Shown here one piece after another: positions 1 to 39,725 of a stretch of 39,725 nucleotides of DNA. The position numbers were made by a program, and so were the translations under genes. This DNA is from Nitrospirota bacterium. Its GTDB lineage: Bacteria; Nitrospirota; Thermodesulfovibrionia; Thermodesulfovibrionales; SM23-35. Below the pieces are notes generated by a model. That model worked only from the letters and a program-made list of their open reading frames with translations, searched no databases and was not told the origin of the DNA. Position 1 is the first letter of the stretch. Every line of letters starts with the position of its first letter. The stretch lies in the NCBI GenBank assembly GCA_040754395.1, contig JBFMCL010000026.1, forward strand, positions 1 to 39,725, given 5' to 3'.

Positions 1-136
1 GGTGATGCCCGGGGACAATGTCACCCTTGAGGTGGAGCTGATTGCCCCCATCGCGATGGAAAAGGAACTGAGGTTCGCCATCCGTGAGGGGGGAAGGACT
101 GTCGGGGCCGGTGTGGTAACCGAGGTAATTGCGTAA
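1..136 (+). CDS. tuf: Elongation factor Tu, C-terminal end (partial)
   Basis: The reading frame enters from the left edge and ends at TAA 134-136, giving the last 44 residues of EF-Tu. They include [20 protein letters not shown] and end [10 protein letters not shown], the standard end of domain 3 (beta-barrel). EF-Tu delivers aminoacyl-tRNA to the ribosome as a GTP complex. The GTPase domain lies outside the window. Its place directly before rpsJ is the usual str-to-S10 junction, which implies that rpsL, rpsG and fusA lie to the left. No terminator is visible between tuf and rpsJ, so co-transcription is likely. Confidence 0.95.
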
Positions 137-178
137 GATAACTTAAAGGCGAAAGATTAAGGGTAAAGAGAGAAAACC

Positions 179-484
179 GTGAACCAGAAGATCAGAATAA
201 AATTAAGGGCTTATGACCACAGGATTCTCGACAGGTCGGTGAAGGAGATTGTGGACACCGTGCAGAGAACCGGTGCAAGGATTACAGGACCGGTGCCCCT
301 GCCAACGAGAATAAGCAGGGTGACTGTTCTCCGATCCCCGCATGTTGACAAGAAATCAAGGGAACAGTTTGAGATCAGGACCCACAAGAGGCTTATCGAT
401 ATCGTTGACCCGACTCCGCAGACGGTTGATGCACTGATGAAGCTGGAACTTTCAGCAGGAGTTGATGTCGAGATCAAATTATAG
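179..484 (+). CDS. rpsJ: 30S ribosomal protein S10 (uS10)
   Basis: 101 residues, full length for S10. It contains the typical N-terminal [14 protein letters not shown] and the central loop segment GPVPLPTR. S10 sits in the 30S head and also acts with NusB in transcription antitermination. The start is GTG, 42 bases after the tuf stop, with a weak purine-rich AAAGAGAG upstream. It is the first gene of the S10 segment. No S10-leader (L4 target) hairpin is recognisable in the 42-base gap. Confidence 0.97.
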
Positions 485-544
485 CACAAGTCCGGAATGA
501 AACTGATATTGCAATAAATTGAATTATATTTTGGAGATAAAGTA

Positions 545-1156
545 ATGGTAGGGATATTAGGCAAGAAACTTGGAATGACACAGGTATATACTGAAGACGG
601 AAAAGCGTTTCCGGTCACTGTTATTGAAGCAGGACCATGTTGCGTTGTTCAGGTGAAAACCCTCCAGAGCGACGGCTATGAAGCGGTGAAGCTGGGATTT
701 TCAGAGACAAAGGAAAAGAAGATAAAAAAACCTATGGCAGGTGTATACAAGAAAGCAGGGGTCAAGCCATACAGGATATTGAAGGAGTTCCCTATTGGCG
801 GACTCAGCGTGGGTGAATTTGTGACTGTGGAGAGATTTGCAAAGGGAGACATCGTGTCTGTCTCCGGAGTCTCAAAGGGAAAAGGGTTTCAGGGTGTCAT
901 GAAGAGGCACCATTTTTCCGGCGGGCCGGGCTCCCACGGATCAATGTTCAATCGTGCGCCGGGTTCAATCGGGGCAAGTTCATTCCCGTCAAGAGTATGG
1001 AAGAATCAGAAACTTCCCGGACATATGGGATCGGAAAGGGTTACCGTAAGAAACCTTGAGATCATTGATGTCAGGACTGAGCAGAACCTTCTCCTCATTA
1101 AGGGTGCGGTTCCGGGAGCCATAGGAACACTGATAGAGATAAAAAAGGAAAATTAA
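545..1156 (+). CDS. rplC: 50S ribosomal protein L3 (uL3)
   Basis: 203 residues starting MVGILGKKLGMTQVY, the L3 signature start. The conserved extended loop SGGPGSHGSMFNRAPGSIG, which reaches toward the peptidyl-transferase centre, lies at about residues 125-143. The ATG is preceded by TTGGAG. The 60-base gap after rpsJ is the largest in the early part of the cluster and shows no terminator. L3 is one of the proteins that initiate 50S assembly. Confidence 0.97.
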   Translation: MVGILGKKLGMTQVYTEDGKAFPVTVIEAGPCCVVQVKTLQSDGYEAVKLGFSETKEKKIKKPMAGVYKKAGVKPYRILKEFPIGGLSVGEFVTVERFAKGDIVSVSGVSKGKGFQGVMKRHHFSGGPGSHGSMFNRAPGSIGASSFPSRVWKNQKLPGHMGSERVTVRNLEIIDVRTEQNLLLIKGAVPGAIGTLIEIKKEN

Positions 1157-1157
1157 G

Positions 1158-1787
1158 ATGCCAGAAGTCGACATTAAAGACAGAAGCAACAATACAGTCG
1201 GGAAATTGAGTATGCTGGATACTCTCATGGAAGATTATCCAAAACAGGGGGTACTCCATGATGCGGTAGTCAATTATCTTGCAAACCAGAGACAGGGCAA
1301 TCATGCAACAAAGACAAAAGGCTTTGTCAGCGGCGGGGGCAAGAAACCCTGGAGACAGAAGCATACGGGAAGGGCACGTGCCGGCAGTATCCGTTCTCCC
1401 CTCTGGAGGGGTGGCGGCACGATCTTTGGTCCGCAGCCGAGAGATTATTCATTTAAACTTCCGAAAAAAGTAAAACGGCTTGCCCTGCTTGCAGCTTTTC
1501 ATGAAAAGCTTTCGAGCGGAGAGGTTGTGGTTATAGACGCGTTGTCTGTCGAAAAGCCAAAAACCAAGGAAATGATTTCGATTCTGAAAGGGCTTGGACT
1601 GGATAACAAAAGCGTTCTGATCGTCCTGCCGGAAAAAGATGACAACATCGTGCTTTCAGCCAGAAATATCCCCGGAGTGCGCGTAACGAGGACTACGGAT
1701 CTCAATGCTTACGAGGTTCTTGCGAACAATATGCTCCTTATGACAAAGGAGGCAGCGGCAAAACTTGAGGAAATAAAGGGATCATGA
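1158..1787 (+). CDS. rplD: 50S ribosomal protein L4 (uL4)
   Basis: 209 residues. The tunnel-constriction loop is present (KKPWRQKHTGRARAGSIRSP, about residues 62-81), as is the downstream WRGGGTIFGPQPRDYS motif. L4 lines the exit tunnel with L22, and in some bacteria it represses its own operon. The gene begins one base after the rplC stop and its TGA overlaps the ATG of rplW by 4 bases, so translational coupling is likely. Confidence 0.97.
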   Translation: MPEVDIKDRSNNTVGKLSMLDTLMEDYPKQGVLHDAVVNYLANQRQGNHATKTKGFVSGGGKKPWRQKHTGRARAGSIRSPLWRGGGTIFGPQPRDYSFKLPKKVKRLALLAAFHEKLSSGEVVVIDALSVEKPKTKEMISILKGLGLDNKSVLIVLPEKDDNIVLSARNIPGVRVTRTTDLNAYEVLANNMLLMTKEAAAKLEEIKGS

Positions 1788-2074
1788 AAAACTTGTACAC
1801 GGTAATAAAGAAACCTCTTTTTACGGAAAAAGGCGCCGGTCTCAAGGAAGCGCAGAATAAGATACTCATTGAGGTGTCCAGCGACGCCAACAAGATCGAC
1901 ATCAAGAAAGCCATTGAAGAGATTTTCAAGGTGAAGGTTGAGAAGGTTTCGACGATTACGGCACCCGGGAAATGGAAGAGATACGGACGGTTCACGGGAA
2001 AACGGCCTGACAGGAAAAAGGCGGTTATTACCCTTAAGAAGGGCGAAAAACTTGATTTTATTGAAGGTGTATAA
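1784..2074 (+). CDS. rplW: 50S ribosomal protein L23 (uL23)
   Basis: 96 residues, normal length. It starts [17 protein letters not shown], and the conserved [19 protein letters not shown] stretch lies at about residues 51-69. L23 lies at the tunnel exit and docks trigger factor and SRP. It overlaps rplD by ATGA and overlaps the rplB ATG by one base (TAATG). Confidence 0.97.
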
Positions 2075-2892
2075 TGGGACTGAAGAAATATAATCCGACA
2101 TCACCGGGCAGAAGATTTCAAACGGTTTCCGATTTCGCGGATATTACGACTGACAAGCCCTGTAAGTTGTTGCTGAAATCCCTGAAAAAAACGGGTGGCA
2201 GGAACAATACAGGCAGGGTTACTGTATGGCACAGAGGCGGTGGCAACCGGAGGGCGCTCAGACTGATCGACTTCAGGCGGGATAAGACCGGTATTCCGGC
2301 AAGGGTGGCCACAGTGGAATACGACCCGAACAGGTCCGCAAGGATCGCACTCCTCCATTATAAGGACGGGGAGAAGAGGTATATCATCGCGCCTTCAGGG
2401 CTTCAGGTCGGTGAAGAGCTTGTCTCCGGAAAAGGTGCTGAGATCAAAACAGGCAACGCGCTTTCTCTGAACGACATGCCGTTGGGAACATTCATTCATA
2501 ATATTGAACTGCGTCCCGGCGAAGGTGCAAAACTTGTCAGGAGCGCCGGTGCTTCAGCGCAGCTGATCGCAAAGGAAGAGAAATATGTGCAGGTCAAACT
2601 CTCTTCCGGCGAAGTGCGGCTGATTCCCGCGGACTGCATGGCAACGATCGGCCAGGTAAGCAATCCGGACCATGAGAATATCTCTTATGGGAAGGCTGGC
2701 CGGAAACGTTGGATGGGAAAGAAACCCCATGTAAGAGGCGTTGCAATGAACCCCATTGACCATCCCCTTGGTGGCGGCGAAGGAAAGGCTTCCGGTGGCA
2801 GACCTGCATGTACCCCGTGGGGGAAACCCGAGGGAGTCAAAACAAGACAGAACAAGAGAACTGACAGACTAATAATTAAGAGGAGGAAGTAG
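2074..2892 (+). CDS. rplB: 50S ribosomal protein L2 (uL2)
   Basis: 272 residues, close to the usual 273-276. The invariant motif [16 protein letters not shown] lies at about residues 222-237, and H230 corresponds to the histidine implicated in peptidyl-transferase function (H229 in E. coli). N-terminal RNA-binding and SH3-like domains and a basic C-terminus ([17 protein letters not shown]) are present. The start overlaps the rplW stop by one base. Confidence 0.98.
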
Positions 2893-2893
2893 G

Positions 2894-3178
2894 TTGCCAA
2901 GGTCTCTGAAAAAAGGTCCGTTTGTGGATGAAAAGCTGATGAAAAAGGTTAAGACCATGATAGACACCGGGGAGAAAAAGCTCATAAAAACATGGTCACG
3001 CCGCTCAACAATTGTGCCGGAGTTTATCGGATACACATTTGCGGTGCATAACGGGAAGAAGTTTATTCCTGTCTATGTTACAGAAAATATGGTCGGGCAT
3101 AAGCTCGGCGAATTTGCACCAACAAGAACATTCAGAAGCCATTCAGGCGGGGATAAGTCTTCGTCTGCAAAAGGATAA
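2894..3178 (+). CDS. rpsS: 30S ribosomal protein S19 (uS19)
   Basis: 94 residues with the hallmark [13 protein letters not shown] at the N-terminus and [19 protein letters not shown] near the C-terminus. S19 pairs with S13 in the 30S head near the A site. The start codon is TTG, supported by a strong AGGAGG at 2881-2886 that lies within the 3' end of rplB; no ATG or GTG fits the family start better. Confidence 0.97.
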
Positions 3179-3190
3179 GAAGAGTTTATT

Positions 3191-3526
3191 ATGGAATCAA
3201 AGGCAATTTTAAAATATGCGAGGATAACACCCAGAAAAGCACGGAGGGTAGTGGATCTCATACGGTATAAAAGCGCAGGGGATGCACTGATGTTCCTCAA
3301 GTTTATGCCATACAGGGGGGCACGGTTTATTGAAAAACTCCTGAAATCTGCGATAGCGAATGCGGAACAGAAGAAGGCGGTAAATCCTGAAGAAATGAAG
3401 ATTGTGAAGGCCTTTGTTGACCAGGGGCCGGTCATGAAAAGGGTTGAGCCAAGGGCTATGGGAAGGGCCAATATTATCCGGAAAAGGACTTCCCATATTA
3501 CATTGGTATTATCTGAGGAAGGGTAA
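3191..3526 (+). CDS. rplV: 50S ribosomal protein L22 (uL22)
   Basis: 111 residues. It starts with the family pattern AILKYARITPRKARRVVDLIR, and the beta-hairpin that lines the exit tunnel includes VEPRAMGRANIIRKRTSH near the C-terminus. The ATG is 13 bases after rpsS, with AAGAAGAG upstream. The truncated-looking C-terminus (LSEEG) is normal for the family. Confidence 0.97.
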   Translation: MESKAILKYARITPRKARRVVDLIRYKSAGDALMFLKFMPYRGARFIEKLLKSAIANAEQKKAVNPEEMKIVKAFVDQGPVMKRVEPRAMGRANIIRKRTSHITLVLSEEG

Positions 3527-3539
3527 GAGGAGGTAGATT

Positions 3540-4187
3540 TTGGGGCAGAAGACGCATCCAATAGGAAGTCGGCTGGGAATAATCAAGACCTGGGATTCAA
3601 GATGGTTTGCAGGCAAGGCTTACAGCGAGCAGCTTCTGGAGGACATATCGATCAGAAGGATGCTGAAGGAAAGGCTTTATCATGCGGGAGTTCCCAAGAT
3701 AGAAATCGAGCGGGCAGGACAGAATATTAGGGTGATCATACATACCGCAAGGCCCGGGATAATCATAGGGAAAAAAGGGTCTGAAGTGGAAAAACTCAGA
3801 AAAGACCTGAAGGATGTGACAGGCAAAGAAGTATCCATCGATATCAAAGAGATAAGAAAACCCGAGGTCGATGCCCAGCTCGTTGCGGAAAATATCGCGC
3901 TGCAGCTGGAAAAAAGGGTTGCGTTCAGAAGGGCGATGAAAAAGTCCGTCGCATCGGCCCTGAGATTCGGCACACTCGGGGTGAAAGTATCGTGTTCCGG
4001 CAGGCTCGCCGGAGCTGAGATTGCACGGTCTGAATGGTACAGGGAGGGCAGGGTCCCTCTTCACACATACAGGGCTAATATTGACTACGGTTTTGCAAAG
4101 GCACGGACAACATACGGAGTAATCGGCGTGAAGGTCTGGATGTACCATGGAGATATTCTTCCGGAAAGCAGAACGAAAGAGATTTAG
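3540..4187 (+). CDS. rpsC: 30S ribosomal protein S3 (uS3)
   Basis: 215 residues. The family start [13 protein letters not shown] is followed by a KH domain whose GxxG loop is GKKG at residues 77-80. The C-terminal S3 domain runs from about residue 120 and includes [24 protein letters not shown] sequence. The start is TTG, with AGAGGAGG a few bases upstream. S3 forms part of the mRNA entry channel and helicase with S4 and S5. Confidence 0.97.
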
Positions 4188-4195
4188 GTGATATT

Positions 4196-4615
4196 ATGTT
4201 GATGCCCAAAAAGGTCAAATTCAGAAAAATGCAGAAAGGCAGAATGAACGGGAAAGCCTACAGCGGTTCCGCTGTGTCATTCGGAGAGTTCGGGTTGAAG
4301 GCGATGGAGCCCGGATGGGTTTCGAGCAGCCAGATTGAGGCGGCCAGAATTGCCATTACCCGTCATGCCAAGAGGGGTTGTAAGGTCTGGATACGGATTT
4401 TTCCCGACAAGCCGATAACAAAAAAACCGGCTGAGACAAGAATGGGAAAAGGCAAGGGGGCACCTGAATACTGGGTTGCGGTTGTCAAACCCGGCAGAGT
4501 GCTGTATGAGATGTCGGGCGTTACCGAAGCAGTTGCAAAGGAAGCAATGCGCCTTGCGTCACACAAATTGCCTGTGGCGACAAAGTTTGTGAAGAGGGAT
4601 GAGGAGGTTCTGTGA
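4196..4615 (+). CDS. rplP: 50S ribosomal protein L16 (uL16)
   Basis: 139 residues starting [16 protein letters not shown], the normal L16 start; an internal ATG two codons on is possible but less typical. The conserved segments [20 protein letters not shown] and [19 protein letters not shown] are present. L16 contacts the A-site tRNA and the peptidyl-transferase centre. It overlaps rpmC by 4 bases (GTGA). Confidence 0.97.
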
Positions 4616-4809
4616 AAACATCCGAATTTCGAGCCATGACAGTAAATGAGCTGAACCAGAAAGAACAGGACCTGAGGAAAGAGCTTTTCAACCTGAGGTT
4701 TCAGCAGGCTACCGGTGAGATAGAAAATCCAATGCGTATCCGTACAGTCAGAAAGGATATTGCCAGGGTACTGACAATAAAGAGTGAAAAGTTAAGAGCG
4801 AAAAGTTAA
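4612..4809 (+). CDS. rpmC: 50S ribosomal protein L29 (uL29)
   Basis: 65 residues with the L29 core [20 protein letters not shown] followed by [14 protein letters not shown]29 is a two-helix protein at the tunnel exit beside L23. The start is GTG, overlapping rplP. The last few codons (after VLTIKSEKL) lie inside the 5' arm of a large imperfect palindrome, and the sequence GAAAAGTTAAGA occurs twice there (4786-4797, 4800-4811). The C-terminus may therefore have been reshaped by an inserted element, though total length stays normal. Confidence 0.95.
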
Positions 4810-4864
4810 GAATGGACACATCAGAACCCATTATTCTTGACTTCTCGCTCACAACGTTTCTCTT
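4782..4864. repeat. Large imperfect palindrome across the rpmC stop codon
   Basis: Core arms 4796-4813 and 4833-4850 are 18 bases each and pair at 16 positions plus one G-U, with a single A-C mismatch; the 19-base loop is 4814-4832. Looser pairing continues outward to about 4782 and 4864, for about 32 bases per arm. No T-run follows, and rpsQ continues downstream on the same strand, so it is not a classical terminator. It looks like a REP- or MITE-like element or an RNA processing or stability hairpin. The core pairing was read directly; the role is inferred. Confidence 0.6.
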
Positions 4865-4878
4865 GAAGAGAGGGAGAA

Positions 4879-5106
4879 GTGACTAAAAAGATTTATACGG
4901 GAAAAGTAATCAGCAACAAGATGGACAAAACAGCAGTTGTGGCAGTCACCAGGCTTTTTCAGCACCCCAAGTACAAGAAGACAGTGAAGAGGGTCACAAA
5001 GTTTAAGGCTCATGATGAGAACAACAAATGCCAGATCGGAGATACGGTAAAGATTATCGAAACGAGGCCTCTCAGTAAGGAGAAGAGGTGGATCATAATA
5101 GAATAG
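4879..5106 (+). CDS. rpsQ: 30S ribosomal protein S17 (uS17)
   Basis: 75 residues, an OB-fold protein that binds 16S rRNA early in 30S assembly. Family landmarks are [27 protein letters not shown] and the end RPLSKEKRW. The start is GTG, preceded by GAGGGAGAA. The 69-base gap from rpmC is unusual for this cluster and holds the palindrome described separately. Confidence 0.96.
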
Positions 5107-5128
5107 AGGCTGATTGGAGTGATCGAAG

Positions 5129-5497
5129 ATGATTCAGTTGAGGAGCATGCTCGAAGTAGCAGACAATTCCGGAGCCAAGAAGGTGCAGTGCATAAAAGTG
5201 CTCGGCGGTTTTCACCGGAGATACGCCAGACTCGGTGATATAGTGGTTGTCAGTGTTAAGGAGGCCTTACCTGACAGTAATATCAAAAAAGGAACTGTTG
5301 CAAAAGCTGTCGTGGTGCGGACAAAGAAAGAGCACCGGAGGGCTGACGGATCCTACATACGTTTTGACCAGAATGCGGTGGTTCTTATAAACCCGCAGGG
5401 CGAGCCTGTCGGGACACGAATATTCGGCCCTGTGGCGAGAGAACTCAGGTGGAGGGAGTTTGCAAAGATCATCTCCCTGGCCCCGGAGGTTCTATAG
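5129..5497 (+). CDS. rplN: 50S ribosomal protein L14 (uL14)
   Basis: 122 residues, the standard length. It starts [20 protein letters not shown] and contains [20 protein letters not shown], both nearly invariant in L14. It forms intersubunit bridge B5/B8 and is the docking site of RsfS. The ATG lies 22 bases after rpsQ. Confidence 0.98.
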
Positions 5498-5504
5498 GAG
5501 AGTT

Positions 5505-5825
5505 ATGGGTTTGGGGATAAAGAAAAATGACACGGTGCTGGTAATGACCGGCAAGGAAAAGGGCAAAAAGGGCAGAGTCCTTTCGGTGTACCCTTTGAAG
5601 GAAAGGATTCTGGTGGAGAAGATAAATGTCATCAAGAGACATATGAAGCCGACGAGAAAGTATACCCAGGGCGGAATCATTGAGAAAGAAGCGCCTTTGC
5701 ATATCTCGAACGTAATGCTGGTCTGCCCGAAATGCAGCAAGCCGACAAGGATTGGCAATTCAGTACTGCAGGACGGAAGGAAATTGCGGGTATGCAAAAA
5801 ATGCAGGGAGGTTATAGATTCCTAA
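5505..5825 (+). CDS. rplX: 50S ribosomal protein L24 (uL24), zinc-ribbon type
   Basis: 106 residues from the ATG at 5505 (AGGAG just upstream). An in-frame upstream start would add 15 residues that do not resemble L24 and overlap rplN. A KOW motif ([18 protein letters not shown], about residues 13-30) is followed by a C-terminal zinc ribbon: C74, C77, C97, C100. L24 is an assembly initiator for the 50S subunit. Its stop overlaps the rplE ATG by one base. Confidence 0.96.
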
Positions 5826-6367
5826 TGAAACCAAGACTCAAAGAAAAATACCTTACAGAAGTCGTCCCCAGTATGATGAAGGATTTTTCCTATAAGAATA
5901 TTATGGAAGTCCCCAAAGTGCAGAAAGTGGTGCTGAATGTCGGTCTGGGCGAAGCCATACAGAATATTAAGCTTCTTGATGCTGCGCAGAAGGAGCTTTC
6001 AATGATATCAGGACAGAAGGCAGTTGTGACCAAAGCCAAGAAATCGATCGCTGCATTTAAGTTGCGGAAGGGAATGCCCATTGGCTGCAAGGTAACGCTC
6101 AGGGGGAATATGATGTATGAATTCATGGACAGGCTTATCAGTGTTGCTCTCCCGAGAATAAGGGATTTCAGGGGCATTTCCGGAAAATCGTTCGATGGAA
6201 GAGGAAACTATTCTCTGGGCCTTAAGGAGCAGTTTATATTCCCCGAGATAGACTACGATAAAGTTGAAATGGTTCACGGGCTCGATATCAGTTTCTGTAC
6301 TACAGCAAAGACAGATAAGGAAAGCAAGGCCCTTTTGCGTCATTTAGGAATGCCGTTCAGAAATTAA
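5825..6367 (+). CDS. rplE: 50S ribosomal protein L5 (uL5)
   Basis: 180 residues from the ATG that overlaps the rplX stop (TAATG). Contains [15 protein letters not shown], the [20 protein letters not shown] segment and [19 protein letters not shown] near the end, all typical of L5. It binds 5S rRNA and contacts S13 and P-site tRNA. The longer open frame starting at 5732 overlaps rplX and is not credible. Confidence 0.97.
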
Positions 6368-6380
6368 GAGGGAGCAGGTA

Positions 6381-6566
6381 ATGGCAAAAACGTGTATGAT
6401 CGAAAAAACAAAAAGGCAACCAAAATTCGCCGTGAGGGCATATAACAGATGTAAAATATGCGGCAGGCCAAGGGCGTATCTGCGAAAGTTCGGGATGTGC
6501 AGGATCTGTTTCAGAACACTTGCACTTGAAGGCCAGATCCCCGGGGTTGTAAAGGCAAGTTGGTAG
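6381..6566 (+). CDS. rpsN: 30S ribosomal protein S14, zinc type (uS14)
   Basis: 61 residues, the short zinc-binding (type Z) form. Cysteines C24, C27, C40 and C43 form the C-x2-C-x12-C-x2-C site, and the protein ends with the typical GxVKASW. ATG with AGGGAGCAGG upstream. The zinc form suggests this lineage retained the ancestral S14; a zinc-free paralogue, if any, is outside the window. Confidence 0.98.
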
Positions 6567-6594
6567 TCTATGACCCTAATGGAGGTGATTAATA

Positions 6595-6987
6595 ATGCTG
6601 ACTGATCCCATTGCGGACATGCTTACAAGAATACGAAATGCGGTGCATATTAAAGCGGACAAGGTTGATATCCCGATTTCAAAGATGAAGCTGGAAATTG
6701 CGAAGATTCTGAAAGAAGAAGGTTTTATCAGGGCCTATAAAATATTGAAAGACAGAAAACAGGGCATCCTCAGAGTGATTCCGAAATATATAGAAAGTGA
6801 AAGCGTGATCGCAGGACTGAAAAGGATAAGTAAACCCGGACGGAGGGTATACGTGGGCAGCAAGGAGATTCCCAAGGTCATGGGCGGTCTGGGGGTTGCT
6901 ATCCTCACAACATCAAGAGGAGTTCTGAGTGACAAGGCCTGCCTCAGGGAAGGTGTCGGCGGAGAAGTCATCTGCTATGTGTGGTAA
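6595..6987 (+). CDS. rpsH: 30S ribosomal protein S8 (uS8)
   Basis: 130 residues. It starts with the family pattern [13 protein letters not shown] and ends [19 protein letters not shown] followed by [10 protein letters not shown]8 binds the central domain of 16S rRNA, and in E. coli it represses the spc operon. ATG with GGAGGTGATT about 7 bases upstream, one of the best Shine-Dalgarno sequences in the cluster. Confidence 0.98.
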
Positions 6988-7002
6988 AGGAGAATAACTG
7001 TT

Positions 7003-7545
7003 ATGTCACGAGTTGGTAAAAAACCGATAAAGCTTCCTGATAACGTTACGGTTGATATAAATGCTGGCATCATTAAGGTGAAAGGTCCCAAAGGGGAACT
7101 GAACTGGAATTACCCTCACAGGGTAAGGGTTTTGATCAGCGACGGACAGGTATCTGTCGAGAGAATGGGTGATTTGAAGACCGACAGAGCCCTGCACGGA
7201 CTTGCACGGAGCATTATCAGCAATATGGTAGTGGGAGTATCCGAGGGGTATACGAAAGTCCTCGAAATCAAAGGCGTAGGGTACAGGGCTCAGGTGACCG
7301 GTAACAGAATCGTACTGTTTCTCGGCTATTCACACCCTATAGAATTTACCTTGCCTGAAGGGATTCAGGCAACTATGGATCAAAAGATGGTGCAGATTAC
7401 TCTTGTCGGGATTGACAAACAGCAGATCGGGCAGGTTGCTGCAAGTCTTAAGGACCTGAGATTGCCTGATGCATATAAAGGCAAGGGCATCAGATATGCA
7501 GGCGAAAGGCTCAAACTCAAGGTTGGCAAGGCCGGCAAGAAGTAG
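7003..7545 (+). CDS. rplF: 50S ribosomal protein L6 (uL6)
   Basis: 180 residues with the two tandem L6 domains. The start MSRVGKKPIKLPDNV and the C-terminal LPDAYKGKGIRYAGERLKLK signature are present. L6 lies near the sarcin-ricin loop and the base of the L7/L12 stalk. The ATG lies 16 bases after rpsH with AGGAG upstream. Confidence 0.98.
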   Translation: MSRVGKKPIKLPDNVTVDINAGIIKVKGPKGELNWNYPHRVRVLISDGQVSVERMGDLKTDRALHGLARSIISNMVVGVSEGYTKVLEIKGVGYRAQVTGNRIVLFLGYSHPIEFTLPEGIQATMDQKMVQITLVGIDKQQIGQVAASLKDLRLPDAYKGKGIRYAGERLKLKVGKAGKK

Positions 7546-7584
7546 CCGGCTGCGCGGAGTGATCAGCATACAGAGGAGGTTGTT

Positions 7585-7947
7585 TTGGCTGAAAACAAGA
7601 AAGAAGGCAAAAAAAGACGGCATGTACGGATCAGAAAAAAAGTATTCGGTACTCCTGAAAGATTAAGACTGTCTGTGTACCGGAGCCTCAATCATATCTA
7701 TGCCCAGATTATCGATGATACAAAAGGGCAGACTCTTGCGACCGCATCGAGTCTTGACAAGGAAATAAAGGAAGAAAAGTCCCATAAGGGGAATATCCCC
7801 ACCGCGAAAAAGGTTGGAGAGCTTATCGCAAAGAGGGCTTTGGAAAAAGGCATAAGGAAAATTGTTTTTGACAGGAGCGGATATATTTATCATGGCGGTA
7901 TCAAGGCATTGGCAGACGCTTCCAGAGAAGCAGGATTAGAGTTTTAG
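7585..7947 (+). CDS. rplR: 50S ribosomal protein L18 (uL18)
   Basis: 120 residues. It starts with a basic tail ([19 protein letters not shown]), followed by the L18 core [18 protein letters not shown] and the end [20 protein letters not shown]-like (here [11 protein letters not shown]). L18 binds 5S rRNA with L5. The start is TTG with GAGGAGG upstream. The 39-base gap after rplF contains nothing notable. Confidence 0.97.
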
Positions 7948-7955
7948 GAGGGTAT

Positions 7956-8462
7956 GTGGAGAAGATTGATCCAGACGGACTGAACTTACGGGATAAGGTG
8001 GTACATATAAACAGGGTTGCAAAGGTAGTGAAAGGTGGAAGGCGCTTTTCATTCACTGCGCTCGTCGTTGTCGGAGACGGAGAAGGAACTGTCGGTGTCG
8101 GGAAGGGAAAAGCATCAGAAGTTCCCGAAGCCATACGGAAGGCGGTTGAGCAGGCCAAGAAATCCCTCCTTAAGTTCCCGCTTAGAGAAGGCACCATACC
8201 GCACAGAATCATCGGAAGATTCGGTTCCGGCACGGTCATCATGAACCCTGCAGTCAAGGGCACCGGAATTATTGCGGGAGGTGCGGTAAGGGCTATTCTG
8301 GAAGTGGGCGGTATTCAGGATATCGTCGCAAAATCCCTCCGCAGCCATAATCCTTTTAATTCCGTGAAAGCAACATTGAACGGGCTCTCAGGACTGAAAG
8401 ACCCTGAAGCGGTCATGAAGCTGAGAGGGAAGGCTGAGGAAGAGCATCAGGAGGCATCATGA
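7956..8462 (+). CDS. rpsE: 30S ribosomal protein S5 (uS5)
   Basis: 168 residues. The N-terminal double-stranded-RNA-binding-like domain has [20 protein letters not shown], followed by [17 protein letters not shown]; the C-terminal S5 domain has [19 protein letters not shown]. The start is GTG with TAGGAGG upstream. S5 contributes to decoding accuracy and mRNA unwinding. It overlaps rplO by 4 bases, leaving no room for rpmD (L30), which in many bacteria lies between them. Confidence 0.97.
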
Positions 8463-8899
8463 AAATTGAAGACATCAAGCCCGCCCCAGGCAGCAGAAGA
8501 AGAAGCAAGAGAGTCGGAAGGGGAATCGGTTCAGGCCATGGGAAAACCTCCTGCAAGGGCCATAAGGGACAGAAGTCGCGCTCCGGAGGGACCAAAGGGC
8601 CGGGATTCGAGGGTGGCCAGATGCCATTACAGAGAAGAGTACCAAAAAGAGGGTTCCGGAATCCTTTCAGGACTGAATATGCAATTGTCAATCTCGGCAC
8701 CATCAATAAAATAGAAGGGGTTGATACAATCACTCCCGAAGTACTAATCGACAAAGGCATCATAAAAGAGCTGAAACAGGGGATTAAGATTCTCGGTTCA
8801 GGTGAGATTCAGAAGCCTTTGACCATTAAGGCAGATGCTTTCAGTGCTTCTGCACTCACCAAGATAGCTTCAGCAGGTGGTAAGGCAGAGGTAATATAA
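8459..8899 (+). CDS. rplO: 50S ribosomal protein L15 (uL15)
   Basis: 146 residues. The glycine- and arginine-rich extended N-terminus ([20 protein letters not shown]) and the [17 protein letters not shown] motif are diagnostic. L15 is a late-assembly protein deep in the 50S subunit. The ATG overlaps the rpsE stop (ATGA), so translation is probably coupled to rpsE. Confidence 0.97.
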
Positions 8900-8903
8900 A
8901 AAG

Positions 8904-10208
8904 TTGGGCATTCTCTCAAGCTTCCAGAACATATTCAAAATAGCAGAACTCAAGAGCAGGGTCTTGTTCACGCTTGCACTGCTTGCTGTGTACAGGATTG
9001 GTGCGCATATTCCGACTCCCGGTATCAACGGTGAAGAACTGAGCAAGTTCCTCAATGAAAAGGGCGGCGCACTCATGGGATTTTTTGATATGTTTTCGGG
9101 CGGAGCCTTATCCAAGGTTACTATTTTTGCACTGGGGATAATGCCCTATATAAGTGCGTCTATCATTCTTCAGCTGCTGACTGTTGTCATTCCCGCGCTC
9201 GGCAAACTTGCAAAAGAAGGTGAGGCGGGCAGAAAAAAGATTGTGAGGTATACCCGTTACGGAACCATTTTCATCAGTGCAATACAGTCTTTCGGAATCG
9301 CTGCGGGACTTGAAGGGATGGCAGGGGGAGTATTTGTACAGAACCCCGGATGGTCATTCAAGATTATGACCATGATAACCCTTACATCGGGCACGGCATT
9401 TATTATGTGGCTTGGAGAGCAGATTACCGAACGCGGTATCGGCAATGGGATCTCACTGATCATTTTTGCCGGAATAGTGGCACAGTTTCCTAGTGCAGTC
9501 ATCAGTACCATCAGATTGTTGCAGGCCGAAGAACTTTCCATATTTTTTGTGATTTTTCTTATAGTGATGATGGTGGTGGTAGTTGCTGCGATCATTTACA
9601 TGGAGAGGGGGCAACGGAAGATTCCCGTACAGTACGCCAAGCGGGTAGTCGGCCGCAAGGTATATGGCGGGCAATCTACGCACCTGCCTCTCAAGATTAA
9701 TACTGCAGGCGTGATACCGCCGATATTTGCATCTTCGATCATCATGTTCCCAGCGACTGTGGCAGGTTTTATCGCAGTGCCCTGGGTTCAGGCATTATCG
9801 AGACAGCTTTCGCCCGGCACAGTTCTCTATACGACCCTCTATGTGGGAATGATCTTCTTTTTTGCGTACTTTTATACGGCGATTATTTTTAACCCGGTCG
9901 ATATCGCAGATAATCTGAAAAAATACGGTGGATATATACCGGGGATCAGGCCGGGACAGAAAACATCAGAATATATATATAAGGTGCTTTCCCGTTTAAC
10001 ATTTGTCGGTGCGTTTTACCTTGCGACTGTCTGTATTATTCCTGAAATCCTGATCGGCAGATTCAACGTCCCTTTCTATTTCGGAGGGACCTCTCTCCTC
10101 ATTGCGGTCGGGGTTTCCCTTGATACGGTATCCCAGATAGAATCTCATCTGGTCACCCGTTCATATGAAGGTTTTCTCAAGAAAGGGAGAATCAGGGGAA
10201 GAAAATAA
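8904..10208 (+). CDS. secY: Protein translocase subunit SecY
   Basis: 434 residues, ten predicted membrane segments, with the SecY landmarks YRIGAHIPTPGI (TM1), the FDMFSGGALSKVTIFALGIM plug region, and NPVDIADNLKKYGGYIPGIR in the large cytosolic loop. SecY is the pore of the Sec translocon in the inner membrane. The start is TTG, 5 bases after the rplO stop, with no strong Shine-Dalgarno, so coupling to rplO is likely. The C-terminal tail ends GRIRGRK. Confidence 0.98.
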   Translation: MGILSSFQNIFKIAELKSRVLFTLALLAVYRIGAHIPTPGINGEELSKFLNEKGGALMGFFDMFSGGALSKVTIFALGIMPYISASIILQLLTVVIPALGKLAKEGEAGRKKIVRYTRYGTIFISAIQSFGIAAGLEGMAGGVFVQNPGWSFKIMTMITLTSGTAFIMWLGEQITERGIGNGISLIIFAGIVAQFPSAVISTIRLLQAEELSIFFVIFLIVMMVVVVAAIIYMERGQRKIPVQYAKRVVGRKVYGGQSTHLPLKINTAGVIPPIFASSIIMFPATVAGFIAVPWVQALSRQLSPGTVLYTTLYVGMIFFFAYFYTAIIFNPVDIADNLKKYGGYIPGIRPGQKTSEYIYKVLSRLTFVGAFYLATVCIIPEILIGRFNVPFYFGGTSLLIAVGVSLDTVSQIESHLVTRSYEGFLKKGRIRGRK

Positions 10209-10258
10209 CTGCAAGATATCGGGGAATGCAGAAGCAGGGATGCTGAAGACAAGGATAC

Positions 10259-11026
10259 ATGGTTATCTTGAAATCACCAGAAGAAATCGAAAAAATGTCC
10301 TTGTCATGTCTGATTGTCGCCAGGACGCTCGATTACTTGCGGGATAAGATAAAACCGGGTATTACAACGAGGACAATCGATCAGCTGGTGGAAAGCTTTA
10401 TCAGGGATCATGAGGCACTTCCGGCGTTTAAGGGTTACAGGGGATACCCTGCAAGCATATGCGCGTCTGTGAATGAAGAGATCATCCATGGGATACCGAA
10501 CAACAGGGAGCTTGAAGACGGGGATATCCTGGGTATTGATCTGGGTGTGTACAAAGACGGGTTTTATGGAGATGCCGCTTTTACGTTCCCGATAGGTGAA
10601 ATAGACCAGGAGGCAGAAAGGCTGCTCAGGGTGACTGAAGAGTCGCTGTATCTGGGGATAGAGAATGCGCGGGCAGGGAAGAGAGTCTCTGACATATCGC
10701 ATTCCATCCAGACGCATATAGAGTCCAATGGGTTTTCGGTTGTGAGGGCATTTGTCGGACACGGCATAGGCAGAAACCTTCACGAGGATCCTCAGATCCC
10801 GAACTTCGGTCTGCCTGGACGGGGAGCGCGGCTTCAGCCGGGCATGACCCTAGCGATTGAACCAATGGTGAACGAGGGAGGGCATGAGGTGGTGATACTT
10901 GAAGATGGCTGGACAGCAGTAACCATGGACGGCAGGCGGTCTGCACATTTCGAGCATACGGTTCTTGTGACTGCTGATAAGCCGGTAATCTTGACTAAAA
11001 CCAATGAAAAAGATTATATTATTTAG
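10259..11026 (+). CDS. map: Methionine aminopeptidase, type I
   Basis: 255 residues. Removes the N-terminal methionine from nascent proteins using a di-metal centre. The five metal ligands are all visible by correspondence with E. coli MAP: D94, D105, H168, E201, E232; H77 and H175 fill the substrate-side histidine positions. ATG with AAGGA close upstream (only 3 bases of spacing). It follows secY after 50 bases. The adk gene often found between them is absent. Confidence 0.98.
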   Translation: MVILKSPEEIEKMSLSCLIVARTLDYLRDKIKPGITTRTIDQLVESFIRDHEALPAFKGYRGYPASICASVNEEIIHGIPNNRELEDGDILGIDLGVYKDGFYGDAAFTFPIGEIDQEAERLLRVTEESLYLGIENARAGKRVSDISHSIQTHIESNGFSVVRAFVGHGIGRNLHEDPQIPNFGLPGRGARLQPGMTLAIEPMVNEGGHEVVILEDGWTAVTMDGRRSAHFEHTVLVTADKPVILTKTNEKDYII

Positions 11027-11029
11027 CTA

Positions 11030-11248
11030 ATGCCAAAAGAAGATAATATAGAGGTCGAAGGGAAAATAATAGAAACGCTGCCAAACGCGATGTTCAAGGT
11101 TGAACTCGAAAATGGTCAGGTTATTCTTGCGTATGTATCGGGGAAGATGAGAATGCATTTTATTAAAATTCTTCCGGGGGACAGAGTAACTGTTGAACTC
11201 TCCCCGTATGACCTTACTAAGGGAAGAATAACTTACCGGTTTAAATGA
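11030..11248 (+). CDS. infA: Translation initiation factor IF-1
   Basis: 72 residues, the exact family length. A single S1-like OB fold: [20 protein letters not shown], then [16 protein letters not shown] and [22 protein letters not shown]-1 occupies the 30S A site during initiation. It begins 3 bases after the map stop. The usual order map-infA-rpmJ-rpsM is kept. Confidence 0.98.
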
Positions 11249-11268
11249 TTCTGCAAAGGGGTTGAATA

Positions 11269-11382
11269 ATGAAAGTACGTTCTTCTGTGAGAACCATATG
11301 TGCTAAGTGCAAGATAATAAAGAGAAAAGGTGCTATCCGGGTTATTTGCGAGAACCCGAGGCACAAGCAAAAACAGGGATAA
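11269..11382 (+). CDS. rpmJ: 50S ribosomal protein L36 (bL36), zinc type
   Basis: 37 residues: starts [17 protein letters not shown] and ends [10 protein letters not shown]. The zinc ligands C11, C14, C27 and H32 are intact, so this is the zinc-binding form. The ATG is at 11269, 20 bases after infA, with AAAGGGG upstream. L36 is a small protein of the 50S subunit near the GTPase-associated region. Confidence 0.97.
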
Positions 11383-11424
11383 GCTTTGTGCTGATATTCT
11401 CTAATCCAATCCAGGGGGTATAAA

Positions 11425-11799
11425 TTGGCGAGAATTGCTGGCGTTGATTTGCCGAAAAACGAGCGAATCGAGATAGGTTTGACAAGAATTTTCGGAATCG
11501 GAAGATCTCTTTCACAGAAAATACTTGATGAGACGAAGATCAACCTGAATACCAGGGTAAAAGATCTGACCAATGAAGAGATTGTCAAAATAAGGAGTGT
11601 GCTGGAAAGAGATTACCGGGTTGAAGGTGATCTCAGGCGTGACATCGCAATGAACGTAAAAAGACTTACAGATATCGGCAGTTACAGGGGGATGAGACAC
11701 CGGTCTGGTCTTCCGTTACGCGGCCAGAGGACAAAAACAAATGCACGAACCCGAAAAGGCCCGAGAAAAGCGGTAATGGGTAAGAAGAAAGAGGCGTAG
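11425..11799 (+). CDS. rpsM: 30S ribosomal protein S13 (uS13)
   Basis: 124 residues. Family start [19 protein letters not shown], helix-two-turn-helix core, and the basic C-terminal tail [18 protein letters not shown] that reaches toward P-site tRNA. The start is TTG after CAGGGGG. S13 forms intersubunit bridges with L5 in the 30S head. It opens the alpha-operon segment. Confidence 0.98.
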
Positions 11800-11803
11800 G
11801 AGA

Positions 11804-12190
11804 ATGGCACAGAGGAAAAAGGGAGCAAAAAAGGAAAAAAAGAACATCGCATATGGAGCAGCACATATCCAGGCTACTTTTAACAATACTATCGTGACGA
11901 TAACTGATCCGAGCGGCGGTGTAATAACCTGGGCAAGCGCCGGAAACCTGGGATTCAAGGGGTCAAGAAAAGGCACTCCTTATGCAGCCCAGATGGCTGC
12001 ATCAGCAGCGGCACGGAAAGCGATTGATTTTGGGATGAAGCAGGTCGATATCTTTGTGAAGGGGCCAGGCGCCGGAAGGGAGTCTGCGATACGCGCCCTC
12101 CAGGCAGCCGGGCTTGAGATAAATCTCATTAAAGATGTGACCCCTGTTCCTCACAACGGGTGCAGGCCGCCTAAGAGGAGGAGGGTATAG
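11804..12190 (+). CDS. rpsK: 30S ribosomal protein S11 (uS11)
   Basis: 128 residues. The conserved core [20 protein letters not shown] follows a lysine-rich tail, and the protein ends with the near-invariant [14 protein letters not shown]11 lies in the 30S platform close to the mRNA exit and the E site. The ATG is 5 bases after rpsM, with TAGGAG upstream. One base separates it from rpsD. Confidence 0.98.
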
Positions 12191-12191
12191 C

Positions 12192-12818
12192 ATGGCAAGA
12201 TATATCGGAGCATTATGCAGGATCTGTCGCAGGGAAGGAGAAAAACTGTTCCTTAAAGGCGACAGGTGTCATACAGAGAAATGTGCTGTGGAGAGAAGAA
12301 AATATCCTCCGGGACAGCATGGGCAGGGATTCAGGAAACTGTCTGATTACGGGATTCAGCTTAGGGAAAAACAGAAGGTAAGGAAGATATACGGCCTCCT
12401 TGAAAAACAGTTCAGAAAATACTTCTATGAGGCAGAAAGAAAGAAAGGCGTTACCGGTGAAGTTCTTCTTCAGCTTGTCGAAAGCCGCCTTGATACCATG
12501 GTATTCCGCATGGGTTTTGCACCGAACAGGCGCAGGGCGAGACAGATTGTGCGGCATGGACATATTGTGGTAAACGGAAGGGAAGTCAATCTTCCTTCCT
12601 ATGCAGTGAAGCCCGGCGACATGGTTCAGGTGAAGGAGACCAGCAGGGAGATGCCGGAAATCGCAGACAGTATCGCAAAGAGTGAACACAGGGGACTCCC
12701 TGGATGGGTTGAAGTAGACGGGACAAACTTTACCGGAAAGGTTGCCCATATTCCTTCCCGTGACGAAATACAGCTTCCTGTTCAGGAACAGCTCATAGTA
12801 GAGCTCTATTCCAAATAG
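12192..12818 (+). CDS. rpsD: 30S ribosomal protein S4 (uS4), zinc type
   Basis: 208 residues. The N-terminal zinc knuckle C9-x2-C12...C26-x4-C31 is intact. An S4 RNA-binding domain follows at about residues 95-160 (ESRLDTMVFRMGFAPNRRRA, then RQIVRHGHIVVNG). S4 starts 16S rRNA folding and in E. coli represses the alpha operon. GGAGGAGG lies just upstream, inside the rpsK end. Confidence 0.98.
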   Translation: MARYIGALCRICRREGEKLFLKGDRCHTEKCAVERRKYPPGQHGQGFRKLSDYGIQLREKQKVRKIYGLLEKQFRKYFYEAERKKGVTGEVLLQLVESRLDTMVFRMGFAPNRRRARQIVRHGHIVVNGREVNLPSYAVKPGDMVQVKETSREMPEIADSIAKSEHRGLPGWVEVDGTNFTGKVAHIPSRDEIQLPVQEQLIVELYSK

Positions 12819-12837
12819 AAATAACGGAAAAAAACGG

Positions 12838-12880
12838 GAAATAAGGAATGCCAAAACCTGGAAAAATTCTTATTTCTTTT
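12838..12880 (+). promoter_or_regulatory. Possible hairpin or attenuator before rpoA
   Basis: The 89-base gap between rpsD and rpoA holds an inverted repeat, GAAATAAG (12838-12845) with CTTATTTC (12869-12876), followed by TTTT. The 23-base loop and weak A-T stem make it a poor terminator at best, but its position could tune rpoA expression relative to the ribosomal genes. The pairing is seen; any regulatory role is conjecture. Confidence 0.3.
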
Positions 12881-12907
12881 ATAAATTAACGATGCATAGG
12901 AGGCCTT

Positions 12908-13960
12908 ATGGACCTTAGAAAAATAGGCTTTCAGCTACCTGATTCGATCAGGTTTGATGAAGAAACGCTGACCGATATGTATGGCAAACTTGTAGCTGAG
13001 CCTTTAGAGCGTGGCTTTGGTACCACGCTGGGCAACTCGCTCAGGAGGATAATGCTTTCCTCAATTGAAGGAGCTGCAGTGACGGCAGTGAAAATTCCGA
13101 GCGCACTTCACGAGTTTTCTACAATAAAGGGAGTTAAGGAGGATGTTGTTGATATTATCCTCAATATCAAGAAACTCAGGTTCAAGCTGTATTCAAACGG
13201 GACAAAGATCGCAACAATAAAGGCAAAGGGACCCAAGAGCATAACCGGAGGAGATATCCAGGGTGACGCGTCTTTCGATCTCCTCAATCCGGAGCAGTTG
13301 ATTGCGACACTGGATAAGGATTTTCCTTTCGAGGCTGAGATGTACATCAAGAAAGGCAGAGGCTATGTCCCTGCAGAATTCAACAAGGAAGACGACATTC
13401 CGCTTAACATGGTTGCGGTTGATTCTGTTTTTACCCCTATCCAGAAGGTGAATTTTACTGTTGAAAAGGCGAGAGTAGGAAGGGCAACAGACTATGACAG
13501 GCTGATTATGGAGATATGGACAGACGGCAGCATTACCCCTGAAAAGTCAGTTTCGCAGGCTGCCTCCATACTGATGGAGCACCTTTCCCTGTTCGTGCTG
13601 GAAACGGATGATTTTGAGGCGGACGATGTCTTTGTGGAGCAGGGGGATCTGATCAATGATATGAATGAAGAGCCGGTGTTCAACAGCAATCTCCTGAAAA
13701 GCGTTGAAGAACTCGAACTGTCTGTCAGATCATACAACTGTTTAAAGAATGCGAATATCAAGACTATTGCTGACCTGGTGCAGAAGACCGAGCAGGAAAT
13801 GCTCAGAACCAAGAATTTCGGACGCAAGTCCCTTAACGAGATAAAAGAGATACTGATCGGGATGGGGCTCCGCCTCGGTATGAGGGTTGATTTTGAGGCG
13901 CTCAGCAGGGAAGCGGCGTTACAGAGCGGAGGGATTGAACAAGATGCGACACAGAGTTGA
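12908..13960 (+). CDS. rpoA: RNA polymerase subunit alpha
   Basis: 350 residues. The N-terminal assembly domain contains EPLERGFGTTLGNSLRRIML; the C-terminal domain, from about residue 265, has the helix-hairpin-helix ELELSVRSYNCLKNANIKTI and KNFGRKSLNEIKEIL that contacts UP-element DNA and activators. ATG preceded by TAGGAGG. It overlaps rplQ by 17 bases. Somewhat longer than E. coli alpha (329), mainly at the C-terminal tail. Confidence 0.98.
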   Translation: MDLRKIGFQLPDSIRFDEETLTDMYGKLVAEPLERGFGTTLGNSLRRIMLSSIEGAAVTAVKIPSALHEFSTIKGVKEDVVDIILNIKKLRFKLYSNGTKIATIKAKGPKSITGGDIQGDASFDLLNPEQLIATLDKDFPFEAEMYIKKGRGYVPAEFNKEDDIPLNMVAVDSVFTPIQKVNFTVEKARVGRATDYDRLIMEIWTDGSITPEKSVSQAASILMEHLSLFVLETDDFEADDVFVEQGDLINDMNEEPVFNSNLLKSVEELELSVRSYNCLKNANIKTIADLVQKTEQEMLRTKNFGRKSLNEIKEILIGMGLRLGMRVDFEALSREAALQSGGIEQDATQS

Positions 13961-14360
13961 CGGAAGATCATTTGGGAGGTCTGCAAACCAGAGGAAATCG
14001 CTTCTGAGAGGGCTGGTGAACTCCCTTCTGGAACATGAAAGAATCGAGACCACAGTTGCGAAGGCTAAGGCAATAAAGGGAATTGCAGAGAAGATGGTTA
14101 CGCTCGGCGTGAAGGGTGATCTGCATGCAAAGAGACTTGCGTTTTCCTATCTTTCGAACAGGTCGGTAGTTGCGAAACTTTTCAGTGAGATTGCCCCGAG
14201 GTTTTCAGGGAGGAATGGCGGTTATCTGAGGATCATACAGACAAGAAACAGGCTGAATGATTCGGCTCCGATGGCTGTGCTTGAGTTTGTTGACTACAAA
14301 GAACCGGAAAAGAAGAAGGAAATAAAATCAGAAAAAAAAGAGCAGCAAAAGACCAGCTGA
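13944..14360 (+). CDS. rplQ: 50S ribosomal protein L17 (bL17)
   Basis: 138 residues from the ATG at 13944, inside the end of rpoA. It starts MRHRVDGRSFGRSANQRK, the diagnostic L17 pattern, and contains NSLLEHERIETTVAKAKAIK. The last 25 residues form a lysine/glutamate-rich tail (EPEKKKEIKSEKKEQQKTS) beyond the usual fold. Last gene of the ribosomal cluster; a strong terminator follows. Confidence 0.97.
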   Translation: MRHRVDGRSFGRSANQRKSLLRGLVNSLLEHERIETTVAKAKAIKGIAEKMVTLGVKGDLHAKRLAFSYLSNRSVVAKLFSEIAPRFSGRNGGYLRIIQTRNRLNDSAPMAVLEFVDYKEPEKKKEIKSEKKEQQKTS

Positions 14361-14378
14361 ACGTTTCATCATAGCAAG

Positions 14379-14425
14379 AAAAAATGAGAAGCAGCAGGTA
14401 ACCCTGACTGCTTCTCATTTTTTTT
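14379..14425 (+). terminator. Intrinsic terminator of the ribosomal cluster
   Basis: A 14- to 16-base stem AAAAAATGAGAAGCAG (14379-14394) pairs with CTGCTTCTCATTTTTT (14408 onward) around a 13-base loop, and the 3' arm runs into a T-tract. The A-tract on the left also makes it usable from the opposite strand, but no - strand gene ends here. Seen directly. Confidence 0.9.
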
Positions 14426-14480
14426 GTCACGCTGCTGGCATGGAGGCATGAAATACTGTAGGATTTTCTCTCTGACATGA

Positions 14481-15476
<996 letters not shown>

Positions 15477-15512
15477 ACAACGGGATCAATCTTCCTTGTT
15501 CACCCTCTTGCA

Positions 15513-15860
15513 TCATACCTCAAACGCATCGATGATATGGTCAATTTCTTTTTTTCCGTCTCTGCTGAAAATGCTGATGACATCAAAGCGCGCGGGGGAT
15601 TCTCCCCCCTTTTTTTTCAGATAGAAAAGGGCAAGTTTTTTCATTTTATTCTTTTTCCGGGCATTCACTGCCTCAAACGGATGGCCGAAACTGTCGCTCG
15701 TCCTTGTCTTGACCTCAATGAAGACCAGGGTATTCCTGTCACGCGCAATGATGTCGATTTCTCCAAGCGGTGTTTTGAAGTTCTGTTCCAGTATCCGGTA
15801 CCCTTTTCCCTTCAGGAAACGCGCTGCCAGGAATTCACCGCGTGCGCCGAGTTCTTTCAC
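15513..15860 (-). CDS. yraN: YraN family (UPF0102) nuclease-fold protein
   Basis: 115 residues. The family core is complete: N-terminal GARGEFLAARFLKGKGYRIL, then GEIDIIARD and VFIEVKTRTS, i.e. the E-x-D-x-ExK pattern of the restriction-endonuclease-like fold. No enzymatic role is firmly established for YraN; genome neighbourhoods link it to DNA processing. It overlaps the upstream Toprim gene by 4 bases (ATGA on the - strand), so the two are co-transcribed. Convergent with galE. Confidence 0.93.
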   Translation of the reverse strand: MKELGARGEFLAARFLKGKGYRILEQNFKTPLGEIDIIARDRNTLVFIEVKTRTSDSFGHPFEAVNARKKNKMKKLALFYLKKKGGESPARFDVISIFSRDGKKEIDHIIDAFEV

Positions 15861-16324
15861 TGTATATCAGGCAGGTTCTCTATCGAAAAGTGGGGGAGAT
15901 GAGGGCTATCGTTTCCTTCGAGCTTCATGAGAAGCCTGGGAATTCCCTCGATATCCTTGATCTCTTTCTGGCAGAGCATCTTGAAAAGCTCCCTGAAAGA
16001 TGAGTATTCCTCCCAATGGCCTTTGAGATGATCCGACAGGGTTTTGTGCAGGTCTTCCCCCTTCCTGTCCCAGTCAGTGAGCAGGACGACCTTCGGGAAT
16101 TTATGGATGATATCGTCACAGAACTCATAGAGATTTTTCCCGTTATGAAGGGGAATGATGTCGCCGGCGAGCCCGAGACTCCTCAGCGCCATGGCGTCTT
16201 TCTTGCCCTCAACGATGACAGGGATGGCAGTGTTCACATCAAGAAGGTGCGCTATGACCTCTCTCAGTCTTTCTGCACGCTCCCGTTCAGCGGAAGTCGG
16301 AACATTCTTCTGAGTATTCAGCAT
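15857..16324 (-). CDS. Small stand-alone Toprim-domain protein
   Basis: 155 residues. A short Toprim domain is visible: the glutamate motif VIVEGKKDAMAL (E39) and the paired aspartates VVLLTDWDRKGED (D84, D86), which coordinate metal in primases, topoisomerases, OLD nucleases and RNase M5. The rest (helical N-terminus to about residue 30, C-terminal helix to 155) has no motif I recognise. RNase M5-like 5S rRNA processing or a DNA-linked role are both possible. It is the first gene of a two-gene unit with yraN. No Shine-Dalgarno; a TATGAT lies 11 bases upstream on the - strand. Confidence 0.8.
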   Translation of the reverse strand: MLNTQKNVPTSAERERAERLREVIAHLLDVNTAIPVIVEGKKDAMALRSLGLAGDIIPLHNGKNLYEFCDDIIHKFPKVVLLTDWDRKGEDLHKTLSDHLKGHWEEYSSFRELFKMLCQKEIKDIEGIPRLLMKLEGNDSPHLPHFSIENLPDIQ

Positions 16325-16370
16325 ATATCAGTTTAATCATACTAAATGCGGAAAGCATTTTACAAATCGA

Positions 16371-16401
16371 TTTACAAATAAACAAATTTTGTTGCTATAA
16401 T
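16371..16401 (+). promoter_or_regulatory. Candidate promoter for the pil cluster
   Basis: In the 162-base divergent gap before pilB, TTTACA (16371-16376) and a perfect TATAAT (16396-16401) are 19 bases apart. A second candidate nearer the gene has TTGACA at 16452-16457 but only a poor -10 (TATATC or TATCGT, 15-17 bases on). The first pilB lacks a visible Shine-Dalgarno, so a start very close to the ATG is also possible. The gap is strongly AT-rich. Confidence 0.4.
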
Positions 16402-16485
16402 AATTAAGGTTAATAGGTTTTTTACAATATATTTATTGCAAGAACACTGCATTGACATTCAGAAAACATTTATATATCGTTGAAT

Positions 16486-17004
16486 TATGGCGACTAAACT
16501 CGGGCAGCTGCTGGTAACGGCCAATATTGTGTCGGAGGATCAGCTTCGGGAGGCGATCAGTCTTCAGAAGCGTCAGGGCGGGCGGCTTGGAACGAACCTG
16601 GTGAAGCTGGGGTATGTGACCGAGGAGAAGCTTGTCGGTTTTCTGAGCAAGCAGTGGGGAGTGCCTGCAATAAACCTGTCTGACTACAAGATTGATGCCT
16701 CGATACTGAAGCTGATACCGGTAGAGATAGCGAGGAAATATCTGATCATCCCGGTGGCGAGGGTAGGTGCGACGCTGACGATCGCGATGGCAGACCCGTC
16801 GAACGTATTTGTGATAGACGATGTGAAGTTTATGACGGGATATAATGTTGAGGTAGTGGTGGCGAGCGAATCGTCGATCGTGAGTGCGATGTCGACGTAT
16901 TACAGGGGAGGCGGGGAAGCGCTGATCGCGACAAAGAAAGCGGCTGCGACGAAGACGATAGCGGCGAAGGACTATACGCTCGGTGATGAGGATCTGCAGG
17001 AAGA
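16486..17004 (+). repeat. Near-identical 519-bp tract, copy 1 (5' part of first pilB)
   Basis: Bases 16486-17004 match 18376-18894 at a constant offset of 1890 with one difference, a silent g/a at 16576/18466 in the CGTCAG/CGTCAA codons. The match begins at the base before the ATG and ends after codon 172, where both DNA and protein diverge at once. The sharp edges and silent-site identity point to recent gene conversion or duplication of the N-terminal module alone. Confidence 0.95.
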
Positions 17005-18295
17005 GACGTTCGGTGCAATGGAAGAAACGTATACAGTCGATGTCGAGGAATTCGACAGAGTTGTCGGTGAAGCCCTCGACGACGTTGAAATCGTAGAGGA
17101 AAGAGAAGACGAACTGGTAAGAGAAGTAGAGCGTCCGATCGTGAAGCTCGTCAACGGCATCCTGATAAATGCGATTAAAGAGAGGGCGAGCGATGTCCAT
17201 ATCGAGCCGTATGAAGCTTCTCTGAGAGTCAGGCAGCGTGTTGATGGTGTAATGTATACCGTCATGAATCTTCCTGTACAGATAAAGAATGCCGTCACCT
17301 CAAGGATGAAGATCATGGCAAATCTCGATATTGCCGAGAGAAGGCTGCCGCAGGATGGCAGGATTAAGCTCAAACTCGGCAAGAAGAGAGAGATCGATTT
17401 CCGTGTCTCGACAGTACCATGCCTGTTCGGGGAGAGGACTGTGCTGAGACTCCTCGATAAGTCAAACCTCCAGGTAGACCTCACCAAGCTCGGTTTTGAG
17501 GAGGAGAATCTCAAGGAGTTCATGGAAGCGCTCGAAAAGCCTTACGGGATGTTGCTGGTGACCGGGCCGACAGGCAGCGGCAAGACGACAACACTTTATT
17601 CAGCACTCAATTACCTGAACAAGATTGGTGTCAATATCTCGACCGCAGAGGACCCGGTCGAGTATAACTTTTTAGGGATAAACCAGGTGCATGTGAAGGA
17701 AGACATCGGGCTTACCTTTGCTGCCGCGCTGCGTTCTTTTTTGAGACAGGATCCTGATATCATCATGGTCGGGGAGATCCGTGACTTCGAAACCGCTGAA
17801 ATTGCCGTAAAAGCAGCCCTTACCGGCCATCTCGTGTTGAGCACCCTGCATACCAATGATGCCCCCAGCACCATCAGCAGGCTGCTGAACATGGGGATTG
17901 AGCCGTTCCTGGTGTCGGCATCTGTCATTCTCATCGCTTCCCAGAGGCTGACAAGGGTGATCTGCTCCTCCTGCAAGGAAGAGGAAAAAGTTCCGATTCC
18001 CGGACTTGTGCAGCTCGGATTCTCGGAAGAGGAAGTGGAGACCGTCAAATGTTACAGGGGCAAGGGGTGTTCACAGTGCAATAACAGCGGGTACAGGGGC
18101 AGAATAGCCCTCTATGAGGTCATGATGCTCAAAGAAGAGCTCAAGGAGATGGTACTCGAAGGGGCATCCGCAGACGAATTGAAGAAGACCGCTGTCAGAC
18201 TCGGCATGAGGACCCTGAGGATGAGCGGTCTTTCCAAAATAAAAAGCGGTATCACCACGGTTGAAGAGATTGTAAGGGTGACATTCGGAGATTAG
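16487..18295 (+). CDS. pilB: Type IV pilus extension ATPase PilB, copy 1
   Basis: 602 residues. Cytoplasmic hexameric motor that powers pilus assembly. An N-terminal MshEN/GSPII_E-like domain (about 1-150) is followed by a variable acidic linker (165-215), the PAS-like N2 domain (216-325) and the ATPase: Walker A GPTGSGKTT (360-368), Asp box TAEDPVEY (386-393), Walker B IIMVGEIRD (425-433), His box STLHTND (452-458). The zinc tetracysteine is C493, C496, C528, C531. No Shine-Dalgarno is seen before the ATG. It heads a pilB-pilB-pilT-pilC-pilS-pilR run; the first 172 codons are almost identical to those of the next gene. Confidence 0.95.
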   Translation: MATKLGQLLVTANIVSEDQLREAISLQKRQGGRLGTNLVKLGYVTEEKLVGFLSKQWGVPAINLSDYKIDASILKLIPVEIARKYLIIPVARVGATLTIAMADPSNVFVIDDVKFMTGYNVEVVVASESSIVSAMSTYYRGGGEALIATKKAAATKTIAAKDYTLGDEDLQEETFGAMEETYTVDVEEFDRVVGEALDDVEIVEEREDELVREVERPIVKLVNGILINAIKERASDVHIEPYEASLRVRQRVDGVMYTVMNLPVQIKNAVTSRMKIMANLDIAERRLPQDGRIKLKLGKKREIDFRVSTVPCLFGERTVLRLLDKSNLQVDLTKLGFEEENLKEFMEALEKPYGMLLVTGPTGSGKTTTLYSALNYLNKIGVNISTAEDPVEYNFLGINQVHVKEDIGLTFAAALRSFLRQDPDIIMVGEIRDFETAEIAVKAALTGHLVLSTLHTNDAPSTISRLLNMGIEPFLVSASVILIASQRLTRVICSSCKEEEKVPIPGLVQLGFSEEEVETVKCYRGKGCSQCNNSGYRGRIALYEVMMLKEELKEMVLEGASADELKKTAVRLGMRTLRMSGLSKIKSGITTVEEIVRVTFGD

Positions 18296-18375
18296 CCAAT
18301 CGGGTGTTTATCTGGAGAAACGGGTTGCATTGCGTGCAGACCTGCGGATGATAGGGGTTAATCAGGAAAAAACAG

Positions 18376-18894
18376 TATGGCGACTAAACTCGGGCAGCTG
18401 CTGGTAACGGCCAATATTGTGTCGGAGGATCAGCTTCGGGAGGCGATCAGTCTTCAGAAGCGTCAAGGCGGGCGGCTTGGAACGAACCTGGTGAAGCTGG
18501 GGTATGTGACCGAGGAGAAGCTTGTCGGTTTTCTGAGCAAGCAGTGGGGAGTGCCTGCAATAAACCTGTCTGACTACAAGATTGATGCCTCGATACTGAA
18601 GCTGATACCGGTAGAGATAGCGAGGAAATATCTGATCATCCCGGTGGCGAGGGTAGGTGCGACGCTGACGATCGCGATGGCAGACCCGTCGAACGTATTT
18701 GTGATAGACGATGTGAAGTTTATGACGGGATATAATGTTGAGGTAGTGGTGGCGAGCGAATCGTCGATCGTGAGTGCGATGTCGACGTATTACAGGGGAG
18801 GCGGGGAAGCGCTGATCGCGACAAAGAAAGCGGCTGCGACGAAGACGATAGCGGCGAAGGACTATACGCTCGGTGATGAGGATCTGCAGGAAGA
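18376..18894 (+). repeat. Near-identical 519-bp tract, copy 2 (5' part of second pilB)
   Basis: Partner of 16486-17004. Direct orientation, one mismatch. The intervening DNA holds the rest of the first pilB, so recombination between the two copies would delete 1890 bp and leave one chimeric pilB. Confidence 0.95.
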
Positions 18895-20185
18895 TGTCGC
18901 CAGCCCGATGGATGAAGCATATTCGGTCGATGTCGAGGAATTCGACAGGGTTGTCGGAGATGCCCTCGACAGTGTGGAAGCATATACCGAACATGAGGAA
19001 GCGCTGGCTCAGGAGGTTGAAGAACCGATCGTGAAACTCGTCAACGGCATCCTGATAAATGCGATAAAGACCGGGGCGAGCGATATTCACATCGAGCCTT
19101 TCGAAACTTCATTGAGGGTCAGGTACCGGGTCGACGGGGTGCTTTTCAATGCGATGAATCTGCCCCTGAAAATAAAGAACCCGATTACCTCAAGGCTCAA
19201 GATCATGTCCAAGCTCGATATTGCCGAGAGAAGGCTGCCGCAGGATGGCAGGATCAAGCTGAGGCTCGGCAAGAAAAAAGAGATTGATTTCCGTGTCTCG
19301 GTTCTGCCGTGCCTTTTCGGTGAAAAGACCGTCATGAGGATTCTGGACAAGTCAAACCTCCAGGTGGACCTCACCAAGCTCGGGTTCGAGCAGGAAGCGC
19401 TGAAAAAATTCATGGATTCGCTGAACAAGCCATACGGCATGATACTTGTGACAGGCCCTACAGGAAGCGGCAAGACGACCACCCTTTACTCTGCCCTGAA
19501 CTATCTGAACAAACCGGGTATTAATATCATGACTGCGGAGGACCCGGTTGAATATAACTTCCAGGGAATGAATCAGGTGCAGGTAAAGGAGGACATAGGC
19601 CTGACGTTCGCTTCAGCACTGAGGGCGTTTCTCAGGCAGAGCCCCGATATCATTCTGGTCGGGGAGATCCGTGACTTCGAGACAGCAGAAATAGCGGTGA
19701 AGGCAGCTCTGACCGGCCATCTCGTGCTGAGCACCCTGCATACCAATGATGCGCCCAGCAGTATCAGCAGGCTGCTGAACATGGGCATCGAGCCGTTCCT
19801 TGTCTCGGCTTCCCTGATCCTTATCGCTGCGCAGAGACTTGCGAGAAAAATATGTTCTGACTGCAGGGAGGAGGAGAAAGTTCCCCAGTCTGTACTCGTG
19901 CAGCTCGGTCTTTCAGAGGAAGAGGCGAAGACCGCAAAATGCTACAAGGGGAAAGGGTGTGCTACATGTAACGGGTCCGGGTACAAGGGAAGGATAGCCC
20001 TCTATGAGATAATGCCGGTGAGCCAGGAGATTAAAGAGATGATTCTGGAAGGGGCATCAGCAGACGAATTGAAGAAGACCGCTGTCAGACTCGGCATGAA
20101 GACCCTCCGCATGAGTGGTCTTACTAAGGTCAATGAAGGAGTCACCTCAATAGAGGAGATCGTGAGAGTCACCTTTGGAGATTAA
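18377..20185 (+). CDS. pilB: Type IV pilus extension ATPase PilB, copy 2
   Basis: 602 residues, the same length as copy 1 and the same domain order. Residues 1-172 are identical to copy 1. The acidic linker then differs almost completely, and the ATPase half is clearly homologous but diverged, with patches of near-identical DNA (for example around the codons for ELKKTAVRLGM). Walker A GPTGSGKTT, Walker B ILVGEIRD, the His box STLHTND and the cysteine pairs CSDC and CATC are intact, so both copies look active. A good Shine-Dalgarno (CAGGAA) precedes the ATG, unlike copy 1. The two may drive different pili, or one may be regulatory in mixed hexamers. Confidence 0.95.
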   Translation: MATKLGQLLVTANIVSEDQLREAISLQKRQGGRLGTNLVKLGYVTEEKLVGFLSKQWGVPAINLSDYKIDASILKLIPVEIARKYLIIPVARVGATLTIAMADPSNVFVIDDVKFMTGYNVEVVVASESSIVSAMSTYYRGGGEALIATKKAAATKTIAAKDYTLGDEDLQEDVASPMDEAYSVDVEEFDRVVGDALDSVEAYTEHEEALAQEVEEPIVKLVNGILINAIKTGASDIHIEPFETSLRVRYRVDGVLFNAMNLPLKIKNPITSRLKIMSKLDIAERRLPQDGRIKLRLGKKKEIDFRVSVLPCLFGEKTVMRILDKSNLQVDLTKLGFEQEALKKFMDSLNKPYGMILVTGPTGSGKTTTLYSALNYLNKPGINIMTAEDPVEYNFQGMNQVQVKEDIGLTFASALRAFLRQSPDIILVGEIRDFETAEIAVKAALTGHLVLSTLHTNDAPSSISRLLNMGIEPFLVSASLILIAAQRLARKICSDCREEEKVPQSVLVQLGLSEEEAKTAKCYKGKGCATCNGSGYKGRIALYEIMPVSQEIKEMILEGASADELKKTAVRLGMKTLRMSGLTKVNEGVTSIEEIVRVTFGD

Positions 20186-20202
20186 CTATAAAGGAGTAAT
20201 AC

Positions 20203-21297
20203 ATGGCAACGTTATATGATTTGCTGAAAATGATGATTGACAAAAACGCATCGGACCTTCATATTACCACAGGAAGCTCTCCAAGGCTGAGGATTGACGG
20301 GAAGCTGGTGAATATCGATCATCCCCAGCTGACACCTGCAGACACCAAAGCCCTGTGTTACAGCATTCTGACCGATGCGCAGAAGCATAAATATGAGGAG
20401 ACCAATGAACTGGATCTCTCTTTTGGGGTGAAGGGGCTGAGCAGGTTCAGGGCAAATATTTTCATGCAGAGAGGGGCTGTTGCGGGAGCATTCAGAACCA
20501 TCCCCTTTGAAATCAGGGGATTCAAGGAACTCGGACTTCCGGAGATTACCAATGAGCTGGTGAAGAAGCCGCGCGGACTGATCCTTGTGACGGGGCCGAC
20601 GGGGTGCGGAAAATCTACTACGCTTGCAGCCATGATTGACAAAATAAACAATGAAAGAGCGGATCATATTATTACTGTTGAGGATCCGATCGAATACCTC
20701 CATCCCCACAAGAAATGTCTCATCAATCAGAGAGAAGTCAATGCCGATACCGTATCATTCAAGGCAGCGCTCAAATATGTGCTCAGGCAGGATCCTGATG
20801 TGGTGCTGATAGGCGAAATGCGGGACCTTGAGACAATAGAGGCTGCCCTTACTGTCTCGGAAACAGGGCATCTCACGTTTGCAACGCTGCATACCAATTC
20901 TGCAGTGCAGACAATCAACCGCATAATAGACGTGTTCCCGCCGCATCAGCAGGAGCAGATACGGGTACAATTATCTTTTGTTCTTGAAGGAATCTTCGCA
21001 CAGCAGCTCCTCTCGAAAAAGACGGGGCATGGAAGGGCACTTGCCGTGGAGCTGCTGGTACCGAATCCTGCCATCAGAAACCTGATACGGGAAGACAAGA
21101 TTCACCAGATCTATTCCATGATGCAGACCGGCCAGGCAAAATACGGCATGCAGACGATGAACCAGTCGTTATATGAACTTTACGCCAGGGGGCACATAAC
21201 CTATGAAGATGCCGTGGGAAGATCATCAATGTCCGATGAGATTATTCAAATGATTCAGAGGGGCATGCCTGCAACCTCTGGAAAAGGGAGGGTATAA
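20203..21297 (+). CDS. pilT: Type IV pilus retraction ATPase PilT
   Basis: 364 residues. Powers pilus retraction and twitching. N-terminal PAS-like domain (NASDLHITTGSSPRLRIDGK), Walker A GPTGCGKST (131-139), Asp box TVEDPIEY (158-165), Walker B VVLIGEMRD (200-208), and the PilT-specific AIRNLIRE motif (290-297) needed for retraction. AAAGGAG is well placed before the ATG. It lies 17 bases after the second pilB and 2 bases before pilC. Confidence 0.97.
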   Translation: MATLYDLLKMMIDKNASDLHITTGSSPRLRIDGKLVNIDHPQLTPADTKALCYSILTDAQKHKYEETNELDLSFGVKGLSRFRANIFMQRGAVAGAFRTIPFEIRGFKELGLPEITNELVKKPRGLILVTGPTGCGKSTTLAAMIDKINNERADHIITVEDPIEYLHPHKKCLINQREVNADTVSFKAALKYVLRQDPDVVLIGEMRDLETIEAALTVSETGHLTFATLHTNSAVQTINRIIDVFPPHQQEQIRVQLSFVLEGIFAQQLLSKKTGHGRALAVELLVPNPAIRNLIREDKIHQIYSMMQTGQAKYGMQTMNQSLYELYARGHITYEDAVGRSSMSDEIIQMIQRGMPATSGKGRV

Positions 21298-21299
21298 AA

Positions 21300-22517
21300 T
21301 TGGCAACGGTATTTCAATGGTCAGGCAAGACCGGAAAGGGCACTATTGAGTCAGGAGAAATTACCGCATCGACAAAGGAAGACGTAATCGCCCAGCTCCG
21401 CAGAAGGAACATTACGGCTACGCTTGTGACCGAAAAAGCGAAGAAAGCCGGCGGACTCAAGCTCCCTGTTATCGGCGGTGGAGTGAAAGACAAGGACATC
21501 GTTGTCTTTACCAGACAGTTTGCGACCATGATCGATGCGGGACTGCCGCTTGTTCAGGCACTCGACATCCTGTCAAATCAGGTAGAAAATAAGGTGTTGG
21601 GGAAATCTCTGCAACAGATTAAGACTGACGTCGAGTCAGGTGCAACATACGCCGATGCCCTCAAAAAACATCCCCGGATATTCAGTGAATTGTATGTCAA
21701 TATGGTCGCCGCAGGTGAGGCCGGCGGTATTCTTGATACCATTCTGAACAGGCTGGCGTCCTATATTGAGAAGGCCATGAAACTCAAGAAAAAGGTGAAG
21801 GGGGCGATGGTATATCCTGCAGTCGTTTCATCGATTGCTATTCTGGTCATCGCCGTCATCATGATTTTTGTTGTCCCAACCTTTGCGAAGATGTTCAGCC
21901 AGCTTGGAGGAACATTACCCCTGCCGACCAAGATCATCATCGATATGAGTAATTTCATTGCCGGTATAGGAGGGCTGCTGGTCCTCGGAGCAACTATAGC
22001 GTTCGTTGTTTTTATCGTTCAGGTGCGGAGGACAGAAAAGGGCAAACATATCATAGACAGGATTATGCTGAGGCTGCCAATTTTCGGCCCGCTTCTGAAT
22101 AAAGTCGCAGTGGCAAAGTTTACCCGAACCCTTGGAACCCTTGTCAGCAGCGGTGTTCCCATCCTTGATGGCCTTGAGATCACGGCAAAGACGTCAGGCA
22201 ACAAGGTGATTGAATACGCGATTATGGATGTCAGAAAGGGCGTTGTCGGAGGAAAGACACTCGCAGAACCTATCACAAAAGCGAAGGTATTTCCCCCGAT
22301 GGTCACCCATATGATCGCGGTCGGGGAATCAACCGGAGCGCTCGATGCGATGCTTTCAAAGATAGCCGATTTCTATGACGATGAAGTTGATTCGGCGGTA
22401 TCGAACCTTACGGCGATGATGGAGCCCATGCTGATGGTGTTTCTGGGAGGCGCTGTCGGCTTTATTGTTGTCGCAATGTATCTCCCGATATTCAAACTGA
22501 TTACACTGATAAAGTAG
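21300..22517 (+). CDS. pilC: Type IV pilus inner-membrane platform protein PilC
   Basis: 405 residues with two repeated GspF domains (about 70-190 and 273-395) and three membrane segments near 172-193, 218-241 and 376-398. The family motifs FTRQFATMIDAGLPLVQAL and FTRTLGTLVSSGVPILDGL mark the two repeats. It couples PilB and PilT to pilin movement. The start is TTG at 21300 with GGGAGG upstream, 2 bases after pilT; it fits the usual start ATVFQWSGKT. Confidence 0.97.
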   Translation: MATVFQWSGKTGKGTIESGEITASTKEDVIAQLRRRNITATLVTEKAKKAGGLKLPVIGGGVKDKDIVVFTRQFATMIDAGLPLVQALDILSNQVENKVLGKSLQQIKTDVESGATYADALKKHPRIFSELYVNMVAAGEAGGILDTILNRLASYIEKAMKLKKKVKGAMVYPAVVSSIAILVIAVIMIFVVPTFAKMFSQLGGTLPLPTKIIIDMSNFIAGIGGLLVLGATIAFVVFIVQVRRTEKGKHIIDRIMLRLPIFGPLLNKVAVAKFTRTLGTLVSSGVPILDGLEITAKTSGNKVIEYAIMDVRKGVVGGKTLAEPITKAKVFPPMVTHMIAVGESTGALDAMLSKIADFYDDEVDSAVSNLTAMMEPMLMVFLGGAVGFIVVAMYLPIFKLITLIK

Positions 22518-22670
22518 AACGTTGTGGTGAACTGAAAGTTTGAGGGGGGTGCACCTTCTCATTTATGCAGGGAGCATGTGTTGTGCCTGCATACGCAACA
22601 GGTTCCCGCGCGTGACGGGTATGAGTCTGCGGTTCACAAAACCCTCATTCGGAAAGATCCAGAGGATGAT

Positions 22671-24266
22671 ATGGAAGAAGACGCGTCTGCGCTGAAAAAA
22701 AGGATAAAGGCCCTGATAACGTTCAGGGTGCTGTTTATTACCCTCCTCTTCGGGTCATCCTTTCTCTTCGGAGCGTTTGAAAAAATCTCTTATTCCTATG
22801 TATTTTTTTATCTCATCGTTTCCCTGTACCTGCTCACTATCGTGTATGCGATGCTTTTCGGGAGGATCAGGAGTCTCGTTACATTTGCCTATGTGCAGCT
22901 GCTGCTTGATGTGGTCTCGGAAATAACGCTTATTTACCTCACCGGCGGGATTGACAGCTGGTTCTCGTTTACTCTCATCATCACCATTATTGCCTCAAGC
23001 ATCGTGCTGAACAAAAGAGCAGGCTATGTGACGGCGACTGCAAGCAGCCTGCTTTACGGTCTGCTTGTAAACCTCCAGTTTTACGGTCTGCTGCCCATGT
23101 CGGGAGGTGAGAAACTTGCAGAGGAATATTACCTCTACAAGATATTTGTGCATATCCTTTCCTTCTATCTCACCGCATTCCTCAGCGGGTATCTCTCATC
23201 GAGGCTTGAGAAGACAGTAAAAAAACTTGAGGAAAAGGACCTTGATCTGCGGGACCTCGAGTTTTTCAACAAGGAGGTGCTGGAAAGCCTTCCCAGCGGT
23301 CTGTTTACCACAGACATGTCCGGAAAGGTGCTGATTTTCAACAGGGCGGCGGAGCGGATCACGGATACCCTTCAGGAAACCATTGTCGGACAAAGAATCG
23401 ATTCGGTATTCCCGTTCTTCAGTTTTCCCTTTTCAGAGGGGCGGAGGGAAGAAGTAATCACGGTAGGCGGCGAGCAGAAGATAATAGGACTCACCATATC
23501 CCCTATTAAGGGCATAAATGAGAGCCCCAAGGGTTTTATTGTGGTATTTCAGGACCTGACACAGATCAAAAGCCTTGAGTCCGAAATAAAACAAAAGGAA
23601 AAATGGGCGGCGATAGGAGAACTGTCGTCAAGTATCGCACATGAGATCAGGAACCCCCTTGCATCGCTGAAGGGGTCCATTGAGATGCTCAAAGAGGACT
23701 CTGTCCCCCGGAATTACAAGGAAAGGCTTATGGAGATTGCCCTGAGCGAGATGGACCGCCTCAACCGCATCATCACGGATTTTCTCACCTATTCACGACC
23801 CTCTCCGCCTGAGCTTGAAAAAGTTGAACTGCCGGGACTTCTTGATGAAACGATAGAGCTTCTGAAAAATGTGGATCAGAACAGGGGGAGTGTTTTTATC
23901 AGAAAGCTTTACCGCGGCAGCTTCAGGGTGAATGCGGATCCGAAGAAACTGCGTCAGGTATTCTGGAACCTCGGGATCAATGCAATGGAAGCCATGCAGG
24001 AGGGAGGGGAACTTGAGGTTTCCACGCGGGACACTGACGGGTTTGTGGAGATAGTCTTCAGAGATTCGGGCCCCGGCATAGAAAAGGGAATTGTCGAAAA
24101 GATATTCTATCCTTTTTTTACGACAAAAGAGCAGGGCACAGGGCTCGGACTTGCGATTGCATACAGGATAATCGAGGAACACAGGGGGAGAATATACGTG
24201 CAAAGTAGTTCTGGAAATGGGACAAGCTTTGTGATTATACTACCGAAGGCCGATGAAACGGAATAA
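22671..24266 (+). CDS. pilS: PilS-like sensor histidine kinase
   Basis: 531 residues from the ATG at 22671 (AGAGGA upstream); an in-frame start at 22578 would add 31 residues with no support. About six membrane segments (residues 15-175), then a short coiled coil (180-200), a PAS domain (205-300), a HisKA domain with phospho-acceptor H324 in SIAHEIRNPLASLK, and HATPase_c with N433/N437, DSGPGI (465-470) and GTGLGLAIAY (489-498). The architecture and place after pilC match PilS, which responds to pilin levels in the membrane. It overlaps the next gene by 14 bases. Confidence 0.9.
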   Translation: MEEDASALKKRIKALITFRVLFITLLFGSSFLFGAFEKISYSYVFFYLIVSLYLLTIVYAMLFGRIRSLVTFAYVQLLLDVVSEITLIYLTGGIDSWFSFTLIITIIASSIVLNKRAGYVTATASSLLYGLLVNLQFYGLLPMSGGEKLAEEYYLYKIFVHILSFYLTAFLSGYLSSRLEKTVKKLEEKDLDLRDLEFFNKEVLESLPSGLFTTDMSGKVLIFNRAAERITDTLQETIVGQRIDSVFPFFSFPFSEGRREEVITVGGEQKIIGLTISPIKGINESPKGFIVVFQDLTQIKSLESEIKQKEKWAAIGELSSSIAHEIRNPLASLKGSIEMLKEDSVPRNYKERLMEIALSEMDRLNRIITDFLTYSRPSPPELEKVELPGLLDETIELLKNVDQNRGSVFIRKLYRGSFRVNADPKKLRQVFWNLGINAMEAMQEGGELEVSTRDTDGFVEIVFRDSGPGIEKGIVEKIFYPFFTTKEQGTGLGLAIAYRIIEEHRGRIYVQSSSGNGTSFVIILPKADETE

Positions 24267-25617
24267 CGGAAAGATACTGATCGTCGAAGATGAGAAAAGC
24301 ATGCGGGAGGTGCTGAAGATCCTTCTCGAAGGGGAGAACTATGATGTTGTCTCTGCATCGGATGGTCAGGAAGGACTGTCCATAATCGACAGGGATATCT
24401 TCGATCTTGTCATCACTGACATGAAGATGCCCAAGGCCGACGGTTTTACGGTTCTGAAAAAAGTGAAGGAGATATCACCGGATACCATCGTCATCATGAT
24501 AACCGCGTTCGGTACGACTGAGTTGGCGATCGATGCCATGAAACTGGGCGCGTATGACTACATCAGCAAACCTTTCAACATAGATGAAATCAGGCTGATT
24601 GTAAAGAAGGCGATGGAGAAAAAACGGCTGAGCGAGGAAATTACGCTCCTGCGGCAGAAGGTCGAAACTACCTACACCCTCGAAAATATCATCGGCAGAA
24701 GTCCGAAAATGCAGGAGATGTTCAAGCTTATCCCGAGGATAGCCCAGAGCCATTCCAACGTCCTGATAACGGGAGAAAGCGGGTCCGGCAAGGAGCTTGT
24801 TGCTGCTGCCCTGCATAACCTGAGCCAGAGAAAGGGCAAGAATTTTGTGACCATCAATTGTGCAGCATTTCCTGAAGGGCTTCTGGAATCGGAACTGTTC
24901 GGACATATGAAGGGCTCTTTTACCGGTGCCATATACAACAAGCAGGGGCTTTTTGAGATCGCGGACGCCGGAAGTCTCCTGCTCGACGAGATCGGGGAGA
25001 TGCCGACCAGCCTCCAGGCAAAACTGCTCAGAGTGCTCGAAAACGGAACATTCAGGCGCATCGGCGGAACGAATGATATTAAGGTCGATGTCCGGATCAT
25101 ATCCGCTACCAACAAGGACCTCAAAGAGGAGATTGCAGCCGGGAGATTCCGCGAGGATCTGTATTACAGGCTGAATGTAGTTCCTATCAGTATTCCCCCG
25201 CTCAGGGAAAGAAGGGAAGATATTCCCCTGCTGGTGGAGCATTTTCTGAGGAAAACCTCCCGCGATATAAGAAGAATAGTGCCGGATGCGCTGAAGCTTC
25301 TGATCGACTATTCATGGAAGGGGAATGTTCGGGAGCTTGAGAACGTCATCGAGCGCATTGCGATCCTGACGGAGAAGGAAGAGATAACCCCTGCAGATCT
25401 TCCGCCTGAAATAACCGAGTATTCCGGAGAGATTAAGGCACTGCCGGATTTTGCCGATGCGGGGATTGACATCGATCAGATAATCGGAGATATCGAGAAG
25501 AAATACCTGCTTAAGGCTCTCGAAAAGTCAGGCGGAGTGAAGACAGAGGCAGCGAGACTTCTGAACCTTTCTTTCAGGTCGTTCCGTCACCGGCTTCACA
25601 AATACGGGATAAGTTAA
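24253..25617 (+). CDS. pilR: PilR-like sigma-54-dependent response regulator
   Basis: 454 residues, NtrC family. The receiver domain has acidic pocket E12/D13, phospho-acceptor D56 (VITDMKMP) and K106. The AAA+ domain has Walker A GESGSGKE (174-181), a sigma-54 contact loop GSFTGA (221-226; the variant of GAFTGA also seen in PilR) and Walker B LLLDEIGEM (242-250). The C-terminal Fis-type helix-turn-helix reads AARLLNLSFRSFRHRLHKYG. It probably activates RpoN-dependent pilin genes outside the window; no -24/-12 site is evident here. Cotranscribed with the kinase. Confidence 0.92.
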   Translation: MKRNNGKILIVEDEKSMREVLKILLEGENYDVVSASDGQEGLSIIDRDIFDLVITDMKMPKADGFTVLKKVKEISPDTIVIMITAFGTTELAIDAMKLGAYDYISKPFNIDEIRLIVKKAMEKKRLSEEITLLRQKVETTYTLENIIGRSPKMQEMFKLIPRIAQSHSNVLITGESGSGKELVAAALHNLSQRKGKNFVTINCAAFPEGLLESELFGHMKGSFTGAIYNKQGLFEIADAGSLLLDEIGEMPTSLQAKLLRVLENGTFRRIGGTNDIKVDVRIISATNKDLKEEIAAGRFREDLYYRLNVVPISIPPLRERREDIPLLVEHFLRKTSRDIRRIVPDALKLLIDYSWKGNVRELENVIERIAILTEKEEITPADLPPEITEYSGEIKALPDFADAGIDIDQIIGDIEKKYLLKALEKSGGVKTEAARLLNLSFRSFRHRLHKYGIS

Positions 25618-25719
25618 CCAGCCAAGATTGTTCATGCACTGCGGGTACAATGAGAGGATGCGGCATTTGCGCCCGTTCCCGCTCTTCGACCACTTTCGCG
25701 CCATCGTCTGATGATCAGG

Positions 25720-27132
25720 TTATCTTTCTTTCCCTGCGACTCCGCTCCTGTATGCGGCATCCGCGACAGCAGAGGCAACCGCGGTCACAACCCTCCGGTC
25801 AAAGATGCTCGGTACAATATAGTCTTCACTCAGTTCTTTCCGGTCGATTACTGAGGCAATAGCTCCGGCAGCAGCGAGCTTTATCTCCTCGTTGACAGTC
25901 CTTGCCCTCGCGTCCAGCAGGCCCCTGAACAGGCCGGGAAAACACAGCATGTTATTGATCTGGTTCGGGTAGTCGGACCTGCCTGTTGCGAGAATGCGGA
26001 CATAAGGCGCTGCATCCTCGGGCGCGATCTCCGGTTCAGGATTTGCAAGGGCAAAGAGTATCGGATCGCGCTTCATGCGCAGTATATCGTCAACGCTGAT
26101 AAGGTTTGGGGCAGAGACGCCGATGAACACGTCTGCGCCGTCCATCGCATCAGAGAGGCAGCCTTTGATCAGGCGGGGATTTGAATGGTCTGCTATCCAT
26201 CGTTTTGCAGGATTCATATTCTTCCTCCTGCCCCTGTAAAGCGTTCCGTTTCTGTCACAGGTGATAATGTCACGTATCCCGACCTCCCTGAGGATTTTGC
26301 AGCAGGCGGTTCCCGCAGCTCCGGCCCCTGCAATCACGATCCTGAGTTTGCTGAATGTTTTTCCCGTTGCTTTTACCGCGTTCAGCAATGCAGCCAGCAC
26401 TACGACAGACGTGCCGTGCTGGTCATCGTGAAATACCGGGATGTCAAGATGCTGCCGCAGCCTGTCTTCGATCTCAAAACATCTCGGAGCCGATATATCC
26501 TCAAGATTTATTCCGCCGAACGCCGGAGCGATGTTTTTCACTGTCAAGACTATTTCATCCGGGTCTTTTGTCGCGAGACAAATCGGGAAGGCATCGATGT
26601 TGGCGAACTCCTTAAAAAGCATTGCCTTCCCCTCCATGACCGGCAGCGCAGCCTCGGGTCCGATGTCCCCGAGACCGAGAACGGCGCTTCCGTCAGTAAT
26701 GATGGCTACAGAATTCCGTTTTATGGTGTAGCGGTAGGTTTTGTCCCTGTCAGCATGAATTGCTGAGCAGATACGGGCGACTCCGGGGGTGTACACCCGT
26801 GAGAGGTCAGCGCGGTTTTTCACGGGCACCTTATTATGAATCTCGATCTTGCCCCCGTGGTGCTGGTGGAAAGTCCTGTCTACGACATGAATGACCCTGA
26901 CACCTTCAATCTCTCTGACCGCAGCAACGATCGCTTTTTCGTGTTCATCATCCCGCGCATTCACTGTGAAATCGCGTACGATTGTCCCCTTGCCGGTTCT
27001 CACGATATCGACAGAGCCGACATCCCCGCCGGCATCCCCTATGGCGGTGGCAATCCTTCCGAACATGCCGACCTGGCTGATGATCTCAAGCCGTATCGTG
27101 ATGCTGTAGCTCGGGCTGGGTGTTGTCCTCAT
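25720..27132 (-). CDS. NAD-dependent malic enzyme with N-terminal ACT domain
   Basis: 470 residues from the ATG at 27132. Oxidative decarboxylation of malate to pyruvate. Residues 8-85 form an ACT-type regulatory domain (ITIRLEIISQVGMFGRIATA). The malic enzyme body follows: SRVYTPGVARIC, the catalytic lysine region AALPVMEGKAMLFKEF, metal ligands in CFEIEDRL and VFHDDQHGTSVV, and the NAD-binding GAGAAGTACC. A TATAAT ends 7 bases before the ATG and no Shine-Dalgarno is visible, so the mRNA may be leaderless. A longer frame starting at 27189 would begin inside the promoter region. The ACT domain suggests allosteric control by a small metabolite. Confidence 0.95.
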   Translation of the reverse strand: MRTTPSPSYSITIRLEIISQVGMFGRIATAIGDAGGDVGSVDIVRTGKGTIVRDFTVNARDDEHEKAIVAAVREIEGVRVIHVVDRTFHQHHGGKIEIHNKVPVKNRADLSRVYTPGVARICSAIHADRDKTYRYTIKRNSVAIITDGSAVLGLGDIGPEAALPVMEGKAMLFKEFANIDAFPICLATKDPDEIVLTVKNIAPAFGGINLEDISAPRCFEIEDRLRQHLDIPVFHDDQHGTSVVVLAALLNAVKATGKTFSKLRIVIAGAGAAGTACCKILREVGIRDIITCDRNGTLYRGRRKNMNPAKRWIADHSNPRLIKGCLSDAMDGADVFIGVSAPNLISVDDILRMKRDPILFALANPEPEIAPEDAAPYVRILATGRSDYPNQINNMLCFPGLFRGLLDARARTVNEEIKLAAAGAIASVIDRKELSEDYIVPSIFDRRVVTAVASAVADAAYRSGVAGKER

Positions 27133-27139
27133 ACCGATA

Positions 27140-27145
27140 ATTATA
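27140..27145 (-). promoter_or_regulatory. -10 element (TATAAT) of the malic enzyme gene
   Basis: On the - strand TATAAT is followed by 7 bases and then the start ATG at 27132, so transcription would begin at or next to the start codon. TTCACT lies 17 bases upstream as a weak -35. It is back to back with a + strand TATAAT at 27173-27178. Confidence 0.55.
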
Positions 27146-27172
27146 CAGTGAAAAAAGGGATTAGTGAAAAGG

Positions 27173-27178
27173 TATAAT
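27173..27178 (+). promoter_or_regulatory. -10 element (TATAAT) of the thermonuclease-like gene
   Basis: A perfect TATAAT ends 2 bases before ATG-ATG at 27181/27184. With a normal 6-7 base distance to +1 the transcript would start near the second ATG, so that may be the real start. No convincing -35 hexamer. Confidence 0.45.
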
Positions 27179-27180
27179 AC

Positions 27181-27744
27181 ATGATGCACAGGAAAGGTAC
27201 GAGACAGGGAAAGTCAGGCATTATCGCTGTCCTGTTTTTTTTCATTGCTGCGGGGTTCTATTTTGTCAATGAGAAATATCAGATTTTCGGGCAGCAGAAC
27301 AGCGAGGCACTGGTCCCTGTCCTCTCGGTTAACGACGGTGATACCGTCAGCGTGCGCATCAACAAAAAACAGGAAAAGGTCCGGCTTGTGGGCATAGACG
27401 CCCCTGAACTGGCACAGGCCCCGTGGGGTGAAGCTGCGCAGAAGCATCTGGATGCGCTTCTGCACGCCGCGGGCAGGAAGGTCAGGCTCGAATACGACGT
27501 GGAAAAAAGGGACCAGTACGGCCGCATCCTCGCGTATCTCTGGACGGATGACGGCAGGTTCGTGAATCTCCTGATGATACAGGACGGGTATGCGATGCTT
27601 TATACCTTCCCCCCGAATGTGAAATACGAAAATGAACTCAGGTCAGCCCAGACGTCGGCGAGGGAGGGAAAGCGCGGTATCTGGAGTGAGGAAGGGCTGA
27701 AAGAAAAGCCTCGCGATTACCGGAAAGCGCATCCGAGAGAGTAG
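27181..27744 (+). CDS. Membrane-anchored or secreted thermonuclease-like protein (SNase fold)
   Basis: 187 residues. An N-terminal hydrophobic segment (12-29) works as a signal anchor or uncleaved signal. The staphylococcal nuclease domain spans about 46-170. By family correspondence the active-site residues are D54, R68, D73, E76 and R115, in VNDGDTVSV, VRLVGIDAPE and RDQYGRILAYL. It would cut DNA or RNA in the periplasm or outside in a Ca-dependent way. The start may be the second ATG (27184). Divergent from the malic enzyme and convergent with the LOG gene, with 1 base between stops. Confidence 0.9.
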   Translation: MMHRKGTRQGKSGIIAVLFFFIAAGFYFVNEKYQIFGQQNSEALVPVLSVNDGDTVSVRINKKQEKVRLVGIDAPELAQAPWGEAAQKHLDALLHAAGRKVRLEYDVEKRDQYGRILAYLWTDDGRFVNLLMIQDGYAMLYTFPPNVKYENELRSAQTSAREGKRGIWSEEGLKEKPRDYRKAHPRE

Positions 27745-27745
27745 G

Positions 27746-28411
27746 TCACTGCTCATCGCATCCGGGCATTTCGATCTCAAGGTCATTCTTGTATCTGTTC
27801 AGTATCTTGCAGACTTCTTCAATATCATCAGCGAGTGACAGCAAATCCATGTCAACGGGCGCAATGGCATTGTGAGGAATAAGGTTGGACTGGAACCAGT
27901 CAAGCAGACCCTGCCAGTATTCTCTCCCGAAAAGGATTATCGGGAAAATGCCTATTTTTTTGGTCTGCGAAAGAGTCAGGGCTTCGAAAAGCTCGTCCAT
28001 CGTGCCGAAGCCGCCCGGGAAAATGATGAATGCGGTCGAGTATTTCACAAACATGAGTTTTCTGATAAAGAAATATCTGAAGGAAAGGGAGATGTCCTGA
28101 TATTGATTCGGGAACTGTTCAAGGGGTATTTCGATGTTCAGTCCGACTGATTTTCCTTTGCCCTGTTTCGCTCCCTTATTCGCCCCTTCCATGATGCCGG
28201 GTCCGCCTCCGGTAATCACAGAAAACCCGATATCTGAAAGCCTTTTTCCCAGTTCCGCAGCTTTTTCATAATAATACGAGCCGGGTTGCATCCGTGAGCT
28301 GCCGAAGACCGCGACTGACGGACCAAGGGTATGCAGCGTCTCAAATCCATCTACGAGTTCTGACTGTATTCTGAATACCCTCCATGTCTCCGAGTATTTC
28401 AAATCCTCCAT
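27746..28411 (-). CDS. LOG family protein (TIGR00730-like)
   Basis: 221 residues. A Rossmann-like fold with VAVFGSSR near residue 34, VITGGGPGIMEGANKGA (65-81), and the family signature PGGFGTMDELFE (131-142), whose G-G-x-G-T and glutamate bind the nucleotide phosphate and ribose. Members cleave nucleoside 5'-monophosphates to base and ribose phosphate; some make cytokinins, others salvage pyrimidines or purines. The substrate here cannot be read from sequence. ATG with AAGGAGA upstream on the - strand. Confidence 0.92.
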   Translation of the reverse strand: MEDLKYSETWRVFRIQSELVDGFETLHTLGPSVAVFGSSRMQPGSYYYEKAAELGKRLSDIGFSVITGGGPGIMEGANKGAKQGKGKSVGLNIEIPLEQFPNQYQDISLSFRYFFIRKLMFVKYSTAFIIFPGGFGTMDELFEALTLSQTKKIGIFPIILFGREYWQGLLDWFQSNLIPHNAIAPVDMDLLSLADDIEEVCKILNRYKNDLEIEMPGCDEQ

Positions 28412-28551
28412 GCGATTCTCCTTTTTATTTGAATTGTAAATAAATTTCTGCTAAAAGTCATTACAATGTTTCTTTCACCTCGCGGGCCTGTCCTCACACA
28501 CAATATCACCGGGAAAAATATGAGGAGTCCCCGGGTTCAGGATATTTAGGA

Positions 28552-28557
28552 TATAAT
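28552..28557 (+). promoter_or_regulatory. -10 element (TATAAT) before lemA
   Basis: TATAAT lies 28 bases before the lemA ATG, and a GGAGGG Shine-Dalgarno sits between them. No clear -35. The 174-base gap between the divergent LOG gene and lemA holds no other gene that I can support. Confidence 0.5.
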
Positions 28558-28585
28558 AGGCAAAGAATTATCTGGAGGGCAGAAG

Positions 28586-29149
28586 ATGGAAGCCTGGATC
28601 CTGGCAGCGGTCATTACCGTAGCGCTTCTCTGGACAGTGGTCATATACAACACACTTGTCGAGATGAAGAACAACGTCCGTAACGCGTGGAAACAGATTG
28701 ATGTGCAGCTGAAAAGGCGGCATGATCTCATCCCGAATCTCGTCACTGTCGTGAGGGGGTACATGGAGTTTGAACGGGAGACCCTTGAAAGGGTGACAGC
28801 AGCCAGGGCCGGAGCTATCGCTGCGGCAGGTATCCGCGCGAAGGCTGAGGCTGAGGGTATTCTCACAAAATCACTGGACAGGCTTTTTGCGGTCATGGAA
28901 AATTATCCGGTATTGAAAAGCAACGAGAATGTGATGCATCTGCAGGAGGAACTCGCAACAACAGAAAACAAGATCGCTTTTTCACGGCAGCTCTATAATG
29001 ATCTCGTTGCCGGTTACTCCACCAAAAAGGAGATCATTCCGAACAATTTCATTGCGGGGCTGTTTCATTTCCCGGAATTTGAATATTATTCTTCCGGAGC
29101 GTCTGACAGGCATCTGCCACGGGTAACCCCGGGCGCTGGAATGCAATGA
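28586..29149 (+). CDS. lemA: LemA family protein
   Basis: 187 residues. An N-terminal membrane segment (4-22) is followed by the long helical LemA core: NNVRNAWKQIDVQLKRRHDL, IPNLVTVVRGYMEFE, and the C-terminal FSRQLYNDLVAGY and FPEFEYY. LemA proteins are anchored in the inner membrane with a helical bundle and often sit beside HtpX-type peptidases; their molecular function is unsettled. Followed 19-37 bases later by an M48 peptidase, the usual pairing. Confidence 0.95.
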   Translation: MEAWILAAVITVALLWTVVIYNTLVEMKNNVRNAWKQIDVQLKRRHDLIPNLVTVVRGYMEFERETLERVTAARAGAIAAAGIRAKAEAEGILTKSLDRLFAVMENYPVLKSNENVMHLQEELATTENKIAFSRQLYNDLVAGYSTKKEIIPNNFIAGLFHFPEFEYYSSGASDRHLPRVTPGAGMQ

Positions 29150-29186
29150 GAAGGTATTTCCATATTGTTTGCCGTATTCCCTGTGT

Positions 29187-30851
29187 ATGCCGCTGACGTA
29201 TATTGAAATAGAGAAACAGAAGACATGGAGAATAGGAATGCTCTTTATTCTCCTGTTGTTTTTGTATTTTCTGGTGGTGATGTCCCTTATTCAGGGAATA
29301 CTGATATTTTTCCCGTTCATTTTCCTCAGGGACGGATTTACCATTTTCTGGGGGAATCCGCTCTATGTGATAACAGTGCTGGGATTTTCGCTGGTGTGTG
29401 CAGCCATACATTTCTGGTTTTCCGCATCCGCTGCTGTCGAGCATGTAACAAAAAATCTTGAGGCTGTCCCGCCTGACCCTGACGACGGAATTCACAGGAG
29501 GCTTCTGAATATAGTGGACGAGATTCATGTGGTGACCGGCAGCAGGCAGAAAATCGCGTGTATTGTAATCCCGAGCCTGTCGATGAACGCGCTGGCGGTC
29601 TCAGACCTGAAAGGCAATGCTGCGATAGCCATTACCGAGGGCCTGCTGTCAAGACTTTCGAGGTCGCAGACCGAAGCGGTTCTGGCGCATGAGGCGGCCC
29701 ATATTCTTTCCGGGGACTGCCTTGAGGCGAGCGTTGCAACCAGTCTTTTCGGTATGTATGCAGCGATGCTCGAAAAACTTCAGGCTATCGGAGAGGAAGA
29801 GTTTCACAGGGGGCTTCATCCGGCGTTTTTCCCCCTGTGGATGCTGGTGAAACTCAGCAGCATGCTCAGCATGTTCATATCAAGGGAGCGGGAATACAGG
29901 GCTGATGCTGCAAGCGTCAGAATGACCAGAAACCCGCTTGCCATGGCAGAGGCGCTGCAGATTATCTCCCGGAACTGGAGAGGTTCGGGAATCATCGCGG
30001 GCGGACTCGAAATGCTCTGCATCATCAATCCCCGGGAAGTTATGCGTGATGAGTCCGAAGGGTTCTGGGCGAATCTCATGTCTACGCACCCTCCCATCAG
30101 GAAAAGGATCAGGATATTGCTGCGCATGGTACATGTCAGAATCGAAGAATTTGAAAGAACACTCCGCGCTGGGGAAGAGACTGCGGAGGCCATGAATGCT
30201 TCGCAGCCCCTCTATTACGCCCTTAACGGCAGGCAGCAATGGCAGGGCCCGTATGACCTGCCGCAATTGTCTGCGTTACCCTGGCTATCCCCGCATACAT
30301 GGATAAAGTCGGGAAAAGAGAAGGCTGCCGAGAGGGCTTCGGAAGACCCTGCAGTAAGTCCGATATTTACAGCACGTCTCAGCAAGGAGTCGCAGAATCT
30401 GTCAACCTTTCAGTGCCCGATCTGCAGGCAGTCACTCATACAGATACCGTATGAAAAAACCAGGGTGTATCAGTGCAGTTTCTGTAAAGGAGCACTTGTC
30501 GAGAGCGGAAAGATACCAAGAATCATTGCCAGGAGAGAAAAACAGTGTGAAGAAAGGCTGAGACTGCTGGCTGAAGCGGTAGCATCGGACAATCAGAGAA
30601 AAATTGTGTTCAAAAGGGCCGGAAAATCCGGAGGCAGCGCAAAGGCGCATCTGACATGCGCGCAATGCGGACACCCCATGCTGAGGACCTTTTACAGCCT
30701 TGCATATCTCATAGAGATCGACCGGTGCGGTCTCTGCAATATTACATGGTTTGATGCAGAGGAACTGGAAATGTTGCAGTGTCTTATCGACAATAAACTG
30801 ACGGCAAAACTCGATTTTTCCGGCTCAGGACACGAAAATACCGGGTCTTGA
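29187..30851 (+). CDS. M48 (HtpX-like) membrane peptidase fused to GYF_2-like segment and zinc ribbons
   Basis: 554 residues from the ATG at 29187; a TTG at 29169 would add six residues, and neither start has a good Shine-Dalgarno. Two membrane segments (18-48 and 58-80) precede the M48 domain with HEAAH at 168-172 and third zinc ligand E236 in REREYRAD. After the peptidase comes a GYF_2 (DUF4339)-like stretch (342-378, YYALNGRQQWQGPYDLPQL), then cysteine pairs C410/C413 and C430/C433, and a zf-TFIIB-like ribbon with C491/C494 and C514/C517 followed by WFDAEELEML. Probably a membrane quality-control protease with added binding modules, partner of LemA. Confidence 0.9.
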   Translation: MPLTYIEIEKQKTWRIGMLFILLLFLYFLVVMSLIQGILIFFPFIFLRDGFTIFWGNPLYVITVLGFSLVCAAIHFWFSASAAVEHVTKNLEAVPPDPDDGIHRRLLNIVDEIHVVTGSRQKIACIVIPSLSMNALAVSDLKGNAAIAITEGLLSRLSRSQTEAVLAHEAAHILSGDCLEASVATSLFGMYAAMLEKLQAIGEEEFHRGLHPAFFPLWMLVKLSSMLSMFISREREYRADAASVRMTRNPLAMAEALQIISRNWRGSGIIAGGLEMLCIINPREVMRDESEGFWANLMSTHPPIRKRIRILLRMVHVRIEEFERTLRAGEETAEAMNASQPLYYALNGRQQWQGPYDLPQLSALPWLSPHTWIKSGKEKAAERASEDPAVSPIFTARLSKESQNLSTFQCPICRQSLIQIPYEKTRVYQCSFCKGALVESGKIPRIIARREKQCEERLRLLAEAVASDNQRKIVFKRAGKSGGSAKAHLTCAQCGHPMLRTFYSLAYLIEIDRCGLCNITWFDAEELEMLQCLIDNKLTAKLDFSGSGHENTGS

Positions 30852-30890
30852 CCGCAGACCCTGATCTGCACCCGGAACATGCCCGTATTT

Positions 30891-31127
30891 CTAAATCTCG
30901 TAGCGATGATAAATCTCAGACCTCGTCGGGCATGTGCATATGTAGGAATGTCCAAACGAAACCTTATAGGAACATACGCCCGGATTTACTGTTGAAAGAA
31001 AGCAGCCGCCATCGCCGAAACATCTCTCTATCTTGCAGATATTTTTTGCATTACCGTTCAGGCACCTGAAAGAAAACATGCAGTCTGTCGTCATTGCAAT
31101 CGTCTTATCTGAAATCCTGATAGCCAT
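30891..31127 (-). CDS. Small eight-cysteine protein of unknown function
   Basis: 78 residues from the ATG at 31127, which has AAAGGA 8 bases upstream; a longer frame to 31169 lacks this. Cysteines are at 16, 22, 31, 36, 42, 52, 64 and 66, including a C-x-C near the end (YICTCPTRSEIYHRYEI). No signal peptide, so the cysteines more likely bind metal or an iron-sulfur cluster in the cytosol than form disulfides. I recall similar short proteins ending in a CxCPxRxEIYxRY pattern in anaerobes, but I cannot name a family. It lies divergently from the octaheme cytochrome. Confidence 0.65.
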   Translation of the reverse strand: MAIRISDKTIAMTTDCMFSFRCLNGNAKNICKIERCFGDGGCFLSTVNPGVCSYKVSFGHSYICTCPTRSEIYHRYEI

Positions 31128-31251
31128 GTCCGCGATCCTTTCTTTTGGAGAAATATATATTATTACCATAAGAGTGATTACAGATTGGTCACAGATTCGG
31201 TTGACCGCATCCCTTCACATTCAGTGGTATTCTGCATGCGGCCGGCAGGAA

Positions 31252-31281
31252 CGGACAGGCATGTCTGCTATAATCTATAAT
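31252..31281 (+). promoter_or_regulatory. Candidate promoter of the octaheme cytochrome gene
   Basis: Two overlapping-spaced TATAAT hexamers (31269-31274 and 31276-31281) lie 30-42 bases before the ATG. CGGACA (31252-31257) is 18 bases from the second. GGGAGGAG follows as Shine-Dalgarno. The rest of the gap 31128-31251 holds nothing I can assign. Confidence 0.5.
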
Positions 31282-31310
31282 AAAGACAAAACAAACGAAG
31301 GGAGGAGATT

Positions 31311-32573
31311 ATGAAGAGAAGGATTTTTTTCTTGCAGGCACTGATTGTTCTTGGTGCTGCCATGATGTTTTCATCAAATGTCGTTGCGCAATCATGTGTG
31401 GAATGCCATAAACAAATCACCCCCAGTATTGTGACTGACTGGGAACAGAGCAGGCACAGCAGGCAGAACATTTCCTGCGCAGCATGCCACGGAGACCTGC
31501 ATAGCTCGGCGGAGGATGCAGCAAAAGCAAAAAGTCCCCTGCCGGACACCTGCGCCTCCTGTCACGAGAAGCAGGTGGCGCAGTTCAAAAAGGGCAAACA
31601 CGCTTATGCCTGGGCAGCACAATGGGCTATGCCCGGCGCACACTGGCAGCCGATGGCGCTCATGGAGGGAAAGAAGGGCTGCGGAGGATGTCACCGGATC
31701 GGACTCAAGACCGAGGATGAGATTAAAGCGCTGAAAGAAAAGGGCGCAGACTTCGGACTTGCATCCTGCGATACCTGTCACACCCGGCATCTCTTTTCTG
31801 TGAAGGAGGCTCAGCAGCCTCAGGCATGCCAGACGTGTCATATGGGAATCGACCATCCCCAGTGGGAGATGTTTTCATCCTCCAAACACGGGGTCCGTTT
31901 CCTCCTCAAACAATTGAACATACTGCCGGAAAATGCTGCTGCGCCGAGCTGCCAGACCTGCCACATGAAGGACGGTGATCATGAAAACAGGACAGCGTGG
32001 GGGTTCCTCGCGGTCCGGCTGCCGATGCCCGAGGACAAGCAATGGGCAGCGGACAGAACCACCATCCTTCAGGGACTCGGAGTGCTCGACCCTATGGGCA
32101 ATCCTACCGCAAGACTCGCGGTAGTGAAGTCAGCGGAGATGCTGCGGGTTACCCAGGAGGAGTGGCAGAAAGAGCGGGACAAGATGATCGCTACGTGCAC
32201 GCAGTGCCACTCTCCGAAATTTGCAAAAGCAGAGCTTGCAAAAGGCGACGAGATGATACGGGCAGCCGACAGGCTGATGGCTGAAGGGATACGTGTGGTG
32301 AATGATCTGTACAAAGACGGAATACTCGTGAAACCGATGAAATACATTCACACGTCTGTGGATCTGCTGACATTTCACGATGCGCCCACGGTGATAGAAC
32401 AGAAGCTTTTCATCATGTTTCTCAAGCACCGGATGAGAACCTTTCAGGGCGCGTTTCATGCCAATCCCGATTATGCATTGTGGTACGGCTGGAGCGAGAT
32501 GAACCGGGACATTACGGAGATAAAGGCGCTTGCCGAAGATATGCGGGAAAAGGCACAGGCGAGGAAAAAGTAA
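31311..32573 (+). CDS. Periplasmic octaheme c-type cytochrome, hydroxylamine oxidoreductase (HAO)-like
   Basis: 420 residues. Signal peptide with likely cleavage after VVA (residue 26). Exactly eight CxxCH heme sites: C29, C56, C81, C124, C153, C173, C214, C296. The segments WEMFSSSKHGVRF, CQTCHMKDGDHENRTAWGF, RLPMPEDKQWAADR and ATCTQCHSPKFAKAEL resemble the octaheme HAO family, including HAO-like proteins of non-nitrifiers. Such proteins oxidise hydroxylamine or hydrazine, or reduce nitrite or hydroxylamine. Whether the active-site tyrosine cross-link can form cannot be decided by eye (Y388 and Y392 are the C-terminal tyrosines nearby). No partner cytochrome or quinol oxidase gene is adjacent. 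Strong Shine-Dalgarno GGGAGGAG. Confidence 0.85.
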   Translation: MKRRIFFLQALIVLGAAMMFSSNVVAQSCVECHKQITPSIVTDWEQSRHSRQNISCAACHGDLHSSAEDAAKAKSPLPDTCASCHEKQVAQFKKGKHAYAWAAQWAMPGAHWQPMALMEGKKGCGGCHRIGLKTEDEIKALKEKGADFGLASCDTCHTRHLFSVKEAQQPQACQTCHMGIDHPQWEMFSSSKHGVRFLLKQLNILPENAAAPSCQTCHMKDGDHENRTAWGFLAVRLPMPEDKQWAADRTTILQGLGVLDPMGNPTARLAVVKSAEMLRVTQEEWQKERDKMIATCTQCHSPKFAKAELAKGDEMIRAADRLMAEGIRVVNDLYKDGILVKPMKYIHTSVDLLTFHDAPTVIEQKLFIMFLKHRMRTFQGAFHANPDYALWYGWSEMNRDITEIKALAEDMREKAQARKK

Positions 32574-32593
32574 ACATGCAAAAATGCCGGATA

Positions 32594-32627
32594 CCCCCAA
32601 TGCCCCTCTGCACAGGGGTATTGGGGG
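32594..32627 (+). terminator. Strong hairpin after the octaheme cytochrome gene
   Basis: A 14-base stem (32594-32607 with 32614-32627, CCCCCAATGCCCCT against AGGGGTATTGGGGG) pairs completely with one G-U and a 6-base loop. It starts 20 bases after the stop codon. The downstream stretch is GT-rich rather than a clean T-run, so termination may be partial or the hairpin may protect the mRNA 3' end. Confidence 0.65.
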
Positions 32628-32796
32628 AAAGTTGTTGTGTTCTTCACCAAAGTACTGCCACAATCCTGATGAGATCACCTGTCATCCGGGCATTATGTCG
32701 CAGATGCCGCCGCTCTTTCTGTGATTTCCCCTTCTTAGCGATCGGGAAAGCATTCAAATTTACTGCCGTGATGTCATAAGAGACCTGGAAATCTGA

Positions 32797-32802
32797 TATA
32801 AT
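32797..32802 (+). promoter_or_regulatory. -10 element (TATAAT) of the RNase J gene
   Basis: TATAAT is followed by 8 bases and the GTG start at 32811. There is no Shine-Dalgarno between them, so the transcript probably begins at or within a base or two of the start codon. The -35 is weak (TGTCAT, 19 bases upstream). Confidence 0.5.
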
Positions 32803-32810
32803 ACACATCA

Positions 32811-34466
32811 GTGGAAAATGCGCTTTCTGTAATCCCTCTTGGAGGTGTCGAGGAGATCGGCCTCAACACCACAATCCTCGAATATAATGACGACATTATC
32901 GTAATCGATGCCGGACTCATGTTCCCTGAAGAGGATGCGCTCGGCGTGGACTTCATCATCCCGGATTTTTCCTATCTGATCAACAACAGGCAAAAGGTAC
33001 GGGCAATTGTCCTGACGCACGGCCATGAAGACCATACAGGTGCGCTGCCGTTCCTGCTGAAAGAGATCCGGGTGCCTGTCTATGGCACCCCTCTGACCCT
33101 TGGTCTGGTGAAAGAGAAGCTCAGGGAGCACGGGCTTGAAGATACCGAACTGATTCCGGTGATCCCGCGGGATATCGTCACGATCGGGGTGTTTTCGATC
33201 GAGTTCATTCGTGTGACCCACAGTATCGTAGACGGAGTCGGGCTCGGGATTACTACCCCTGTCGGCCTTGTTGTGCATACCGGAGACTTTAAGCTCGACC
33301 CGACGCCTGTCGACGGGCATCTCATGGATTTCCGCAGGTTTTCGGAATACGGGGAGAGAGGGACGCTCCTGCTTATGTCAGACAGCACAAATGCGGAAAA
33401 GGGAGGGTTTACCTATTCGGAGAAGGAAGTGCGCAGGGCGTTCGAGGATATCTTCTCAGCCACGAAGGGAAGGATAATCATCGCCACATTTGCCTCGAAC
33501 ATCCACCGGATACAGCAGGCGATCGACGTGGCGGTCAAGTACGGCAGAAAGGTGATCCTCTGCGGCAAGAGCATCGTGTCGAATGCGCAGATAGCGCTGA
33601 ACCTGGGGTACCTGAAGATACCCCAGAATACCTGGCTCAAGCTCGAAGACCTTCACAGTCTCCCGGACCACGAGGTGGTTATTATTACCACAGGAAGCCA
33701 GGGTGAGCCAATGAGCGTGCTTTCCAGAATCGCGACCGATGAGCACAAGCATATCAAGATCAAGGAAGGCGATACCGTGATTCTTTCGGCAAAAATGATC
33801 CCCGGGAATGAACGTCCGATAGGCAAGATCATCAATCATCTCTTCAGGCGCGGCGCGAATGTCATTTATGAAAAGGTGTCAGAAGTGCATGTTTCAGGCC
33901 ATGCCTCCAAGGAAGAGCTGAAACTCATGCTCAACCTTGTCAAACCCAAATATTTCATGCCGATACATGGTGAATACCGGCATCTCGTATACCATTCAAT
34001 GCTCGCGCTGAAACTTGACATCCCGAAAGAGCACATCTTTATCCTGAAGAACGGTGATATTCTCGAAATCACTGCGAGCGGAGCGTCAAAAAACGGTAAT
34101 GTGAATCCGGGGAGGGTGTTTATTGACGGCAAGGGAATAGGGGATGTTGAAGAGATGGTGCTCCGCGACAGAATGAGGCTCGCACACGACGGGATAGTCC
34201 TTATACTTCTGGCAATCGAGAAACTGTCGGGGAATATCGTCTCAGGACCGGAAGTGATTTCGCGGGGATTTGTATTTGAAGACGCATCCCAGGAGATTAT
34301 CAGCAATGTGCGGGAACTCCTCACCAGCACTGTGAAGGGGCTCGACCGGGAGCTGATTGCAGATTCCTCGCTCCTTAAGGCAAAGCTCCGGAGCACCCTG
34401 AAGAAGCACCTCAGGAATACCATGGACCGCCGGCCGATGATCATGCCGGTTATCATTGAGGTCTGA
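32811..34466 (+). CDS. rnj: Ribonuclease J
   Basis: 551 residues. Metallo-beta-lactamase/beta-CASP ribonuclease with 5'-exo and endonuclease activity in mRNA decay and rRNA maturation. The zinc motif H70-x-H72-x-D74-H75 (LTHGHEDHTGALPF) is intact, as are HTGDFKLD, SDSTNAEKGG, VSGHASKEEL and MPIHGEYRHL further on. The C-terminal domain (from about 450) is present. The start is GTG, chosen because SVIPLGGVEEIGLN is the normal N-terminus. RNase J instead of an RNase E-centred system is usual for this type of bacterium. Confidence 0.96.
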   Translation: MENALSVIPLGGVEEIGLNTTILEYNDDIIVIDAGLMFPEEDALGVDFIIPDFSYLINNRQKVRAIVLTHGHEDHTGALPFLLKEIRVPVYGTPLTLGLVKEKLREHGLEDTELIPVIPRDIVTIGVFSIEFIRVTHSIVDGVGLGITTPVGLVVHTGDFKLDPTPVDGHLMDFRRFSEYGERGTLLLMSDSTNAEKGGFTYSEKEVRRAFEDIFSATKGRIIIATFASNIHRIQQAIDVAVKYGRKVILCGKSIVSNAQIALNLGYLKIPQNTWLKLEDLHSLPDHEVVIITTGSQGEPMSVLSRIATDEHKHIKIKEGDTVILSAKMIPGNERPIGKIINHLFRRGANVIYEKVSEVHVSGHASKEELKLMLNLVKPKYFMPIHGEYRHLVYHSMLALKLDIPKEHIFILKNGDILEITASGASKNGNVNPGRVFIDGKGIGDVEEMVLRDRMRLAHDGIVLILLAIEKLSGNIVSGPEVISRGFVFEDASQEIISNVRELLTSTVKGLDRELIADSSLLKAKLRSTLKKHLRNTMDRRPMIMPVIIEV

Positions 34467-34472
34467 TGTTTC

Positions 34473-35240
34473 ATGATTGAGGCGATAATTCTCGGGATTG
34501 TCCAGGGGATTACCGAATTCCTTCCTGTAAGCAGCACGGCGCACCTGATCCTGTTCCCATGGTTTTTCAACTGGACAGGAGAGGTAGATACCCTCACCTT
34601 TGATATTGCCCTGCATGCAGGAACCCTTCTGGCGCTCATTTTATGCTTCTGGAAAGACTGGCTGGAGCTCGTCCTGCATCAGCAAAAACGGCTTGGACTG
34701 ATCCTTCTTGCGTCACTTCCAGCCGGAATTGCCGGACTGCTTCTGAATGATTTTGTCGAACACAGCCTCAGAAACCCGGTGGTAATCTGCGCCATGCTGA
34801 TTATTGTCGGTATTGTCATGCTGGTGTCTGAGAAGACTCCCAGGCGTAAGGGAATAGAGGGGATAAGTCTGGCTGATGCCCTCGCCATAGGCGCTGCGCA
34901 GGCCCTCTCGATCATTCCCGGCGTTTCCCGTTCGGGCATAACGATTTCAGCGGGGCTCTTCAGAGGGATTGAGCGGGAGGCAGCCGCCAGATTTTCTTTC
35001 CTGCTTTCGACACCGATTATCGGTGGCGCCACGCTGCTGCATCTCCAAAAAGCCCTTGAAACCAGGGAAAACTACGACTTCCAGCTCTTTGCCGCCGGAT
35101 TTGTCGTGTCATTTCTGACCGGCATTATCGCCATAAAGTTCCTGCTGCATTACCTCAGGAAGTACCCCCTGAACCTCTTCGTGTATTACAGGTTTGGGCT
35201 TTCTGCTGTTATAATAGCAGGTATATGGCTGAAAGGATAA
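34473..35240 (+). CDS. uppP: Undecaprenyl-diphosphatase UppP (BacA)
   Basis: 255 residues, seven to eight membrane segments. The two active-site motifs are present: QGITEFLPVSSTAHL (11-25) and PGVSRSGITISAGL (149-162). It removes a phosphate from undecaprenyl diphosphate to recycle the lipid carrier of cell-wall synthesis; overexpression gives bacitracin resistance in known cases. The gene starts 6 bases after rnj and overlaps ftsK by 16 bases. Confidence 0.97.
   Translation: MIEAIILGIVQGITEFLPVSSTAHLILFPWFFNWTGEVDTLTFDIALHAGTLLALILCFWKDWLELVLHQQKRLGLILLASLPAGIAGLLLNDFVEHSLRNPVVICAMLIIVGIVMLVSEKTPRRKGIEGISLADALAIGAAQALSIIPGVSRSGITISAGLFRGIEREAAARFSFLLSTPIIGGATLLHLQKALETRENYDFQLFAAGFVVSFLTGIIAIKFLLHYLRKYPLNLFVYYRFGLSAVIIAGIWLKG
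35210..35215 (+). promoter_or_regulatory. -10 element (TATAAT) inside uppP, just before ftsK
   Basis: TATAAT ends 9 bases before the ftsK ATG. A GCAGGT between the two could serve as a weak Shine-Dalgarno on the longer uppP transcript, so ftsK may have both read-through and its own short-leader transcript. No good -35. Confidence 0.4.
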
Positions 35241-37285
35241 AACGGATCAAAGAAGAGGTCCTGGGCGTAGTTTCAGTTATGGCCAGCCTTTTCCTTCTCC
35301 TGAGTCTTTTTTCACATTATCTTCGCGACCCTGTGCCCTTTTTCAGAACAACAGTCCCCCCCGAGCCGCTGCATAATCTTGGAGGGATACTCGGAGCTTA
35401 TGTATCGGGGTGGCTCATAATCGCACTGGGAGTGGCTGCTTTTATTATCCCTGTCCTGATCACTGTCTTTGGTATCAGGAAACTCCTGGGCAAAGAAGGT
35501 CACAAGGCTTCCCTTCTGGGGGGGCTTCTCTTTGTCGTCTCTTCCGCGGTGCTGCTCGCACTCCTGTCACATACCTTCCATCTCTCGATAGAGAAATACC
35601 CAGACGGCATCGGCGGCCTTACCGGCAGGGGTGTTGCATATGTCGCACAGAAACTGTTGTCGGTACCCGGGGCATACATATTTTCCCTCTCCTTTTTCCT
35701 GTCCGCGCTCATCTTAATGAGCCCTGTGTCCGTCATTTCCGTTGCCTTCGGCAAGAGGCAAAAAAAGCCCGAGAGGAAAGAACTGTTCGAAGAGAGAATC
35801 CCTGAAGAGGAGGAGATACTGATTATTGAGCCCGAACCTTTGCCGGAGCCTCCTTCGGGTGTTCAGCCCGAGACGGTGATTCCGGGTAAAACAGGGGGAT
35901 ATGAACTTCCTTCCCTGGAGTTGCTGAGCCTGTCCGACTCATCGTCTGTAAGACCGTCAAAGGATGACCTGCTGACGGATTCATCGGTTATCGAAAAAAA
36001 GCTTGAGGATTTCGGAGTTGTCGGCAAGGTTGCCTCAGTGCACCCCGGCCCGATCGTAACCATGTATGAGTTTGAACCCGCTCCGGGGGTAAAGATCAAC
36101 AGGATCGTATCCCTTTCGGATGATCTTGCCCTGGCCCTGAAGGCACAGAGCGTAAGGGTTTCGCCGATTCCCGGAAGAGCGGTGATCGGGATAGAAGTGC
36201 CGAACAAGCTGCGCGAGACAGTCTCACTGAGAGAAATCCTTTCGTCCGAAGGATTCAGGAAAAGCAGGTCGAAGCTTACCCTCAGCCTCGGAAAGGATAT
36301 CGCAGGGCTGCCGGTTGTGGCGGATCTTTCAAAAATGCCCCATCTCCTTGTTGCAGGAGCCACAGGCTCCGGCAAGAGCGTATCCATTAACTCCATGGTC
36401 ATGAGCATTCTGTACAAGTCCGCCCCTTCGGAGGTGAAGATGCTGATGGTAGACCCGAAGCTCCTCGAGCTTTCCGCGTATGAGGATATCCCGCACCTGA
36501 TCGCCCCGGTAATCACCAACCCGAAGGAGGCTGCGGAGTCGCTGAAGAAGATGGTGATCGAGATGGAGAGACGGTACCGGTTTCTTGCGGAGAGGTCTTC
36601 GAGGAACATCGAGAGCTTCAACCAGCAGGCCAAAGAGGAAGAGAAACTTCCCTATATTGTCATCATTATCGACGAACTCGCAGACCTCATGTTCACTGCG
36701 CCGAACGATGTCGAGGATTCGATCGCGCGGCTTGCGCAGATGGGGAGGGCATCAGGAATACATCTTGTCCTTGCGACGCAGAGGCCTTCCGTTGACGTAA
36801 TCACGGGAATCATTAAGGCGAATTTCCCTGCACGAATCGCGTTTCAGGTGTCTTCCAAGGTTGATTCGAGAACGATCCTTGATTCTCACGGCGCGGAACA
36901 GCTCCTCGGCAAGGGCGACATGCTCCTCATGCTGCCGGGCGCGAGGATCATACGTGTCCACGGCGCATTGATCACTGAGGATGAAACAAGGGCCGTCACA
37001 GAGTTCGTGAAAACTCAGGGCAGACCCGATTACACCATGATGGAAAGCATACAGACAATTGACCAGACTGATCAGGATAACAGGGCCGGAGAACGGGACG
37101 ATATGTATTTCAGGGCGATCGAGATTGGAGAGACTGCCGGTGAGGTCTCTATCTCGTCAATTCAGAGAAGGCTCAAGATCGGCTATAACAGGGCAGCAAG
37201 GATCATGGAACTGCTCGAAGAAGACGGGCTCGTGGGCCCCCCGAAGGCTGCCGGGAAACCAAGGGACTTTCTCGGGAGAAGATAA
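35225..37285 (+). CDS. ftsK: DNA translocase FtsK
   Basis: 686 residues, a compact FtsK/SpoIIIE. Four membrane segments (about 14-31, 58-84, 98-118, 149-175), a short acidic and proline-rich linker (180-240), the alpha domain (255-345), the RecA-like motor with Walker A AGATGSGKSV (377-386) and Walker B IIIDELADL (480-488), and a C-terminal winged-helix gamma domain (640-685, SISSIQRRLKIGYNRAARIM) that reads polar KOPS-like sites. It pumps DNA at the division septum for chromosome dimer resolution. The short linker is common outside Enterobacteria. Confidence 0.97.
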   Translation: MAERIKRIKEEVLGVVSVMASLFLLLSLFSHYLRDPVPFFRTTVPPEPLHNLGGILGAYVSGWLIIALGVAAFIIPVLITVFGIRKLLGKEGHKASLLGGLLFVVSSAVLLALLSHTFHLSIEKYPDGIGGLTGRGVAYVAQKLLSVPGAYIFSLSFFLSALILMSPVSVISVAFGKRQKKPERKELFEERIPEEEEILIIEPEPLPEPPSGVQPETVIPGKTGGYELPSLELLSLSDSSSVRPSKDDLLTDSSVIEKKLEDFGVVGKVASVHPGPIVTMYEFEPAPGVKINRIVSLSDDLALALKAQSVRVSPIPGRAVIGIEVPNKLRETVSLREILSSEGFRKSRSKLTLSLGKDIAGLPVVADLSKMPHLLVAGATGSGKSVSINSMVMSILYKSAPSEVKMLMVDPKLLELSAYEDIPHLIAPVITNPKEAAESLKKMVIEMERRYRFLAERSSRNIESFNQQAKEEEKLPYIVIIIDELADLMFTAPNDVEDSIARLAQMGRASGIHLVLATQRPSVDVITGIIKANFPARIAFQVSSKVDSRTILDSHGAEQLLGKGDMLLMLPGARIIRVHGALITEDETRAVTEFVKTQGRPDYTMMESIQTIDQTDQDNRAGERDDMYFRAIEIGETAGEVSISSIQRRLKIGYNRAARIMELLEEDGLVGPPKAAGKPRDFLGRR

Positions 37286-37302
37286 GAGACGTCTTCAGAT
37301 TA

Positions 37303-37394
37303 CCCCCCCCTATTTTTTCTGTAATGTCACTTCCGTCTTCGTCTTTTGTAAACGCGAAGATGGCTGAAATATCCAGCACAGAGCTTTTAGCCAC
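37303..37394 (-). pseudogene. Truncated vapC-like PIN toxin, N-terminal remnant
   Basis: From a GTG at 37394 the - strand reads VAKSSVLDISAIFAFTKDED followed by GSDITEKI, matching the start of a VapC PIN domain, including the first conserved aspartate (VLD). Resemblance stops near an 8-base C-run (37303-37310); the frame then runs antisense into ftsK. The remaining acidic residues of a PIN active site are missing, so it cannot be active. The start overlaps the end of the antitoxin remnant, as in intact vapBC operons. Confidence 0.7.
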
Positions 37395-37619
37395 GTTTTC
37401 TTTCCTCTTTTCTCGACTCAGGGAGTTTTTCGAACAGGTTCGCATCTTTGAATCTTCCCCTCAGCGCTTTCACAGGGTCTTGGGGAATCGGCATGACTGT
37501 TATGGTATGGTATGCCCGTCATCTATCCATTCAAGCTTTGTTTTCGCTTTGATATCATATCTCCTGCGTATAGCGGCAGGGATGGCGGTCTGCCCCCTTA
37601 CTGTCACCGTGCTTTCCAT
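37387..37619 (-). pseudogene. Frameshifted vapB-like (AbrB/SpoVT family) antitoxin
   Basis: From the ATG at 37619 (GGGAGGGAGAAAT upstream) the - strand reads MESTVTVRGQTAIPAAIRRR then YDIKAKTKLEWIDDGHTI, an AbrB-type swapped-hairpin start. It stops early because TATGG is tandemly duplicated at about 37501-37510 (+ strand). Dropping one copy restores 75 codons to the TAA at 37387, continuing TVMPIPQDPVKALRGRF and an EKLPESRKEERKRG tail. A TATAAT lies upstream of the ATG on the - strand. Confidence 0.72.
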
Positions 37620-37676
37620 ATTTCTCCCTCCCGTGACAATTATAAGATTTATTTCTATTTTACAAGATATAAATCA

Positions 37677-37817
37677 TTAGCAGACAATCCCACCAAGAGT
37701 ATGAATTGGCAAACGCATAGCTACTTCTCCATCAATCTTCACAACAATGGTCTCGCTTTCCTTCGAAAGATACGCTCCCTGAGTGGTCACAAAGAGCGTG
37801 TTAAGAAGCTTTTTCAT
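37677..37817 (-). pseudogene. cas1: Truncated cas1 (type I-C-like), N-terminal 46 codons
   Basis: From the ATG at 37817 the - strand encodes [20 protein letters not shown], then [20 protein letters not shown] and LGGIVC followed by TAA. This matches the N-terminal beta domain of type I-C Cas1; full-length proteins (about 340 residues) continue straight on after IVC with FG. The whole catalytic alpha-helical domain is lost, so no integrase activity is possible. AAGGA lies 10 bases upstream. The break falls next to the promoter of the vapB-like gene. Confidence 0.8.
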
Positions 37818-37849
37818 ATTCCATTAATCCTTCAGAAGTATCTCATTTC

Positions 37850-37891
37850 TTGACAAGCACCATGCTTACTTGTACAATAATTTGTACAATG
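37850..37891 (+). promoter_or_regulatory. yefM-yoeB promoter with TGTACA operators
   Basis: TTGACA (37850-37855) and TACAAT (37873-37878) are 17 bases apart. TTGTACAAT occurs twice in direct orientation (37870-37878 and 37882-37890); each holds a TGTACA core, 12 bases apart, overlapping the -10. In E. coli the YefM-YoeB complex binds TGTACA-centred palindromes at its own promoter, so conditional autorepression is the expected mode here. A clean AAGGAG Shine-Dalgarno follows at 37896-37901. Confidence 0.85.
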
Positions 37892-37907
37892 TAAAAAGGA
37901 GATATCC

Positions 37908-38159
37908 ATGGCAACGATTACATATTCAGATGCCCGCACAAGGCTTGCCGCAACAATGAAAAAAGTATGCGAAAACCATGAGCCTGTGATCATCACCAGG
38001 CAGAAGGAAGAATCAGTTGTAATGCTCTCTCTTGAAGATTTCAGAGCACTCGAAGAAACTGCATATCTTCTCCGCGTGCCCAAAAACGCCCTGCGTTTGC
38101 TGGAATCCATCGCAGAGCTTGAACGCGGCGGCGGAAAGACTCGCAAACTCGCCGAGTGA
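37908..38159 (+). CDS. yefM: YefM/Phd family antitoxin
   Basis: 83 residues. The N-terminal Phd/YefM DNA-binding fold is present (ATITYSDARTRLAATMKKVC, then VIITRQKEESVVMLSLEDFR), and a C-terminal helical tail (LRLLESIAELERGGGKTRKL) would wrap the toxin. It neutralises YoeB and represses the operon. The stop overlaps the toxin GTG by 4 bases. Intact, with good promoter and ribosome site, unlike the broken vapBC and cas1 pieces to its left. Confidence 0.93.
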   Translation: MATITYSDARTRLAATMKKVCENHEPVIITRQKEESVVMLSLEDFRALEETAYLLRVPKNALRLLESIAELERGGGKTRKLAE

Positions 38160-38410
38160 AGCTCATCTTTTCCAAAAATGCCTGGGAGGATTATCTCTAC
38201 TGGCAAAAGACCGACAAGAATATGCTGAAACGCATAAACCGGTTGATCCATGAGATCATGAACGATCCGTTCACAGGTCCCGGAAAACCCGAACCGCTCA
38301 AGCACGGACTTTCCGGTTACTGGTCCCGCCGCATTAACGACGAGCACCGGATTGTGTATCGGCCTGCCGAAGATGCTATTCTTATTGCCCAACTGCGTTT
38401 TCATTACTGA
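38156..38410 (+). CDS. yoeB: YoeB family mRNA interferase toxin
   Basis: 84 residues, the same length as E. coli YoeB and alignable throughout by eye: KLIFSKNAWEDYLYWQKTDK at the start, GKPEPLKHGLSGYWSRRI in the middle, RFHY at the end. Catalytic residues E46, R65 and H83 and terminal Y84 are all present. YoeB cuts mRNA in the ribosomal A site under stress. The start is GTG overlapping the antitoxin stop, so it needs antitoxin translation. All landmarks suggest an active toxin. Confidence 0.95.
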   Translation: MKLIFSKNAWEDYLYWQKTDKNMLKRINRLIHEIMNDPFTGPGKPEPLKHGLSGYWSRRINDEHRIVYRPAEDAILIAQLRFHY

Positions 38411-38482
38411 TTTCAGTTCTTCTGCACTTATCAATATTCCGGCAATCAATTATCGAAAGACCGGCGTATGAAAATATTTTCA

Positions 38483-38507
38483 GTTTCAATCCTTGTTTTC
38501 ATGGAAG
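38483..38507. repeat. Possible relic CRISPR repeat left of the array
   Basis: GTTTCAATCC at 38483-38492 equals the first ten bases of the array repeat but is followed by TTGTTTTCATGGAAG instead of the GC palindrome. It starts 71 bases before repeat 1, near one repeat-spacer period (65-67). It may be a decayed end repeat, or a single repeat of a different (Cas6-type) family that also begins GTTTCAATCC. Chance is not excluded. The rest of the gap 38411-38553 has no gene I can support. Confidence 0.35.
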
Positions 38508-38553
38508 TATCTCATAAACTGTTCAATGTGAAGAAGGTATCGCTCCTCACCGA

Positions 38554-39725
38554 GTTTCAATCCACGCCCCTGCGCGAGGGGCGACGTCAACCGTCAGCAA
38601 AACCTCCCTATGTCGTTATGTTTCAATCCACGCCCCTGCGCGAGGGGCGACGTCGGTCACCGTCACCTTCCTCCCGCCTGTGACGTTTCAATCCACGCCC
38701 CTGCGCGAGGGGCGACACCTTGCTCCACCATCGTCTCTTCTACCGTATTCTGTTTCAATCCACGCCCCTGCGCGAGGGGCGACAGGATCTTTCTGCGACG
38801 CCATAAACTCTACAATGTTTCAATCCACGCCCCTGCGCGAGGGGCGACTTTATCTCTACGCCGGGTTCAGGACGGAGGACAGGTTTCAATCCACGCCCCT
38901 GCGCGAGGGGCGACTTTAATAGACCGGGTGATTTTATCAATATGCTCCTGTTTCAATCCACGCCCCTGCGCGAGGGGCGACATCGTATAACGGCGGCTGG
39001 ACGCTTCTCAGAAAAGTTTCAATCCACGCCCCTGCGCGAGGGGCGACCGGAACCGAAAAAGGCAGTGAGCATACCAACACAGTTTCAATCCACGCCCCTG
39101 CGCGAGGGGCGACTACACCGGCATCGTGACGATCGCCGACTTCTGGCAGTTTCAATCCACGCCCCTGCGCGAGGGGCGACCCCCATCAAAGCGGCAAACG
39201 ACATTGTCGGTAGCAGTTTCAATCCACGCCCCTGCGCGAGGGGCGACACCCTATGTCGTCTTCCGTCGTGAGCGCAAGCGTGTTTCAATCCACGCCCCTG
39301 CGCGAGGGGCGACACCCTATGTCGTCTTCCGTCGTGAGCGCAAGCGTGTTTCAATCCACGCCCCTGCGCGAGGGGCGACGATGACGACCGACCAGTCAAA
39401 GACGCTCGACGTGTTTCAATCCACGCCCCTGCGCGAGGGGCGACTTTAATATCGTATTCGCTATCATTGATAATGGTGTTTCAATCCACGCCCCTGCGCG
39501 AGGGGCGACTCACTTTTACTCAGGCGGAGTGTATTTATTAGGGGTTTCAATCCACGCCCCTGCGCGAGGGGCGACTGCAGCATAAGCAGGAGCATGAGCC
39601 CTATGCATAGTTTCAATCCACGCCCCTGCGCGAGGGGCGACATGTATCGGTTTTGGTTGCTCTGCCTTGCCGAGGTTTCAATCCACGCCCCTGCGCGAGG
39701 GGCGACCAAGACCTTGGAATTAATT
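38554..39725 (-). CRISPR. Type I-C CRISPR array, at least 18 repeats, open at the right edge
   Basis: Eighteen identical 32-base repeats, + strand starting GTTTCAATCCACGCCCC and ending GCGAGGGGCGAC, begin at 38554, 38620, 38685, 38752, 38817, 38883, 38950, 39016, 39082, 39149, 39216, 39282, 39348, 39413, 39478, 39544, 39610 and 39675. The 17 complete spacers are 33-35 bases; spacers 11 (39248-39281) and 12 (39314-39347) are identical. After the last repeat 19 bases remain, either a cut spacer or leader. The repeat has a 7-bp palindrome CGCCCCT/AGGGGCG with loop GCGCG. Its reverse complement ends GTGGATTGAAAC, the type I-C 3' end, so crRNAs are read from the - strand and the leader should lie to the right. 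Confidence 0.98.

Follow-up and report, generated by a model that had tools for sequence, protein, structure and literature searches.

Why should the beginning of a cas1 gene lie at the trailer end of a type I-C CRISPR array and point in the same direction as the array? The question is raised by the right end of the window, the whole stretch of 39,725 nucleotides analysed here, which is a complete contig (C26) of its genome. The features concerned are as follows, from left to right.

35225 to 37285, plus strand: ftsK, a chromosomal gene and the left border of the relic region (PF01580, 5.6e-68)
37312 to 37393, minus strand: 5' stub of vapC (PIN toxin), about 27 codons, cut beside the ftsK stop, by alignment to G032 and G143
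37387 to 37619, minus strand: pseudogene of vapB (MazE/AbrB-type antitoxin), frameshifted by a 5-bp insertion (ACCATACCATA)
37677 to 37817, minus strand: 5' fragment of a type I-C cas1, codons 1-46 with a TAA directly after, by profile matches and alignment to the intact cas1
37850 to 37900, plus strand: yefM-yoeB promoter (TTGACA-17-TACAAT) with two TTGTACAA(T) palindromes, in the gap between the cas1 fragment and yefM
37908 to 38159, plus strand: yefM (Phd/YefM antitoxin), intact (PF02604, 7e-26)
38156 to 38410, plus strand: yoeB (Txe/YoeB toxin), intact (PF06769, 2e-37; TIGR02116, 3.7e-35)
38483 to 38519, minus strand: single CRISPR repeat of another type (GTTTATGAGATACTTCCATGAAAACAAGGATTGAAAC), which closes the I-C array at its trailer end
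38554 to 39725, minus strand: trailer half of the I-C CRISPR array, 18 repeats, with 11 more on contig C33

The resident type I-C locus

The last 42 bases of the window are the first 42 of contig C33 of the same genome, and this overlap lies in mid repeat and spacer. The joined array contains 29 identical 32-bp repeats (18 exact copies in the window and 11 on C33) separated by spacers of 33-36 nt, and every repeat reads GTCGCCCC...ATTGAAAC on the minus strand. Beyond the array on C33, a leader of approximately 185 bp is followed by cas2, cas1, cas4, a gene of the IVP-type four-helix-bundle kind (IVP), cas7, cas8c, cas5, and cas3, all on the minus strand. The initial annotation had read the array leftward, placed the leader and the cas genes on its right, and proposed to extend the sequence beyond position 39725; both the leader and an intact cas3-cas5-cas8c-cas7-(IVP)-cas4-cas1-cas2 set were found there, on the neighbouring contig. 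The resident I-C locus is complete, ordinary, and normally arranged, with all genes of type I-C (cas3-cas5-cas8c-cas7-cas4-cas1-cas2, 32-bp repeat) in the canonical order. The nearest relatives by Cas1 are Nitrospirota metagenome-assembled genomes. Since the intact locus has its leader on the right, the cas1 fragment is extra. It stands on the trailer side and on the strand of the array, as had been described, with the leader and the full cas set to its right.

The search for self-targeting spacers against the window or C33 gave short chance matches only. Two neighbouring spacers (window 39248-39281 and 39314-39347) are identical, representing a repeat-spacer duplication. The IVP-type gene of the resident operon lies between cas7 and cas4 (L003, C33, 2905-3477), and an IVP-type gene at this position recurs in many Nitrospirota and Brocadiales I-C operons. 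Elsewhere in the window (16487-20185, plus strand), two adjacent 602-codon frames look like a tandem gene duplication.

The cas1 fragment and the intact cas1

In profile searches the fragment was matched by TIGR03640 (I-C Cas1) with 3.4e-13 over residues 3-46, and by Pfam Cas1 (01867) with 3.5e-6 and 27.4 bits, above the cut-off. The Pfam profile had two matches in the whole genome, namely the fragment and the intact 343-residue Cas1 encoded on C33. The TIGR03640 match, together with the 100% protein identity to the intact Cas1c of the same genome, identifies the fragment as the N-terminus of the Cas1c family of the resident locus. The catalytic C-terminal domain of a full-length Cas1 is missing, for the 46 codons are followed by TAA. 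In its difference from a type I-C locus, the fragment is a lone 46-codon stump on the trailer side, without cas4, cas2, and leader. The stop codon of the frame arises from the junction. It had been noticed from the window that the frame ends where a conserved FG is expected, and the intact cas1 on C33 does continue with FGQ.

The DNA-level comparison suggested by the initial annotation gave 133 of 139 bases the same, ending at codon 46, and the sequences 5' of the two ATGs are unrelated. All six differences are synonymous and at third positions, for which the chance without selection is 2-6e-4, given that 24-29% of random changes are synonymous. Therefore, two working cas1 alleles, both under selection, most likely diverged before one was cut, and the truncation would be recent by comparison. 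The sites behind this divergence under selection are few. Third positions are saturated and the relatives too distant to place the changes on a branch, so that all six could lie on that of the working gene.

Flanks and origin of the fragment

The yefM gene starts 90 bp from the cas1 fragment on the opposite strand, so that the two stand head-to-head, and the promoter in the gap between them is near-consensus. YefM-YoeB has the features of a type II toxin-antitoxin pair, with overlapping PF02604 and PF06769 genes and a TGTACA-type operator, of the kind known in this family. The intact I-C operons of G166 (L182) and Brocadia pituitae (L085) have the same head-to-head cas1/yefM arrangement between their cas4 and cas1, and in the intact I-C operon of another planctomycete (L086) yefM-yoeB stands head-to-head before cas1. 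In G139, the cas1/yefM promoter persists as a relic and yefM is replaced. The promoter and the gap can be aligned across the cas1/yefM junctions of G166, L085, L086, and G139, and the gap of the window can be partly aligned to that of G173. The string GAAGTATCTCAT at 37840 was considered, together with the lone repeat, as a degenerate repeat pair; this was rejected, since the string is better accounted for by the cas1/yefM gap, in which it lies and which can be aligned to G173.

A second truncated case was found in G173 (L221), in which yefM-yoeB is intact beside a cas1 of codons 1-15 only, followed by GGAGCGTGGATTGAAAC, the 3' end of an I-C repeat. The motif GGAGCGT is present at the corresponding spot in some intact cas1 genes, e.g. 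that of L077. Because the motif is shared by intact cas1 and the I-C repeat, a microhomology deletion from cas1 to the array would explain G173, and its junction looks like the scar of such a deletion. The truncated cas1 and YefM-YoeB of L221 adjoin a type II-D Cas9 locus (Cas9d, 764 aa; G173:C106, 1425-6000) with an array and cas1.

On the left side, homology to VapBC begins within approximately 2 bp of the end of the cas1 fragment and starts with the promoter of the pair. Relatives of this VapBC were found in G032, immediately behind an I-C array, and in G143, where they follow a lone I-C repeat. Both flanks of the fragment, the yefM-yoeB side and the VapBC side, thus match neighbours of I-C loci elsewhere. 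The vapB gene is frameshifted and vapC is truncated, whereas yefM-yoeB is intact. No clear microhomology was seen at the cas1/VapBC deletion junction, in contrast to G173.

An older I-C locus at this site was probably deleted from cas1 codon 47 through to its trailer, and the toxin-antitoxin pair stayed. The sequence relations and the junctions were observed directly; which parts once stood here, and in what order they were lost, is reconstructed from them as follows. The older locus would have stood just left of (behind) the present one, with YefM-YoeB antisense just before its cas1 and VapBC beyond the trailer of its array, and the fragment would be its cas1 stump. A deletion may have fused cas1 codon 46 to the VapBC promoter and taken out what followed in cas1, together with cas2, leader, and array; a deletion from codon 46 across these parts to the trailer neighbour would yield the gene order of the window. 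A second deletion would have cut vapC beside ftsK, and the upstream cas genes of the older locus would have been lost too. The self-regulated YefM-YoeB would have survived intact, plausibly since its loss is costly.

The trailer end of the resident array adds to this history. A lone 37-nt repeat lies between yoeB and the I-C array, 34 nt from the last I-C repeat, and the array thus ends (window 38483-38553) in a repeat of another type and not in a degenerate I-C repeat. Arrays of this other repeat exist in related genomes, some with their own cas3, cas1, and cas4; the Pfam Cas1 search, with its two matches only, gave no cas1 of this type in the genome of the window. A cas4 remnant was expected right of yoeB, and none was found there. 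Since a lone repeat of another type is present in its stead, the model requires one or more further rearrangements. It looks as though arrays of different types were fused end to end, and the trailer side seems to carry traces of two or more CRISPR loci that have been lost.

The initial annotation had offered two explanations, namely a pair of I-C loci, the left of which was stripped of its cas genes, and a rearrangement that moved the array. The former is supported because the divergence is synonymous only, other genomes have the same cas1/yefM junction, and G173 provides a second truncated case; the latter is not needed because the present array is in its normal place beside its own leader and operon. 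What it had missed is that the fragment forms a block with YefM-YoeB and directly adjoins the broken VapBC, by which the likely end points of the deletion are given.

Another possibility, which we consider somewhat unlikely, is that YefM-YoeB is a travelling cassette that brought along the 5' end of a former neighbour cas1, so that a complete second I-C locus never stood here. Relatives of YefM-YoeB are indeed found at varied I-C sites (before cas1, cas4, and the IVP gene, and behind arrays in G170 and G140), partial 5' copies of neighbour genes are often present (cas4 in G035; ivp in G164, G172, G162, and G160), and in L104 a 5' cas1 stump precedes an IVP gene. However, no integrase or transposase was noticed beside YefM-YoeB, the VapBC, itself a trailer-side neighbour of I-C arrays, would be left as a coincidence, and the cas1-to-array deletion of G173 yields the same kind of block.

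The piece is short, starts exactly at the ATG, and is close in sequence to the resident gene, as would be expected if break repair had copied a short stretch of the resident cas1 start into this place. Such filler DNA is nevertheless very unlikely, for six differences that are all synonymous are unexpected in a dead copy, and the cas1/yefM junction is common to other genomes. That the 46 residues are identical to the N-terminus of the resident Cas1 could also suggest a working small protein, e.g. a Cas1 decoy. Among 38 Cas1 N-terminus matches in 176 genomes of the order, however, the same short frame did not occur and no further short cas1 frame was found inside a contig, the remaining short frames sitting at contig ends; the only other truncated copies found (G173 and L104) stop at different codons, the stop is made by the junction, and the minus strand just 5' of the fragment showed no promoter-like site. 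A working protein is therefore extremely unlikely, and the 46-codon frame most likely does nothing. To the idea that the present array was moved, with its trailer now facing a cas1 that formerly led it, we give next to no credence despite the odd trailer-side place of the piece, since the 42-bp contig overlap makes the array continuous with its own leader and complete operon on C33.

An exact search with the 5' pattern of the fragment found it absent from viral contigs, and the search of plasmids returned distant I-C cas1 genes only. The cas1 piece is a genuine but ordinary genomic relic, whose history is unusually readable, and the loss of an older I-C locus by deletion is the reading that we prefer.

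Toxin-antitoxin genes in the I-C loci of the order

By DNA similarity, approximately 26 YefM-YoeB loci were found in the order, and approximately 10 of them adjoin CRISPR arrays or I-C cas genes, compared to 0.2 expected under random placement, although these loci are not independent events. The CRISPR-linked positions vary (before cas1, before cas4, before the IVP gene, and behind arrays), and YefM-YoeB is antisense to the cas genes in 12 of 12 operon-linked cases as well as in the window.

The cas4-cas1 junction is a recurrent insertion point. It carries inserts of more than 150 bp in 26 of about 90 I-C loci (the cas4-cas1 junctions of L182-L200 and L073-L152, a few genomes being counted twice). 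The inserts encode RhuM, Bro-N, YhcG/DUF1016, Fic, DUF433 with the PIN-like DUF5615, VapBC, YefM-YoeB, IVP, and AAA (AAA_14)/DUF4143; they lie mostly on the cas strand, and neither cas4 nor cas1 is broken. In L183, L184, L185, L186, L188, and L104, a partial 5' copy of cas4, ivp, or cas1 stands before the insert and the full gene behind it, as if circles or fragments with a 5' piece had recombined in.

The association of toxin-antitoxin genes with cas loci as such is not new. Phd/YefM, MazE, Fic, RhuM-containing, and 23S-IVP genes inside cas loci were reported in 2013 (PMC3936711, Nucleic Acids Res.), and the same families as in those type I cas loci turn up here. Most pairs in that report are on the cas strand, whereas YefM-YoeB is antisense here in every linked case; it stands head-to-head with cas1, cas4, or the IVP gene and persists after the cas genes are lost.

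In CreTA the toxin is an RNA, and a crRNA-like guide together with Cascade silences it (PMC9458426, PMC12737573). The window resembles CreTA in having a toxin module beside cas genes and a solitary CRISPR-like repeat nearby; however, the pair here consists of a protein toxin and an antitoxin, and the lone repeat is of another CRISPR type. No spacer of the array matches the yefM-yoeB promoter, and the spacers and the 34-nt stretch beside the lone repeat gave short chance matches only to the flanking DNA. Identity with CreTA was rejected for the type of the repeat and for the lack of a guide match to the flanking DNA.

The puzzling geometry is settled: the resident I-C system is normal, and behind it lies the stump left by an earlier one. 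The window and G173 show the decay of I-C loci by deletions that start in cas1 and leave the linked toxin-antitoxin pair in place. The toxin-antitoxin pair that keeps recurring in antisense is what deserves following up. Its frequent place beside CRISPR loci, at varied positions and always antisense, opens to direct test a long-standing question, namely whether such pairs serve CRISPR loci or merely travel with them. It is conceivable, though in our judgement quite unlikely, that YefM-YoeB is no random passenger but, landing again and again antisense and head-to-head with cas1, cas4, or the IVP gene, controls the adaptation genes via its self-regulated promoter region and makes the cas locus hard to lose. 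If so, spacer uptake would be coupled to the toxin-antitoxin state, as a protein-based counterpart of CreTA, and the window would be a case of a guard outliving what it guarded.
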